Source: an uncultured Flavobacteriales bacterium (GTDB lineage Bacteria; Bacteroidota; Bacteroidia; Flavobacteriales_G; Salibacteraceae). From it: a stretch of DNA of 64,000 nucleotides. A program made the translations under genes and the position numbers. This document shows positions 1 through 64,000 of this stretch, one piece after another. Every line of letters begins with the position of its first letter. The stretch's first letter is position 1. The DNA lies in assembly GCA_905479105.1 (NCBI GenBank), contig CAJQLE010000002.1:248001-312000 (forward strand), given 5' to 3'. The notes beneath the pieces were generated by a model. That model was not told the DNA's origin, searched no databases, and saw nothing but the letters and a program-made list of their open reading frames with translations.

Positions 1-1005
1 TTTCTCATCTTGATAAAGCTGAACAGCTTTTTCAGCGTATTCAGCTGCATCGTCAGCAATAAAACCATTCCATGGCAATTGACCGTGCATGGCTTCTGCA
101 CCGATGGAAGAAGTAACGTTGGGCGTTCCGCATTGCATAGCATTCAATAGCTTGCCTTTTAATCCTGCGCCAAAACGCAATGGCGCCAACAAAACTCGAG
201 CATTTCCGATCACTTCAAAGGCATCCTCTGCCCTTCCCTTGACGATGAAACCAGAGCTTGGATCATTCATTTCCAGAACTTGCTGGGTTGGATAAGCGCC
301 ATAAACGTGCAATTCTGCATTCGGCATCTGCTTTCTAATCAGTGGCCAAATGTCAGACTTCAAATACTTTACAGCATCCAAATTGGGAGCGTGATGAAAA
401 TTGCCAATCGACACAAAATGCTGGCGATCTGAAAAAGTCTTGTCGCTTTTCTGTTCTTCCGCATCCACCATAAATGGCAAATAATGCAGCAAACCAGCAT
501 CTACTTTAAAAACTCGCTGCAATAGATCCATCTCCACCGCTGAGATCATCAATGTGATGTCTGAACGCAGAATAGCCGCCACTTCTCGAATGGCGACATC
601 TGAAAGGAGATCGTCATCCTTAAATACGCGCTTTTCTTGAAACGCTCGCTGACGCGCATAGCGCAAGCAGTGTAAGTCTTCCGTGTCTAATATCCGCAAC
701 GCATTTGGAACGTATTTCGCCACACGCCAGCCGAATTGTTCTTCGGTCATGGAGCGATCGTATATGACCATGTCTGGAGCGAGATTTTGAATCAAAGCAT
801 CAAAACCAATGTCATTTACTTTAATGCTTAGCTTATTTACGCCAATACCAGAAAGGTCTATTGCAAAAGGACTTTCAGCAGCGGTTGAAGCATAATGAAC
901 TTCCCAGTTAAGTTGTTGAAATAAGCGGATGATTTGAAGCATCCTGCTCCCAGCTGCCGTTGAGTTTGGCTCTAACCAGACCGTACTGAGAATGAGAATC
1001 TTCAA
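1..1005 (-). CDS. Glycosyltransferase family 4-like protein, C-terminus truncated by window edge
   Basis: Own reading of the minus strand from TTG at 1003-1005: (M)KILILSTVWLEPNSTAAGSRMLQIIRLFQ...GFIVKGRAEDAFEVIGNARVLLAPLRFGAGLKGKLLNAMQCGTPNVTSSIGAEAM; GT-B C-terminal signature. Absent from the ORF track because it is open at the edge. Confidence 0.8.
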   Translation of the reverse strand, partial: MKILILSTVWLEPNSTAAGSRMLQIIRLFQQLNWEVHYASTAAESPFAIDLSGIGVNKLSIKVNDIGFDALIQNLAPDMVIYDRSMTEEQFGWRVAKYVPNALRILDTEDLHCLRYARQRAFQEKRVFKDDDLLSDVAIREVAAILRSDITLMISAVEMDLLQRVFKVDAGLLHYLPFMVDAEEQKSDKTFSDRQHFVSIGNFHHAPNLDAVKYLKSDIWPLIRKQMPNAELHVYGAYPTQQVLEMNDPSSGFIVKGRAEDAFEVIGNARVLLAPLRFGAGLKGKLLNAMQCGTPNVTSSIGAEAMHGQLPWNGFIADDAAEYAEKAVQLYQDEK

Positions 1006-1017
1006 ATGAATGTGGGT

Positions 1018-1554
1018 TTATTCGTTCAATCGAATCAAGGCGAAAAGCGCGTAGTTCATCATGTCTTGATAATTGGCATCAATGCCCTCGCTCATGATGG
1101 TCTTTCCTTTATTGTCCTCAATTTGACGAATGCGTAAAATCTTCATCAAAATCAGATCGGTCAATGAGCTCACGCGCATATCTCTCCAAGCCTCACCGTA
1201 ATCAGTGTTCTTTTTGATCATCAAATCACGCGTCAATGTAGCTTTAGACTCATACAGCTCTTTGGTTCTTTCCAAGGATAATTCCATGCCCTCAGCATCG
1301 GACAATTCTAATTGCAATTGAGCCATGATGCAGTAATTCACAATACCGATGAACTCATCTTGCACGTCCTCTCCCACCTTATTCTCACCTGTTTCTTCTA
1401 TGGTGCGAATGCGCTGCGCCTTGATGAAGATTTGATCGGTCAAAGATTTTGGTCTCAGCACACGCCAAGCTGTTCCGTAGTCAGCAGTTTTCTTCAAAAA
1501 AATGTCTCGGCATTTTTCTAAAGCTTCATCGTATTGTTTAAGTGTATGTTCCAT
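1018..1554 (-). CDS. DUF1599-type protein with two tandem copies of the domain
   Basis: 178 aa; internal repeat KKTADYGTAWRVLRPKSLTDQIFIKAQRIRTIEE / KKNTDYGEAWRDMRVSSLTDLILMKILRIRQIED. Confidence 0.75.
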   Translation of the reverse strand: MEHTLKQYDEALEKCRDIFLKKTADYGTAWRVLRPKSLTDQIFIKAQRIRTIEETGENKVGEDVQDEFIGIVNYCIMAQLQLELSDAEGMELSLERTKELYESKATLTRDLMIKKNTDYGEAWRDMRVSSLTDLILMKILRIRQIEDNKGKTIMSEGIDANYQDMMNYALFALIRLNE

Positions 1555-1598
1555 CTATTTTCGTTACCGATATGGGCCAGCAAATTACAGCAATTCCA

Positions 1599-2453
1599 AT
1601 GAAACAAACCATCAACTGCCGAGGCAAATTGATCGACTTCTCCACACCACTTGTGATGGGTGTCATCAATGTTACTCCCGATTCTTTCTTTGATGGTGGA
1701 AAATACAACAGTGAAAGTGGCATCATCGAACGCGCTAAAATGCATTTAGAAGCAGGAGCAGCCATTCTTGACGTTGGAGCAATGTCAACCCGCCCGAAAG
1801 CAGAAATGATTGCTGAATCGGAAGAATTGGAGCGATTGATTCCAGCAGTAAAACTGTTGAGAACAACTTTTCCTGAAGCAGTCATATCTGTAGACACCTT
1901 TCGATCTTCTATAGCTCAAGCAGCCATTGAAGCAGGAGCAGATATGATCAATGACATCAGCGGAGGAACAATGGACGATGCGATGTTCACCACCATTGCA
2001 AAACTTCAAGTACCTTATGTATTGATGCACATTCAAGGTACACCCGAAACCATGCAAGACAATCCTCATTATAATAAAGTCACCCAAGAAGTCATCACCG
2101 ACTTAATGCTTAAGGCTCATCAATTGAAGCAATTGGGCGTGCATGACATCATCATTGACCCGGGATTTGGATTTGGAAAAACGTTAGAACACAACCTAAG
2201 CTTGCTTCAAAATTTAAATCACTTCGCAGTTTTAGGACATCCCATTTTGGCTGGACTTTCCAGAAAAAGTATGATCAATCGTGTGCTGGGCACAAAACCC
2301 GAAAACGCACTAAACGGCACTACCGCTTTGAATATGATTGCCTTAGAACGGGGCGCCAGTATCTTACGTGTTCATGATGTGAAGGAGGCCATGGAGTGTG
2401 TAAAGTTGAATAATGCTATATCTAATTCTAATTCTAACTTTGGCGATTCTTAA
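1599..2453 (+). CDS. folP: Dihydropteroate synthase
   Basis: VMGVINVTPDSFFDGG, DVGAMSTRP, IIDPGFGFGKTLEHN, AGLSRKSM motifs. ORF opens at 1542, but ATG at 1599 (MKQTINCRGKLIDFSTP) is the more plausible start. Confidence 0.95.
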   Translation: MKQTINCRGKLIDFSTPLVMGVINVTPDSFFDGGKYNSESGIIERAKMHLEAGAAILDVGAMSTRPKAEMIAESEELERLIPAVKLLRTTFPEAVISVDTFRSSIAQAAIEAGADMINDISGGTMDDAMFTTIAKLQVPYVLMHIQGTPETMQDNPHYNKVTQEVITDLMLKAHQLKQLGVHDIIIDPGFGFGKTLEHNLSLLQNLNHFAVLGHPILAGLSRKSMINRVLGTKPENALNGTTALNMIALERGASILRVHDVKEAMECVKLNNAISNSNSNFGDS

Positions 2454-2465
2454 ATAGAAACACCT

Positions 2466-3428
2466 ATGGCAGTTTACCTCGAATTTGAAAAACCGATTCA
2501 AGAGCTTCAAGAGCAATTGGAGAACCAGAAGCAGGTTAAAGAAAAGAGTAAATTAAAAAGTGACGACTCCATTAAGGAGCTAGAACAGCGGCTGATTGAA
2601 ACCAAGAAAGAGATTTATGCAGGTTTATCTCCTTGGCAGAAAGTACAAGTAAGTCGTCATCCTGAAAGACCTTATACATTGGCCTATATAAATGCAATTA
2701 CTGGCGGTGATTTCATTGAATTGCATGGTGATAGAGGCGTGCGTGATGACAAGGCAATGGTAGGTGGTTTTGGAAGTATTGATGGGAAGACCTTCATGTT
2801 TGTTGGTCAACAAAAAGGCATCAATACTAAGATGCGTCAGTACCGAAACTTCGGTATGGCAAATCCTGAAGGGTATAGAAAAGCTTTACGCCTCTTCAGA
2901 CTAGCAGAGAAATTCAATAAGCCCATCGTTTGTTTCATTGATACTCCTGGAGCATTTCCTGGTTTAGAAGCAGAAGAACGAGGTCAAGGTGAAGCTATTG
3001 CAAGAAACATCTATGAGATGTTCAATCTGAAGGTTCCTGTTATTGCGATTGTCATTGGTGAGGGAGCTTCTGGTGGTGCACTGGGAATTGGAGTTGCTGA
3101 TAAAGTATTGATGATGGAATACACATGGTATTCGGTAATCTCTCCGGAGTCTTGTTCGTCTATCTTATGGAGAAGCTGGGACTATAAAGAAATAGCGGCA
3201 GATGCATTGAAGCTAACTTCAGACAACATGCTCGGTAATGGTTTGATTGATGGCATCATCAAAGAGCCAATTGGTGGAGCGCATAGCAATCATGTGGAAG
3301 CATTTGAAAGCGTGAAAGCTGAGATCATCAAGCAATACGACTCACTCAAAAGATTAAAGCCAGAGGTTAGGGTCAACAATCGTATCGAAAAGTATAGCTC
3401 CATGGGAGTTTTCGTTGAAGGCGACTAA
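2466..3428 (+). CDS. accA: Acetyl-CoA carboxylase carboxyltransferase subunit alpha
   Basis: [12 protein letters not shown]..., [23 protein letters not shown]-like, [32 protein letters not shown]. Confidence 0.97.
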
Positions 3429-3486
3429 ATTTCCTAGCTAAATACTGGATGAACCAGAACGCATCTGACATGTTTTACTTTATACC

Positions 3487-4533
3487 ATGACTGAAGTATT
3501 CTGGAAAAAATATACCCTGAATTTTAAGAAGCCAAGTGGCACTTCACGTGGTGTCTTGCTAGAAAAGCATAGCTATTTTTTTATTGCTAAAAATCTAGAC
3601 TTTCCCTATCCCGTTCTTGGAGAGTGCAGTTTGATAGAAGGCTTGAGTCCAGATCCTGTGGACGGCTATGAAGACAAACTGACCAAAGTTTGTGATTGGC
3701 TTAATAAAAAGACAGCTGACAAACCAGATCTATCACTCTATCCAAGCATTGAATTTGGATTAGAAACCTTTGAAGCTGACCTAAAAGCCAAAGGCAATAA
3801 AATCTTTTATAATGATGGCTTCACCAAAGGTGAAGATGCCATGCTCATCAATGGGCTCGTTTGGATGGGTGGGCCAAAATTTATGTTGGATCAAGTTCAA
3901 GAAAAAATTACTCAGGGTTTCACATGCGTTAAGTTGAAAATTGGCGCCATAGACTTTCAAGAAGAGCTAAACATTCTGAAACAAATTCGCAATCAGTTTG
4001 GAAACGATCTTGAATTAAGAGTTGATGCCAATGGAACGTTTTCAGCGGATGAAGCGCTGAGTAAATTAGAAGCCTTAAGCGCGTTTAAGATCCACTCTAT
4101 TGAGCAACCCATAAAACCCGGACAATGGAGAGAAATGGCTCAGCTGTGCCAAGAAACACCAATTCCCATCGCTTTAGATGAAGAATTGATTTCTGTTATT
4201 GATTTTGGTCAAAAAACTGAACTATTAGACACCGTCAAACCGCAATTCATCATTTTAAAGCCAAGTCTCTTAGGTGGACTAAATGCTTCGAACCAATGGA
4301 TTCAACTGGCTGAAGAGCGCAGTATAGCTTGGTGGATGACTTCAGCTTTGGAGAGTAATGTGGGATTAAACAGCATCACACAATTCACCTTTTCAAAAAA
4401 CGTTAATCTACCGCAAGGATTAGGCACAGGTTCGTTGTATTTAAATAACTTCGAATCACCCCTTTATATTCAAGGTGAAATGATCAAATTTGACCCTGAC
4501 AACTCTTGGAACTTGAACAACCTTATTCTATGA
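3487..4533 (+). CDS. menC: o-Succinylbenzoate synthase
   Basis: Enolase superfamily: VKLKIGAIDF, LRVDANGTFS, IEQPIKPGQW, ALDEEL, LKPSLLGGL; followed by menE. Confidence 0.88.
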   Translation: MTEVFWKKYTLNFKKPSGTSRGVLLEKHSYFFIAKNLDFPYPVLGECSLIEGLSPDPVDGYEDKLTKVCDWLNKKTADKPDLSLYPSIEFGLETFEADLKAKGNKIFYNDGFTKGEDAMLINGLVWMGGPKFMLDQVQEKITQGFTCVKLKIGAIDFQEELNILKQIRNQFGNDLELRVDANGTFSADEALSKLEALSAFKIHSIEQPIKPGQWREMAQLCQETPIPIALDEELISVIDFGQKTELLDTVKPQFIILKPSLLGGLNASNQWIQLAEERSIAWWMTSALESNVGLNSITQFTFSKNVNLPQGLGTGSLYLNNFESPLYIQGEMIKFDPDNSWNLNNLIL

Positions 4534-5657
4534 TCAGCGAGCTTACTACAGAATGGAAAAATTATAAAACTCTGTCCATCAATGGCAAAAAGCGATCGTT
4601 GCACGAGTGGCGTGCACATGCTCAACAGCAATTGCAAGAGGGATATGGCATGGGTGAATTGGAAGAAATTCTGGAGTTTGTGGTTGATTGGAGCAACACC
4701 AAAGACTGGATTCAAGCGCGTACTTCAGGAAGTACCGGACGGCCAAAGAATATTAAAATTAAGAAAGAGCACATCTTAGCTAGCGCCTTAAGAACCCTAA
4801 ACTTTCTCGATCTCAAGCCTGAGAATTCAGCGCTACTTTGCATGCCCAACAAGTTCATTGGCGGTAAAATGATGATTGCCAGGTCAATAATTGGAGCGTT
4901 GGATCTTTACATAGCAGAATCAACTTCTTTACCGGAAATCCCTGAAGGCAAAAGCATCGATTTTGCTGCCTTGGTGCCTTTGCAACTCTTCAATATTACC
5001 GAAGACGCAGAAGCTACCGAGCGATGGAAAAAAGTAAGTAAAATTATTGTGGGAGGCGGACAAGTTGATCCACGATTAGAAGAAAGAACCAAAGATTGGC
5101 CGAATGAGATTTATGAGTCCTTTGGCATGACAGAAACCATTTCACACGTGGCATTGCGCAGGGTGAATGGACCCGGAGAACGCATGCCGTTTAAAGTGCT
5201 CGAAGGCATAGAAATAGAAGCGGATGAGCGCGGCTGCTTGGTATTGAAGTCTGAGTTGTTACCTGATAATCCTTTAATCACAAACGACATTGTAAAGATT
5301 GAAGATGAAACTTCATTTCATTGGATAGGTCGAGCAGACAACATGATCAATAGCGGTGGTGTGAAGATCATTCCAGAGGTGATAGAAAAGTTGGTTAAAC
5401 CAATGCTCAACACAAAGTTCTTCTTCGCAGGAATGCCAGATGAAAAATTGGGTGAACTCGTGGTGCTTGTAATCGAAGGCCAGGCATTGAGTGAAGACGA
5501 TCAGAATGAACTCACAGAAGATTTAAAAGTAGCCTTGCACAAATATGAACTCCCTAAAGACATTCATTATGTCGATGCGTTTGAAGAAACGGAAAATGGG
5601 AAATTGCATAGAAAAAACACACTGAAGGAGCTTAAGTCCAAATTAGCAAAAGCTTAA
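4530..5657 (+). CDS. menE: o-Succinylbenzoate--CoA ligase (AMP-binding)
   Basis: ARTSGSTGRPKNIKIKKEH, YESFGMTETISHVALR, HWIGRADNMINSGGVKIIPEVIE; 4-nt ATGA overlap with menC. Confidence 0.88.
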   Translation: MISELTTEWKNYKTLSINGKKRSLHEWRAHAQQQLQEGYGMGELEEILEFVVDWSNTKDWIQARTSGSTGRPKNIKIKKEHILASALRTLNFLDLKPENSALLCMPNKFIGGKMMIARSIIGALDLYIAESTSLPEIPEGKSIDFAALVPLQLFNITEDAEATERWKKVSKIIVGGGQVDPRLEERTKDWPNEIYESFGMTETISHVALRRVNGPGERMPFKVLEGIEIEADERGCLVLKSELLPDNPLITNDIVKIEDETSFHWIGRADNMINSGGVKIIPEVIEKLVKPMLNTKFFFAGMPDEKLGELVVLVIEGQALSEDDQNELTEDLKVALHKYELPKDIHYVDAFEETENGKLHRKNTLKELKSKLAKA

Positions 5658-5677
5658 CCCTTATTTTTAATTGCGCT

Positions 5678-6907
5678 TTACGATTTAATTTCTTCTACTT
5701 CAAAAGACTCTTGCCTTCTTCTCTTGCGCTCATTTACGATCATAGTATATTCTTTACCCATATGCCCTGAGATGGCTGAATTCTCTTTTGCTCTGCGCAT
5801 TAAATAAGGCAATGTTGCCTTTACTGGTCCATATGGCAAGTACTTCGAAACATTGTAACCAGAAGCAGCCAAATTGAAGCTCATATAGTCACTCATTCCA
5901 TACAACTGAGAAAAGTAAATATGTGGATGATTGTTTTGCAGTCCCTTTTGTGCCATCAACTCTGTGAGCAACATTGAGCTCTCTTCATTATGCGTTCCCG
6001 CGCATATTTCTACCCAATCAATATTATCGACACTCAACGCCAATGCCGCGTTATAAAAATCATCCGTAGCTTGTTTTGTAGGATTGATTGGAGTTGGATA
6101 ACCCATTTCTTTAGCGCGTCTATTTTCCTTATCAAGGTATGCACCTCTCACGATCTTCATACCTATTTTAAAGCCTTCTAATCTACCTCTCTCAATAAGT
6201 TTTCTGTAATACTCCAAACGATCATGGCGAAACATCTGAATGGTTTGAAAAATGATAGCGCGTTCCTTATTATATCTAGCCATCATGGTTTCCACCAATT
6301 CGTCTATCGCATCTTGCACCCAGCTTTCTTCAGCATCTACATAAAGTGGCACATCGTTATCAAAAGCAGCTTGACAAATACGCTCAAAGCGCAATTGCCA
6401 ATTTGCAGCTTCTCTTTTTTCAGATTCATTCAGATGCTTCTTTGAAGACAGCTTTTCGAGTAATGAATTAGAAACTATACCACTCACCTTGATGCATGAC
6501 ACTGGAATGTTCTTATTCTCCTTTGCCAACTGAATGATGCGCACAATTTCGGTCTCTGTTTTACCAAATTCAATCTCCTTATCTTGACCTTCTACTGAAT
6601 AATCGAGGATGGCACCAATCTGGTTTACACCTAATTTTTCTACCGCCTGCAACGACTCAAAAATGGTTTCTCCACCGCAAAAAACACGGAAAATAGTCGG
6701 TTTTACAGCCCAGCGAATAGGTAAGTTCCATTTTAATGCTAGCTCGGCCAGTTTTATTAAAATGGTTGTAAGCCATTCGTTATTCATCATTCGGAATATC
6801 CAATATGAAAGACGAAGCTCATTATCGCTCAAGTGAGCGAATGACGTTGAAAAGTCCCTAAAACTTAAGGGAGGAAATTCATTGTTTTCACTTTGAGGTA
6901 TGTCCAT
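5678..6907 (-). CDS. Proline dehydrogenase family protein
   Basis: 409 aa PRODH: FCGGETIFESL, GFKIGMKIVRGAYLDKE, EICAGTHNEES, YGPVKATLPYLMRRAKEN. Confidence 0.9.
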   Translation of the reverse strand: MDIPQSENNEFPPLSFRDFSTSFAHLSDNELRLSYWIFRMMNNEWLTTILIKLAELALKWNLPIRWAVKPTIFRVFCGGETIFESLQAVEKLGVNQIGAILDYSVEGQDKEIEFGKTETEIVRIIQLAKENKNIPVSCIKVSGIVSNSLLEKLSSKKHLNESEKREAANWQLRFERICQAAFDNDVPLYVDAEESWVQDAIDELVETMMARYNKERAIIFQTIQMFRHDRLEYYRKLIERGRLEGFKIGMKIVRGAYLDKENRRAKEMGYPTPINPTKQATDDFYNAALALSVDNIDWVEICAGTHNEESSMLLTELMAQKGLQNNHPHIYFSQLYGMSDYMSFNLAASGYNVSKYLPYGPVKATLPYLMRRAKENSAISGHMGKEYTMIVNERKRRRQESFEVEEIKS

Positions 6908-8780
6908 CGCCTTTATAATCTAGCAGCTCATCTATGCTGTTTGATGAAACGGAATGATAATTAGGTCTTGCCTGCGCGTATATCGCAGTTGCTCTTTCTT
7001 TCGTAAGATCAGCCTCGGCCAATGCGGTATAAATCGGCATTAAGAATTTTCTTCTTCCTACGCGAATCAAAAACTCTTCAATGGCATCATCAGCCAAGCT
7101 GTAGCTGTTCTCAATGGAGCGAAGGAACCATTCAGCCGCTATCTCACTATTTCCTGTTTTTGTCAATGAAAAGCGGTTGTCGAGGTCTTTCATTTTTACA
7201 ATGCCGATATTTGCAGGAAGTTGACGCAAGAAATGCAACCATTGGTGCGTAGTCCAATTGGCCGTATCAATTGCTGCAGCCTTTCCATCTTCTGCTAAAA
7301 AGTCCCCTACTTGCGCATTGACTTGCTCAAATAGAGTAGATGAAACTTCGATACAATTGTCTGGTAACCCAGGGCCATACACCCACTCGTCAATTTTCAG
7401 TTCTTTGTATTTGGCTTCATCATTCAAAAGCAAATCTTCTTTGAGGTGAGTTAAAAACTCCTCTGTGATAATAGTTTGGAACGCATTGTCAGAAAAATGC
7501 TCGTTTAAGAATTGATCAAATTTTCCCCTACCTACATTCTCCTCCATCGTGCGCAAGAAGAAATAGCCTTTTTCATAGGCAATATCACTCATTCCATCAT
7601 CTGGATCACGACCTTCTAAATCCAGTTTTAAGTGGGTGTCATCTGGTGAGTCTGCCAAAGCTTTCAATTCCTTGTCCAAGTCCTGACGACCAAGCAGCGT
7701 AAGCATATCTGCATACTCCTTACCATAAACGTCCTCCATGATTCTTCGCTCAAAGTAAACTGTAAAGCCTTCATTCAACCAGAAGTCATCCCACGTGCGA
7801 TTGGTAACCAAGTTTCCACTCCAGCTGTGCGCCAATTCATGCGCCACAAGAGCGGTTAATGATTTGTCTCCCGCAAGAATTGTGGGCGTGGCAAATGTTA
7901 AACGAGGATTCTCCATTCCACCAAAAGGAAAACTTGGCGGCAATAAAAGGACATCGTATTGGTCCCAAGCATACTTACCATAAATACTTTCCGCTGATTC
8001 CAGCATCTTTTGCATGTCTTCAAACTCAAATGCAGTCGCTTCAATCATGCTCGGTTCAGCATAAACTCCTGTGTTTGCTCCTACGGATTGAAAAACCAAA
8101 TCACCCACAGCCAATGCCATCAAATAACTTGGAATCGGTTGATTCATTTCAAAGTGATACACACCTGAAGAATCTATCTCTGTGGGATTAGAAGCACTCA
8201 TAAGAGCCATCAATCCAGATGGAACGGTGATTGTAGCCTCATATGTATAACGAATGCCTGGACTGTCTTGACAAGGAATCCATGTTCGGGCCAAAATAGC
8301 TTGCGATTGAGTGAACAAAAATGGTTGCACTTTGCCCGCAGTTTGCTGAGGATTGAGCCATTGCAGTGCTTCAGCACCGTCAGTCGTGACATATTCAATG
8401 CTTACACGCTTTGCTTGAGGAGTGATTGTGATTTCCAAAGCTTGACCCAAGAATTCCACTTTAGGACCAATCCACCAATCTTTGGTTTCTGTGCTATCAA
8501 CAAATACCTTAGCAATGCTAAGATTCCGTGTATCAAAAACGATTTTTTGTGCATCGTCTGACGTTTCGATATCGTAATGAGCCTTAGCGTTTAAGACGCG
8601 GTTTTCGAAATCCACTGAAGCAATTAAGTTCAAGTGCTTCACCTTGGCTTCAGATGGCCTGGCGAAGGAATGGATGAGTGCTTTTTCCTCTTTTACTTCC
8701 GTATCCTGATTTGATTCTTTTGGCCCACCGCACGAAATGAGGGCTACTAACGTCAACAATCCAACTACACGATGCATCAT
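6888..8780 (-). CDS. M1 family aminopeptidase, leukotriene A4 hydrolase-like, lipoprotein-type N-terminus
   Basis: FPFGGMENPRLTF; HELAHSW...NEGFTVYFE (HExxH-x18-E); signal peptide ending ISCGG. Confidence 0.93.
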   Translation of the reverse strand: MMHRVVGLLTLVALISCGGPKESNQDTEVKEEKALIHSFARPSEAKVKHLNLIASVDFENRVLNAKAHYDIETSDDAQKIVFDTRNLSIAKVFVDSTETKDWWIGPKVEFLGQALEITITPQAKRVSIEYVTTDGAEALQWLNPQQTAGKVQPFLFTQSQAILARTWIPCQDSPGIRYTYEATITVPSGLMALMSASNPTEIDSSGVYHFEMNQPIPSYLMALAVGDLVFQSVGANTGVYAEPSMIEATAFEFEDMQKMLESAESIYGKYAWDQYDVLLLPPSFPFGGMENPRLTFATPTILAGDKSLTALVAHELAHSWSGNLVTNRTWDDFWLNEGFTVYFERRIMEDVYGKEYADMLTLLGRQDLDKELKALADSPDDTHLKLDLEGRDPDDGMSDIAYEKGYFFLRTMEENVGRGKFDQFLNEHFSDNAFQTIITEEFLTHLKEDLLLNDEAKYKELKIDEWVYGPGLPDNCIEVSSTLFEQVNAQVGDFLAEDGKAAAIDTANWTTHQWLHFLRQLPANIGIVKMKDLDNRFSLTKTGNSEIAAEWFLRSIENSYSLADDAIEEFLIRVGRRKFLMPIYTALAEADLTKERATAIYAQARPNYHSVSSNSIDELLDYKGDGHTSK

Positions 8781-8903
8781 AATTCATTACTAATTAGAGG
8801 ACGAAAGTAATGCGCAGAATTGAGGAAGATGCTATGATTTGATCATAACATTAATTGAAGTAAAAAGGTGCTGAATCGTTAAAGTAGATGTGCATTGAAA
8901 AGC

Positions 8904-10523
8904 CTACTGCTTTATGAGTTTATATGAAGCTACTTGGCCTGCCGTTTCAAAATTGACAAAGTAAACTCCCGCTGGATAGTGCGCTAAATCAAGACTATGA
9001 ATGGTGCTGTTTTGCATAAAGCTTTCCATGCGTTGACCAATGGCAGAATAAAATGTTGCTTTGGAACCAATCAAGTTTTCATTGACACGAATCTGAAGCT
9101 GGTCATTTACTGGATTTGGAAAGAATTCAATTTGACCTGATGAGTTATCTTTTAATCCGGCTGGACTACCTGTCGTATCTTCTTGATAGATGCGCACATA
9201 GTCAATAATCATTGGACTTTCTGTGAAATTCGAATCTATCGCGCCTTGCATTGCCACGTTCAACAGGATGTATTGCTCTGCAATGTATGGCCATGTATCC
9301 ATATTCTTGTCTTCAGGCGCATAGGTGTAAAACACATAACCATCTAAGCTGAAGTCCATTTTTTCTGGAGTCCACACCAATGAATAGGTGTGGAATTCTG
9401 TAGATACATTTTCATCTACCAATCCACCATGATTAACCGTAGCACCAAAAGAAGAAGGCGTGTGCAACGCACTCGAAACATAGTTTTGATTGTTTCCCCA
9501 ATGCTCCATGATGTCAATTTCTCCGCATGCTGGCCATTGAGCTGCTCCATACTCTTCATCCCAATATCCTCCATCTTCATCGATGTTTTTGCCTAAGGTC
9601 CAAATGGCTGGCCAAGTACCGACTCCAGTTGGAAGTATGGCCCTTACCTCTACTTTACCATATGTGAACGCAAACTTTGAATTTAACCGAGCGGAAGTGT
9701 ATTGCTTTGTTTCGCCTTGATTAGTAAAAGTTTCTTTTTTTGCCATGACGTGCAATTTACCATCTTCCACAAAGGAATTTTCCAGTCTATTGGTGTAGTG
9801 CTGAACTTCGTTATTAAACCATGATCCACTTGGAGGTAATTGTGTTTGATGAAACCATTTGTTCGAATCAATAGCACCATCGCTGTTAAACTCATCGGAC
9901 CAAATGAGCATGTCATAGACTGGATCAGGCTCTGGAAGCACAATGGTTCCGTCATAGCTAAAATCATCAAAATATGCCACCACTTGATCGGAATTATTCT
10001 CTCCATTAACTTGAATCAACACACGGTTCAAATCATCTCGATTGATAGGATCAGATGAGCCGGCATCTAAGTTGATGAACGGGTCGTTTTCAAAATCAAA
10101 CGTTATGGTTTGCCATTGATCTAATGTAATGGCCTTGATTACTTCTGTTTGAGTGCTCCAAGGTTCCCCCAAAGTGCCGTCTTGCAGTTTTAGAGAAACT
10201 TGATTGGTTTGTGCCCCAGTAATTGAACTGGCTGGAACATAGATTTTGAGTGTAAACGTGTGATCATTTGACAAATCAAAATTCGAAGGAATATCAAAGC
10301 GCACATTAGCATAAGCACCTCCTTGATCTGAGTATTGCATTACTGTAGCTGATCCATTGGCGCCATCTAAGAAAGGATTAGCAAACCCATCATCAATTTG
10401 ACAATCATCACCATACCAAGATGGTATGGTTCCGTTGCCTTCAAAATCGTCTTCAACAGTTTGAGATGAAGATGGAAAAGGCAAAACGAATGCAGCAAAA
10501 AATAGAAGAGTGTAATTTTTCAT
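8904..10523 (-). CDS. Secreted GH16 beta-glucanase (laminarinase-like) with N-terminal CBM-like domain and T9SS sorting domain
   Basis: GEIDIMEHWG GH16 catalytic signature, MIIDYVRIYQ; C-term FFPNPVNDQLQIRV...YPAGVYFVNFETAGQVASYKLIKQ. Start set at MKNYTLLFFAAF. Confidence 0.9.
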   Translation of the reverse strand: MKNYTLLFFAAFVLPFPSSSQTVEDDFEGNGTIPSWYGDDCQIDDGFANPFLDGANGSATVMQYSDQGGAYANVRFDIPSNFDLSNDHTFTLKIYVPASSITGAQTNQVSLKLQDGTLGEPWSTQTEVIKAITLDQWQTITFDFENDPFINLDAGSSDPINRDDLNRVLIQVNGENNSDQVVAYFDDFSYDGTIVLPEPDPVYDMLIWSDEFNSDGAIDSNKWFHQTQLPPSGSWFNNEVQHYTNRLENSFVEDGKLHVMAKKETFTNQGETKQYTSARLNSKFAFTYGKVEVRAILPTGVGTWPAIWTLGKNIDEDGGYWDEEYGAAQWPACGEIDIMEHWGNNQNYVSSALHTPSSFGATVNHGGLVDENVSTEFHTYSLVWTPEKMDFSLDGYVFYTYAPEDKNMDTWPYIAEQYILLNVAMQGAIDSNFTESPMIIDYVRIYQEDTTGSPAGLKDNSSGQIEFFPNPVNDQLQIRVNENLIGSKATFYSAIGQRMESFMQNSTIHSLDLAHYPAGVYFVNFETAGQVASYKLIKQ

Positions 10524-10825
10524 TGCACTCAAAGTTAAAAAATTCTCAGATCATTACCATTGCAAGCGTATCGAGTTCGCAATATTTCAACAACGCATTT
10601 TTAATGACCTCTCTTTCCTGATCGCTGATATTGGAAATTATACATGGCATTGCAATCATCATTTGGCACATATTCAAATTGCTATAAAAGACAATTAACT
10701 GGGCGTAAGATCGATTGGTATCTAAATTAGGTTAATAAAATATGATTTAAACGCGTTCATCAAGCCCGATTAAGATCGAAGAAATAGATTTACTTTTACC
10801 CAATCCAAAATGAATCTTAACCCTT

Positions 10826-12547
10826 GTGAAACAAATCTTTACGATAATTATCATTTCAGTTTTTTCTTTGAGCTCATCCGCCCAAACGATTGACATTCTA
10901 AGCACAATCAGCGCTAATCTCAATCAAAATAGTTGCTCACCAATGTCCTTTACGGTGTCGATTCTTCAAGGCTGCGCCAATTTTACTTATTTGGGCAATA
11001 GCTCATCCGTCTCCAACGACACCATCTATCTTAATATTGATTATAGTGGAAGCTTCATTTGTTTTGGTGCCCTATCTTATCCAACATATACAGTTTCCGT
11101 TCCCTCTTCACCTGCCAATACTTACGTAGTATATGCGAAGAGCTATGTAAATGGAGTGATAAGCGACATACACGTTGGGTTTCCGCTCACCGTTACCAAC
11201 ATAGGATGCTGCCCAGCAATCGCCCAAATTGGACTTAACCAAGATCCTGTGTGTTTCGGAGATACATTAGAAATGCAAAGCACAGGGGGCGGAGCAACGA
11301 GCCAAAATTGGTATGTGAATGGCTCGCTATTTTCCATCGATACGATTGCCTATCAACCCGCTAACTCTCCTACCCCTTATAATCTAGAACTGATTGTAAC
11401 TGATGGAACATGCAGCGACACGGCTACACAAACAATAAATGTTCAAATGCCGCCTTCAATAAACTTGGGCAACGACACTTCCATTTGTGATGGATCTGCT
11501 CTAATAAAAACAGTTTCAAACACCTATTCTCAATACATCTGGTCTGATAGTTCTATCACGAACAGTGGTGCAATTAGCTCTGCAGGAAGCCTTTCGGTCA
11601 CGGTGCAAGATGCGTTTGGTTGCGAAGGATCAGACACCATGTCTATATTATCACTCATAGACCTTACAAACGTCAGCTTATCCATGGATTCAGTCTCTTT
11701 TTGTCCAGGAGATAGCGTAGCGGTTACCGTTAGCTCAAACACACCCGGTGCTGGATTTTTGTGGAGCACTGGCGCACAAACACCCAGCATTTTCATCTCT
11801 TCAGGAGGTAACTATACGGTTACCGCTTCCGCGAACGATCTCTGTGCTAATGTAGACACAGTAGTTTCTGAGATCTTTGAGATAACACCCATTGACTTTA
11901 GTTTAGATTCAAATCTATGCCCTCCAAGAGCAGTTGAGGCAAACAACGATTACGTTTCCTACAGCTGGGACAATGACGCTAATAGTTTCGGAACAAGTGC
12001 TTCAGTGGATGAAACATTAACTTTAACGGTGATAGATGTTAATGGCTGCACCACCACTTCAAGCGTCTTTGTTGACGTTAATGATAATCCAGTGGTGGAC
12101 TTAGGAAATGATACAACTATATGTGCAAATGGAGGCTCTGTATTGCTTTCCTCGAATACAGGAAATGGACTCACTTTACTCTGGAATACTGGTGATACAA
12201 CTGCAAGCATTACTGCGAATGGTGCTGGCTCATATTCAATTCAAGTGACTGATGCTTTTGGATGCACAGGTTTTGATACGATTGTTGTTAGCGAAGTGCA
12301 ATGCCTCGGCATTAGCGAGCTAGGTGAAAAGCGATCATTCAGCGTTTTCCCAAATCCTGCGAAGTCTGAAATCTTTATTCGTTCAGAGTTAACTAATGAC
12401 TTCGAACTAATCGATGTAATTGGAAATGTTGTAAGAAGAATATTTGTGACAGAAAGATCTACAAACATGAATATTGAAAACCTGCCTTCCGGCATTTACA
12501 TTTTGAGAAACAACCTGAATCAATCTACAAGAATTATCAAGCAGTAA
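10826..12547 (+). CDS. Large secreted T9SS type A sorting-domain protein with repeated NLGNDTxIC modules
   Basis: GTG start, signal peptide MKQIFTIIIISVFSLSSSAQT; repeats NLGNDTSICDG / DLGNDTTICANG; C-term FSVFPNPAKSEIFI...LPSGIYILRNN. Confidence 0.8.
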   Translation: MKQIFTIIIISVFSLSSSAQTIDILSTISANLNQNSCSPMSFTVSILQGCANFTYLGNSSSVSNDTIYLNIDYSGSFICFGALSYPTYTVSVPSSPANTYVVYAKSYVNGVISDIHVGFPLTVTNIGCCPAIAQIGLNQDPVCFGDTLEMQSTGGGATSQNWYVNGSLFSIDTIAYQPANSPTPYNLELIVTDGTCSDTATQTINVQMPPSINLGNDTSICDGSALIKTVSNTYSQYIWSDSSITNSGAISSAGSLSVTVQDAFGCEGSDTMSILSLIDLTNVSLSMDSVSFCPGDSVAVTVSSNTPGAGFLWSTGAQTPSIFISSGGNYTVTASANDLCANVDTVVSEIFEITPIDFSLDSNLCPPRAVEANNDYVSYSWDNDANSFGTSASVDETLTLTVIDVNGCTTTSSVFVDVNDNPVVDLGNDTTICANGGSVLLSSNTGNGLTLLWNTGDTTASITANGAGSYSIQVTDAFGCTGFDTIVVSEVQCLGISELGEKRSFSVFPNPAKSEIFIRSELTNDFELIDVIGNVVRRIFVTERSTNMNIENLPSGIYILRNNLNQSTRIIKQ

Positions 12548-12564
12548 GTTGATTTAAACGAGAC

Positions 12565-12594
12565 AAAAAGAGGGGCGATTTCGCCCCTCTTTTT
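12565..12594. terminator. Bidirectional rho-independent terminator
   Basis: AAAAAGAGGGGCGA-TT-TCGCCCCTCTTTTT: perfect 14-bp arms with A-tract on one side and T-tract on the other, between convergent genes. Confidence 0.9.
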
Positions 12595-12630
12595 TTATGT
12601 AAAAATTCGGTTTTATAACCCTTTACAGGG

Positions 12631-14013
12631 CTAAAAAATCTTCCCCGGATTCAAGACGCCTTTGGGATCAAATACCTTTTTGATGGAGCGCATTAGCTCC
12701 ATGTGAGAAGCTGAAAACATGATATCCATGTAATCGCGTTGCACCAATCCTATGCCGTGTTCACCAGAGATGGTTCCTCCCAATTTCTTGACGCGCTCAA
12801 ACAGTTCACGAATGCCCACTTTCACGGTCTTGTTCCAGTCTTCTTCGCACATTTCATCACGCAGGATATTCACGTGTAAATTACCATCGCCCGCATGGCC
12901 ATAACACACGCTTCTGAAGCCATACAATTTACCCACTTCCTTCACGGCCTTCAATAAAGCCGGCAATTCAAAACGCGGAACAACCGCGTCTTCTTCTTTA
13001 TAAATCGACTGTGCTTTAACGGCCTCTCCTGCCCTTCTGCGAAGTTTCCACAGCTGGTCTTTCTGGGTTTGGTCTTCGGCAAACAACACTTCTCCCGCTT
13101 CGTATTGAGCTACCACTTCTGAAATGCGTTCGCAGTCCATCATCAACGCATCCAAATCATTTCCATCCACTTCAATCAACAAATGCGCTTGATCCTCCGC
13201 AGCCAATGGCACGGGTTCTTCACCGATAAAATCCATGGCATACGTAATGGCATCGCGTTCCATGAACTCCATTCCTGATGGCGTAATGCCTGCTCTGAAA
13301 ATGGCACTCACCGCTTCGCATGCCTTTTCAGCTGACTTGAATGGAACCAACATCAACAAATCATGCTTTGGATGTGGAATCAATCGCATTACGATCTTCG
13401 TAATCACGCCTAATGTTCCTTCGCTGCCTACCATCAATTGTGTGAGGTTATAACCTGTACTATTTTTCAAGGTATTGGCGCCTGTCCAAATAATCTCGCC
13501 CGACATCAACACAACTTCTAAATTGAGCACATAGTCCTTTGTAACACCGTATTTCACAGCTTTTGGCCCACCAGAGTTCTCACTCACATTGCCACCAATG
13601 AAGCAACTTCCTCTGCTGGCAGGATCAGGCGGATACATCAAACCTTTTTCTCGAACAGAATCCTGAAATACTTGAGTAATCACTCCTGGCTCAAGCGTTG
13701 CCTGGAGATTCCTTTCATCAATGTCAATAATTTTATTGAAGCGCTCCATGCTCAATCCTATTCCAGCACGAATAGAAAGTGCACCGCCACTCAATCCTGT
13801 TCTAGCACCAATTGGCGTAATAGGAATTTCGTGTCGAGAAGCAAGTTTTAAAATGGAAGACACTTCTGCAGGAGATGAAGGTTTCACCACAAAGGCTGGA
13901 GGGAAATTGAGGTCTTCCGTTTCATCATGGCCATATTCTTTGCGTGTTTCTTCATCCGAAAACACAAACTCCTTTCCAACGATTTCGACTAATTCTTCCT
14001 CTACTCGATTCAT
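12631..14013 (-). CDS. FAD-binding oxidoreductase, glycolate oxidase GlcD/D-lactate dehydrogenase-like
   Basis: PITPIGARTGLSGGALS, GLMYPPDPASRGSCFIGGNVSENSGGPKAVKYGVTKDYVL, SGEHGIGLVQRDYM, DPKGVLNPGKIF. Confidence 0.92.
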   Translation of the reverse strand: MNRVEEELVEIVGKEFVFSDEETRKEYGHDETEDLNFPPAFVVKPSSPAEVSSILKLASRHEIPITPIGARTGLSGGALSIRAGIGLSMERFNKIIDIDERNLQATLEPGVITQVFQDSVREKGLMYPPDPASRGSCFIGGNVSENSGGPKAVKYGVTKDYVLNLEVVLMSGEIIWTGANTLKNSTGYNLTQLMVGSEGTLGVITKIVMRLIPHPKHDLLMLVPFKSAEKACEAVSAIFRAGITPSGMEFMERDAITYAMDFIGEEPVPLAAEDQAHLLIEVDGNDLDALMMDCERISEVVAQYEAGEVLFAEDQTQKDQLWKLRRRAGEAVKAQSIYKEEDAVVPRFELPALLKAVKEVGKLYGFRSVCYGHAGDGNLHVNILRDEMCEEDWNKTVKVGIRELFERVKKLGGTISGEHGIGLVQRDYMDIMFSASHMELMRSIKKVFDPKGVLNPGKIF

Positions 14014-14141
14014 AAATCAATATTAGTGATAGACTAGAAATCCTTTCTCAGTACTTACTTAAATTTTGAACAATCGAGCTTCGTTTCATCACACTTTTCA
14101 ACACAAGCATCAATACTCGTCCAAAACCACCCACATTTATA

Positions 14142-14149
14142 TACTTTCG
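14142..14149 (+). promoter_or_regulatory. Putative -7-like element TACTTTCG upstream of DPP-IV-like gene
   Basis: Matches TAnnTT[T/C]G about 25 nt before ATG 14174; visual match only. Confidence 0.35.
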
Positions 14150-14173
14150 GCTCCTTCACCAACTAATTGGCCT

Positions 14174-16345
14174 ATGATTTTTAGAAGCACCCTATCCTTA
14201 ATTTTAGCAGTTCTCGTGCTAAGTGTTTCCGCTCAAGACCTCACTCTAGAGGATATCTGGAAAAGTGGTAAGTACCAACAAAAGTCTGTTTATGGTCTTC
14301 GTTCAATGAACGATGGCAAACATTACACAACGATTGACAGGGAAGATAATGGTGCCATAATCAATAAATACAGCTATGAAACAGGCAAATTAGTTGAGAC
14401 TTTATACAGTTTAAGCAATTTGAAAATAGCGCTGAACAATCAATCAGCTTCCTTTGACAGCTATAAGTTTTCTGACGATGAGAAAATGCTATTGTTGAGC
14501 TATGACGTAGAAAACATTTACAGACATTCTACCAAAGAGCATTACTACCTCATAAACCTTGAAACAAAGAAAGTAAAGCAATTAAGTGAAGGAGCAAAAC
14601 AGCGCCATGCAACCATTTCTCCTGACAGTAAAAATGTAGCCTACGTGCAGGGCAATGATCTCATCATTCAAGAAATCGCTTCTGGAAAAATAACTCCCGT
14701 CACCACTGACGGAGAGTACAACAAGATCATAAACGGTTATGCTGATTGGGTATACGAAGAAGAGTTTTCTTTTGACCAAGCATTTGAATGGGCGCCTGAT
14801 GGAAGCAAACTTGCCTACTACCGTTTTGATGAAAGTGCGGTGAAGGAATTTCACATGCCTGTTTTCAACGGCCTATATCCCGAAGATTACAAGTTTAAAT
14901 ACCCTAAAGCTGGTGAAGACAACTCGAAGGTGGATATAAAGGTGTATGTCCTAGCAAAGAATAAAACGATGACTCCTGACTTGGGAGCCTATGAATACAT
15001 TCCAAGGATTAAGTGGACAGAAAGCTCTGACATGTTGGCCATTGTAAAAATGCCCAGACTTCAGAATCAACTGGAGGTGATGCTATACCAAACAAATGAC
15101 GGCTCAACAAAGAGCATCTATAAGGAATCTAGCGATACATACATTGAAATCAATGATGACCTTACGTTCATAGAAGACAATGCTGGGTTTGTCATGCGCA
15201 GTGAGAAAGATGGGTTCAGCCATCTTTATAAATACTCGATGAATGGCGAAACTGAGACTCAACTAACCAAAGGAAGCTGGGAGGTGAGCAGTGTTCTGGG
15301 TGTTGATTCACGAAACGCCATGATTTATTTCACAGCACATAAAACAGCTCCTTACAACCAAGAAGTATATGTAGTTTCTATGAACGGAGGCGAGCCAACG
15401 TTATTAAGTCCTGCAGATGGGGTTAGCAGTGCATCTTTCAGCAAGTCGTTTGACTACTTGATTTTAAACCACAGTACTGCAAACAAACCTGTAAATATTA
15501 GCCTCAATGGCTCATCAGGATATGAGGTCAGAGTATTGGAAGACAACGAAGAATTAAACAAAAAATTAGGCGGATTAAACCTTTCAGATAAGGAGTTTTT
15601 CGATTTCGTAACGAGTGAAGGAGTGACTTTAAATGGTTGGATGATTAAGCCGGCCAATTTCGATGCATCCAAAGCATACCCCGTTTTAATGTATGTGTAT
15701 GGTGGTCCTGGATCACAAACAGTGACCAATGCCATGGGAGGAAATTATTTATGGCATCAATTTATGGCTCAAAAAGGCTACATCGTAGTATCTGTTGACA
15801 ACAGAGGCACAGGTGCAAGAGGAAAGGCTTTTAGAACCCAGACTTACCGCCAATTAGGCAAATATGAAACCATGGACCAAATTGAAGCTGCTCGTTGGCT
15901 GGGTGAGCTATCATACGTTGATGCTGCACGCATTGGCATTTGGGGTTGGAGCTATGGTGGCTACATGAGTAGTTTGTGTTTATCAAAAGGTGCGGATGTA
16001 TTCAAAACGGCTATTGCTGTCGCACCAGTTAGCAACTGGAGGTTTTACGACAATATTTACACAGAGCGGTACATGGGACTTCCTCAAGATAATGCGGATG
16101 GATATGATGACAACTCTCCGATCAATCATGTAGCTAAAATGGAAGGCAATTTTCTTCTAATTCATGGCACGTCAGATGATAACGTCCATTTTCAAAACTC
16201 TGTAGAAATGGTAGATGCGTTGATTGAAGCAGACAAACAATTTGATTTCTATATTTACCCCGATCGAAATCATGGTATTTATGGTGGAAACACACGCCAT
16301 CATTTGTTCACCAAGATTACGAACTTCATTATTGATAACCTCTAA
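14174..16345 (+). CDS. Dipeptidyl peptidase IV-like S9 prolyl oligopeptidase
   Basis: IGIWGWSYGGYMSSLCLSKG (Ser), GTSDDNVHFQNS (Asp), YPDRNHGIYGG (His), DWVYEEEF double-Glu motif. Start moved from 14066 to the signal peptide MIFRSTLSLILAVLVLSVSAQ. Confidence 0.94.
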   Translation: MIFRSTLSLILAVLVLSVSAQDLTLEDIWKSGKYQQKSVYGLRSMNDGKHYTTIDREDNGAIINKYSYETGKLVETLYSLSNLKIALNNQSASFDSYKFSDDEKMLLLSYDVENIYRHSTKEHYYLINLETKKVKQLSEGAKQRHATISPDSKNVAYVQGNDLIIQEIASGKITPVTTDGEYNKIINGYADWVYEEEFSFDQAFEWAPDGSKLAYYRFDESAVKEFHMPVFNGLYPEDYKFKYPKAGEDNSKVDIKVYVLAKNKTMTPDLGAYEYIPRIKWTESSDMLAIVKMPRLQNQLEVMLYQTNDGSTKSIYKESSDTYIEINDDLTFIEDNAGFVMRSEKDGFSHLYKYSMNGETETQLTKGSWEVSSVLGVDSRNAMIYFTAHKTAPYNQEVYVVSMNGGEPTLLSPADGVSSASFSKSFDYLILNHSTANKPVNISLNGSSGYEVRVLEDNEELNKKLGGLNLSDKEFFDFVTSEGVTLNGWMIKPANFDASKAYPVLMYVYGGPGSQTVTNAMGGNYLWHQFMAQKGYIVVSVDNRGTGARGKAFRTQTYRQLGKYETMDQIEAARWLGELSYVDAARIGIWGWSYGGYMSSLCLSKGADVFKTAIAVAPVSNWRFYDNIYTERYMGLPQDNADGYDDNSPINHVAKMEGNFLLIHGTSDDNVHFQNSVEMVDALIEADKQFDFYIYPDRNHGIYGGNTRHHLFTKITNFIIDNL

Positions 16346-16363
16346 ACACTAATAAACACCCCT

Positions 16364-17848
16364 ATGAGCGAAATAAAAACTGGCCATCCTAATGGTTTAA
16401 TGACCCTCTTCTTTTCAGAAATGTGGGAACGTTTCTGTTATTATGGAATGAGAACCCTTCTTACGTTGTATCTCGTTAAATCATTGATGAAAGGTGATGC
16501 AGAAGCATCCTTACTATACGGTGCATATACAGGTTTAGTTTATGCAGCTCCGATTCTTGGAGGTCGAATGGCCGACAAATACCTTGGTTACAAATACGCT
16601 GTAATCTTAGGAGCATTATTGATGGCCTTAGGTGAGTTTTTGATCCTGGGAGGTGATGAATTCTTCTTATTTGCAGGTATGGGCGCTTTGATCGTTGGAA
16701 ACGGTTATTTCAAAGCAAACATCTCAACCATTGTTGGCAAACTATATGAGGAAGATGATCCCAGAAGAGATTCAGGATTCACCATTTTTTACATTGGAAT
16801 CAATATCGGTGCTTTACTTGCCACGACAATCGTTGCATACGTAGGTGAGACTTACGGTTTTGACAAAGGATTTGGACTGGCCGGTATCGGTATGTTATTA
16901 GGAACCTTCATATTCTGGTCTGGAAGAAAAACCTATGCAGCAGCTGAAGGATTAGAGCCGACTGAAGAAGGAAAAAAGAAAGTACTCGGCCCTCTAAATA
17001 TGGTTCACGCAATCACAATTGGCTCTTTCGCCTTGATACCAATGTGCTACATTCTGATTATGCAAAATCAGATCTTAGATTACATCCTTTTAGGGTTGTT
17101 CATCTATATCTCTTACTCCATGATTATGGCCGGTAAAAAAGAAGATGCCGGAGCAGACATTCCAAAGTGGCGAGACAGAATGATTGCACTCATCATTTTT
17201 ATGGTGATTAACATTACGTTCTGGGCCTGTTTCGAGCAAGCAGGAACTTCATTAACACTATTTGCTGATAGAAATGTAGACCGTGAAATCATGGGTTGGT
17301 TAATGCCTGCCTCTATGACTCAGTTCTTCAATCCGTTCTTCATCATTGTATTTGGATCTATCTTCTCAGTAATGTGGGTAAAGCTTTCTAAGATTGGAAA
17401 GAATCCAAGCATTCCTTTAAAATTCGCTTTTGGTATCATCCAATTGGCATTAGGGTTCTTGGTAACGCAGGTCGGTTTCATGTTTGTAAATGAAGCTTTC
17501 CAAGTTCCTTTGTTGACGTTATTTTTCCTTTACATGTTGCACACCACTGGTGAGCTTTTCCTTTCACCTATTGGATTGTCAATGGTTACAAAACTGTCGC
17601 CAAAAAATATTGCCGGAACAGCAATGGGAGCATGGTTCTTGAGCTTTGCCATAGCCAATTATGTTGGTGGTAAAATTGCAGCCCTAACTGGAGGTCACGG
17701 AGATGATGGCGTTGTTTTAACAGCAGCTGAAGGATTGGATAAATACTTGAGCGTATTCTCTATCATTGGCTTTGTGCTCTTGGGAATTGCAGCTATTTTA
17801 ATCTTGCTTTCTAAGCGCTTAGAGAAACTGATGCATGGTGTAAATTAA
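16364..17848 (+). CDS. POT/PTR2 family proton-dependent peptide transporter
   Basis: FFSEMWERFCYYGMRTLLTLYL, GGRMADKYLGYKYAVILG, DSGFTIFYIGINIGA; polytopic. Confidence 0.95.
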   Translation: MSEIKTGHPNGLMTLFFSEMWERFCYYGMRTLLTLYLVKSLMKGDAEASLLYGAYTGLVYAAPILGGRMADKYLGYKYAVILGALLMALGEFLILGGDEFFLFAGMGALIVGNGYFKANISTIVGKLYEEDDPRRDSGFTIFYIGINIGALLATTIVAYVGETYGFDKGFGLAGIGMLLGTFIFWSGRKTYAAAEGLEPTEEGKKKVLGPLNMVHAITIGSFALIPMCYILIMQNQILDYILLGLFIYISYSMIMAGKKEDAGADIPKWRDRMIALIIFMVINITFWACFEQAGTSLTLFADRNVDREIMGWLMPASMTQFFNPFFIIVFGSIFSVMWVKLSKIGKNPSIPLKFAFGIIQLALGFLVTQVGFMFVNEAFQVPLLTLFFLYMLHTTGELFLSPIGLSMVTKLSPKNIAGTAMGAWFLSFAIANYVGGKIAALTGGHGDDGVVLTAAEGLDKYLSVFSIIGFVLLGIAAILILLSKRLEKLMHGVN

Positions 17849-17871
17849 ATCACCAAGCATTCTAGCATAAC

Positions 17872-17911
17872 AAGAAGGCAGTTGTTAATATCGTTTAACG
17901 GCTGCCTTCTT
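17872..17911 (+). terminator. Rho-independent terminator-like hairpin
   Basis: AAGAAGGCAGTTGTTAA-TATCGT-TTAACGGCTGCCTTCTT: about 17-bp stem with two G-U wobbles, 3' of the POT gene. Confidence 0.75.
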
Positions 17912-17948
17912 TAGTTTTAAAACGTCTCTGAAATTATAACTTTACAGC

Positions 17949-18479
17949 ATGAAATTGTTATTTACCCTTCTTGTACCTGTTCTGATTAGTGTTTCAAGCT
18001 TTGCTCAAAGCAAGGTGAATTGGATGAGCTGGAATGAAGCTGTTACTGCTTCAACCGAAAGTCCAAAGATGATTTTTGTAGACACTTACACCGATTGGTG
18101 CGGATGGTGTAAAAAAATGGATGCCAGCACCTTTTCAGATCCTGTGATTTCAAAATACATGAACGAAAATTACTACTCCGTAAAGATGGACGCAGAGATG
18201 AAAGACACCATTGATTTCAATGGCTACCAATTCGTAAATCCAAATCCGAACGGAAGAAGAAGCACACATCAATTAGCCGCTTCATTGCTAGACAATAAGC
18301 TGAGCTATCCAAGTTTCGTCATTCTAACACCAAAGTTTGAGCGCATGCAAATCTTACCAGGTTACAAGAGCGCCAAAGATTTTGAGCCCATTATTCGCTA
18401 CTTCGTTGAAGGCGCATCACAAGGTGTAGAGTTTACCGAATATATGAAGGGCTTTTCCTCCCTGTATACTCAGAACTAA
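17949..18479 (+). CDS. Secreted thioredoxin-fold protein
   Basis: Signal peptide; MIFVDTYTDWCGWCKKMDASTFSDPVI (CxxC), YPSFVIL. Confidence 0.85.
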   Translation: MKLLFTLLVPVLISVSSFAQSKVNWMSWNEAVTASTESPKMIFVDTYTDWCGWCKKMDASTFSDPVISKYMNENYYSVKMDAEMKDTIDFNGYQFVNPNPNGRRSTHQLAASLLDNKLSYPSFVILTPKFERMQILPGYKSAKDFEPIIRYFVEGASQGVEFTEYMKGFSSLYTQN

Positions 18480-18504
18480 ATTCAAAATTCACTGTTTCTA
18501 GCGG

Positions 18505-19416
18505 ATGTCCATTCCAATAGCTTGGTCTGAAATATACGCGCATCCTCTGCCTGAAGGCCATCGCTTTCCTATGGAAAAGTACAGCCTGATTCCTCAGCAG
18601 TTAATGCATGAAGGAATTATCACTAAGGATCAACTGTTTGCTCCATCACCATTGAAAGAGGAAGATATTCTGCGCGTGCACAGCCAGGAATATTGGGACA
18701 GATTAAAGAATTTAAAACTTACTCCACGCGAACAACGCATAAGCGGTTTTCCTCACAATCTAGAGCTAATTTTAAGGGAAACCATCATTGGTCATGGCAC
18801 TCTGATTGGTGCTTTGGCCGCGCTCAATCACACGCAATGCGCATTCAATGTTGCAGGCGGCACACATCACGCCTATCGCGATCGTGGCGAAGGTTTTTGC
18901 CTGCTCAACGACATTGCCATCGCCTCGGCATATTTGCTTGAACACACTGCAGTAAGGCAAATATTAGTTGTTGACTTAGATGTGCACCAAGGAAACGGAA
19001 CAGCGTGCATTTTTCAAAAAGATTATCGTGTTTTCACCTTTAGTATGCACGGTGAGAAAAACTATCCGTTCAAAAAAGAAACATCTAACCTAGACATTGC
19101 CTTACCAGATGGTATTTCAACTGAAGAATACCTATCGATCTTGCGTAAGAATTTAAATAACCTCCTTGATCGGATTAAACCCGACTTTATCTTCTTTCAA
19201 TCTGGCGTAGATATTCTCGACACAGACAAACTAGGAAAGCTGGGCGTATCAGTTGATGGATGCAAGGAACGTGACCGCATTGTGTTCGAGCACTGCAAGT
19301 CAAATGGTATTCCTGTTCAGGTCTCGATGGGCGGTGGTTACTCTCCTAAAATTGCAGACATCGTGAATGCCCATGTCAATACCTTTCGTCTGGCGAGAGA
19401 TATGTTTGAAAGCTAG
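18505..19416 (+). CDS. Histone deacetylase family (acetoin utilization-type) deacetylase
   Basis: NVAGGTHHAYRDRGEGFCLLNDIAIA, ILVVDLDVHQGNGTA, FQSGVDILDTDKLGKL. Confidence 0.92.
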   Translation: MSIPIAWSEIYAHPLPEGHRFPMEKYSLIPQQLMHEGIITKDQLFAPSPLKEEDILRVHSQEYWDRLKNLKLTPREQRISGFPHNLELILRETIIGHGTLIGALAALNHTQCAFNVAGGTHHAYRDRGEGFCLLNDIAIASAYLLEHTAVRQILVVDLDVHQGNGTACIFQKDYRVFTFSMHGEKNYPFKKETSNLDIALPDGISTEEYLSILRKNLNNLLDRIKPDFIFFQSGVDILDTDKLGKLGVSVDGCKERDRIVFEHCKSNGIPVQVSMGGGYSPKIADIVNAHVNTFRLARDMFES

Positions 19417-20024
19417 TGCTCACCATAGTTCTTCTCCCCTGCTACAACTTCAAAGTCAAGGTCATTTGCCTCTGGAGGAAGCGGACATGAAAAACCATCG
19501 CCATAAGCACAGTATGGATTATAGCACAAATTGAAATCCAAACTAATCAATCCACTTTCTGACGGAACATCGATATCCATATAGCGGCCACCGCCATATG
19601 TTTCTTCGCCAGATGTATGGTCTTTAAACGGTATAAACAAAGAAGGCGGATAATCTGATTCATATCCTTCGGGCCAAATGCGCTTATACGCATTCAATGA
19701 TTCAGGTGTGCCTTCATGGTAAAATGTGATCTTTCCAAAAACGTAAAATTGCTTGGCCTTGCCAGACGATGTCATGATATCAATGGTGTCTCCGTTTTCA
19801 ACCAGAGCAATTTCCACTTCCTTGTCCCAAGCTTTATCAATTGGGAAATAATTGAGCTGATCAAAAGCCTTTCGGTCCTTCTTTTGAAGAGGAGAACTCT
19901 TCTTTGATTTAAGCTCTCCATTCTTCTCCGTTCGAAGTTTTTCAATTTGAGCTGTGTAATCGTCTTGAGCTTTTGCGATCAAAGTGAAGCAGAATAGTAC
20001 AAGGAAAAAAAATACTGTTTTCAA
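19413..20024 (-). CDS. DUF1684 family protein
   Basis: GRYMDIDVPSESGLISLDFNLCYNPYCAYGDGFSCPLPPEANDLDFEVVAGEK; signal peptide. Confidence 0.85.
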   Translation of the reverse strand: MKTVFFFLVLFCFTLIAKAQDDYTAQIEKLRTEKNGELKSKKSSPLQKKDRKAFDQLNYFPIDKAWDKEVEIALVENGDTIDIMTSSGKAKQFYVFGKITFYHEGTPESLNAYKRIWPEGYESDYPPSLFIPFKDHTSGEETYGGGRYMDIDVPSESGLISLDFNLCYNPYCAYGDGFSCPLPPEANDLDFEVVAGEKNYGEH

Positions 20025-20132
20025 GGGAGTGAAGATTTATACGAACTTAGCATTTGCCTCGAAGAAATGACTGACCTTGCGCAGCATTATGCAGCTACTT
20101 GATATTTATAAAACTAGAAACCACCCATTATT

Positions 20133-21101
20133 GTGAAAGCCGCAGTTTACGAAAAGTATGGCCCACCAGAAGTTGTCTTTATTAGGGAAGTTCAAAAAAC
20201 TGCACCGGAGGACAATGAGATATTACTGAAGGTTTACTCAAGTACAGTCAACCGAACGGATGCTGGATTTCGAAGTGCTGTCTATGTTATTTCACGATTC
20301 TTCTCGGGTCTATTTCATCCGAAACGACAAATCCTAGGTTCTGATTTTGCGGGAGTAATAGAAGCCGTTGGTAAAAACGTGCGCAGCTTCCAAGCAGGTG
20401 AAAAAATATTTGGCTTCAGCGATCAAAAGTTTGGAGGCCATGCTGAGTTCATGACCATAGCAGAAGATGACGCTATTGCTCATATGCCATCTTCAGCAAG
20501 TTTTGCTCAGGCTGCTGCTCTTCCAGAAGGAGCACACTATGCTCTGAGCAATATTAGAGCGGCCAAAGTGAAAGCAGGACAGGATGTGATGGTATATGGC
20601 GCCACGGGTGCAATCGGGTCAGCTGCTGTGCAATTGCTAAAGCATTTTGGAGCAAAGGTGACCGCAGTATGCAACACCAAAAACATAGAGCTGATAAAAG
20701 GATTGGGCGCTGATGAAGTGATAGACTATCAAACTCAAGATTTTTCAAAAACCGAAAAAAGATTTGACTTCATATTTGACGCAGTTGGCAAAAGCTCGTT
20801 TGGTGCTTGCAAGCCATTATTGAAACCAAAAGGAATTTACATTTCTACTGAACTGGGAAAAAACAGTGAGAACATTTGGCGATCCATCACCACATCTTTT
20901 TCAGGCGGCAAACGCCTGATGTTTCCATTACCTGAAACGAAAAAGGAAGACATGGTTCTCTTAGCTACCTTATTCGAACAAGGCGAATTCAAACCTGTGA
21001 TCGACCGTAGTTATTCACTCGACCAAATCGTTGAAGCTTACCAGTACGTTGAGTCAGGACAGAAAACTGGAAATGTAGTGTTGGAAATTCTTAGTGAATA
21101 A
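20133..21101 (+). CDS. Zn-independent alcohol dehydrogenase/quinone oxidoreductase (MDR superfamily)
   Basis: KAAVYEKYGPPEVV, GSDFAGVIEAVGKNV, VMVYGATGAIGSAAVQLLKHFGAKVTAV. Confidence 0.92.
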   Translation: MKAAVYEKYGPPEVVFIREVQKTAPEDNEILLKVYSSTVNRTDAGFRSAVYVISRFFSGLFHPKRQILGSDFAGVIEAVGKNVRSFQAGEKIFGFSDQKFGGHAEFMTIAEDDAIAHMPSSASFAQAAALPEGAHYALSNIRAAKVKAGQDVMVYGATGAIGSAAVQLLKHFGAKVTAVCNTKNIELIKGLGADEVIDYQTQDFSKTEKRFDFIFDAVGKSSFGACKPLLKPKGIYISTELGKNSENIWRSITTSFSGGKRLMFPLPETKKEDMVLLATLFEQGEFKPVIDRSYSLDQIVEAYQYVESGQKTGNVVLEILSE

Positions 21102-21824
21102 TCATTCCGCTGATTCAGCAACACCTGCTCCAGCGAAATACTTCTCTAAATCCTTTAACGTTTCTGAAGACGTACTAATATCTTTCACCATATTTCCTTT
21201 TTCCAGCAAAACGATTCGCTCACATACTTCCGTTACATGGCTGATGTCATGACTTGAAATCAGCATGGTCACACCACGATCGTGCTTTAGCATTTTCAGT
21301 AATTCTTTCAGTCGAATTTGCGTGGACGGGTCGAGATTGGCGAATGGTTCATCCAAAATCAAAACCTTCGGATCAAAGAGCAATGCAGCAGCAATTCCAA
21401 CTTTCTTCTGATTTCCTTTAGAAAGATCTCTGATAAGTTTTTTCCCTCCCAAAACCTCACCGTTAAACAACGGTTCCAGCATTTCAATCTTCGCTTTGAT
21501 ATCAGCATCGCCAATGCCGTGAATTGCACCCACAAAATCGAAATACTCTTCGGGCAATAAATGTCCCACAAGGAAATTCTCATCCAAGTAGCTGCCTGTA
21601 AATGACTTCCACTGTTCTGTTGCATTCGTTGCATTTCCATCGATATATACACATCCCGTATTCGGCTCTAATAAATCAATGACAGCGCGAAATAAAGTTG
21701 TTTTTCCAGCGCCATTATTACCAACTAAACCAAAGCTCTCCCCAGAATGAATGAGGAGCTCAGGAATATTAACGGCTGTGTAATCGCCATAAACTTTGGT
21801 GAGGTTCTGAATTGAAATTTCCAT
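21102..21824 (-). CDS. ABC transporter ATP-binding protein
   Basis: GLVGNNGAGKTTLFRAV (Walker A), DLSKGNQKKVGIAAALLFDPKVLILDEP. Confidence 0.95.
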   Translation of the reverse strand: MEISIQNLTKVYGDYTAVNIPELLIHSGESFGLVGNNGAGKTTLFRAVIDLLEPNTGCVYIDGNATNATEQWKSFTGSYLDENFLVGHLLPEEYFDFVGAIHGIGDADIKAKIEMLEPLFNGEVLGGKKLIRDLSKGNQKKVGIAAALLFDPKVLILDEPFANLDPSTQIRLKELLKMLKHDRGVTMLISSHDISHVTEVCERIVLLEKGNMVKDISTSSETLKDLEKYFAGAGVAESAE

Positions 21825-21826
21825 GC

Positions 21827-23242
21827 TTATTGATTTCTAAAATCGTTTGAAATATTATATCGTTGATCGGTTAACCATTTAGCTAAAAGGGATATCCAAT
21901 ATTTTGTTCCGGCCAAAGAAAGAAGCCCAACTGCCCCTAAAAACAATATTCCTCCCATATCCCCCCAAATCAGGTAACCCAAACCGAAAATGGCCAATGG
22001 AAGTACAAGCACAGGAATGACCATCAAAAACTGCGCAGCACCCACCCCTTGCCAATTAAATACTGTAGTCTGAGAAAGGTCAATTTTCTTAGGGTTCATA
22101 GAACCAAAAAACATGACCATATGACTGCTAACACCCATATTAAAAAGAAAAACGCAGAATAGTGCGATCAGCACTTCCCATCCGAAATAAGCGTAAGGAA
22201 TTGATAAGATCATCGAGCCTCCTCCAACTATTGCAAAGAGTAAAAACTTGCTCATATAGTAATCTTTGAACGAAACATTACGCGTAAGCACATGATCAAA
22301 GTATGAGCCTTCCCAACCTAATAAATATTGACCGTAATTCATCATAAACATGCCTGTGATCACAATACTAAAAAGTACATACATCAAGTAATTTCCGGCA
22401 TATTCAGGATTGGGAAATATGAATAAGCCGTAGCCCAAAAACAAAAAAGTCATCATGAATACAGACTTTGACCGCTTATTGCGCCAAATGAATTTAAATT
22501 CCAACTCTGTCAATCTTCCAACCAATCCAAAACGCGATAAAACTCCATTTCCCGAGTAAGAAACTGCGTTCTTCTTGACCTTAGAAAGCTTACTCAAATA
22601 CATATTCGCTTTCAAGAATTTGAAATTGAGCCCGTATGTTACTCCAATAAGAAAAAGAGGCACAACCAAAGTCCAAGGATGCAAAAAGAGTGCATTGAAC
22701 ATCAAACCAGATAGGGCTTGAAAGTCTAAAACATCAAACCAATCCAATGCTATTATAGAGATAAGACTGGCAAGCATTCCGACATAAACTCGTGCATCAA
22801 CATCTGACGTTCGCTTTATAAAGAGTAAGAAATAGTTGCTCGCGAAGACCAATAGCGTAAACCCTGTGCTCCATCCAAAAGCCTGCATAAAATCCAGGTT
22901 TTCGAAAAGCTCAAACATGAACGGAATAAAAATCAAGAAGTGGATTAAGTTAAAAGGACTCCAAATACTTTTCAAAAGCATGAAGTGAACTAACGATGAT
23001 CGATTTATGGGCAGATGCAGGTATGGCTGAACCGACATTGCCGGCAACTTTTGCATGAAGTATCGAATGATGAAATCGAAGAAGAAGTAATAAATTAAAA
23101 ATTGATCCAACCGCCTCAATACAAAGCTTCTTCCGTAGGTGTTGAAATCTATTCCATCTATTGGAATATTAATCAAGATGTCATCCAAAAAGATACCAAG
23201 AACCAATAAACTACCAGCTAAATAAACGAATGTCAAAATCAA
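21827..23242 (-). CDS. ABC transporter permease, DUF5687-like
   Basis: 471 aa polytopic protein directly upstream of the ATPase. Confidence 0.7.
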   Translation of the reverse strand: MILTFVYLAGSLLVLGIFLDDILINIPIDGIDFNTYGRSFVLRRLDQFLIYYFFFDFIIRYFMQKLPAMSVQPYLHLPINRSSLVHFMLLKSIWSPFNLIHFLIFIPFMFELFENLDFMQAFGWSTGFTLLVFASNYFLLFIKRTSDVDARVYVGMLASLISIIALDWFDVLDFQALSGLMFNALFLHPWTLVVPLFLIGVTYGLNFKFLKANMYLSKLSKVKKNAVSYSGNGVLSRFGLVGRLTELEFKFIWRNKRSKSVFMMTFLFLGYGLFIFPNPEYAGNYLMYVLFSIVITGMFMMNYGQYLLGWEGSYFDHVLTRNVSFKDYYMSKFLLFAIVGGGSMILSIPYAYFGWEVLIALFCVFLFNMGVSSHMVMFFGSMNPKKIDLSQTTVFNWQGVGAAQFLMVIPVLVLPLAIFGLGYLIWGDMGGILFLGAVGLLSLAGTKYWISLLAKWLTDQRYNISNDFRNQ

Positions 23243-23476
23243 GAAAAGGTTTATAACCAGTTTCCTGTGCCATAAAGGCGACCTGACCTATTCCTTAAAA
23301 TCGAAGTTGATAATATGCAATATTGGATTCATAGGTAACGCAAAGTAGGATGAAAACTAAGAACAAATACTTCTAAAAATGATGAACGGTGAAATGCATT
23401 CATAGGTGAGTTATAAACATTAAAATAAATCTTTAACAGGTTTTCGACATTGCCCAATATTTTAAAACGGACAACC

Positions 23477-23484
23477 TACCTTCG
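23477..23484 (+). promoter_or_regulatory. Putative -7-like element TACCTTCG upstream of carB
   Basis: TAnnTT[T/C]G-type motif 35 nt before the carB ATG. Confidence 0.3.
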
Positions 23485-23519
23485 CGACCAATTCGAGCAA
23501 TTGAAATCCCACTTGAAAA

Positions 23520-26339
23520 ATGCCTAGAGATACAAGCATCAAATCGGTCCTCATCATAGGGAGCGGCCCAATCGTTATTGGTCAAGCCTGCGAGTTTGAC
23601 TATTCAGGAACACAAGCCGCTAAATCTTTGAGAGAAGAAGGAATAGAAGTCACCCTGATCAATAGTAATCCCGCTACGATCATGACAGACCCAGTAACGG
23701 CTGATCATATTTACCTTAGACCTTTAGAGCCAAAATACATTCGTCAAATCCTAGAAGAGCAGCCTCAAATTGATGCAGTGCTTTCGACCATGGGCGGACA
23801 AACAGCATTGAATCTTGCCATTGATTGTGATAAGCAAGGCTTGTGGGCCGATTTCGGTGTAAGAATGATTGGTGTAGACATTGATGCGATTGAAATCACT
23901 GAGAACCGAGAAGCTTTTAGAAAGCTCCTTGACAAAATTGATATTCCTTATGCGCCATCTGCTATCGCTCGTTCATTCTTAGATGGAAAAGAAATTGCTC
24001 AAAAATTTGGATTCCCATTGGTTATTCGTCCATCCTACACATTAGGTGGAACGGGTGCTTCTTTTGTGCACCGCCAAGAAGATTTTGATAAACTTTTAGA
24101 AAGAGGACTGCACGCATCTCCTATCCATGAGGTATTGATCGATAAAGCTCTTTTTGGATGGAAAGAATTTGAGTTGGAGTTATTGAGAGACAATAACGAC
24201 AATGTCACCATCATCTGTTCGGTAGAGAACATGGATCCAATGGGAATTCACACAGGAGACTCCATTACCGTGGCTCCAGCGATGACGCTTTCTGACACGA
24301 CATTCCAACGTATGCGTGATATGGCAATCAAGTTGATGCGTTCTATCGGTGACTTTGCTGGTGGATGTAACGTACAATTTGCGATCAGCCCGGATGAAAA
24401 AGAAGACATCATCGCCATCGAGATAAACCCTCGTGTGAGCCGATCTTCTGCCTTGGCTTCAAAAGCCACTGGTTATCCAATTGCAAAAGTTGCGGCCAAA
24501 TTGGCTATTGGGTACAATTTGAATGAACTCAAGAATCAAATCACAGGAAACACAAGCGCATTCTTCGAACCAACGTTGGATTATGTAATTGTAAAAATCC
24601 CACGTTGGAACTTTGATAAATTCAAAGGAGCCGTTAGAGAGCTTGGTCTTCAAATGAAGTCAGTCGGTGAGGTGATGGGAATTGGACGTTCTTTCCAAGA
24701 GGCTCTTCAGAAAGCATGTCAATCTCTTGAGATTAGAAGAAATGGATTGGGCGCTGACGGCAAGGAATTAAAGGATCAAGATGCCATCTTGCATAGTCTT
24801 GGTCATGCCAGTTGGAATAGATTATTCCATATCTATGATGCCATTAAGTTGGGAATTCGCTTCGACACTATTTACGAAAAGACTAAAATCGATCCTTGGT
24901 TTCTGCATCAAATTGATGAGTTGATCAGTATTGAAAAAGTTATTGAAGGGCATACATTAGAAACTCTTCCGAAATCATTGCTTTTAGATGCGAAACAGCG
25001 TGGTTATGCAGACCGTCAAATTGCTCACCTTCTAAAATGTCTTGAGAGTCAGGTGCGTGAAAAGCGAAAAGCTCTAGGAGTTAATCGTGTTTACAAAGTG
25101 GTTGACACATGCGCTGCTGAATTTGAAGCTCAAACGCCATACTTCTATTCTACGTTTGAAGGTGAGAATGAAAGCGTGAGGTCAGACAAGAAAAAAGTTA
25201 TTGTATTAGGTTCAGGACCAAACAGAATTGGTCAAGGAATTGAATTCGACTATTGCTGCGTTCATGGCGTGCTAGCTGCAAAGGAGTGTGGTTATGAGAC
25301 GATCATGATCAACTGTAATCCTGAAACTGTTTCTACAGATTTTGATACCGCTGATAAATTATACTTCGAACCCGTATTCTGGGAGCATATCTATGACATC
25401 ATCGAGCATGAACAGCCCGAAGGAGTCATCGTGCAGCTGGGTGGACAAACAGCACTTAAGCTTGCCGAGAAATTAGAGCGTTTCGGAATTAAAATCATGG
25501 GAACAAGCTTCAATGCTCTTGATTTAGCCGAGGACAGAGGTCGATTCTCTGACACGCTGAAAAAACTGAATATTCCCTATCCAAAGTACGGAGCAGTAGA
25601 AACTGCAGAAGAAGCAATTGAGTTGTCTCGAGTATTGGGTTATCCACTATTGGTAAGACCAAGCTATGTCTTAGGTGGCCAAGGAATGAAAATCGTTATA
25701 AACGAGCAGGAACTCGAAACGCATGTGATCAACATTTTCCGCGACATGCCTGACAATAATGTATTGTTAGACCATTTCTTAGAAGGAGCCATTGAAGCAG
25801 AAGCTGATGCTATTTGTGATGGCGAAGACACCTACATTATTGGAATAATGGAGCATATCGAACCAGCTGGCATTCACTCTGGTGATTCAAGTGCGGTTCT
25901 TCCAGCTTTCGATTTAAGTGAGAATGTGCTCAGAAAGATTGACGAATACACCAAGAAAATTGCTGTAGAATTGGAAACTGTGGGTCTGATAAACATCCAG
26001 TTTGCAGTTAAGGATGAAGAAGTATATGTGATCGAAGCAAATCCGAGAGCATCTAGAACAGTACCGTTCATCGCAAAAGCTTACCGAGAGCCATATGTGA
26101 ACTATGCTACCAAAGTGATGCTAGGCGCAAAAAAAGTGAAAGATTTCGACTTCAAACCTTACAAGAAAGGGTATGCCATCAAGCTTCCTGTATTTTCGTT
26201 TGATAAGTTCCAAAACGTTTCAAAGGAATTAGGACCAGAGATGAAGTCAACTGGCGAGTCCATTTACTTCATTGATGATCTTAAAGATGAGTACTTCAAG
26301 AAGGTGTATTCAGAACGTAATCTTTATTTATCGAGATAA
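23520..26339 (+). CDS. carB: Carbamoyl phosphate synthase large subunit lacking the C-terminal MGS-like domain
   Basis: Two ATP-grasp halves (IGSGPIVIGQACEFDYSGTQA; LGSGPNRIGQGIEFDYCCVH); 939 aa, ends shortly after GPEMKSTGE. Confidence 0.96.
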   Translation: MPRDTSIKSVLIIGSGPIVIGQACEFDYSGTQAAKSLREEGIEVTLINSNPATIMTDPVTADHIYLRPLEPKYIRQILEEQPQIDAVLSTMGGQTALNLAIDCDKQGLWADFGVRMIGVDIDAIEITENREAFRKLLDKIDIPYAPSAIARSFLDGKEIAQKFGFPLVIRPSYTLGGTGASFVHRQEDFDKLLERGLHASPIHEVLIDKALFGWKEFELELLRDNNDNVTIICSVENMDPMGIHTGDSITVAPAMTLSDTTFQRMRDMAIKLMRSIGDFAGGCNVQFAISPDEKEDIIAIEINPRVSRSSALASKATGYPIAKVAAKLAIGYNLNELKNQITGNTSAFFEPTLDYVIVKIPRWNFDKFKGAVRELGLQMKSVGEVMGIGRSFQEALQKACQSLEIRRNGLGADGKELKDQDAILHSLGHASWNRLFHIYDAIKLGIRFDTIYEKTKIDPWFLHQIDELISIEKVIEGHTLETLPKSLLLDAKQRGYADRQIAHLLKCLESQVREKRKALGVNRVYKVVDTCAAEFEAQTPYFYSTFEGENESVRSDKKKVIVLGSGPNRIGQGIEFDYCCVHGVLAAKECGYETIMINCNPETVSTDFDTADKLYFEPVFWEHIYDIIEHEQPEGVIVQLGGQTALKLAEKLERFGIKIMGTSFNALDLAEDRGRFSDTLKKLNIPYPKYGAVETAEEAIELSRVLGYPLLVRPSYVLGGQGMKIVINEQELETHVINIFRDMPDNNVLLDHFLEGAIEAEADAICDGEDTYIIGIMEHIEPAGIHSGDSSAVLPAFDLSENVLRKIDEYTKKIAVELETVGLINIQFAVKDEEVYVIEANPRASRTVPFIAKAYREPYVNYATKVMLGAKKVKDFDFKPYKKGYAIKLPVFSFDKFQNVSKELGPEMKSTGESIYFIDDLKDEYFKKVYSERNLYLSR

Positions 26340-26597
26340 ATGGGTTTGTTAAGATTTGCCGCGATTGCCTTCGGAATTTATCTGATTTTCAGATTGATTG
26401 CACGGTTCTTATTACCGCTTCTAGGCAAGTATTTCGTGAAGAAGGCCACGCAAAACATGAAAGATCAGATGAAGACCAAAACGGAAGGTGAAAAAATTTA
26501 CCAAGACGAAAAGGTGATCATTCGAAAGACAAGCCCAAATAAGACAAACAATTCAAAATCAAATGATGATGAATTCGTAGACTTCGAAGAAGTTTAA
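26340..26597 (+). CDS. DUF4834-like small membrane protein
   Basis: 85 aa, N-terminal TM helix and charged tail, directly abutting carB. Confidence 0.6.
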   Translation: MGLLRFAAIAFGIYLIFRLIARFLLPLLGKYFVKKATQNMKDQMKTKTEGEKIYQDEKVIIRKTSPNKTNNSKSNDDEFVDFEEV

Positions 26598-26680
26598 GGT
26601 TTCTGAATGATTGTCAAATCAAGGTCTGTGTCCTTCCTTTTTTTTGATTTCTTTGTTTACTATCTAAAAGTTACTCATTC

Positions 26681-29188
26681 ATGGATTGGAAAAAAGCACT
26701 TCCGCACCTTGTCTCAATAATAATAATGGCCGCTGTGGCCATTTTGTACTGTTCACCTGTATTACAAGGCAAAATTCTAGCACAGGACGATACGATTAAA
26801 AGTATTTCGCAGTCGAAGGAAAGCAAAGACTTCAGAGAAGAAACTGGAGAAGAAGCCCTTTGGACCACACGCGTTTTTAGCGGCATGACCATTTTTCATA
26901 TAGGATTGGTTGTTTCGACAAACGTAACAACCTATATAAAAAATGCTCTCTTATTGGGGATGCCGAGAACTAGCAACATCATATTTGCTACTTTTCTTGG
27001 GTTCTATCTATTACTGATTATAATGGGTGTAAACCCATGGTTGGCGCTGGTACTATCGCTGGCTTATGGGCTGTCAAGTAACCTAATCGTCTCAATTTTG
27101 GCAGGACACAATACCAAAGTATTATCTATTGGGTTTCTTGCGCCTGCCGTTGGAGGATTGATTTTAGGCTTGAATGGTAAACGCTATCTCGGAGCATTTG
27201 TCACTGTGCTGTCATTGAGTATGTTGGTGATCAGTAATCACTATCAAATCATGTATTACTACTTATTGATTTCATTATCAATTGGTGCGGTTTACCTCTT
27301 CTACGCTATAAAAGAGAATACGGTACCTGATCTCATGAAGAATGTGGGGCTCCTCGTTGCAGCTGGACTAATTGCATTGTTGCCCAACATTGGTAAAGTT
27401 TACAACACCTATGAGCACAGCTCTGAAACCATTCGTGGAAAGAAATCAGAGCTTACCGCTTCCAATCAAGGTGGTGAAGGAGCTACCGGAACTGGTTTAG
27501 ATAAGGACTATGCCATGCGTTGGTCATACGGCCCGTTAGAAACATTTACGCTGGTAGTGCCATCATTTATGGGAGGAGCTACCGGTGAAGCGCTTCCAGT
27601 AAAAGGAAATGTAGAAGAAAGTCTTAAGGGCTACAATCTCAACCGACAACAGAAAGAGTCAATTCTAGCACGCGCCCCATTATATGTGGGGGATCAACCT
27701 TTTCTTTTAGGAACCGTGTATTTCGGAGCTGGATTTATCTTCCTGTTCATCCTATCTCTATTCATTTTCAAAGGCCGAACAAGAGCATGGGTGATCACTA
27801 TTATTATTCTTTCATTGATTATGTCTTGGGGACGACACATCGATGTAATCACTGGATTTCTGTTTGATTACTTCCCGATGTATAATAAGTTCAGAACACC
27901 CTCAATGGCCCTAGCCATAGCTGGATTAGCCATCCCATTGTTCGGTGCACTTGGATTACAGAAAATCCTGAATAAAGAGATAGATTCATCAGACTTCAAA
28001 AAGGCCTTTAAAATGGCTTTATACATTGCTGGAGGCATGATGGTGCTATTACTTCTGTATGGATTAATGAATGATTGGATTGGCCCGAAAGATGCTCAAT
28101 ACCAAACTAAAAACTCACCATGGGGCATTGACGCAGTATATGAAGCTTTATTGGCAGATCGAAAAGGAAGATATCTTTCTGATTGGATGATAAGTGCCGT
28201 AATCATGGCGATTACTGCCGGACTTATATGGTTTTATCAAAAAGGAAAAATGAGTCTTACAATCGTCATTGTAGTTCTTGGCGTTGTATTTACTGGCGAT
28301 ATGTGGCGTGTAAGTAAACGCTATTTAGACAATGATGATTTTATCGCTAAGCGCGAATGGGATGCAAAGTTTGCTCCTTCACCTGCAGACCTCGCAATTT
28401 TACAAGACAAAGATCCTCACTATCGAGTATTGAATGCAACATTGAACCCATGGACTGACGGGCAAACTTGCTATTACCATGAAAATGTTGGAGGTCATCA
28501 TGCGGCCAAGTTAAGAAGGTATCAAGACCTGATAGAAAACGAACTTTCTACTCAACTTCAAAAATTGAATCAAGGTTTGATGCAGGCTGATCAGCGCATA
28601 TTACTGAACCCGGATGTTGCTTTGCAAATGCCTGTTTATAACATGCTCAACACGAAATATTACATCATTCAGGATAACAATCCTGGAGGTGCGGTTCTGA
28701 ATAGAACAGCATGCGGCAATGCATGGTTTGTTGAAGAGGTTAAGCAAGTGAATTCGGCAGATGCAGAAATGTCTTCACTGGCCAATTTTGATCCTTTGAA
28801 AACAGCGATCATCCACTCAGACTTTAGCGAGGAAATTTATGGCTATAATTTTGGGAAGGCTTCTAATGCGAGTATCAAATTGGACGAAATAACACCGAAA
28901 TACTTAAAGTATTCATCCAGCAACACTCAAGATGGATTGGCTGTCTTCTCTGAAGTATACTATCCCGATGGATGGATGGCATTTGTAGATGGTCAGCCGG
29001 CTGAAATATATCGAGCTAACTACATTCTAAGAACGGTAAAAGTGCCCGCAGGAGATCATACCATTGAAATGAAGTTTAACCCTTCTTCCTACCAAATAGG
29101 TAAGAACCTATCGCTTGCAGGATCTGTGATATTCGCACTATTCGCAGCCGGAATGCTATTTCTTTACGTCAAAAAACGAGAAGAATAG
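26681..29188 (+). CDS. YfhO family membrane protein
   Basis: 835 aa polytopic; GHNTKVLSIGFLAPAVGGL, FRTPSMALAIAGLAIPLFGALGL, EVYYPDGWMAFVDGQPAEIYRANYILRTVKVPAGDHTIEMKFNPSSY. Confidence 0.85.
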   Translation: MDWKKALPHLVSIIIMAAVAILYCSPVLQGKILAQDDTIKSISQSKESKDFREETGEEALWTTRVFSGMTIFHIGLVVSTNVTTYIKNALLLGMPRTSNIIFATFLGFYLLLIIMGVNPWLALVLSLAYGLSSNLIVSILAGHNTKVLSIGFLAPAVGGLILGLNGKRYLGAFVTVLSLSMLVISNHYQIMYYYLLISLSIGAVYLFYAIKENTVPDLMKNVGLLVAAGLIALLPNIGKVYNTYEHSSETIRGKKSELTASNQGGEGATGTGLDKDYAMRWSYGPLETFTLVVPSFMGGATGEALPVKGNVEESLKGYNLNRQQKESILARAPLYVGDQPFLLGTVYFGAGFIFLFILSLFIFKGRTRAWVITIIILSLIMSWGRHIDVITGFLFDYFPMYNKFRTPSMALAIAGLAIPLFGALGLQKILNKEIDSSDFKKAFKMALYIAGGMMVLLLLYGLMNDWIGPKDAQYQTKNSPWGIDAVYEALLADRKGRYLSDWMISAVIMAITAGLIWFYQKGKMSLTIVIVVLGVVFTGDMWRVSKRYLDNDDFIAKREWDAKFAPSPADLAILQDKDPHYRVLNATLNPWTDGQTCYYHENVGGHHAAKLRRYQDLIENELSTQLQKLNQGLMQADQRILLNPDVALQMPVYNMLNTKYYIIQDNNPGGAVLNRTACGNAWFVEEVKQVNSADAEMSSLANFDPLKTAIIHSDFSEEIYGYNFGKASNASIKLDEITPKYLKYSSSNTQDGLAVFSEVYYPDGWMAFVDGQPAEIYRANYILRTVKVPAGDHTIEMKFNPSSYQIGKNLSLAGSVIFALFAAGMLFLYVKKREE

Positions 29189-29191
29189 ACC

Positions 29192-30487
29192 TTGAAAAAA
29201 GCGCTGATATTGACCTATTACTGGCCTCCTGGATCTGGTCCAGGGGTTCAGCGATGGTTAAAATTCAGTAAGTATCTTCCTCACTTCAATGTTCAGTCTA
29301 CCGTTATAACGGTGAAAAATGGTAGCTATCCGAGTGTTGATCAAACTCTGTTAAAAGATATTCCAATTGGTTTAGCGGTTCATCGCACAAAAACTATCGA
29401 ACCATTTGCCTTGTACAATGCTTTGCGCGGCAAAAAAGGCCGTTCTGTGGAAGTTGGTATGGGAAATTTGAAAGACAATCCTTCAACCTTATCAAAGCTG
29501 GCCAACTATGTGCGAGCCAATTTCTTTATCCCTGATGCTCGTAAAGGATGGAATTCCTTCGCCTACAAAAAAGCCCAAGAAATAATAAATGCGGAAAAGC
29601 CTGATTGTATCATAACTACTGGCCCGCCTCACAGCACTCATTTAATTGGAGAGCGTTTAAAAAGAGAAACCGGAATTCCTTGGATTGCAGATATGCGCGA
29701 CCCATGGACAACCATTTATTATAATGCGTTTCTCAATAGAACAGAAAAATCCAAAAAAAGAGATAAAGCTCTCGAAGACCTTGTGCTTTCTAGCGCTTCG
29801 GCAATAGTTGTTGCTTCTCCAGCAATGAAAGATAAGTTAAGTAACCGCTCAGAAAAAATCACTTTCATTCCAAATGGATATGATGAAGAAGACTTCGATG
29901 CCTTGAATATTATTCCTCGGGAAAAATTCATTCTAGCTTACACTGGCAACTTAAAGTCCAATCAAAATTGCAAAGCTTTATGGCAAGCAATTAAGGAATT
30001 AGCAGAGGACGAACAGTTTAAGAACAACTTCAGTCTTGAAGTAACTGGAAATGTGGATCAAGGAATTCTAGCCTCATGGAAAGAATTAGGAATGGAGAAG
30101 GTGATTAAGGTTCAACCCTTCGTTCCGCATAAGGAATCGATCAATATTATGCACTCATCACACATGTTGCTTCTTCCAGTGCCGCAAAGTGAAAACAACA
30201 AGGGTATTATTACCGGTAAAATTTTTGAATACCTTGCCTCAAGAAGACCAATACTTAGCATCGGGCCTAAAGATGGCAATGCAGCTGAAATTCTATCGTT
30301 TTGTGGGAAAGAAGGTATGTTAGATTATTCAGATAAGAAGGGAATAAAACAGATGATTAGCGATGCCTTTGTGAGCTATCTGTCAAATAAAGAACTGGCG
30401 AACACTGGAAACGAAAATTATAAAAACTACAGCCGCTTAGGATGCACTGAGCAGTTAAATGATGTCATTAATCAGATCAATAAGTGA
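29192..30487 (+). CDS. Glycosyltransferase family 4-like
   Basis: TYYWPPGSGPGVQRWLKFSKYLP; GT-B fold: IPNGYDEEDF, KIFEYLASRRPILSIGP. TTG start. Confidence 0.88.
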   Translation: MKKALILTYYWPPGSGPGVQRWLKFSKYLPHFNVQSTVITVKNGSYPSVDQTLLKDIPIGLAVHRTKTIEPFALYNALRGKKGRSVEVGMGNLKDNPSTLSKLANYVRANFFIPDARKGWNSFAYKKAQEIINAEKPDCIITTGPPHSTHLIGERLKRETGIPWIADMRDPWTTIYYNAFLNRTEKSKKRDKALEDLVLSSASAIVVASPAMKDKLSNRSEKITFIPNGYDEEDFDALNIIPREKFILAYTGNLKSNQNCKALWQAIKELAEDEQFKNNFSLEVTGNVDQGILASWKELGMEKVIKVQPFVPHKESINIMHSSHMLLLPVPQSENNKGIITGKIFEYLASRRPILSIGPKDGNAAEILSFCGKEGMLDYSDKKGIKQMISDAFVSYLSNKELANTGNENYKNYSRLGCTEQLNDVINQINK

Positions 30488-31761
30488 GAGCATTCATCAT
30501 AGGAAGTAAGGAACTCAGCTGTGTCATTTTAGAGACAATGCTCGATTACGGCTATGAAGTGCTTGGTGTTTTTTCTCGTGATAGAGAGCCTGGCATGAAT
30601 ACCTGGCATGACCTAGGGCATAGATCGCTGGAAATTTTGGCAAGAGAAAAAGGGATTCCTGTTTATGACAGCATGAAGGTCAACTCTCATGCTTCCTTGG
30701 AATTACTTTCTTCTCTGAATCTTGATCTCATCGTATCATGTTTTTGGAGTGAACTTTTCAAGGAGGCGATATTGAACATTCCGAAACTTGGTGTTTTCAA
30801 TATTCACACCGCTTTATTGCCAGCGAATCGAGGCTCAAGACCAGGACCATGGGCGATCATCAATGGCGATGAAAAAGCAGGTGTCACTTTCCATAAAATG
30901 ACTCAAGGTGTGGACGATGGACCGATAGTAGATCAGATTGCATTCGACATTTCCAACAATGAAACTGCAGCATCATTATATCAAAAAGTCAACGATTCAG
31001 CGGTTGAATTGGTTAAATCAACACTTCGAAAATTCTTAGACAACTCTTATACTCTTACCCCTCAAAACTCAAGTAAGGCCACATATCAATTGCGAGGAGA
31101 ACCATTTGGTGGTCAAGTAAATGCTTTTTGGAGTGAAATCAAAACAGATCGTTTTAAAAGAGCGATGACGTTTCCTCCATTCAAAGCATATCGATTGAGT
31201 CCTCACCATTCAGACAAGGCTGAGTTAGTATTGACATTTATCAATGAAGAAACGTATCAAACGATAGACATTTTAGATCTCAGTCTTTTTAAGGATTCCC
31301 TGAGTGGTGGAAACGCTTGGCAGCGCAAATTCCTAAAATCTTTAATGACAAAAGATCAAAGACCCATGGCTTATATCAAAGCAATATCTAATTTCAAAGA
31401 GTATCAGCCATTGTTAGAGTCCTTAAAAATGAGAGGCTATAAGTCCACAATTGGGAAATCAATAAACTCAATCGAATCCGATGATTTGGAGTTTAGCCAA
31501 CCCCATAGAGAGACCAATGGGATGCTTATTCTACCCGTTCTAAAACTCGATGAACACTGGACTAGGACCTTTTCAAATGCGAATAACATATCCATCGAAA
31601 AGAATTGTCCCATTTATTTAATTATAGATGAAAAGGACTTAGAGACCAGCACATCAAAGGAATCACTCTCACAAGAGATATTAAATTTAGGAGGCCGATT
31701 GGCTTCGATTGATGAAGTTTGCACAGAATTTGACATGAAATATGAAAACATCAGCACTTGA
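30484..31761 (+). CDS. Formyltransferase-domain protein (methionyl-tRNA formyltransferase-like) with long C-terminal extension
   Basis: GVFNIHTALLPANRGSRPGPWAIINGDEKAGVTFHKMTQGVDDGPIVDQ retains the Asn/His/Asp formyltransferase residues. Confidence 0.83.
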   Translation: MRAFIIGSKELSCVILETMLDYGYEVLGVFSRDREPGMNTWHDLGHRSLEILAREKGIPVYDSMKVNSHASLELLSSLNLDLIVSCFWSELFKEAILNIPKLGVFNIHTALLPANRGSRPGPWAIINGDEKAGVTFHKMTQGVDDGPIVDQIAFDISNNETAASLYQKVNDSAVELVKSTLRKFLDNSYTLTPQNSSKATYQLRGEPFGGQVNAFWSEIKTDRFKRAMTFPPFKAYRLSPHHSDKAELVLTFINEETYQTIDILDLSLFKDSLSGGNAWQRKFLKSLMTKDQRPMAYIKAISNFKEYQPLLESLKMRGYKSTIGKSINSIESDDLEFSQPHRETNGMLILPVLKLDEHWTRTFSNANNISIEKNCPIYLIIDEKDLETSTSKESLSQEILNLGGRLASIDEVCTEFDMKYENIST

Positions 31762-32392
31762 ATCATTTGACACAGTATTAGTTCTTGCTCCTCACACGGA
31801 TGACGGTGAGTTGGGTTGTGGAGGAACCATACACAAGCTTATTTCTCTTGGCAAACGCGTGATTTACGTTGCATTCTCAACATGCGAAGAATCTGTTCCA
31901 GAAGGATTTCCAAAAGATGTCTTATCAAAGGAAGTGCGAGAAGCAACCAAAACACTCGGAATTCCTGAAAGCGACTTGGTTATTTTGAACTACCAAGTGC
32001 GCTATTTCACACGTGATAGACAGGCTATTCTGGAAGATATGGTGAGGTTAAATAAAGAACATAAGCCTGATCTAGTATTCTGTCCTTCAGGGTTTGATGT
32101 GCATCAAGACCATGGAACCATTCACCTAGAAGCCAAACGCGCCTTCAAAAACATCACCATTTTCGGATATGAGTTTATTTGGAATAATTACCAGTTTGCA
32201 ACGCAGTGCTTCGTTGAATTAGAGGAAGACGATATCCGTAAAAAAGTAGCTGCAATGGAGTGTTATGCTTCCCAATCAAAGCGACTTTACGCAAAGGATA
32301 AATTAATTAGAAGTGCTGCAAATTACCGGGGGCTTCAAGTGCAAGTTGAATTTGCTGAAGCGTTTGAAGCGATCCGATTGATTATTCGATGA
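31742..32392 (+). CDS. PIG-L (LmbE-like) family deacetylase
   Basis: VLAPHTDDGELGCGGTIHKL and GFDVHQDHGTIHLEA. Confidence 0.88.
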   Translation: MKTSALESFDTVLVLAPHTDDGELGCGGTIHKLISLGKRVIYVAFSTCEESVPEGFPKDVLSKEVREATKTLGIPESDLVILNYQVRYFTRDRQAILEDMVRLNKEHKPDLVFCPSGFDVHQDHGTIHLEAKRAFKNITIFGYEFIWNNYQFATQCFVELEEDDIRKKVAAMECYASQSKRLYAKDKLIRSAANYRGLQVQVEFAEAFEAIRLIIR

Positions 32393-33369
32393 GCCAATCA
32401 ACAGAAATAATATTCATCACAGGGTCGGGGAGATCTGGAACAAATATTTTAAAGAAAATATTCAGCCAGCATCCTGAGATGGCTTCACTGCCATTTGAAT
32501 ACCGGTTCACCATTGACCCAGATGGTGTTTTAGATTTTTACAACTCATATCCAGCGAGTTGGTCGCCTTATGGAGCAGATCATAAAATCAAGCGCTTAGA
32601 GACCTTCTTACTCTCACTGGCTGATCAATCAGATGAAAAAAGAAAGAAAGTTGAGGCTTCTAAAAGCACAGATAAGCTCCTACTCAGCGGTCCAGCTTAT
32701 GCAGGATGGGAATTGGACAAACATATACCTGGATACTCAATCTACGTCAAAGGGCTTATCCATGATTTAACCTCGTTCAAACACCCCGGGATCTGGCCTG
32801 GAACCAAAGAAGGTATCGAGAATAATGAGATGTATTTTTCAGCGCCTCAATCTAAAGAAGCTTTAAAACCTATAATAAGATCTTTTCTAAAAAAGTGTTT
32901 TGACGCCATTTGTCAAGATCAGAAAAAACCGATTTTACAAGAAGATAACACGCATAATCTGCTTTATGCAGGGGATCTTCTATCGATGTTTCCTGAGGGT
33001 AAAATGATTCATATCATTCGTGACCCAAGGGATGTCATCAGCTCTCTAAAGTCGCAGCGATGGGCACCGAACAACATCAATGATCTGGTTGCATGGTACA
33101 GTGCGGTGATGAGCCAATGGCAAACCCAAAAATCGCAACTGGATAGCACTCAATTCAAAGAAATCAGGTTTGAGAACTTGATTGACAAACCTGAAAAAAC
33201 TGTACATGAGATTTGTGGTTTCCTTGGAATCGAATACCATTCAAGGCTGCTGGAAATAGACTTATCCAAGCATAATATTGGCAGGTATAAAAATGATCTC
33301 ACCGCACCAGAGATTTCCGCAATTGAGACAGGCACTGCAGAATTACTCCAAGAGTATAATTACAATTAG
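32389..33369 (+). CDS. Sulfotransferase family protein
   Basis: FITGSGRSGTNILKKIF (5'-PSB) and MIHIIRDPRDVISSLKSQ (3'-PB). Confidence 0.87.
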   Translation: MSQSTEIIFITGSGRSGTNILKKIFSQHPEMASLPFEYRFTIDPDGVLDFYNSYPASWSPYGADHKIKRLETFLLSLADQSDEKRKKVEASKSTDKLLLSGPAYAGWELDKHIPGYSIYVKGLIHDLTSFKHPGIWPGTKEGIENNEMYFSAPQSKEALKPIIRSFLKKCFDAICQDQKKPILQEDNTHNLLYAGDLLSMFPEGKMIHIIRDPRDVISSLKSQRWAPNNINDLVAWYSAVMSQWQTQKSQLDSTQFKEIRFENLIDKPEKTVHEICGFLGIEYHSRLLEIDLSKHNIGRYKNDLTAPEISAIETGTAELLQEYNYN

Positions 33370-33372
33370 AAC

Positions 33373-34515
33373 TTATTTGAGGTTTCTTCTTTGTTTGAAG
33401 AATCGATAAACAGGGTTTCTAGGATCAAGTACTTTCTTTCTAATCTTGGATTTCATCTCGGTTTCATAATCGAAATGAGAACGGATTGGCATTGCCATAA
33501 TTTGATCAAACTCCTCACTGGTCAAATCAAACTTCTTAACCACATAATCATAATCCAATTTCAACTGTTCTTCGTCATACGGAGATTCTTTGAGCAGAGA
33601 TAAGGCTTCATCACGAGAAAGAATTTCATTGCAAATCTCAGTCGATAGGTGTGCTCTTCTTTTATCAATTCCAAACTTTTTAGGAAGGATATAACCTTGA
33701 TAAAATCTCGTAAAAACAGACTCATGATGCTTCCCACCATAAGACTTCCATTTTAATTCAGCCTTAATAATCTCCTCTACTTCCTCCTGATTGAAATCTA
33801 TATAATTCAGCGGGGCAAACGTTTTGAGACCGTTTTTTTCTAATGCACTGATGCGCTTACTATCGATTATTGGATAAGTATTCAAGGTTCCTTTACCATG
33901 CTTTTTGTTAATGTCCAAAAGATTCTTTCTGTCAATCTTTAAGAATGTCCAAGCCTTTGGTATAATGCTCTCTGTATTTCTATTATATCCTCTCAATAAG
34001 TATTCTATTCCATTCTCCTCAGCTGTTTTGTACAGTGCAGCTCTAATAGCATGATCAGTGGGCACCTCAATATCAATAACAGATGATCTTAAATAAGCCA
34101 ATTGTAACTCCTTGAATTCATTCCAATCAATTACATGAGTATGAAGATCAATATCAAGGCTGATAATAGTGTTGTTGATGTTCTTCACCGCTAGTTTAGA
34201 ATTCCAGCCATTGTCTAGATGAACAGCCAATGGACGAAGTCCATATTCCTTAACCGCTAAATAAGCCAAATAGGAACTGTCTACACCACCACTTAAACCA
34301 ATGAGACAATCATATTCTTTTCCTTTTCCCTTTTGCTTGATTTCTTCAACTATTGCCTTGAGTTCACTTTTCAAACCTTTCTTAGCAGATTGTTGATTTC
34401 CGCGCATTGACAAATAATCCTCACAGTGATTGCAATATCCTTCCGAACTAAAAGTAATTTGAGGATCACTCGTATCCATCACACAACGCTTACATATTTG
34501 ATATTTTTTAGCCAT
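33373..34515 (-). CDS. N-acetyl sugar amidotransferase (WbpG/PseA-like)
   Basis: ICKRCVMDTSDPQITF..CNHC; YDCLIGLSGGVDSSYLAYLAVKEYGLRPLAVHLDNGWNSKLAVKNI. Confidence 0.9.
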   Translation of the reverse strand: MAKKYQICKRCVMDTSDPQITFSSEGYCNHCEDYLSMRGNQQSAKKGLKSELKAIVEEIKQKGKGKEYDCLIGLSGGVDSSYLAYLAVKEYGLRPLAVHLDNGWNSKLAVKNINNTIISLDIDLHTHVIDWNEFKELQLAYLRSSVIDIEVPTDHAIRAALYKTAEENGIEYLLRGYNRNTESIIPKAWTFLKIDRKNLLDINKKHGKGTLNTYPIIDSKRISALEKNGLKTFAPLNYIDFNQEEVEEIIKAELKWKSYGGKHHESVFTRFYQGYILPKKFGIDKRRAHLSTEICNEILSRDEALSLLKESPYDEEQLKLDYDYVVKKFDLTSEEFDQIMAMPIRSHFDYETEMKSKIRKKVLDPRNPVYRFFKQRRNLK

Positions 34516-35272
34516 TGAATACTTCGTTCAAATCTTCTAATTCGGGATAATTGATCATCACAGCACTTTTACGCCCAACAAAAACAAACATACTTCCTGC
34601 AGCCAGAGCTGAAGCTCCTGCTTTATGACCTTCAGCAAAATCATCAATTGAATTGGCACCACCGCAGGCTATGATCGGAACAGAAGAAATCTTCGACACG
34701 CGATCAATAAGTTCAGCATCGTAACCCATCCTTGTTCCATCCTTATGAATCGCATTGATCATTATCTCTCCTGCTCCAAACTCTTGAGCTCGCATGACTT
34801 GACCCTCTAATGAAACATCATGCTTTACGGAAGCACCTTTTGAATAAAGATTATAGCTTGAAGTCACCTCATTCCATTGAGCATCAATGGATAATGTTAT
34901 AGCTTGGCTACCAAATATGGCAGCGCCTTGTTCAACCAAGCTTGGGTTCGCATAAAAAGCAGAGTTTATAATCACTTTCTCTGCACCTGCATCAATCATT
35001 TTTCGAATGTCATCCACGTGGTTTATTCCACCCCCAACTGCAAAAGGCATAAAAGCTTCATCTGAAATCCCTTTCACGATTTCAGGATCAATGGTTTGCC
35101 CATTTTTTGATGCATCAATGTCTAAAAAGATCAATTCATCCGCCTCAGCATCATTGAAAATCTTGACCGCATTAATAGGATCGCCTAAATATCTCGGATC
35201 AGCAAAGTTCTTGGTCTTAACCAAACCACCATTATGGAGCAACAAGCATGGTATGACTCGTGGTCTAAACAT
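34508..35272 (-). CDS. HisF-like amidotransferase synthase subunit (surface glycan type)
   Basis: RPRVIPCLLLHNGGLVKTKNFADPRYLGDPINAVKIFNDAEADELIFLDIDASKNG; (beta/alpha)8 HisF family but Asp of the IPCLD motif is absent. Confidence 0.88.
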   Translation of the reverse strand: MFRPRVIPCLLLHNGGLVKTKNFADPRYLGDPINAVKIFNDAEADELIFLDIDASKNGQTIDPEIVKGISDEAFMPFAVGGGINHVDDIRKMIDAGAEKVIINSAFYANPSLVEQGAAIFGSQAITLSIDAQWNEVTSSYNLYSKGASVKHDVSLEGQVMRAQEFGAGEIMINAIHKDGTRMGYDAELIDRVSKISSVPIIACGGANSIDDFAEGHKAGASALAAGSMFVFVGRKSAVMINYPELEDLNEVFNG

Positions 35273-35876
35273 TAAAGGATGCAAAATTTTTCAAAAGTCT
35301 CAGTCCCTGACTATGACTTTTTTCTGGATGAAACTGAACTCCAATAATATTTTCTCTAACCATAGAACTGGTAAATCGAATGCCATACTCCGTCTCGGTT
35401 AAAACGTTATCGCTATTCGTAGATTCCACATAGTAGGAGTGAACAAAGTAAAATTGCTTGTCAGTAGAAATGCCATCAAACAAAGGATGCGTAATGTTCT
35501 GATCTAGCGTATTCCACCCTATATGAGGGACTTTTAAATGACCTAAATCAGGAAATTTTTTCGTCTCCGAATCTATAAAAGAAAGCCCTTTTGTTGATCC
35601 TTCTTCACTAAAATTCGAAAGCAACTGCATACCCAAACATATGCCCAAGAATGGTTTCTTTCGTTCAAAAGCAAGTCCCTTTATCAAAGGAATTAAACCT
35701 GACTTTTCAAGCTCCGCCATACCATTTTTGAAATGCCCTACTCCTGGTAATAAGATTCTGTCTGCATTAGAAATCGTTTCGTGATCGTTGGTTACAATAC
35801 ATGGCTCATCAATCCTCTTGAATGCCTTCTCGACAGACCTTAGGTTGCCCATATTGTAATTGATAATTGCGATCAT
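35265..35876 (-). CDS. HisH-like glutamine amidotransferase subunit
   Basis: INYNMGNLRSVEKAF, LPGVGHF, FLGICLGMQLL (Cys), IGVQFHPEKSH (His/Glu). Confidence 0.92.
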   Translation of the reverse strand: MIAIINYNMGNLRSVEKAFKRIDEPCIVTNDHETISNADRILLPGVGHFKNGMAELEKSGLIPLIKGLAFERKKPFLGICLGMQLLSNFSEEGSTKGLSFIDSETKKFPDLGHLKVPHIGWNTLDQNITHPLFDGISTDKQFYFVHSYYVESTNSDNVLTETEYGIRFTSSMVRENIIGVQFHPEKSHSQGLRLLKNFASFNV

Positions 35877-35978
35877 TTGCTAAGAGTGCAGTTAAAGGTT
35901 CGAAAATGATAAAAGATCATTAGAGAAGCACATTTTATTTTTAAGAAAAAGCCATAATAGCGCTTGTGACCGTAAAAC

Positions 35979-37826
35979 TTAGTTTTTGCCAAGTGCTCGA
36001 ATTCCTTCTATTACTCGAAACCTTGAATTTCCATCGATGCTGTAAACCCTTCTGTTTAGATAATTCTTTCTGGTCTCGGATATGTCTTTGGCGTTACCAT
36101 CAATCACACTTTTAACCGTCTCTTCCAACGTATTGTAATCCTCGCAATGCCTAGCAACACCGTCTTTAATGTAATTGGCAGAGTCAATTCCGTTGTAATC
36201 AACCACCAAAAGCTCTTTATTAAAATATAACGCTTCAGCTCCTGCTGTGCTGTAATACGTAATCATAATATCAGTCACGGCCAGTAATCCATACAAATCG
36301 TCAAACCTTATTTCTGGCTTCACTCCTACTTCCTTTGCTATGCCTTCAAAAAAGGACATATCATTTTTCTCATTGGGATGGGGTTTAATGATCACGCGAA
36401 GACTCGGATGGTTTTTTTGAAGCGTCAGAACATCCATTAACAATCGTTTTCTAATCTCCGGTTGATGATATATAGGCTGACTTGCGAAAAGCACTATTGT
36501 TTCTCCCTCCTTATAATCTGTCAGTATAGAAGATTTTGGTTGCTCGAGCAATGGTTTCACAACATCGGTTCTAACTTGTCCGACTACCTTGACTTTTCCT
36601 TCTGGATATGAAGACTGTTTGCATAATCTATCCAATACATAATCACCCCAGGTCATAGTGACATCCGGAAATGGATCGTATTTCACATCCTTCTCCAAAA
36701 ACGAATAATTCAAGTTAGATGAGCTGATTCCGCCATGTTGAAGACCAAATGATGGCACACCCAATTGCTTCGCAGCAGCAATCAAGGGATACTTCAAGAA
36801 TGTTAGTTCATCATCACCACCAATGGAGTGTGGTTTAAGCTTCTTGAGAATAGCTAGTCCCAAATCATATCTAAATGCAGACACAACAAGTAAATCCGAT
36901 GCTTTTAATAACTGATTAAGAATCATACTATCAAAACCCTGAGCATTCGTCAATGCCTCCGAAATATTTCTTTTAAGTCCATTTCGATATGAAAAAATCC
37001 TTTGAAGACGATTCACATTCAACAGACCTAAGCCTGCAAATGTCTCGTAAAACTGAAAATTAGCAATATTCTTAAATGGCTTAAGACAATCCTTAAACTT
37101 TGGCAAAGCAACTGCACCATAGTTCTTCAGCATCAATAGATTACTGAAGTCGCTCGATTCCTTCAACTCATCTTGCAGATAACCATAGTAAAAATCGCCA
37201 TCGATCAAACGAGTGCCATCAAGACTAAAAATCTTATGAGCAACAAAGGATGAATTGAGAAATATATGCTGCCCTTTTCGAATTGGTTTGAAAAGGCCCA
37301 AAAAGAACCTGGCTAAAAAAACTAAAGCATATTTAATGGGTTCTTTTTTAGCCCTTGGTCTTGAAACCGAATCACCAGAAATCACCTCAGCCCTGACCAA
37401 TGAGTTCAAAGCGCTGTGGCTAGAAAATATTTGAAGCTGTCCAGTATTTCCATGGTCTTTCTTAGCCAAGAAAAACCATCTGTATTCAACGTAAAGTTCA
37501 TGCAGATCTAGAAATAGCTTATTCCTGATCATGAACCAAGGATAAAACTGTTCACTATAGGAAGTAGTATCAATCAGCTTTGAATGTAACTCTGCAAATG
37601 ATTTATGACCAAACTCCAAAATCTCCTGCATGAACTCCGAAATCAATTCAGATTTAGAAGGTCCTTCAAACAATGCAGATGATATTCCTTGATCCTTTAA
37701 GCTTTCTTGAACTCTGCTTTCGAATGTTAGAACCTTGATGTCATTTCTAGCAAAAGCAGAGCGTACTTCAGCAATTTCAGTAGCATCCAAATCCCTAAAC
37801 ACAAACACGGTCAAAGTGGTTTTCAA
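35979..37826 (-). CDS. Predicted GT-B-like surface carbohydrate transferase
   Basis: 615 aa; LGVPSFGLQHGGISSSN, VIIKPHPNEKNDMS, DIMITYYSTAGAEALYFNKELLVVDY. Confidence 0.6.
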   Translation of the reverse strand: MKTTLTVFVFRDLDATEIAEVRSAFARNDIKVLTFESRVQESLKDQGISSALFEGPSKSELISEFMQEILEFGHKSFAELHSKLIDTTSYSEQFYPWFMIRNKLFLDLHELYVEYRWFFLAKKDHGNTGQLQIFSSHSALNSLVRAEVISGDSVSRPRAKKEPIKYALVFLARFFLGLFKPIRKGQHIFLNSSFVAHKIFSLDGTRLIDGDFYYGYLQDELKESSDFSNLLMLKNYGAVALPKFKDCLKPFKNIANFQFYETFAGLGLLNVNRLQRIFSYRNGLKRNISEALTNAQGFDSMILNQLLKASDLLVVSAFRYDLGLAILKKLKPHSIGGDDELTFLKYPLIAAAKQLGVPSFGLQHGGISSSNLNYSFLEKDVKYDPFPDVTMTWGDYVLDRLCKQSSYPEGKVKVVGQVRTDVVKPLLEQPKSSILTDYKEGETIVLFASQPIYHQPEIRKRLLMDVLTLQKNHPSLRVIIKPHPNEKNDMSFFEGIAKEVGVKPEIRFDDLYGLLAVTDIMITYYSTAGAEALYFNKELLVVDYNGIDSANYIKDGVARHCEDYNTLEETVKSVIDGNAKDISETRKNYLNRRVYSIDGNSRFRVIEGIRALGKN

Positions 37827-38006
37827 TTTCTTTCTAATGCGTTCATTTAATCAAGCTTGTGAAAGCTGTGTGCCATTAAATCTATTAAGGCATGAGCAAA
37901 TTACATTTTTGGCAACAACTTCAGCTATTAGTATGGTCATCTGTCTAAAATCAACCATTCATCAAATTTTAAAGCTATTCTAAGCCGGCTGAAGCTGCTA
38001 TTTACA

Positions 38007-38834
38007 CTATTCCTCCCAAGCCGTTGGAACGCGAGGTCTAGCAGCCTTAGGTTTGTGGGCGCAAAAAACCAAATTATATGTTTGAGTTTTACCTTTTACA
38101 GCATTCATAAAGATTCGCCTCCAGTTGGCTCTATCCAGACTAATATCTTTTACTTCTATATCAAATCCTGCATGATAAGCTGCAGTTCGGTATTCACAAA
38201 GACGGTAAAAAATATCTGTTCGATCGTCATTCTTTACTTCAACCAATCCCTTGAAATTAATTGTCTCGGCTCCTCGGTTATGATAAAAATCATTAGAAAC
38301 TGTATCCCTTAAAAAAGGCTCTTGGGCAAGGAAATAACCGCCATCTTTTAAAGAATCAAAAATTGCCTTAAAGGATTGGTATAAATTGTCTGAGTGATGA
38401 AGCGCCCCCATCGTTATTACATAGTCAAAATGGTTTTTTAAGGGGATATTATTAAAACTTCCCCTAACCAAGTTTACCTTTTCGTTATCTCCATTCACCG
38501 TGTCAATAACTTTTGGAATGAGTGATTGTATGGCATTCTCATTAATCTCCATGGTATAAATCTCCTCAAGAGAAGGATAATTCTCCAATAGATATGCCGA
38601 ACACCAGCCATCTCCAGCTCCCGCATCCAGCACCTTGCCTGTGAATGTTGAGTGCCCCGTCATTCTTAGTAGACGCTTCAATGCACGAATACGCATCTTA
38701 ATGGACCTTCTGCCAAAAATTTCCTTCTTCTGAAACGAATTTTTCGCTAACTCACCGTGATAGAGATTGTGTATTTCAATCTCTTTCTTTTTTAAAAATG
38801 AGTCACTCTCCGGACTCCAATCCAATACCTTCAT
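38007..38834 (-). CDS. Class I SAM-dependent methyltransferase
   Basis: GKVLDAGAGDGWCSAYLLENYP, VITMGALHHSDNLYQSFKAIFDSLKDGGYFLAQEP. Confidence 0.87.
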   Translation of the reverse strand: MKVLDWSPESDSFLKKKEIEIHNLYHGELAKNSFQKKEIFGRRSIKMRIRALKRLLRMTGHSTFTGKVLDAGAGDGWCSAYLLENYPSLEEIYTMEINENAIQSLIPKVIDTVNGDNEKVNLVRGSFNNIPLKNHFDYVITMGALHHSDNLYQSFKAIFDSLKDGGYFLAQEPFLRDTVSNDFYHNRGAETINFKGLVEVKNDDRTDIFYRLCEYRTAAYHAGFDIEVKDISLDRANWRRIFMNAVKGKTQTYNLVFCAHKPKAARPRVPTAWEE

Positions 38835-38835
38835 T

Positions 38836-40329
38836 TTAGCGCTTTAATCGTGTTAAAAGTTGGTGAACAATAGTATTAAAATCAGGCGATACTTTAAGCC
38901 AATATATACTCAATCCAGAATATCCACAGATCAAAGTGCTGTTCACGAACATATCTAACAATGGGTTATCGCTATTGAATTGAAAAAAGTAATAAACTAT
39001 CAGCGGAGGGATAAGCAATAATGACTTCATCGATTGCCTTGAAAATGGCCATATTTTAAAATAATGGTATACAATAAAGATCATCAGTAAATTGACAATT
39101 ACAAGCGAAGACATGGATGCGACTGCGGCTCCTATAATACCGTATCGTGGGATGAGAATTAAATTGAGCACGATCGCTAAAACACTCAAGATAATATTCA
39201 CAAACAAGTTAAATCTATACACTTTAGATGCCTCAATAATTTGGCGATTGACTCCAGTGATTAAGTCAAAAAGCATCCCTATCCCAATAAATAGTATCAC
39301 ATATTTTCCTGCCGCATATTGCTCTCCATTCGGCATTAATTCAAAAATATCATCTGCATTAAACCAAATAACTGCAAATGCAACGAAGCCCAATAAAAAC
39401 TGACTGATACTTGACTTGAAGTAAATGTCTTGCACTTCAGCCCAATTATCACGCAGAATCAACTTCCGAATCACGGGAAATGAGATTTCAGCAATTGTTC
39501 TCCGTGGAATGGATATAACGGATACCATATAAAAGGAAATAGCATAAATACCATTAGAGACAAGCCCCTCCTTCGAGCTGATCATTAGGCTATCGGATAT
39601 TTGAATAATGACACCTGAAATACTAGCTGTAACTAAAGTGAAATTATACTGTGACGTACGTTTTACAATTTCCTTCATTTTAGATACGGCTGGTATCATT
39701 AGCCTTCCTTGATTCAACCAAGCTAAGTAAATCAACAGGAGTATCAATGGAAATAAGTAATACAATGCCATATAAGTATACACGAATTCTGTGCGAGTGA
39801 GAACAGGCCAAAACCCATAAAGAATTAATAAAACAGCTACTGAAAAACGGGTAACCGTTGTGTTCAAAATTGTTGGCACTGTTGTCCTAAGAAAAACAAC
39901 CGATACAGACCTGAAAAAGAAAAAATAGGCCGACATAATCCCTCCAAATAAAGGAATATAGAGATAAGATATTAGCTCCGGCGATTTGTCATAAAAGGCG
40001 CCAGCGATAAGATCTTTGAGAAAATAATAAAGCACTGAGCTTACGGCAGTAAAAAATAGAAGCACTAGAAAATTTGTAAATACTATGCCCCCATCCGTAT
40101 CATTCTCCTTGAAGTCATTATAGTATCGTTTTATGACGTGACCAGTGCCGAACACTATAAATGGCGCCACCAAGCCAGACATATCTATGATTGTCTTGAC
40201 AAGTCCAATCTCCCGTGCATCCAAGAATTTTGGAAACAAATAGAGCATGGTGACGGCACCAATGGCAATCCCAACATAAGTAGCAACTGCCGACTTAGCA
40301 GCTTGTCTAAGGATAATTCCCATATGCAA
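38836..40329 (-). CDS. Polysaccharide flippase (Wzx/MATE-like)
   Basis: About 497 aa polytopic; SAVATYVGIAIGAVTMLYLFPKFLDAREIGLVKTI. Confidence 0.85.
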   Translation of the reverse strand: MHMGIILRQAAKSAVATYVGIAIGAVTMLYLFPKFLDAREIGLVKTIIDMSGLVAPFIVFGTGHVIKRYYNDFKENDTDGGIVFTNFLVLLFFTAVSSVLYYFLKDLIAGAFYDKSPELISYLYIPLFGGIMSAYFFFFRSVSVVFLRTTVPTILNTTVTRFSVAVLLILYGFWPVLTRTEFVYTYMALYYLFPLILLLIYLAWLNQGRLMIPAVSKMKEIVKRTSQYNFTLVTASISGVIIQISDSLMISSKEGLVSNGIYAISFYMVSVISIPRRTIAEISFPVIRKLILRDNWAEVQDIYFKSSISQFLLGFVAFAVIWFNADDIFELMPNGEQYAAGKYVILFIGIGMLFDLITGVNRQIIEASKVYRFNLFVNIILSVLAIVLNLILIPRYGIIGAAVASMSSLVIVNLLMIFIVYHYFKIWPFSRQSMKSLLLIPPLIVYYFFQFNSDNPLLDMFVNSTLICGYSGLSIYWLKVSPDFNTIVHQLLTRLKR

Positions 40330-40378
40330 GGTTATCTAGATTACACACAAACACCAGATTATTCAAACTATTTAACTC

Positions 40379-40427
40379 AATTAATCAGATTTCTTCAAAG
40401 ATTGACGGAATTAATCAGATTTCTTCA
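40379..40427. repeat. 19-bp direct repeat (AATTAATCAGATTTCTTCA x2, offset 30 bp) at the 3' end of the acyltransferase gene
   Basis: Copies at 40379-40397 and 40409-40427; second copy encodes LKKSD-stop of the minus-strand CDS. Confidence 0.95.
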
Positions 40428-41490
40428 GCCATCTTGAAATCAATTTGTGAGACAGATTCATAGATGGTTTTTCAATGAGATAGAAAAAGACTGTCGCAAC
40501 GATAACAACCAAGGTAAACGATAGTAGGAATTTAAGTTGCGAGGCAATTTCAAGCATATTAACCCTTCGAAGCACTGCAAAATGAAGGAGATAAAAAGAA
40601 AAACCAATAACCCCAATATGCTTGAGGGGTCTGAAATTAAAAACAGCTCCAACATATGGATTTCCCTTATATAGGGAATAAGTGAATAAACTAAAAACTA
40701 AACCAAAAAATAAGGAGAAGAATCTAAATCCAAAAAACGGTCTTTCTAAACCTAAAAAATTATTGGAGATAAGACCAACAGTCACCAATATCAAAACGAA
40801 GAATATACCCGTTGCCCAAAGATGGATTTGTCTCTCATACCTATCTAGTAAATCAGATTCAAAATTTACTAAATAAGCCATGGCGAGGCCAGGAATAAAA
40901 ACGTCAATGAAAGTCCCTCTTTCAAGAGTATTTGGTGAGAAATAATGAATCCACTCGATTTTCATACCAAACTTGAGTAGATAAAGAGCAGCATTCAGAC
41001 CCGCCAATAAAAATAGAAACATCAATCCTTTAGACCTCCACTTGATAAGTATCATCACCATTATTGGAACTAATAAATAGAATTGCATCTCGGATACTAT
41101 TGACCAAAACACTCCATCACCGCGATAAAATATTAAGTGCTCAAAATAGCCCGTCCATCCATTAGAAATATGGAGGTACAATTTATGATAAGAACCAAAA
41201 ATCAGCTGTTCAATGAACACTCCAGAAACCACTACGTAATACAATGGCGCTATTCGAAGAAAGCGCTTAATAAAGAATTTTTTTAGAGCTTTTATATCTA
41301 AGGTTCTAGAAAAAAGGCCCAAACCCAAAAGAAAAGAGGATAGCGTAAAAAAGAGATAAACTCCAATGTGCCCAATACCTGCAAAGTCAAGCCATGGAGC
41401 CAAAGCTTGACCACGTCCCGATGTATGGGACAAAAACACGAACATAACTGCCAAACCCCGGAGTCCATCTAAATATCCAACCCTGTTCAT
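40411..41490 (-). CDS. Acyltransferase 3 family membrane protein
   Basis: YLDGLRGLAVMFVFLSHTSGRG, FWSIVSEMQFYLLVPIMV, FYLLHFAVLRRV, FYLIEKPSMNLS. Confidence 0.92.
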   Translation of the reverse strand: MNRVGYLDGLRGLAVMFVFLSHTSGRGQALAPWLDFAGIGHIGVYLFFTLSSFLLGLGLFSRTLDIKALKKFFIKRFLRIAPLYYVVVSGVFIEQLIFGSYHKLYLHISNGWTGYFEHLIFYRGDGVFWSIVSEMQFYLLVPIMVMILIKWRSKGLMFLFLLAGLNAALYLLKFGMKIEWIHYFSPNTLERGTFIDVFIPGLAMAYLVNFESDLLDRYERQIHLWATGIFFVLILVTVGLISNNFLGLERPFFGFRFFSLFFGLVFSLFTYSLYKGNPYVGAVFNFRPLKHIGVIGFSFYLLHFAVLRRVNMLEIASQLKFLLSFTLVVIVATVFFYLIEKPSMNLSHKLISRWLKKSD

Positions 41491-41684
41491 GTATTATCAG
41501 TGATTTTTAACTGACATTTTTTACGAGAATATTACACTTTCAATGCAAATACCTATCAACAAATCGAAGTGTTCACGCAGTCTATTATGTGCAATTTTAA
41601 GTTTTTTAAATCCTTCCTAATTATTTGGACTCCGTTTTAAATCATTATTTTGTCTGTGCATGTAGCTTTACCGATTTAAATAAG

Positions 41685-42428
41685 ATGATATTACCTAAAG
41701 TAAGTAACCAAGCATCTCCAGAAGATGTAGTTAAAGAATTAAACCGCAATGGTATTGTGGTTATCGAAGACTTCTGTCAAAATGTTGAATCCTTGAAAAA
41801 GGAAGGTCTCCGAATACTCGATGAAATGGGTGGCGCTTCTGAATATAAGTTTGGAAGATATGCAGCTTTGCGCACCCAGAAAGAAGTTGCGAAGCATCCG
41901 ATTTTGCATTCCTATTTCACGCAACCTTTTATCAAAGAGACCGCCACGGCCTTTATGGGAGAGAAGCACTATTTGTTAAATGCCCTCTACATCACCCAAG
42001 AATATAACGCAACTGAAGATCTTGCGAATAACGGACACCCTCATTTTGATCAAGATTGGTCATTTAAATTTTTCCTTTACTTGACCGATGTTGATGAGGA
42101 TAGCGGAGCGTTTAAATGCATCCCTGGCACTGCGCAAAAAGGAAAAGAACTTCGAGAAAAATCTCATAAAGAGGTGAAAAAGATTCCCAATATCAAAAAC
42201 AGAATACTTAGGGATTACGAAGATTTGGGATTCACGTTAGACGATTTCATCCCTGTTGAAGGGAAGGCAGGAACGCTAATCATTTTTGACAGCGACACCT
42301 TTCATTTTGGAGGTAACATTAAAGAAGGACGTGAGAGAATGGTTATGCGCTCTCACAATACCAAGGAATCATCCAATGATCTGCTCAGTAAAATGAAGAA
42401 AGCCTTCTCAGGATTAATCAATACGTGA
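41685..42428 (+). CDS. Phytanoyl-CoA dioxygenase-like Fe(II)/2OG oxygenase
   Basis: GHPHFDQDW (HxD), DEDSGAFKCIPGT, FDSDTFHFGG (distal His). Start placed at ATG 41685 (MILPKVSNQAS). Confidence 0.8.
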   Translation: MILPKVSNQASPEDVVKELNRNGIVVIEDFCQNVESLKKEGLRILDEMGGASEYKFGRYAALRTQKEVAKHPILHSYFTQPFIKETATAFMGEKHYLLNALYITQEYNATEDLANNGHPHFDQDWSFKFFLYLTDVDEDSGAFKCIPGTAQKGKELREKSHKEVKKIPNIKNRILRDYEDLGFTLDDFIPVEGKAGTLIIFDSDTFHFGGNIKEGRERMVMRSHNTKESSNDLLSKMKKAFSGLINT

Positions 42429-42438
42429 GCTGACAGTT

Positions 42439-43860
42439 CTATTTGAACGTTTCTTTGATTTCTTCAAATGCTTTTACAACACGATCGAAGTCAACACCAT
42501 CGATGGTAGGAAGATTTAATCCCTGACGCGAAAGCAATTTACTAGCATCAAGATTTCCGCTAACGTAAGTGGAATATATAGGCATATCACTTAGTTGGTA
42601 GAAAAATGGCCTCGCATCAACTCCATTATCCCTTAGCTGCTGAATAACTCCATCTCTATCAATGCCGTCTTCTAACAAAGCCGCAACTAACCATGTGACA
42701 CGTTTATTACCATCTATTTTTGGCTGCCATTTCACAAAACTAAAGTCAGCCAATACTGATTGATATTTACTTTCAATTTCTGCTCTACCTGCAATGATTT
42801 CATCTATTCTCTCCAATTGAGCACAACCAATTGCCGCCTGTAAGTTCGTCATCCGGTAATTATATCCGATATGCTCATGCCAGTAGCGTTTTTGTTTACT
42901 CATTCCATGATCTCTCAGGACCCTCATTCTATCATTCAGTTGGTCACTATTCGTTACGACCATCCCTCCTTCTCCTGTTGTAATAATTTTATTACCAAAA
43001 AAAGAAAATGTTGCGGCATGTCCGATTGAACCAACTTTTCTCCCCTTGTAAACTGCTCCATGAGCTTCTGCTGCATCTTCAACAACAAAGAGATTATGCT
43101 TTTCAGCTAACGCCATTATCGGATCCATATCACATGGTTGTCCATAAACATGAACTGGAATGATGGCTTTTGTTTTTGGTGTAATCGCCTTTTCAATTGC
43201 TTCAGGACTGATGCACCATGACACAGGGTCAACATCGACAATTACAGGCGTAGCGTTGGCATGTAAGACTGCATTAATCGTAGCCGCAAATGTCAAATCA
43301 GGAACGATAACCTCATCTCCTTCTCCGATTCCGAATGACTCTAACGCCAGATGAATGGCTACAGTTCCATTTGATACTGCAACACCATACTTCGCTCCGC
43401 AGTACTCTGAGAATTCAGATTCAAATCGATTAATGTAAGCGCCAGCACTAGAGATCCAAGTTGACAAAAAAGCATCCGTTAAATATTTGAACTCATTGCC
43501 ATTAAGCTTTGGTTCAGCAACCGGAATCATTTTAACCCTATGCTCATATCTAAAGTAATCTACTGGCTTTCCTTCGGTATCAATGATGGGGATTATCCGA
43601 ACCTTCTTATCCGTCTTTTTTAAGATGTCCTCGAGTTTCTCGCCTTGATTTGCGAAAACATAAGAACCCAAATCTTCTTGTGCAATTTGAGCGTTGAGAT
43701 CAACTCCATTGAGCAGCATTCTTCTAATATCCCCATCGGTGAGCACACCAATTAGTCGTTCTTGTTGATCTATTACAAAAGCCACTCCAGATGGCTCTTC
43801 ATTAATTGAAGTCAACACATCACGAACAGAGGAATTTATAACACAAATCGACCCTTTCAT
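42439..43860 (-). CDS. DegT/DnrJ/EryC1-type aminotransferase with N-terminal CBS-domain pair
   Basis: CBS: AFVIDQQERLIGVLTDGDIRRMLLNG; aminotransferase: VEDAAEAHGAVYKGRKVGSIGHAATFSFFGNKIITTGEGGM, GYNYRMTNLQAAIG. Confidence 0.9.
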   Translation of the reverse strand: MKGSICVINSSVRDVLTSINEEPSGVAFVIDQQERLIGVLTDGDIRRMLLNGVDLNAQIAQEDLGSYVFANQGEKLEDILKKTDKKVRIIPIIDTEGKPVDYFRYEHRVKMIPVAEPKLNGNEFKYLTDAFLSTWISSAGAYINRFESEFSEYCGAKYGVAVSNGTVAIHLALESFGIGEGDEVIVPDLTFAATINAVLHANATPVIVDVDPVSWCISPEAIEKAITPKTKAIIPVHVYGQPCDMDPIMALAEKHNLFVVEDAAEAHGAVYKGRKVGSIGHAATFSFFGNKIITTGEGGMVVTNSDQLNDRMRVLRDHGMSKQKRYWHEHIGYNYRMTNLQAAIGCAQLERIDEIIAGRAEIESKYQSVLADFSFVKWQPKIDGNKRVTWLVAALLEDGIDRDGVIQQLRDNGVDARPFFYQLSDMPIYSTYVSGNLDASKLLSRQGLNLPTIDGVDFDRVVKAFEEIKETFK

Positions 43861-44714
43861 CTCATCAAATCATTTATCAAATTATAACTACTCTTCAAAT
43901 CATCGAATGATGAATAAACTTCTAATGTAAAATCTCTGTCTTTCAGTTTGGATCCTTTCAGAAAACGAAATATTTCTGAGTTTGAATTTAACGTCCCATT
44001 GGAATCGGTTAGACCATCATTATCACTCAAGTGAATATAATCTGTCTGATCACACAATTGACTTGCTTGATCTTTAAAATCCAAGCCAAGTGAATTGCAA
44101 CTGACTTTCAGATGCGCCAAATCGATCAACGGAGTAAATCCATTCAAACGCTCTAGCTCAGTCATTGTTGAAGAATCAGTAAATAAAAATGGATTTACCT
44201 TATTGTATTCTTCAAAGTTTTGCAATGACAAAACGTTGTTTTCGACATAGGCCTTTACCCCACTTACCTCGGCTTCTTTCATTACATAATTGAAGTTTTC
44301 GGCAAACCTTTCAATTGCTTTCGATCGGTCAAAAAGAGAACGTCTTTTGACTTTCAATCCTATTTCTGACAATGGAATATCAAGCAAAAAGCCCGCATGA
44401 AAAGCATACTTATCAGCACCCAATGATTTTGATAATCTCAAAGCCTTAATTACATGGTCACGACTCATTTCAGATATTTCATCATTCAGTGAGGCCAAAT
44501 TCAGCACAAAATCCTTTTCTGGTGGTGGGAAGTAATTATGACACAATAAGTTGAGCTCATGCTTCTCCTTAAGTTCAAGTAGATTATTCTCTAAGTCGGG
44601 ATACAAAGTAGTTCCACCTGACAGTTCTATATTTTGAAATCCATTCTCAGCCAAAAACTTAACACTGTCCGAAATTTTCGGAAACTTGACGCATGAGCTT
44701 GAAACGTAAATCAT
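43857..44714 (-). CDS. TIM-barrel sugar phosphate isomerase/epimerase-like (AP endonuclease family 2)
   Basis: NGFQNIELSGG, LLCHNYFPPP, VKAYVENNV, LIDLAHLKVSC, YIHLSDNDGLTDSNGTL. Confidence 0.72.
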   Translation of the reverse strand: MIYVSSSCVKFPKISDSVKFLAENGFQNIELSGGTTLYPDLENNLLELKEKHELNLLCHNYFPPPEKDFVLNLASLNDEISEMSRDHVIKALRLSKSLGADKYAFHAGFLLDIPLSEIGLKVKRRSLFDRSKAIERFAENFNYVMKEAEVSGVKAYVENNVLSLQNFEEYNKVNPFLFTDSSTMTELERLNGFTPLIDLAHLKVSCNSLGLDFKDQASQLCDQTDYIHLSDNDGLTDSNGTLNSNSEIFRFLKGSKLKDRDFTLEVYSSFDDLKSSYNLINDLMR

Positions 44715-45319
44715 TTGATGCGTTTTACTGGATTACCAACGTACGTGCCTGGTTCTGAAATATCCTTAATAACCACAGCACCTGCACCAATTATAACATT
44801 ATCGCAGATGGAAATATAGTCTCGGATAAAGCTACCAGCTCCAATCATGCATGAATTGCCAATTTTCACTCTACCTGAAATGGTAGCATTGACTGAGATA
44901 TGACAATGATTACCAATGACACTTTCGTGCTCAATAACCGCGGCAGAATTGATAATGTTATTATCCCCAATTATTGCTTCTGCCCCAATTAAAGCTCTTG
45001 GCATTATTAAGTTCGCTTGTCCAAGTTTAGCACTTGAAGAGACTATAGCTGAAGCATGACTGACGGTTGTTTTCAAGACATTAGAAAGACTCCCGAAATA
45101 TTCCATTCGACTGTAATTATCACCAATAGCCAAAACACATTCACTTCCTTTAGGAACTAAACTCACAAACCCCTTTAAAGGAACCCCGACAATTTTTTCA
45201 TCCTGTCCTGAAAAAGAATCATCGTATACTCCCTCTACGTCAAAACCTTCATCCATTAGTAATTGCACCACTGCCCTTGAATGACCACCCGCTCCTATGA
45301 CTGATATTGATTTACGCAT
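44711..45319 (-). CDS. NeuD-like sugar O/N-acetyltransferase
   Basis: SISVIGAGGHSRAVVQLLMDEGFDVEGVYDD N-terminal domain and left-handed beta-helix hexapeptides (MIGAGSFIRDYISICDNVIIGAGAVVIKDI). Confidence 0.88.
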   Translation of the reverse strand: MRKSISVIGAGGHSRAVVQLLMDEGFDVEGVYDDSFSGQDEKIVGVPLKGFVSLVPKGSECVLAIGDNYSRMEYFGSLSNVLKTTVSHASAIVSSSAKLGQANLIMPRALIGAEAIIGDNNIINSAAVIEHESVIGNHCHISVNATISGRVKIGNSCMIGAGSFIRDYISICDNVIIGAGAVVIKDISEPGTYVGNPVKRIK

Positions 45320-46364
45320 CAATAATATCGTTGATGTTAAAATCTCTCTTGGCAATTGTTCCGACTAAATCTAAATACTTCATGGGAGAAATACCAACAC
45401 CGCCCGTGCGTTTGGCAACTAGATCCTCTTCCTTAATCAATGCCCCTGCTTTTATAGTTCGAGCTGCGACTAAATACTTTTGAAGCGACTTTCTTGTATG
45501 CATTTCTGAGTTTGTTGGTTTTTTTTCTGATGACCCCAGAAACAATTCAATCCTTCTTACTTCAAGCACAAACTCTTTAAGTTGAGCTGGATCGAGAGAT
45601 GCTCTATGATCAGGACCGTCCGCTAACTTATCTATCGTAAAATGCTTCTCAACCACTTTTGCTCCTTTTGCCACGGCATATGGTGCTGCTCCTAATCCTA
45701 CACTATGATCTGAATATCCAACAAGCCCGCCAAATTCTGCACCGTACGTATCCATCACATTCAAATTAGCTTCAGAATCTTCGATTGGATAATTGGCAGT
45801 GCATTGAAGAATTACGACATCCTTATTGAATTCGTGAATGGTTTGCATTGCACTCTTAACCTCATCCAAAAAAGACATACCAGTAGAGAGTAATATTGGT
45901 TTTCCTGTTAATGCAATTTTCTTGAGAAATGGAAGGTTAGTTGTATCTGTAGAAGCTACTTTATACGCCTCGACTCCAAGCTCTTCAAGCTGACCTAAGC
46001 TAAATTTATCGAATGGGGTAATCAGAAAAATAATTCCTTTTTGTTCGCAATAATCTTTGAGTTCCTGATACTGGTCCTTGCGCAATTCCAATTTCTTCAG
46101 CATGTTAAACTGAGATTCACTAGCTGAAGTTGTCTGCTGCTGGTAAGGGGCTTTTTCGACCGATTCGAGTATTAGATTTTCAGTCTTAAAAGCCTGAAAC
46201 TTCACTGCATCGGCACCGCTTTGAACAGCTATATCAATCAGCTCTTTTGCAAGATTCACATCACCTCCGTGATTCACACCTGCTTCCGCAATAATAAACG
46301 CAGGGTGATCATTTGAAATAACCTTATTACCTATTGTGATATGTTTTGAAAAAGAATACTTCAT
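45312..46364 (-). CDS. N-acetylneuraminate synthase family protein (canonical-looking NeuB) with C-terminal SAF domain
   Basis: FIIAEAGVNHGGDVNLAKELI, YSDHSVGLG, VEKHFTIDKLADGPDHRASLDPAQL; start set at MKYSFSKHITIGNKV. Confidence 0.9.
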   Translation of the reverse strand: MKYSFSKHITIGNKVISNDHPAFIIAEAGVNHGGDVNLAKELIDIAVQSGADAVKFQAFKTENLILESVEKAPYQQQTTSASESQFNMLKKLELRKDQYQELKDYCEQKGIIFLITPFDKFSLGQLEELGVEAYKVASTDTTNLPFLKKIALTGKPILLSTGMSFLDEVKSAMQTIHEFNKDVVILQCTANYPIEDSEANLNVMDTYGAEFGGLVGYSDHSVGLGAAPYAVAKGAKVVEKHFTIDKLADGPDHRASLDPAQLKEFVLEVRRIELFLGSSEKKPTNSEMHTRKSLQKYLVAARTIKAGALIKEEDLVAKRTGGVGISPMKYLDLVGTIAKRDFNINDIIDA

Positions 46365-46368
46365 GAAA

Positions 46369-47406
46369 CTATTGCTTAACAATTGAAAGGATAATGTTCT
46401 GATTTTCCTTAATGTCTGAATTAAGAATTTTTCCTTCAATTTTTGAAAATTCAATTGGGGGAAGTCCAGGGTTTTCGTTCCTCACGAATTTCACATCAGT
46501 CCTATGCAAAACAGACCCTTCGCTTAAATCTCGGTTAGCCACAATACTCTTTTTCTGAAACTTACGGTATTTCAAATCGCTTGCACTAAAGTCCTTTATT
46601 TTGCTTGTCCCAAATGCTCTGAACGCCATTTGAACGTCATTTACGTACTGCTCAAATTCCTTTGGTTCCAATGCTGCCTGATAATCAATCCCTTTTTCCG
46701 AACGATCTAGGGTTATGTGCTTTTCTAAAACTGACGCACCCAAACCGATTGCCACTAAATCTGCCTTTAAACTAAACTCAGAACCACCTTCGGTATGATC
46801 AGCATAGCCTACCTCATAATCTGGAAAAACACTTCTTAAAAGATTAATTCTGCTGATATTAAGATCGTCAATGCCTGTTGGGAAGTTCTGAACGCCATGC
46901 ATTAAAATAATATTCTCCGCCCCGTTTTCCTCCAATGTTGCTATTCCTCGGGCAATTTCCTCCATGGTAGACGCCCCAGTGCCTAGAGTCAGCGGAATTC
47001 CAGATTTCGCCACCTCGATAAGTACCTCAGGGTTAGACAAATCAGATGAATTCAGTTTAATTCCATCTGCACCCAAAGATGCAGCTAGCTTAACACTCGG
47101 CACATCATATGTGCAGACAAAAACTTGAATTCCCTTTTGCTTACCGAAATCGAATAACTCTTTCCATTGAGCATCTGAAAATGCAATATCACATAAGATT
47201 GTATAAGCTTCATGACTTGGAGTAACCGTTTCATCTGGTACAAAAAATTGTAGTTGAACAGCATCTGCATTTGCCTTTACAGAAGCTTCAATAAGTGCTT
47301 TCGCCTTATCAAAACTTCCATCGTGCGCGCAAGCCATTTCTGCAATTACGAAAGGCGAATTTGTTCCACCCAGGATTCGATTACCGAATTGAGATTTAAT
47401 TGGCAT
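46369..47406 (-). CDS. Divergent NeuB family protein with C-terminal SAF domain
   Basis: FVIAEMACAHDGSFDKAKALI, VGYADHTEGG, LEKHITLDRSEKGIDYQAALEP. Confidence 0.85.
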   Translation of the reverse strand: MPIKSQFGNRILGGTNSPFVIAEMACAHDGSFDKAKALIEASVKANADAVQLQFFVPDETVTPSHEAYTILCDIAFSDAQWKELFDFGKQKGIQVFVCTYDVPSVKLAASLGADGIKLNSSDLSNPEVLIEVAKSGIPLTLGTGASTMEEIARGIATLEENGAENIILMHGVQNFPTGIDDLNISRINLLRSVFPDYEVGYADHTEGGSEFSLKADLVAIGLGASVLEKHITLDRSEKGIDYQAALEPKEFEQYVNDVQMAFRAFGTSKIKDFSASDLKYRKFQKKSIVANRDLSEGSVLHRTDVKFVRNENPGLPPIEFSKIEGKILNSDIKENQNIILSIVKQ

Positions 47407-47408
47407 CA

Positions 47409-48326
47409 TTATACCCAAGAGTTTTTTTTCAAAATTTCTTTTAAAACTGCCACTTCGTTAGGTGTTGTCTGTTTCATTGGCTTACGTTCAAAAGGCTGCA
47501 TATGATCTGTAATTGAAAGCATAGCCTTAAGGGCTGGATGCCATCCCATGGGGACAGTTGCTTGAAACAAGGGCAATTCAAGACCTTCAACGATTGATTC
47601 AGCTTTTGCATTATCACCGTTCATCATTGCGGCAAAAAACTCAAGTTCCAAAGACGGAACGAAGTTTCCAATACCACCTAAATATGCTTTTGCACCGCGT
47701 TGTTTGTCGCGTTTTAAATACCTGCTCATTCCTCCACCAGCGCCAATAATAATAGCTTTATCAGCAAGATTCTCCACCAACATATTGCTGTATTCTGGAT
47801 CTAGCGCTTCTTCTTTAACACCGCAAATTTTGTCCATGGACATTAATTTGGTCAAAAGCTCAAGAGAATACTGAACTGTTCCAGGACCCAAACCATTTCT
47901 CATCGGCATCTCATGGATCAAGATATTGCATGATGAATTATCAATTATTGATTGAAAGAATTCAATGATGTAATCATCACCATAATGACGTTCAGGATAA
48001 TAAGCCAGTAAATAATCTGCTCCTATTTCATCAACGTGCTTTGCAAAATCAATTGCTGATTTAGTGCCTCCAGTAGTAGGATTAGCGACAATACTAATGG
48101 CCTTTCCTGCCGCAGCTTGAGCAACCACTCTATTGACGTTTTTACATTCTTCTGTCGACAATAAATTATATCGACTTGTGCCCACAGTAGTCATCACATT
48201 TTTAATGCCTGCATCAACTAAAAAGTGTGTGTATTTTTCCAATGCGGCATAATCCACATTTTGATTTTTATCGAATGGCACTGGTATTGGAATAACCGGC
48301 CCCGTAATTTTATTCAAGTCTTTCAT
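47409..48326 (-). CDS. Dihydrodipicolinate synthase/N-acetylneuraminate lyase family protein with altered motifs
   Basis: GPVIPIPVPFDKNQNVDYAAL; CGVKEEALDPEYSN (Schiff-base Lys); IHEMPMRNGLG; VGTSRYNLL. Confidence 0.85.
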   Translation of the reverse strand: MKDLNKITGPVIPIPVPFDKNQNVDYAALEKYTHFLVDAGIKNVMTTVGTSRYNLLSTEECKNVNRVVAQAAAGKAISIVANPTTGGTKSAIDFAKHVDEIGADYLLAYYPERHYGDDYIIEFFQSIIDNSSCNILIHEMPMRNGLGPGTVQYSLELLTKLMSMDKICGVKEEALDPEYSNMLVENLADKAIIIGAGGGMSRYLKRDKQRGAKAYLGGIGNFVPSLELEFFAAMMNGDNAKAESIVEGLELPLFQATVPMGWHPALKAMLSITDHMQPFERKPMKQTTPNEVAVLKEILKKNSWV

Positions 48327-49021
48327 TCTTGTTCTGAAATTTGTTTTGCTATAATCTCTGCAATTTGAAATTGATAAGGGTAATCGATATCGAATGACCT
48401 CAGTTGAGGCATTTCGTAGTACAACATTTTTTCATTGAAAAAAGTACCCCTGCGCTTAAACGCTTTAATTGATGCCAGATAAATTGCTCCATTCGGATGA
48501 TACTTCTTTTCTATGTTTTGACTTCTTGTGGTCAAATAACCATCCGTATTTTCCATTTCGACCACCTTTCCATCCCTCTTTTTTAGGGCAAGTTGAATAG
48601 GGAACTCATATTCTACTACTCCTATCAGGAACTCATTTTCTTTATTCTCGAAAAACAAATTGGCAGCTGACTGGACATCTTCAGCCGTTCGAAATGGACA
48701 AGTAGGCAACAACGCTGCAATATTGTCAAATTCGTTTTCTGCGTTGGTTCTCTCCAAATACTCTTTAACCACCTGCACTTTTGTGACTTTATCGCCCGCC
48801 ATTTCCATTGGTCGTGCATCAACTTCTACGCCTTCTGAGATCGCGACTTGGGCTATTTCATCATCTTCTGTCGACACCACAATCTTATCAAAAACACCTG
48901 AATGCTTAGCACTGCGTATGGTGTAGGCAATTAAAGGGATACCGTTTAGAGGTAAAACGTTTTTTCTTGGAATTCTCTTTGATCCTCCGCGAGCGGGGAT
49001 TATGCAGAGTGTTTTATTCAT
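48323..49021 (-). CDS. Acylneuraminate (CMP-nonulosonate) cytidylyltransferase
   Basis: LCIIPARGGSKRIPRKNVLPLNGIPLIAYTI, VVSTEDDEIAQVA, LPTCPFRTAEDV, SFDIDYPYQFQIAE. Confidence 0.93.
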   Translation of the reverse strand: MNKTLCIIPARGGSKRIPRKNVLPLNGIPLIAYTIRSAKHSGVFDKIVVSTEDDEIAQVAISEGVEVDARPMEMAGDKVTKVQVVKEYLERTNAENEFDNIAALLPTCPFRTAEDVQSAANLFFENKENEFLIGVVEYEFPIQLALKKRDGKVVEMENTDGYLTTRSQNIEKKYHPNGAIYLASIKAFKRRGTFFNEKMLYYEMPQLRSFDIDYPYQFQIAEIIAKQISEQE

Positions 49022-49041
49022 TATTTATTCTAAATCAAGCA

Positions 49042-49049
49042 CAAATATA
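49042..49049 (-). promoter_or_regulatory. Putative -7 element TATATTTG upstream of the nonulosonate-like operon
   Basis: Exact TAnnTTTG on the minus strand, about 20 nt upstream of the first gene's ATG. Confidence 0.45.
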
Positions 49050-49160
49050 ATTCTAATAAACAGCTCTAACTTATGCTCAAAAGCCTAATATCAAATGCGC
49101 GAAAATTGATTGAATAACTCTGAAGAATAAGAATTTAATTTGCACTTTGGTCGAAGAACT

Positions 49161-50555
49161 ATGAGCGAATTAGAAAAGGTTATTACAGAGGGCGGGGATG
49201 AACGCATAGAGTTGAAAGAGAATGGGTTGAACAAATATTTTGTTGATCCGAGAACTTCAAAAGGTCACTTAAACCGTGGATCTTGCACGTGTTCTGCACT
49301 ATCCGTTGATGTCAGAACAAAAGTCAGCACTGTATATAATCGCCTTATAACCAACGAAGTATCTGTAGAAGATATTCGAATTAAGCAGCGGTTTCGAATC
49401 AAAGCCCTATTGCAAGATTCTTACACAGACGATTTCAACATTTTCTTCGCGCCATCAGGAAGTGACTTGTGCTACTTCCCTTTGATGTTTTCTCAAATAA
49501 AGAATCCTAATAAGCCAATACTAAGTCTCATCACATGTCCTGAGGAATTAGGAACGGGCTCAATACTTGCGAATACTGGTAAATTCTTTTCAGATAAAAC
49601 TCAAATTGAGAAAAGTGTAAACAAAGGCGCTCCGCTAAAAGCTGACCTGCACGTTGACTCAATACTGTTCCCTGCGAGAAATGAAGATGGGTCAATAATT
49701 GACCACAAACAGGCAATTTATGATGCAATTGATGAACATCGAGACACCCATCAAATCATTGTAAACCTAGTGATAGGAAGTAAAAGCGGTATTGAAGACA
49801 ATATTTCCATCATTACAGATGGTCCTGCTGATGTAACGTGGGTAGTTGATTTATGTCAAATGCGCGCTACACCTAAGCTTTTCAATGAGTTGCTAGCTAA
49901 GAATTGTCTTTTAATGATTACAGGGTCGAAGTTTTATCAAAGCCCGCCATTCTGCGGTGCATTGTTGGTTCCAGAGCGCTATGCTAAAGAGATAGAGCAT
50001 GGAGATATTGATAGCTCGCTGGTTGAAGGATTTGATAAAATATATTCAAAATTTGATATCCCACCTTCTTATAAAGGGTTACGTACTAAATTCCCCAGTT
50101 TTGAGAATATAGGATTTACACTGCGATGGGAGGCGGCAATATGTGAGTCGGAATTACTTGCAAATTATAGTGAACGAGATGCAACCTATGCAATCAGCAA
50201 TTGGAATAAGCACGTTAAAGAATACTTGGAAACAAAAGAACTCTTTAACATAATGGTAGATCAAGATGTAACGAATAGATCCATCATTTCTTTTAAAATC
50301 GCAAAAAATGGGCAGACGCTTACGAACGATCAGCTCAAAAAGGTTTATGAACATTTATGCCTTCATGGAAGTAAGTATTTCCCTAAATATGAGCGGCTTT
50401 CTACCGGGCAGCCCGTCACCTATGAGTCGTATTCATTCTTGCGAGTAGCATTGGGATCAACCAATATTAGAAAGCTCATTGAAGAGAATCACGACCTTTC
50501 TGATGACTTTAAACTCATTGATGTAATCGAGCAAATTACTAATGAACTCTGCTGA
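49161..50555 (+). CDS. Predicted PLP-dependent fold-type I enzyme of unassigned family
   Basis: FFAPSGSDLCYFPL, WVVDLCQMRATPKLF (pyridine-N Asp), LMITGSKFYQSPPFCGALLVP (candidate Schiff-base Lys). Confidence 0.6.
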   Translation: MSELEKVITEGGDERIELKENGLNKYFVDPRTSKGHLNRGSCTCSALSVDVRTKVSTVYNRLITNEVSVEDIRIKQRFRIKALLQDSYTDDFNIFFAPSGSDLCYFPLMFSQIKNPNKPILSLITCPEELGTGSILANTGKFFSDKTQIEKSVNKGAPLKADLHVDSILFPARNEDGSIIDHKQAIYDAIDEHRDTHQIIVNLVIGSKSGIEDNISIITDGPADVTWVVDLCQMRATPKLFNELLAKNCLLMITGSKFYQSPPFCGALLVPERYAKEIEHGDIDSSLVEGFDKIYSKFDIPPSYKGLRTKFPSFENIGFTLRWEAAICESELLANYSERDATYAISNWNKHVKEYLETKELFNIMVDQDVTNRSIISFKIAKNGQTLTNDQLKKVYEHLCLHGSKYFPKYERLSTGQPVTYESYSFLRVALGSTNIRKLIEENHDLSDDFKLIDVIEQITNELC

Positions 50556-51801
50556 TGACCATCTGATTTCATTAGAAACGGCAGCAAATTTAACCTCGGA
50601 AATTGTTGACCAAAGCCTTTTGGAAAGCCACGACACATCTTTTGTTGTGTATGACTACCGTAAACTTGAGGAGAAGTTAAATCTCGTAAGAAACTCTTTT
50701 CCATCATTTTGGAAACACGCTACTGCAATCAAAGCAAATCCTCTTGCAAAGATTATCAAGCACATTGGTCAATCTGGTAATGGTTTGGAAGCAGCTTCTT
50801 ACGAGGAGATTTGGTTAGCGCAAAAAGCAAAGGCACCATTTATAATTTGGGATTCTCCAGCAAAAAGCGAAGAAGAGATTTCTCTTGTATTTAATGAAGC
50901 TTCCAACATCATTATCAATGCAAATAGTCTTTATGAATTAAAAGCCCTGTGCGATCGCGATGCAAATGATAATATTCAACTAGGACTCAGAATTAATCCT
51001 GAAATGAGCCTCAGCTCCATGTCAAGCATGACAGTTGGATCAACAGGATCAAAATTTGGCGAACCGATTTCAAACGCTGCAGACATCGTCAACTACTTTA
51101 AGAAATCTGGATTAAACTTAGGATTGCACATCCACGCAAGTTCACAAAACAACAACTTAAAAGAATCAGTTTCAGCCGTTAAAAGGATTTGTGAGCTGGC
51201 TTTAGAAATTGGCCTTAACAGAATATCCTATATAGATATTGGAGGTGGATTCCCTGCTGATTACGGCTTCGAGAAAACAGTTGAGATTTCAAAGTATTCA
51301 GCGTTACTGAGAGACGAATGCCCTATTTTATTTAATGAAAGCGTTGACGTATATACAGAGTTTGGAAGGTACTATCATGCCAACGCTGGTTTTCATGTCT
51401 CTAGAATAAATGAAGTAAAAGCGTTCCCGAGTCAACAGACTTTGACTAATCATCTGGGAGCAGACATGTTTTTAAGAGAAAGCTATCAGCCAGGAAAGTG
51501 GGAACATCGCCTAGGTATCATGAACAAGCATTTCAAATTAATATCTGAAGCTGTCATTAAAACTGATGTTGGAGGTCCATTATGTTTTGGAGGTGATTAT
51601 CTGGCAAAAAATGTGTCACTTCCACCTGCCACAAACAAGGACTACCTGATCATTATGGATACCGGAGCAAACTCATTTGCCCTTTGGTCTATGCACTGCA
51701 GCAGAACTTTCCCTAAGGTCATAGGCATAAATCAAAACGGAACTCCATTCATTCTAAAAAAGCGTCAAGCGCTTGAGGATATTGAAAAGTTCTGGAGTTA
51801 A
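50542..51801 (+). CDS. PLP fold-type III decarboxylase, diaminopimelate decarboxylase-like
   Basis: ATAIKANPLAKIIKHIGQSGNGLEAASYEEI, LHIHASSQN, DIGGGFPADY, TEFGRYYHANAGFHVSRINEVK, DVGGPLCFGGDYLAKNVSLPP, MDTGANSFALW. Confidence 0.83.
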   Translation: MNSADDHLISLETAANLTSEIVDQSLLESHDTSFVVYDYRKLEEKLNLVRNSFPSFWKHATAIKANPLAKIIKHIGQSGNGLEAASYEEIWLAQKAKAPFIIWDSPAKSEEEISLVFNEASNIIINANSLYELKALCDRDANDNIQLGLRINPEMSLSSMSSMTVGSTGSKFGEPISNAADIVNYFKKSGLNLGLHIHASSQNNNLKESVSAVKRICELALEIGLNRISYIDIGGGFPADYGFEKTVEISKYSALLRDECPILFNESVDVYTEFGRYYHANAGFHVSRINEVKAFPSQQTLTNHLGADMFLRESYQPGKWEHRLGIMNKHFKLISEAVIKTDVGGPLCFGGDYLAKNVSLPPATNKDYLIIMDTGANSFALWSMHCSRTFPKVIGINQNGTPFILKKRQALEDIEKFWS

Positions 51802-54800
51802 TTAAAAAGCTCGTTCGAAACCAATCAACCAACGAAAAGCTAAATACTCATCGCCCGCTGGAGGTCGATTCAAAAAGAGAGGCATATCAAATCGAATCTT
51901 TACAGGTTTAAAATCTGAAAAGCTTCCCCAACGTTTTATTTCGAGTGTCGCACCTGCTCCAGCATCAATCCTAACATTTGAAAATTCCAGATCCTCTGCA
52001 GTACGATTTATATTGATGATACCCGCATCCGCAAAAAGGTAAGTCTTCAATTCCACAAACCTTTTAAGCCCTCTGGCTAATGGCAGAACATCATCAAATT
52101 CCAATTCAGTATTAAAAGCAACCCCAGTATGCCCGACATATCCCAATCTAAGCAAGCTATCGCTATTAGTTTGTGGCATGAGGTAATTGTTGTATCCGCG
52201 AAGGTTTAATCCACCGCCCGCCTGGTATTGACCAGTAATATTAGATATAGAATAAACTCCTTCAGGCGCATAACCCATTGAACGCGTAAGAGGATTTTCC
52301 ATCATTTGTTCTGGACTAGCTCCAGCCGCATACAATTGCGATTCAGGTGCCCAATTATCTCCTTGTCCAAATTGACCAAACACTCTTGTTCTCCAATTAA
52401 AAACACTGAATCGATTATTATTAACGACATCAACATTTATAAAGCCATAGGAGTAATCAGACATAAAGAATGGACTCCTCAACTCACTTTTAATTACCCC
52501 ATTACTTTTGCCATAATCGTAGACATGCGTCAATTCCACCTTGGTGAAATTATTCCATTGCTGTGTATTCCAAAGGGTTGGATAAATCAAATAATTCAGA
52601 TCGCTTGAATTTGGTCTATACAAACCTTCAAGTCCCAATTTCAAATTGGTCTTATTATTAGGAAGGTCTTTTTCAAGATAAAAATCATTCGCTAACAGCC
52701 CTTCAATCCATTTAAACTCATACGTGTAGGACAATCCTGAAGAAATTCCTCTCAGTGGATCTGAATACTTAATGCGGTAATTGAATAGATTAAATGCATC
52801 TTGATCCGATACCGCAAATTCATCAGATTGCTGCAGTAACCCTGTACTGACCCATAATTGAGCTTCTAATTTGTGATATGTCTCCATATAGTTCCCCTTA
52901 AAAAACAAACCAAGTTTCAACCCATCATATCCATTATATAAAAGAGTGGGACTCCACTCCATAGCATAACTTTTCTCGAATCTATTTCCAGTAAAATCAT
53001 TAAACTCAAACGAAACCGGTGTCTCTGAAGAATTGTCCAATTGATATATATCTGCCAATCTTCCAGAAGGATCAATCACCACTTTATCGACATCCGCATC
53101 TAGATCAATTTCAACGTTATAATCCTTATTAAAATCACCCCAACCATACCATTTAGGAAGTATAGTGGCATCCGTATTCTTCTCGAAATAAGTATTGGGA
53201 ACATGATATTTATGTTCAACACCTTCATTATCTATAAGACTGAAATCAATGGGCATCTGCATACCTTTTCTACTTAAGCTGACATCGTACTTACCCTTCT
53301 TTCTTTTTAAGCTTTTCACCTTATAATCTATCGTTTCTTCGGTTTCTAGCCATTCATCAAAAAACCAATTCAGGTCAACCTTGGTATATTGAATAATACT
53401 TTCTCTGAAATCTTCAAAATATGGATGGCAAAATTTCCACTGATTGAAATAATGCTTCATCGCATCAAGGAAAAGTTCATCACCTAAAACGTATTGCAAA
53501 TTATAAAGCATAGTTGCCGTTTTAGAATATACCTGACCATAGAGATAAGGCTCCTTAAAATGATCCGAATGTGTATTTAATCTTGGACTTTCGCCTTGCA
53601 TCACACTCGCATAATAATACCCGTTATAAACCTGATGGTCTCGCACGCTTCGCTCTTCTTGGTAAAGCTTATTCAAGGTTTCCCCATGAGGATTGTAGCC
53701 TATGGTATCTCCTTCAATTGCTGTGATCGACCACGCTGTTAAAAACTGAGTAAACCCTTCGTCAAGAGATGCGCGGTAAGTTTCGTTGTTCCCAACCATA
53801 CCGAAAAACCAATTATGACCTATTTCGTGAGCGAACAAACTTCTGTAGTTTGGATCACCTCCGTCATCCAGTGTAAGCATGGGATACTCCATTCCGTCTC
53901 GGGCATCGGCTACAATCATTTTATGGTAAACGTATTCCCCAAAATCATTAGAATAAACATCAATAACCTTAGCTGCATAGTCGGCTGCGTTTTGCCAACG
54001 AGAAGCATGTGGTTCTTGAGCCAATGCATAGCAAATCACTTTGTGTCCGCTTTTCAATATTGTTTCAGACACTCCAATTCTGTAAGTTGGGTCTGCTGTC
54101 CAGGCAAAATCATGTACGTTTTCAGCATGAAATTTCCACACCTTTCTCATGGATGAGGTAGGAATAATTTCAGAGGGTTTTTCATTCCATGGCTTTTCAG
54201 CAAAATTTGAAATTGCTAATTTTTCCATCAAGTCACTCGGAAGAACTTCACTCCTATTCGATAAAAAACCCGTCCCATCCAAAACGTACTGTTCTGGCAC
54301 GTCAAGTTCAACATCAAAAGCACCAAAATCTCCGTAAAACTCTTGACCAAGGTGTTGATCTGTTGTCCAACCAAATTTATGGTCATAGACAGATATTCGT
54401 GGATACCAATGCACAACATTAAAATGCTTAGACCCCCATGCATTGTACATTTTCATTCTGCCATGTATGGGGCCGAATTGTGTTTGAAACGAGCAATCAA
54501 TTTTGGCAACATCGCCAGGAACCAATGGCGAAGCAAGCCTTACAAACATGATAGAATTGTCGTAAACAATCTCAACAGACATATCATTTACAGTGAGGTC
54601 ATTCACTCTTATCTTTTGAAAGAGTGTGTCTTCCTTTCCTGGATAAATGCCATTAAAATCTCCTGCATAAGAGTCTTTGTCAAACGCATTTTGATAAAGA
54701 TGGAATACTAACTGACTTAAGGTGTCTGGACTATTATTTGTGTACTCCAAATGCATCAATGCAGAAATCACATCCTTTTGGTCGTCAAGTCTTGCGTCAA

Positions 54801-54969
54801 TTTTATAATAAACATCCTGCTGCCAATAGGCTGAATGAGGCTTTTTGTTCTTCCAATAATTTGGGTTATCGTCTGCTTGAAATGTGTTTGGAGCTTGGAT
54901 AGCATTGTGCTGTCCTAAAGCAGAAATGGAAAGAACAACTAAAAATAATACCGAGAAGAATAACCTCAT
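51802..54969 (-). CDS. M1 family metallopeptidase fused to C-terminal predicted outer-membrane beta-barrel
   Basis: Signal peptide; LFAHEIGHNWFFGMVGNNETYRASLDEGFTQFL (HExxH-x18-E); last ~400 aa alternating amphipathic strands with GGGLNLRGYNNY, FADAGIININR and terminal F. Confidence 0.82.
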   Translation of the reverse strand: MRLFFSVLFLVVLSISALGQHNAIQAPNTFQADDNPNYWKNKKPHSAYWQQDVYYKIDARLDDQKDVISALMHLEYTNNSPDTLSQLVFHLYQNAFDKDSYAGDFNGIYPGKEDTLFQKIRVNDLTVNDMSVEIVYDNSIMFVRLASPLVPGDVAKIDCSFQTQFGPIHGRMKMYNAWGSKHFNVVHWYPRISVYDHKFGWTTDQHLGQEFYGDFGAFDVELDVPEQYVLDGTGFLSNRSEVLPSDLMEKLAISNFAEKPWNEKPSEIIPTSSMRKVWKFHAENVHDFAWTADPTYRIGVSETILKSGHKVICYALAQEPHASRWQNAADYAAKVIDVYSNDFGEYVYHKMIVADARDGMEYPMLTLDDGGDPNYRSLFAHEIGHNWFFGMVGNNETYRASLDEGFTQFLTAWSITAIEGDTIGYNPHGETLNKLYQEERSVRDHQVYNGYYYASVMQGESPRLNTHSDHFKEPYLYGQVYSKTATMLYNLQYVLGDELFLDAMKHYFNQWKFCHPYFEDFRESIIQYTKVDLNWFFDEWLETEETIDYKVKSLKRKKGKYDVSLSRKGMQMPIDFSLIDNEGVEHKYHVPNTYFEKNTDATILPKWYGWGDFNKDYNVEIDLDADVDKVVIDPSGRLADIYQLDNSSETPVSFEFNDFTGNRFEKSYAMEWSPTLLYNGYDGLKLGLFFKGNYMETYHKLEAQLWVSTGLLQQSDEFAVSDQDAFNLFNYRIKYSDPLRGISSGLSYTYEFKWIEGLLANDFYLEKDLPNNKTNLKLGLEGLYRPNSSDLNYLIYPTLWNTQQWNNFTKVELTHVYDYGKSNGVIKSELRSPFFMSDYSYGFINVDVVNNNRFSVFNWRTRVFGQFGQGDNWAPESQLYAAGASPEQMMENPLTRSMGYAPEGVYSISNITGQYQAGGGLNLRGYNNYLMPQTNSDSLLRLGYVGHTGVAFNTELEFDDVLPLARGLKRFVELKTYLFADAGIININRTAEDLEFSNVRIDAGAGATLEIKRWGSFSDFKPVKIRFDMPLFLNRPPAGDEYLAFRWLIGFERAF

Positions 54970-55829
54970 TACTTGATGATTTTCAAACTTAAGTCGAGTG
55001 ATTTTACAGAGTGGGTTAAGGCTCCAACAGATATAAAATCAACCCCAGATTCAGCATAGCTTTTAATGGTGTCTATTGTAATACCGCCCGAAGATTCAAC
55101 TTCAAACTTTCCGTTTATTAATTGAACGGCCCTTTTTGTGGCTTCGACAGTAAAATTATCTAGCATAATACGGTCTAATCCTCCATGAGACATTGTTTCT
55201 TCTAGTTCGTCAAAATCTCGAACTTCAACTTCAATGCGTAAGTCCATATTCTTATATGTCAAATAATCATGCACACGATTAAGTGCATCGGTTATTGACC
55301 CAGCAGCATCAACATGATTGTCTTTAATCATGATCATATCAAACAAACCAAATCTGTGATTGACACCTCCACCAATTTTTACCGCTTCTTTTTCAAACCA
55401 GCGCATTCCAGGAGTTGTCTTTCGTGTATCCAACACTTTGGCCTTTGTATGCGCAATAAGTTGAACATATTTACTGGTAGTAGTGGCTATTCCAGACATC
55501 CGTTGCATGAGGTTTAAAACCAACCTTTCCGTTGTTATTATGCTTCTTTCACGACCATGAACTTTGAATGCAATTTGCCCCTTAAGCACAGCATCGCCAT
55601 CGTGCAGTATTTGCTCAAATTCAAGCGTTTCATCAAACAATTGAAAAACTTTCTTTGCTACGTCAACGCCAGCAAGCACTCCGTTTTCCTTTACGATCAG
55701 CTCTGCAGACCCAATGTCTGTCTCTGAAATACAAGAGAGTGATGTATGATCGCCCTCTCTAACATCTTCCTCTAAAGCTCTTTGAACAAATTTCTCCAGT
55801 GAAAATGGAGCGTGATTAGTTTTTTTCAA
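54969..55829 (-). CDS. nadC: Nicotinate-nucleotide diphosphorylase (carboxylating)
   Basis: ALEEDVREGDHTSLS, RLVLNLMQRMSGIATTT, DTRKTTPGMRWFEKEAVKIGGGVNHRFGLFDMIMIKDNH. Confidence 0.96.
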   Translation of the reverse strand: MKKTNHAPFSLEKFVQRALEEDVREGDHTSLSCISETDIGSAELIVKENGVLAGVDVAKKVFQLFDETLEFEQILHDGDAVLKGQIAFKVHGRERSIITTERLVLNLMQRMSGIATTTSKYVQLIAHTKAKVLDTRKTTPGMRWFEKEAVKIGGGVNHRFGLFDMIMIKDNHVDAAGSITDALNRVHDYLTYKNMDLRIEVEVRDFDELEETMSHGGLDRIMLDNFTVEATKRAVQLINGKFEVESSGGITIDTIKSYAESGVDFISVGALTHSVKSLDLSLKIIK

Positions 55830-56196
55830 TCTCTATACTTTGAATTAAATACTTATCCACCGATTTATGGAGATATGCTGTAATGCGGAATGAGCCATTG
55901 CTTGTGATTAATTGAAAAATAAAATAATGGACATCACTTTTAGACTCCCCTTTATGTACAATTTCAAAATTTCGTGGTTCATGATCTAGAAAAAATGAAC
56001 GCATCTTATTCTCGGCATCACTTCTTCCCATTGAAGATGACTTGCCATCCATTGAAAATTCCACTGTAGAATCAAAACTCTTAGACAATACAGATGCATT
56101 ACCTTCGGAAAATGCATTATCAATAGAAGTGTAATCTTGGGCTGACAATGACACCGTCAGGAAAATTAATAGAACAAGAGTTGCATATTTTTTCAT
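55816..56196 (-). CDS. DUF4783-like secreted protein
   Basis: 126 aa; signal peptide; SMDGKSSSMGRSDAENKMRSFFLDHEPRNFEIVHKG; adjacent to nadC. Confidence 0.75.
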   Translation of the reverse strand: MKKYATLVLLIFLTVSLSAQDYTSIDNAFSEGNASVLSKSFDSTVEFSMDGKSSSMGRSDAENKMRSFFLDHEPRNFEIVHKGESKSDVHYFIFQLITSNGSFRITAYLHKSVDKYLIQSIEIEKN

Positions 56197-56223
56197 AATG
56201 CTAATTTATTTAATGAGGTATTT

Positions 56224-56231
56224 CAAAGATA
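56224..56231 (-). promoter_or_regulatory. Putative -7 element TATCTTTG upstream of DUF4783-nadC
   Basis: Exact TAnnTTTG on the minus strand, ~28 nt upstream of the start codon. Confidence 0.45.
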
Positions 56232-56238
56232 TCGAACT

Positions 56239-56712
56239 ATGACGATTCGCGTAATTTCTATCGGAAAAACAAACATTTCATACATTAAAGATGGATTAGA
56301 TGAGTATGCATCGAGACTAAAGCATTACACTAAACTTTCATGGGAAGAGCTTTCCGACATAAAGAAAATTGACCGCAACAATCGGTCATTATTAATCGAA
56401 AAAGAAGGCGAAGCTTTTCTTTCGGCAATTGACGCAAGAGAAACGGTCTTTTTACTTGATGATGGAGGGAAATCAATGGATTCGATACAGTTTTCAAATT
56501 GGATCAATCAACATCAGATTTATGATCAATCAAACCTGGTCTTGATTATAGGCGGTGCTTATGGTTTCTCAGAAAAACTGATTCATCGATCGAAAGGAAA
56601 GATTTCCCTATCGAAATTGACCTTCAATCATCAAATGGTTCGATTAATTCTGGCAGAGCAGCTGTACAGGGCCTTTACAATCATCAAAGGCGAACCTTAT
56701 CACCACTCTTAG
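56239..56712 (+). CDS. rlmH: 23S rRNA (pseudouridine(1915)-N(3))-methyltransferase
   Basis: MTIRVISIGKT, LDDGGKSMDSIQFS, LIIGGAYGFSE, LTFNHQMVRLILAEQLYRAFTIIKGEPYHH. Confidence 0.97.
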   Translation: MTIRVISIGKTNISYIKDGLDEYASRLKHYTKLSWEELSDIKKIDRNNRSLLIEKEGEAFLSAIDARETVFLLDDGGKSMDSIQFSNWINQHQIYDQSNLVLIIGGAYGFSEKLIHRSKGKISLSKLTFNHQMVRLILAEQLYRAFTIIKGEPYHHS

Positions 56713-57733
56713 ACTTATTCAAAAACTGCTGCCATTTCCATGCTGAAGCCATGGCATCTTCTATGCCATATTGTAGATCCCATTTCAAACCTTTTGTTGC
56801 TTTTGAGTTATCAGCAAAAATCATTTCAACATCACCTTCCCTTCTTGGGCCTAAGAGGTAATCTAGTTTTCTTCCTGAAACTTTCTCAAAGGCATGAAGC
56901 ACTTCTAATACAGTAACTCCATTTCCTGATCCAAGATTAAAAACATCATAATTTGTTTCGGATTCGGATTTATTAAGGAATTCTAACGCCAACACATGTG
57001 CATGAGCTATATCACTGACATGTATATAGTCCCTAATTGACGTCCCATCGCGTGTTTCGTAATCAGTTCCATGTACAACTAAATCATTTATCCAGCCGCT
57101 TGCAAATTGAGTCACAACAGGTACTAAATTGTTTGGTCTCCCTTTTGGAAGCTCACCATTCAAACCTGAAATATGTGCACCAACTGGATTGAAATACCTC
57201 AAGGACAATGCTTGAAAATCTTTTTTCGTCTTAGCGAAATCAGACAAAATCTTTTCACCAACGAGCTTCGTATAGCCGTAGGGAGATTCTGGTATTTGAG
57301 TAGGGGTAAGTTCGGTTACAGGTTGATGCTCGGCATTTCCATAAACAGTGCAAGAGGATGAGAAGATAAAAGAATCGACATCAAATTTTTGGGCGCACTT
57401 AAGCAGATTAATCAACCCGTTCAGATTATTCTGATAGTACATAACCGGCTTGGCAACGGATTCACCAACGGCTTTCAGAGCGGCAAAGTGAATGACACCA
57501 TCAATATGGCCTTCCTTTAAGAAAAACTCCGTTTTAAGTGAATTGTATGATGTAAGATCAATGTTGTAATTCTTAACCCGTTTACCAGTAATCGCCTCAA
57601 CACGATCAAACGTATTGGGATCAGAGTTTGAGAAATTATCAATAGAAACCACTTCGTGATCTGTATTCTCTAAAATATCGATAATAGTATGAGACCCAAT
57701 ATATCCAGCCCCACCTGTAACTAGAATTTTCAT
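56684..57733 (-). CDS. galE: UDP-glucose 4-epimerase
   Basis: MKILVTGGAGYIGSHTIIDIL, SSSCTVYGNAEHQPVTE, YGYTKLVGEKIL, GTSIRDYIHVSDIAHAHVLAL, NLGSGNGVTVLEVL. Confidence 0.95.
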   Translation of the reverse strand: MKILVTGGAGYIGSHTIIDILENTDHEVVSIDNFSNSDPNTFDRVEAITGKRVKNYNIDLTSYNSLKTEFFLKEGHIDGVIHFAALKAVGESVAKPVMYYQNNLNGLINLLKCAQKFDVDSFIFSSSCTVYGNAEHQPVTELTPTQIPESPYGYTKLVGEKILSDFAKTKKDFQALSLRYFNPVGAHISGLNGELPKGRPNNLVPVVTQFASGWINDLVVHGTDYETRDGTSIRDYIHVSDIAHAHVLALEFLNKSESETNYDVFNLGSGNGVTVLEVLHAFEKVSGRKLDYLLGPRREGDVEMIFADNSKATKGLKWDLQYGIEDAMASAWKWQQFLNKSKSGDKVRL

Positions 57734-57753
57734 TCAATAAAGCAATTAGCGCA

Positions 57754-57761
57754 CAAATGTA
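57754..57761 (-). promoter_or_regulatory. Putative -7 element TACATTTG upstream of galE
   Basis: Exact TAnnTTTG on the minus strand, ~20 nt upstream of the galE ATG. Confidence 0.4.
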
Positions 57762-57814
57762 CTTTCTATTCAAGTCTTTTATGATTTCTTCGTAGCAAAT
57801 ACTCACAAAATCTG

Positions 57815-59137
57815 ATGACTAGTCAATACTTTGAATTATGGGAAGGGCTGCTGCTGCCTGTTTATCTCCTTGTTATTCTTGGTATCGGCTACGCAATAGC
57901 ACCTAAGCAAGAAAAACGGCTCTTCATGACCGGGCTTTCTTTGCGCTTGGGAGGATCCATAGCATTCGCTTCAATTTATCTTTTCTATTATGGAGGAGGC
58001 GATACCATTGCTTATTACCAAACAGCGCAACCTTTCGTTGTTTTGTTTTATGAGCAACCCATGCTTGCGTTAAAAGCCATTTATTCCAGCTATTCATTGG
58101 AAAACTATTCATTTTTTAGTGTTGAAACAGGCTACCCGCTACATTACATTTATTCTGATAATCAAACATTTACAGTATCTAGAATACTCTTTCATCTACT
58201 ACTTTTTAGTTTCAATAGTTATATAATTTCAACCGTTGTTTTAGCAGCTATTAGCTTTATAGGACCTTGGAAACTTTTCTTAATGTTCAAAGACCTTTAT
58301 GGCAATAAACGGAACGCAGCCATAGCAGCACTTTTCATTCCTAGTGTTTTATTTTGGGGAACCGGAATATCTAAGGACACCATTACATTGACTTCAGCCA
58401 CCTATTTAGTCTATGGGATCTATTACACTTTCTATAAAAATGAAATCAAAGTGTCTCGAATGCTAGGAATGGTCGTATCACTTTATTTCATTCTGGCAAT
58501 CAAGCCATATATTTTCATGGCATTGACTCCTGGAATAATCTTATGGTTGATAAGCAGTCCAATTTCACGACTAAAAACTCCTTTTCTCAGGCGTTTCGCT
58601 ATACCCTTCATTGCTGTAATCAGTTCAGTAATTTTTGTACTTATAGTGCAACAATTGGATGATGTTTTAGGAAGTTATGCCACTGATCAAATCATAGAAA
58701 AAGCAATTGTGACTCAGGAAGACCTGAAGCAAGACTATTATGGTGGAAATAGTTTCGATATTGGTGAGGTATCTGCGACATTTTTGGGCATATTATCCAA
58801 AGTACCAATCGCAACATTATATGGCCTCTATGCTCCATCACTTTTACAGGTGAATAATATTTTAATGTTGCTCAGTGCCCTTGAAAACACTTTCTTACTA
58901 TACCTAACCCTTAAACTCCTGTGTACTTTTCGATTCAAACGAATTATTACCACTTCATTAGATCACCCTATCTTACTTTTTTTCATCATTTTTTCTCTTT
59001 CGCTGGCTTTTTCAATTGGTTTCACAACACCAAATTATGGAGCTATGATTCGATTTAAAATTCCACTAATCCCATTCTTCGTATTCTATTTGATGAGTTT
59101 AACTATGCTCATCAAGAAACAAAAAGGTAAGCCATAA
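57815..59137 (+). CDS. Uncharacterised polytopic membrane protein
   Basis: 440 aa, multiple hydrophobic segments; GIGYAIAPKQEKRLFMTGLSLRLGGSIAFASIYLFYYGGGDTIAYY. Confidence 0.7.
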   Translation: MTSQYFELWEGLLLPVYLLVILGIGYAIAPKQEKRLFMTGLSLRLGGSIAFASIYLFYYGGGDTIAYYQTAQPFVVLFYEQPMLALKAIYSSYSLENYSFFSVETGYPLHYIYSDNQTFTVSRILFHLLLFSFNSYIISTVVLAAISFIGPWKLFLMFKDLYGNKRNAAIAALFIPSVLFWGTGISKDTITLTSATYLVYGIYYTFYKNEIKVSRMLGMVVSLYFILAIKPYIFMALTPGIILWLISSPISRLKTPFLRRFAIPFIAVISSVIFVLIVQQLDDVLGSYATDQIIEKAIVTQEDLKQDYYGGNSFDIGEVSATFLGILSKVPIATLYGLYAPSLLQVNNILMLLSALENTFLLYLTLKLLCTFRFKRIITTSLDHPILLFFIIFSLSLAFSIGFTTPNYGAMIRFKIPLIPFFVFYLMSLTMLIKKQKGKP

Positions 59138-59715
59138 TGAAATTAATATTTGCCTCAGGAAATAAGCACAAGCTTCAAGAACTTCAATCTAAACTGCCTT
59201 CCCACATTCAACTTGTTTCCATGCGTGATGAAGGGTTTTCAGGAGAAATAGAAGAGCCAGGGAAAACTCTTGAGGAAAACGCGAGGATCAAGGCCAAATT
59301 CATCTTCGAACGTTTCGGAGAGAATTGTTTAGCTGATGACTCGGGAATAGAAATTGAAGCATTGAACGGAGAGCCTGGCGTTTACTCTGCTAGATATGCT
59401 GGTGAGAATTGTTCTTTTCTTGATAACAACCTAAAAGTCTTAAAGAATTTAAAAGGCGTGCATAATAGACGTGCACGCTTTAGAACTGTAATTCATCTTT
59501 TTTTGGAAGGCAAAGAATACTTCTTTGAAGGAAGTATCGATGGTGATATTACCGCATCCATTAAAGGAGCCGATGGATTTGGTTACGACCCAATATTTAG
59601 ACCAAGAGGAAAGAAAGAAACCTTTGCTCAAATGACGCTAGATGAAAAGAATCAAATTAGTCATCGTGCTTTAGCGGTAGAAGACCTCATTCAGTTTTTA
59701 TCGACTTTCGAATGA
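59137..59715 (+). CDS. rdgB: Non-canonical purine NTP pyrophosphatase
   Basis: LIFASGNKHKLQELQSKLP, CLADDSGIEIEALNGEPGVYSARYAG, GADGFGYDPIFRPRGKKETFAQMTLDEKNQISHRALA. Confidence 0.96.
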   Translation: MKLIFASGNKHKLQELQSKLPSHIQLVSMRDEGFSGEIEEPGKTLEENARIKAKFIFERFGENCLADDSGIEIEALNGEPGVYSARYAGENCSFLDNNLKVLKNLKGVHNRRARFRTVIHLFLEGKEYFFEGSIDGDITASIKGADGFGYDPIFRPRGKKETFAQMTLDEKNQISHRALAVEDLIQFLSTFE

Positions 59716-60692
59716 TCTACAAACATCTCTGAAAGAGAAATATCAAAAAAGGTTTCAAGATCATAGCCAGCATATATAGCTTGTTGAGGCAAAATACTCG
59801 CATCACTCAAGCCAGGAGTTGTATTAGGTTCAATCATATAGGTTGCATCATCACACACCATAAAATCTACCCGTATCATCCCTTTGCAATTAAGATAAAG
59901 GTATATCACTTCAGTCAGGCGCATCACTTCATCATACCGATCTTTAGGCAAGCGAGCGGGAGTAATTTCCTGAGTTCCATCTGCCGTGTATTTTGATTCG
60001 TAATCAAAAAATTCATTTGCTGGAACAATCTCAGTAACTGCTACTGCCTTAGCTTGTCCATTGATATTAATACAACCACAAGAAACTTCCATCCCATCTA
60101 AGAATGACTCAATAAGTGCATCAACTCCCTCCTCTTGCGCATATCGAATAGCTTCGTCAAAGTCTTCTTCTTTTTTGACCTTTGTAACGCCAATACTCGA
60201 TCCACCATCACACGGCTTCACAAAACAGGGCAAACCAAGTTTCTTAATTATCGCTTTTTTATCATACTCATGTCCTAAGCGAACCAAATGAGATTTGGCT
60301 ACTTTAATCCCCGCTCCTGCTAAGAATAAATTACATGTGAGTTTATTGAAGGACATCGCTGACGACAGAACATCGCAGTTGTTATAAGGCATATTGATTA
60401 CATCAAAGTAGCCTTGCAGTTTACCATCTTCACCCGGGGTGCCATGCACTGCATTAAAAACTCCATCAAAATTGATTTTTTCCCCTTCAATTATTACTGA
60501 AAAATCATCTTTTGAAACTGGATATGAATTACCATTAAACCAGGCAGTCCAAGCATGATGATCAATATCAATGAGATAGGAGTTATACTTTTCAATATCG
60601 AGGTGCTTTTGCACAAGATGTGCACTCTTCTCTGAGATTACTCTTTCTCCAGAAAAGCCACCATAAACGATTGCAATATTCTTTGTTGTCAA
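59691..60692 (-). CDS. ddl: D-alanine--D-alanine ligase
   Basis: VYGGFSGERVISEKSA, VHGTPGEDGKLQGYFD, CFVKPCDGGSSIGVTKV, MIEPNTTPGLSDASILPQQ; TTG start. Confidence 0.95.
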   Translation of the reverse strand: MTTKNIAIVYGGFSGERVISEKSAHLVQKHLDIEKYNSYLIDIDHHAWTAWFNGNSYPVSKDDFSVIIEGEKINFDGVFNAVHGTPGEDGKLQGYFDVINMPYNNCDVLSSAMSFNKLTCNLFLAGAGIKVAKSHLVRLGHEYDKKAIIKKLGLPCFVKPCDGGSSIGVTKVKKEEDFDEAIRYAQEEGVDALIESFLDGMEVSCGCININGQAKAVAVTEIVPANEFFDYESKYTADGTQEITPARLPKDRYDEVMRLTEVIYLYLNCKGMIRVDFMVCDDATYMIEPNTTPGLSDASILPQQAIYAGYDLETFFDISLSEMFVDHSKVDKN

Positions 60693-60697
60693 TTGAT

Positions 60698-60732
60698 TTC
60701 AGTCTTCACTCAAATTTAGATTGAAGACTGAA
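60698..60732. repeat. Perfect 11-bp inverted repeat with 13-nt spacer immediately upstream of ddl
   Basis: TTCAGTCTTCA (60698-60708) ... TGAAGACTGAA (60722-60732). Confidence 0.9.
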
Positions 60733-60774
60733 CGTCAAATGCAAAGACGACAAAGATTATCAACATCAACGATG

Positions 60775-61707
60775 TTAGTTCATTAAATCACCGATCAAGA
60801 CCTGCAGGCCTTCTTTGAGTCGCGTATTTGGCTTGTAGCCAATATGGTTCTCAAGTTTAGCTGAACTGCCGAACCTCCTACCTACTTCGTAATCATAACG
60901 CTTTTTTGGAGCATCAATAAATTTGATTTCAGAACTTGATTTTGTCAACTCCTTAATCAAATCGGCTACCTCACCAATTGTTGACTCACGCTCATTAGCA
61001 ACATTGAAAATTTCAAAGCCTTTGCCTTTCTCTCCCAATAGAATAGAAGCTTTAACTGCGTCTTCAACGTAGGTGAAATCACGTGTTTGCTCGCCTGTTC
61101 CAAATACTGTAATTGGATCATTGACAGCGGCTTGCTCAAAAAACCTTGGAATAACCATGCGATTATCCTGTCTTAACCCATAAACATTAAAGAACCTGAT
61201 CGCAACAGAATGAATGCCTTTTTCTTCGAAAAGCGAAGCCAAGTAAATCTCATTGTAACGTTTAGCCATTGCATAACTCGTTCTTGGATCGACTAAAATC
61301 TCTTCATCTACACTTTTTTCCAACGCCAAATGCCCATATACACCGCTTGTCGAAGCGTATACAATCTTTTTAATTTGGTTTTGAATAGCTGCCGCGGCAA
61401 CGCTTTGCATGCCGTTAACCTCTGTTTCCATTGTTTCAATAGGATTATCAGCAACAATATCAACACCCAATATGGCAGCGAAATGATAGATAATATCAGC
61501 TCCTTTGGAAATTTCTATGACCTTCTCTCTGTCCGTAACATCAACCCTGTGAAATTCAATTTTCTTGAAAATTTCTTGAGGGATTTTATTTCCTCTTAGC
61601 AAGATGTCAATAACCACTACTTCATTTCCAGCTTCCACAAGCTGCGAAACCAAATGAGACCCAATAAATCCAGCTCCTCCTGTAACAACAACACGTTGAT
61701 TTTTCAT
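60775..61707 (-). CDS. NAD-dependent nucleotide-sugar epimerase/dehydratase (extended SDR)
   Basis: VVVTGGAGFIGSHLVSQLVEAG, STSGVYGH, RTSYAMAKRYNE (YxxxK), GTGEQTRDFTYVEDAVKA. Confidence 0.92.
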   Translation of the reverse strand: MKNQRVVVTGGAGFIGSHLVSQLVEAGNEVVVIDILLRGNKIPQEIFKKIEFHRVDVTDREKVIEISKGADIIYHFAAILGVDIVADNPIETMETEVNGMQSVAAAAIQNQIKKIVYASTSGVYGHLALEKSVDEEILVDPRTSYAMAKRYNEIYLASLFEEKGIHSVAIRFFNVYGLRQDNRMVIPRFFEQAAVNDPITVFGTGEQTRDFTYVEDAVKASILLGEKGKGFEIFNVANERESTIGEVADLIKELTKSSSEIKFIDAPKKRYDYEVGRRFGSSAKLENHIGYKPNTRLKEGLQVLIGDLMN

Positions 61708-61722
61708 CTATAAACCGTTTAG

Positions 61723-61736
61723 CTCACAAATGTGAG
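61723..61736. promoter_or_regulatory. Near-palindrome CTCACAAATGTGAG in divergent intergenic region
   Basis: 6-bp arms CTCACA/TGTGAG around AA, between the SDR gene (-) and PASTA gene (+). Confidence 0.3.
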
Positions 61737-61766
61737 AAAATAGCTTCAATTCTTTCCATAATTCGC

Positions 61767-62621
61767 GTGAACTTCTCAACTAAAGTTCAACGTATATTTG
61801 ACAGCTTTATGTTTAAGTATATATTCTCGAAGAAATTTGCTGTCCAATTTATCCTTGCGCTGGCGCTAGTAACCACTGCTATCGCTGGAGGCTACATTTA
61901 CCTTGTTTCATATACTGAACAAGATGAAGTTGTTGAAGTGCCGGAATTGAGTGGTTATGATGTTTTTGAGGCAGACGCAATCCTCAACGAAGCGCATCTC
62001 AGCGCAGACATTGTTGATTCACTCTACTTGCCAGAAAAAAAAGGTGGTGAAATAGTTGATCAAGAGCCTATCGGTGGTTCATTCGTTAAAACTGGCCGGA
62101 AAATATATTTGACGATATCTCGTTATGGAGCTCCTATGGTTAAGCTGCCAAACATTATTGATCAAACTCTGCCCTTGGCTATGGCGAAATTGAAATCATA
62201 TGACATTAATGTGGATCAAATAATAAATAAGCCAAGTGATTGCACAGACTGCGTAATTGGAGTGGAAATGAATGGAAAAAAACTTGTCGCAGGATCTAAA
62301 CTCTCCAAGGGTTCTAAAATTAACCTAATCGTTGGTGAAGGTGCTACCGGAGAAAAAATATCCATTCCTATGCTTTATGGACTGTCATTAGACGAAGCTC
62401 AAAAGCTGTTAAACTTAGATGGCCTTAACATTGGTGCTACTCCATATATAGATTGTGAAAATTCTGAAGACAGCTTAAATGCCAAAGTGTTTCGTCAAAA
62501 CCCTGCACCATCTGAAAACACTATGACAACCAGAGGCTCTTCCATTGACTTGTATTTAACCTCAGATTATTCGCAAATACCCGAAGTTAATCTTGACTCC
62601 ATAAAATCATTATTGAAGTGA
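61767..62621 (+). CDS. PASTA domain protein with single TM helix
   Basis: VVEVPELSGYDVFEADAILNEAHLSADIVDSLYLPEKKGGEIVDQEPIGGSFVKTGRKIYLTIS plus further PASTA-like repeats. Confidence 0.88.
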   Translation: MNFSTKVQRIFDSFMFKYIFSKKFAVQFILALALVTTAIAGGYIYLVSYTEQDEVVEVPELSGYDVFEADAILNEAHLSADIVDSLYLPEKKGGEIVDQEPIGGSFVKTGRKIYLTISRYGAPMVKLPNIIDQTLPLAMAKLKSYDINVDQIINKPSDCTDCVIGVEMNGKKLVAGSKLSKGSKINLIVGEGATGEKISIPMLYGLSLDEAQKLLNLDGLNIGATPYIDCENSEDSLNAKVFRQNPAPSENTMTTRGSSIDLYLTSDYSQIPEVNLDSIKSLLK

Positions 62622-64000
62622 AGAACTTGAATCATTTAGCACTATTTCTTCTCCTATTTTGGATAGCCTGTGATTCAGGTGCCCAAGAAACACTTCGCGA
62701 TTTAACCTACAGTTTACCTCAATCTTCAACTGCTAAAGAAGTATCAAAAAATACTGAAAGAATAAACCTCGTAAAACATCCATTCATATATGTTATTGAC
62801 ACACTATCCCTCCCTTTTTTCGATGATTTCACAAGGGATAAGGTTAAAAAGTACGAGGCTAAAAAGAATGATAATAATGTTTCGTTGAAGATCAATTATG
62901 ACTTTTCTGTGAACGGTCAAACTCCAAAAACACTTGAATATCGAACCGAGCCCACCTTTTCAATTTTAAGAACTTTATCTGGGGACATCATTGAATCGGA
63001 GAATCCAACACTTTACATCAATCTATTTGAAGAAGGGAAATTAGTAGCTAGAGACACTGGTTGGACCAACTTAATTACTGAGTTTGACCAAAGTAGTGGC
63101 ATAGTAACGTATGATACCCTTTTAGCAGAACGAACCTTGATCAATACTCCTGACACTTTTTATCGGGTGGCTGATGACTTTACGCTTTGGACACCTGCTA
63201 TTGATTCTTTTGACTCTGCCCGTGCCGCGCCACTGATTAACAACACATTCGCTAAGAACCCAATAACTCAAGGTGTGGCGACTTTTGATGGAACAAATAG
63301 ATTGGGAAACCCATATGACCAAACATCCGAGACAACATATGGTATCTGTGATATGCTTCTTTCTAAGCCTATATACCTTGATTCGAACATGGAGGATGTG
63401 TATTTGAGCTTCTTTTATCAAGCTGGTGGAAATGGAAACCTTCCAGAAGAGGAAGATTCGCTCGTTTTAGAGTTTTTTGATTTAGCTGATTCAACATGGA
63501 GGTTTGCTTGGAAAGCTCAAGGCCCCGAGGAAGAAGACAGTCTGTTCTCAGATCAGGTATTTCTAAAAATTGATGGTCGAAAATATTTGCAAACTGGATT
63601 CAGATTCAGATTCAAAAATTACGGCACTCAGTCAGGAAGTTTAGATCACTGGCATATCGATTACGTGCGACTGGATAAAAATCGCGACACACTAGCGGAT
63701 GACACAACACTGAACGATGTAGCCTTTATAAGTGGGATAAAATCCTTTCTTAGCCCCTATGTCTCGGTCCCATACTCTCACTATAACGCTGACCCTAATT
63801 TTTTTGACGCCTCTTCTGTTTCAGTTGTCAACTCAAATTTGAGTGCCCTCAACCTAGTTCTTGGCGGCTTGCGTTATGAAATTTTTGATGAATCTGGCAG
63901 CCTAATCCTATCCGAGATTACAGTAGATCCTAATATTTCTCCGAGAACCGTGCGTAAAACTAATTACCCCATTTCCGTTTCTCCAATTTTTCCTGACCTA
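62618..64000 (+). CDS. Secreted protein, C-terminus truncated by window edge
   Basis: GTG at 62618 (4-nt overlap GTGA with PASTA stop), open frame of 461 codons to the window end: MKNLNHLALFLLLFWIACDSGAQETLRDLTYSLPQ... No stop codon, so absent from the ORF track. Confidence 0.85.
   Translation, partial: MKNLNHLALFLLLFWIACDSGAQETLRDLTYSLPQSSTAKEVSKNTERINLVKHPFIYVIDTLSLPFFDDFTRDKVKKYEAKKNDNNVSLKINYDFSVNGQTPKTLEYRTEPTFSILRTLSGDIIESENPTLYINLFEEGKLVARDTGWTNLITEFDQSSGIVTYDTLLAERTLINTPDTFYRVADDFTLWTPAIDSFDSARAAPLINNTFAKNPITQGVATFDGTNRLGNPYDQTSETTYGICDMLLSKPIYLDSNMEDVYLSFFYQAGGNGNLPEEEDSLVLEFFDLADSTWRFAWKAQGPEEEDSLFSDQVFLKIDGRKYLQTGFRFRFKNYGTQSGSLDHWHIDYVRLDKNRDTLADDTTLNDVAFISGIKSFLSPYVSVPYSHYNADPNFFDASSVSVVNSNLSALNLVLGGLRYEIFDESGSLILSEITVDPNISPRTVRKTNYPISVSPIFPDL

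Follow-up and report, generated by a model that had tools for sequence, protein, structure and literature searches.

A recurrent gene cluster predicted to make a CMP-activated nonulosonic acid from GDP-mannose via perosamine

A seven-gene operon in an uncultured member of the Flavobacteriales may encode the synthesis of a CMP-activated nonulosonic acid from GDP-mannose by way of perosamine, a reading of the sequences to which we assign a probability of about two in three. The neuraminic (Neu), legionaminic (Leg) and pseudaminic (Pse) acid pathways begin with a GlcNAc nucleotide, and the first two require a 2-epimerase. A start from GDP-mannose would account for the absence of the usual epimerase, because a mannose-derived sugar already has the D-manno configuration at C2 and would make a 2-epimerase unnecessary. 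GDP-mannose chemistry would likewise replace the missing dehydratase, as suggested by the GMD genes in the operons of three relatives, the PerA-like aminotransferase and the D-manno starting sugar. A sequence-only reading of this DNA had proposed a different route or a different 3-deoxy-ulosonic acid; the cluster indeed matches none of the canonical Neu, Leg and Pse routes, and its product is likely to be a different acid. That reading suggested that the lyase-like gene, two NeuB genes and the TIM-barrel protein may set the route apart; we do not count the lyase-like gene and the first NeuB as central to the difference, as close relatives run the operon without both.

The operon and its relatives

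The window (the whole 64,000-nucleotide stretch analysed) carries seven tightly coupled ORFs on the minus strand at 42439-49021, here called A to G in transcript order on inspection of the ORFs. They are listed below with the upstream motif and two neighbors.

49042-49049, minus strand: TAnnTTTG (TATATTTG), candidate -7 element of the operon promoter (motif search)
48323-49021, minus strand: A, CMP-ulosonate cytidylyltransferase, PseF/NeuA-like (CTP_transf_3, 1.1e-24)
47409-48326, minus strand: B, DHDPS/NAL-fold protein (DHDPS, 4.3e-28)
46369-47409, minus strand: C, divergent NeuB-like synthase (NeuB1), start ATG 47409 (NeuB, 8.2e-50, plus SAF)
45312-46364, minus strand: D, NeuB2, ulosonate synthase, start ATG 46364 (TIGR03569, 404.6 bits, cut-off 399.65)
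44711-45319, minus strand: E, NeuD/PglD/PerB-type N-acetyltransferase, start ATG 45319 (TIGR03570, 187.7 bits, over cut-off)
43857-44714, minus strand: F, TIM barrel of the Endo IV/sugar-isomerase superfamily (AP_endonuc_2, 3.2e-16)
42439-43860, minus strand: G, fusion of a CBS domain with a perosamine-synthetase-like DegT aminotransferase (DegT, 7.9e-125, and CBS)
41625-42428, plus strand: PhyH-like dioxygenase, convergent neighbor (PF05721, 6.6e-12)
35979-37826, minus strand: candidate glycosyltransferase, 615 aa (weak match to the DUF6716 putative glycosyltransferase family)

The gene order and family calls made from the sequence alone agree with the strand of all the ORFs and with their domain matches, which from A to G are CTP_transf_3, DHDPS, NeuB plus SAF (twice), PglD_N/Hexapep (NeuD), an AP_endonuc_2 TIM barrel and CBS plus DegT. 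The 4-nt overlaps given by the sequence-only reading (48323-48326, 44711-44714, 43857-43860) are correct to the base. At the other junctions, B and C have a single base in common (TAATG at 47409), 4 nt separate C from D (46365-46368), and D runs 8 nt into E (45312-45319); the listed ORF starts of C, D and E lie too far upstream, the likely ATGs being those given above. The upstream TAnnTTTG that it described as exact lies about 20 nt ahead of the first ATG. The motif is rarer in the window than expected (30 observed, 67 expected), which makes an exact copy before the operon more telling than usual.

The gene set recurs in several phyla at roughly 40-65% protein identity, indicating that the cluster is more than a chance assembly. 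Relatives lacking B and C retain the order cytidylyltransferase, NeuB, acyltransferase, TIM barrel, aminotransferase (L096, L097, L099, L102, L107, L108), and A-B-C and D-acyltransferase-F-G are separable blocks (L062, L064, L065). The acyltransferase slot is filled by a NeuD protein, a formyltransferase or a GNAT, the GNAT being fused to F in L107; acylation of an amine would lead one to expect such variation. L052 and L059 have another upstream route, with a CBS-nucleotide-sugar dehydrogenase and another DegT protein. PtmE-like proteins with CBS domains are found in the Leg-type clusters L103 and L115 as well, and in L096 and L097 a homolog of the 615-aa candidate glycosyltransferase is encoded immediately upstream of A. 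An apparent fusion of C to alpha-2-macroglobulin (L060) was set aside as a probable chimeric contig.

The predicted route from GDP-mannose

In the proposed route, GMD would convert GDP-mannose to GDP-4-keto-6-deoxymannose (through a housekeeping copy here, and one within the operon in relatives), G would aminate C4 to yield GDP-perosamine, and E, or the formyltransferase or GNAT of relatives, would acylate the amine to give GDP-N-acylperosamine. F would then free N-acylperosamine from GDP, and D would condense it with PEP to 7-acylamido-3,7,9-trideoxy-D-glycero-D-galacto-non-2-ulosonic acid, an acid expected to be legionaminic-acid-like, with OH in place of the acylamino group at C5, which A would convert to its CMP-activated form. 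Gene content, domain families, conservation, the linkage of GMD and the phylogeny of G are observations, whereas the substrates, the products, the hydrolase role of F and the roles of B and C are inferred. Our searches of the literature found no link between perosamine and a nonulosonic acid route and no such route or product, and a search for a 7-amino 9-deoxy nonulosonic acid returned nothing usable.

The aminotransferase G is of the PerA type found in the GDP-perosamine pathway. Its best PDB match is perosamine synthetase (3dr7/3bn1, 380 bits), and it is 49.6% identical to Caulobacter PerA; G-type proteins are 43-51% identical to the Caulobacter enzyme, whereas for LegC proteins from the same order the figure is 30-40%. 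In a tree that does not fix where within the G proteins PerA belongs, LegC forms a separate clade and G falls outside it, near PerA; on the LegC model TIGR04181, G scores 373 bits, under the cut-off of 420.

The other marker of this pathway, GMD, is encoded both in the genome and in operons of relatives. Although the cluster itself holds no 4,6-dehydratase, as had been noted from the sequence, the genome does (GMD, contig C3, 407380-408399). GMD is present in 36 of 42 genomes of the order, so its presence alone proves nothing; we dropped co-presence as evidence and counted only placement in the operon. In three distant Bacteroidota genomes of different genera (L102, L107, L108), GMD shares the operon of D, the acyltransferase, F, G and A, and in L130, which has B and C, it is on the same strand just upstream of D-GNAT-F-G-A-B-C.

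The genome, 99.85% complete, bears out the claim that a NeuC-type epimerase is lacking: only two Epimerase_2 proteins are encoded, both of the WecB type, so that the hydrolyzing 2-epimerase (LegG/NeuC) of the legionaminic and Neu5Ac pathways is absent genome-wide. NeuC exceeds its cut-off in 2 of 18 genomes carrying C, and F-containing clusters hold no NeuC/LegG gene. No protein of the genome passes the LegB cut-off (TIGR04180; best 157 of 475 bits). The cluster contains no PseI (D 235.5 and C 194.7 bits, cut-off 340.25), and without it PseB/PseG could not complete the pseudaminic pathway. The genome also excludes a full canonical pathway encoded at another site, which would have overturned the earlier proposal; besides C and D, the NeuB family is represented by one weak partial match on contig C3 (25.9 bits) and there is no third clear NeuB.

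The TIM-barrel protein F (structure model pLDDT 95) is probably a GDP-sugar hydrolase releasing the acylated sugar from GDP. It is rare and pathway-specific, and where found it lies beside a D-type NeuB. Seven of the nine metal ligands of E. coli Nfo (H109, E145, D179, H182, H216, D229, E261) have counterparts in F; H231 is replaced by Asn, and H69 has no aligned residue, although a histidine (His59) stands at the end of strand 3. By sequence, F matches one uncharacterized archaeal protein in the PDB and then, weakly, Endo IV; in a fold search sugar epimerases match at least as well as Endo IV, leaving hydrolase and epimerase unseparated. The PDB relatives of E are PglD-type (96 bits), VioB (85) and perosamine N-acetyltransferase (83). 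D has STD where Neu and Leg enzymes have SGE, and the D-family NeuB proteins lack the SGE that both Leg controls in our alignment retain; a position near this motif is said to set C2 specificity (PMC7371886).

Several observations count against the GDP-mannose route: the window's GMD lies outside the cluster, G reaches 373 bits on the LegC model, the fold of F is ambiguous, L052 and L059 use a different upstream route, and B and C are left unexplained.

We consider it unlikely that the product is a legionaminic acid variant, in which G would be a LegC acting on a 2-acetamido-4-keto sugar from a dehydratase encoded elsewhere and F a non-homologous 2-epimerase replacing LegG/NeuC. The LegC score of G would fit, as would the many sugar epimerases that share the fold of F, and a NeuB/LegI-type synthase and CMP-synthetase are present (D exceeds the NeuB equivalog cut-off; A belongs to CTP_transf_3). 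Yet G lies near PerA and outside the LegC clade, the operons hold GMD rather than LegB, for which the genome has no protein over cut-off, D lacks the SGE motif, and F carries additional Endo IV-like ligands. Still less probable is that G, E and GMD supply a polysaccharide with ordinary GDP-N-acetylperosamine, beside an unrelated sialic acid pathway of NeuB and A. Perosamine polymers are common, G resembles PerA and E resembles PerB, but D, the acyltransferase, F, G and A stay together, interleaved and overlapping, across distant genomes, and with no NeuC, D would be deprived of its usual substrate.

Relation to known pathways

The perosamine route to a nonulosonic acid would join two well-known sugar pathways. 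A precedent for its condensation step is Kdn synthesis from mannose, in which a NeuB-type enzyme takes a 2-hydroxy D-manno sugar and no epimerase is needed, although the substrate here would be 4-acylamino-4,6-dideoxymannose, not mannose or mannose 6-phosphate. NeuB and CMP-synthetase steps and a NeuD-like protein are shared with the Neu5Ac pathway (NeuC, NeuB, NeuA); in contrast, NeuC is absent from the whole genome and the substrate is probably not ManNAc. As in GDP-perosamine and N-acetylperosamine biosynthesis (Caulobacter; the N-formyl form in Brucella), there is a GMD, a PerA-like aminotransferase and a PglD/PerB-type acetyltransferase or formyltransferase; in Caulobacter and Brucella, however, GDP-perosamine is a glycosyl donor, whereas in the proposed route the sugar would be released and then lengthened with PEP. 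A parallel in reaction order is the legionaminic pathway (GDP-linked in Campylobacter, UDP-linked in the Sps system of Bacillus subtilis; PMC7439481), which likewise uses an NDP-4-keto-6-deoxy sugar, a DegT aminotransferase, an N-acyltransferase, nucleotide release, a NeuB-type condensation and CMP activation. It differs in starting from a GlcNAc nucleotide rather than GDP-mannose via GMD; here LegB and the hydrolyzing 2-epimerase are absent, the TIM-barrel F stands instead, and C5 is expected to bear OH.

If correct, the prediction would account for NeuB clusters that lack NeuC and that annotation pipelines would label sialic or legionaminic acid, and would give a function to the TIM-barrel family of F, which lacks a functional name. 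It would also specify a definite new sugar, C11H19NO8 (293.111 Da), with a DMB derivative at about m/z 410.16, within reach of DMB-HPLC/MS.

The additional genes B and C

B and C co-occur wherever the flank is visible, and probably form a separable add-on block that gives rise either to another variant or to a second ulosonic acid. In alignments of B, the Schiff-base lysine (K171) is invariant and the catalytic tyrosine is replaced by a nearly invariant histidine (H138), which sets B apart from N-acetylneuraminate lyase. C is far under the NeuB and PseI equivalog cut-offs; it has Gln at the position of Lys53 of NmeNeuB in 16 of 16 members and is also altered at Asn184, Tyr186 and Ser213, while retaining most residues that have been published as catalytic (Glu25, Gln55, Thr110, Lys129, His215, Glu234, Phe288, Arg314). 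These retained residues leave a role as dead partner of D unsupported. A phylum search with a C model, on which the C of the window scores 560 bits and its D 214, yielded no countable orthologs, all other proteins falling at or below 232 bits, the level of D-type NeuB. A scores 188 bits on the PseF model (TIGR03584), under the cut-off of 205.7, and its best PDB relatives are NeuA enzymes.

Two explanations of B and C, both compatible with the perosamine route, deserve consideration. It is quite possible, if short of probable, that two separate acids are made, one derived from perosamine by D-E-F-G and a second, from another aldose, by B and C, with A serving one or both. The separability of A-B-C from D-acyltransferase-F-G agrees with this, as does a tree in which the type of A tracks B and C and D does not; however, most loci have a single cytidylyltransferase beside the block, and C has another NeuB nearby wherever the flank can be seen, which fits sequential action too. 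Alternatively, and more tentatively, B and C could modify the acid made by D before A acts, for instance by re-forming or altering C1-C4 through aldol or dehydration chemistry. Both folds bind alpha-keto acids, the substitutions in B and C described above are in keeping with altered chemistry, and the pair accompanies two upstream routes (that of L052 and L059, and that of the rest); against this, C keeps most catalytic residues and might be no more than another PEP synthase.

A more ambitious reading, which we regard as speculative, joins a new class of GDP-perosamine-derived nonulosonic acids (N at C7, O at C5, 9-deoxy) and a new Endo IV-fold nucleotide-sugar hydrolase to non-textbook transformations by B and C; these NeuB-fold and lyase-fold enzymes would no longer carry out PEP synthase or sialate lyase reactions. 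PhyH-like genes, such as that convergent with the operon, are recurrent companions in most loci with B and C.

Operon layout and canonical routes in the host genome

The seven minus-strand genes at 42439-49021 (A, cytidylyltransferase; B, DHDPS/NAL-like; C, NeuB1; D, NeuB2; E, NeuD-type; F, TIM barrel; G, CBS-DegT aminotransferase) have the order, strand and three 4-nt overlaps described in the sequence-only reading, and domain and family profile matches agree with its naming of all seven protein families. Gene starts were corrected for C (47409, with one base common to B and C), D (46364) and E (45319, 8 nt inside D). The TAnnTTTG motif reported upstream of the operon was located as TATATTTG at 49042-49049 on the minus strand, which fits the element. 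Across the whole window the motif was found 30 times versus 67 predicted by shuffles, less than half; such scarcity is what an active promoter element would predict, if it is one.

The proposal of a non-canonical route also held: no complete Neu, Leg or Pse pathway is possible elsewhere in this 2.79-Mb, 99.85% complete genome (its named relatives belong to the Bacteroidota), because its two Epimerase_2 proteins are both of the WecB type, its NeuB-family proteins are C, D and one weak, partial match, and LegB falls below the model cut-off. A GDP-mannose 4,6-dehydratase (GMD) is encoded on another contig.

A predicted route from GDP-mannose

We propose that GDP-mannose would be converted to GDP-N-acylperosamine, released from GDP, condensed with PEP and activated with CMP. 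In a PDB sequence search, the best solved relatives of G are Caulobacter perosamine synthetase (PerA; 380 bits). In the G tree, 16 LegC rows fall on one side of a branch with support 100/99, together with three other rows, from loci L111-L113 of other genomes; none of the 18 G proteins falls on that side, nor does Caulobacter PerA, which groups within or beside the G set. In NeuB-type enzymes, a position near residue 132, Gly in Neu and Leg enzymes and Phe in Pse enzymes, is said to set C2 specificity (PMC7371886). At the SGE site of Neisseria meningitidis NeuB and two Leg controls, the aligned D proteins have STD, SGQ, SLH, SIH or SSD. Judged from the alignment and just two Leg controls, this change is consistent with, without proving, a different environment at C2 or C4.

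The core gene set also occurs without B and C. L096 and L097, two genomes of the same genus, encode A-D-E-F-G with the window's flanking genes and lack B and C; in L099 these core genes are arranged differently. GMD joins the operon in L102 (GMD-D-NeuD-F-G-A), L108 (GMD-D-GNAT-F-G-A) and L107 (D, a GNAT-F fusion, G, GMD, A), and in L130, which has B and C, it lies upstream on the same strand with two other genes between it and D. F is rare (3 of 396 Bacteroidota-phylum and 1 of 399 Pseudomonadota genomes, centre genomes counted), and every F found in the phylum scans adjoins a D-kind NeuB. Unlike the F clusters, LegC clusters from the same taxonomic order (L103, L115) contain PtmE-like and NeuC-like genes.

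A 471-aa protein with no Pfam or NCBIfam match (window 49140-50555) borders the variable sugar locus beside a diaminopimelate-decarboxylase-like gene; its counterparts in L096 and L097 show 88-89% conservation.

The F model (AlphaFold, pLDDT 95.4) is closest in fold to MJ1311, D-tagatose 3-epimerases and Endo IV. Nine positions of Escherichia coli Endo IV (Nfo), which we take to be its ligand positions, were confirmed for residue identity in the Nfo sequence. His106, Glu158, Asp198, His201, His228, Asp237 and Glu265 of F correspond to Nfo H109, E145, D179, H182, H216, D229 and E261, respectively, and Nfo H231 to Asn239; the last stretch of this alignment is of low confidence and based on motif reading. 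His59 of F stands at the end of strand 3, unaligned with Nfo H69. F is predicted to cleave N-acylperosamine off GDP; we favor this hydrolase role because GDP release is the sole step otherwise without an enzyme, and it is possible that a housekeeping hydrolase performs that step instead of F.

Known alternative Leg pathways, GDP-linked in Campylobacter and UDP-linked in Bacillus, both start from GlcNAc (PMC7439481). We found no link between perosamine and a nonulosonic acid route in open-licence papers; a report in a subscription journal may have escaped this search. For the predicted product, masses and a stereochemical name were derived by hand from the proposed substrate.

Loci with B and C

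The scan with C returned 17 loci, every one from an uncultured genome: Bacteroidota, among them a Kapaibacterium, together with alpha- and gammaproteobacteria and one member each of the Desulfovibrionaceae and Pelagibacteraceae. Their gene tables resolve into a block of A, B and C, mostly with a PhyH-like gene, and a block of D, an N-acyltransferase, F and G; the blocks are apart in L064, and in L062 the second precedes the first. The acyltransferase is NeuD in most, a formyltransferase in L053, L056 and L061, and GNAT in L062 and L064. L052 has a CBS-nucleotide-sugar dehydrogenase, an SDR and a PseC-like DegT protein in place of G, and L059 a similar CBS-dehydrogenase.

CBS fusions and PhyH-like genes
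window 42439-43860, minus strand: CBS domain of the same kind fused to aminotransferase G
L052:13626-15290: CBS domain fused to nucleotide-sugar dehydrogenase
L059:2813-4963: CBS domain fused to nucleotide-sugar dehydrogenase
window 41625-42428: PhyH-like dioxygenase (also in L051, L052, L053, L054, L058, L061, L063, L064, L065)

The CBS domain thus sits on different enzymes and is perhaps a feedback sensor. The PhyH-like dioxygenase, present at most B/C loci, could take part in the chemistry of B and C; L099 is the one core-only locus in which a gene resembling it was noted.

B and C co-occur, and the type of A tracks them. The tree of A separates the B/C rows, with L096 and L097, from the core and Leg rows (support 99/98); in the D tree, by contrast, these rows are intermixed. 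B retains the Schiff-base Lys, with His replacing Tyr. C has Gln in place of Lys53 in all 16 members, Asn184 changed to Gln, Tyr186 to Phe and Ser213 to Ala or His, and retains most other published active-site residues; a role for Lys53 was not found in the open-licence literature. The two main options for B and C are production of a variant sugar or of a second ulosonic acid.

An open frame fusing an alpha-2-macroglobulin-like protein to C (L060:6221-10723) is probably an assembly chimera. An MBOAT-like acyltransferase lies directly 3' of C in L047, L049, L050 and L054, intervening between C and D at the loci that show D, and is followed by a second gene in L047 and L054. A family of ~500-aa proteins, without a Pfam match in the single member scanned (L057), follows the clusters in L054, L057, L058, L061, L062, L064 and L100; it may represent a new ulosonic acid transferase. 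In L065, a Pelagibacteraceae (SAR11-group) genome, the gene immediately after B, C and A encodes a GT29 sialyltransferase-type protein (PF00777, 2.1e-24; 11681-12358), which suggests that an abundant marine group has a sialyltransferase-like enzyme for this cluster's sugar.
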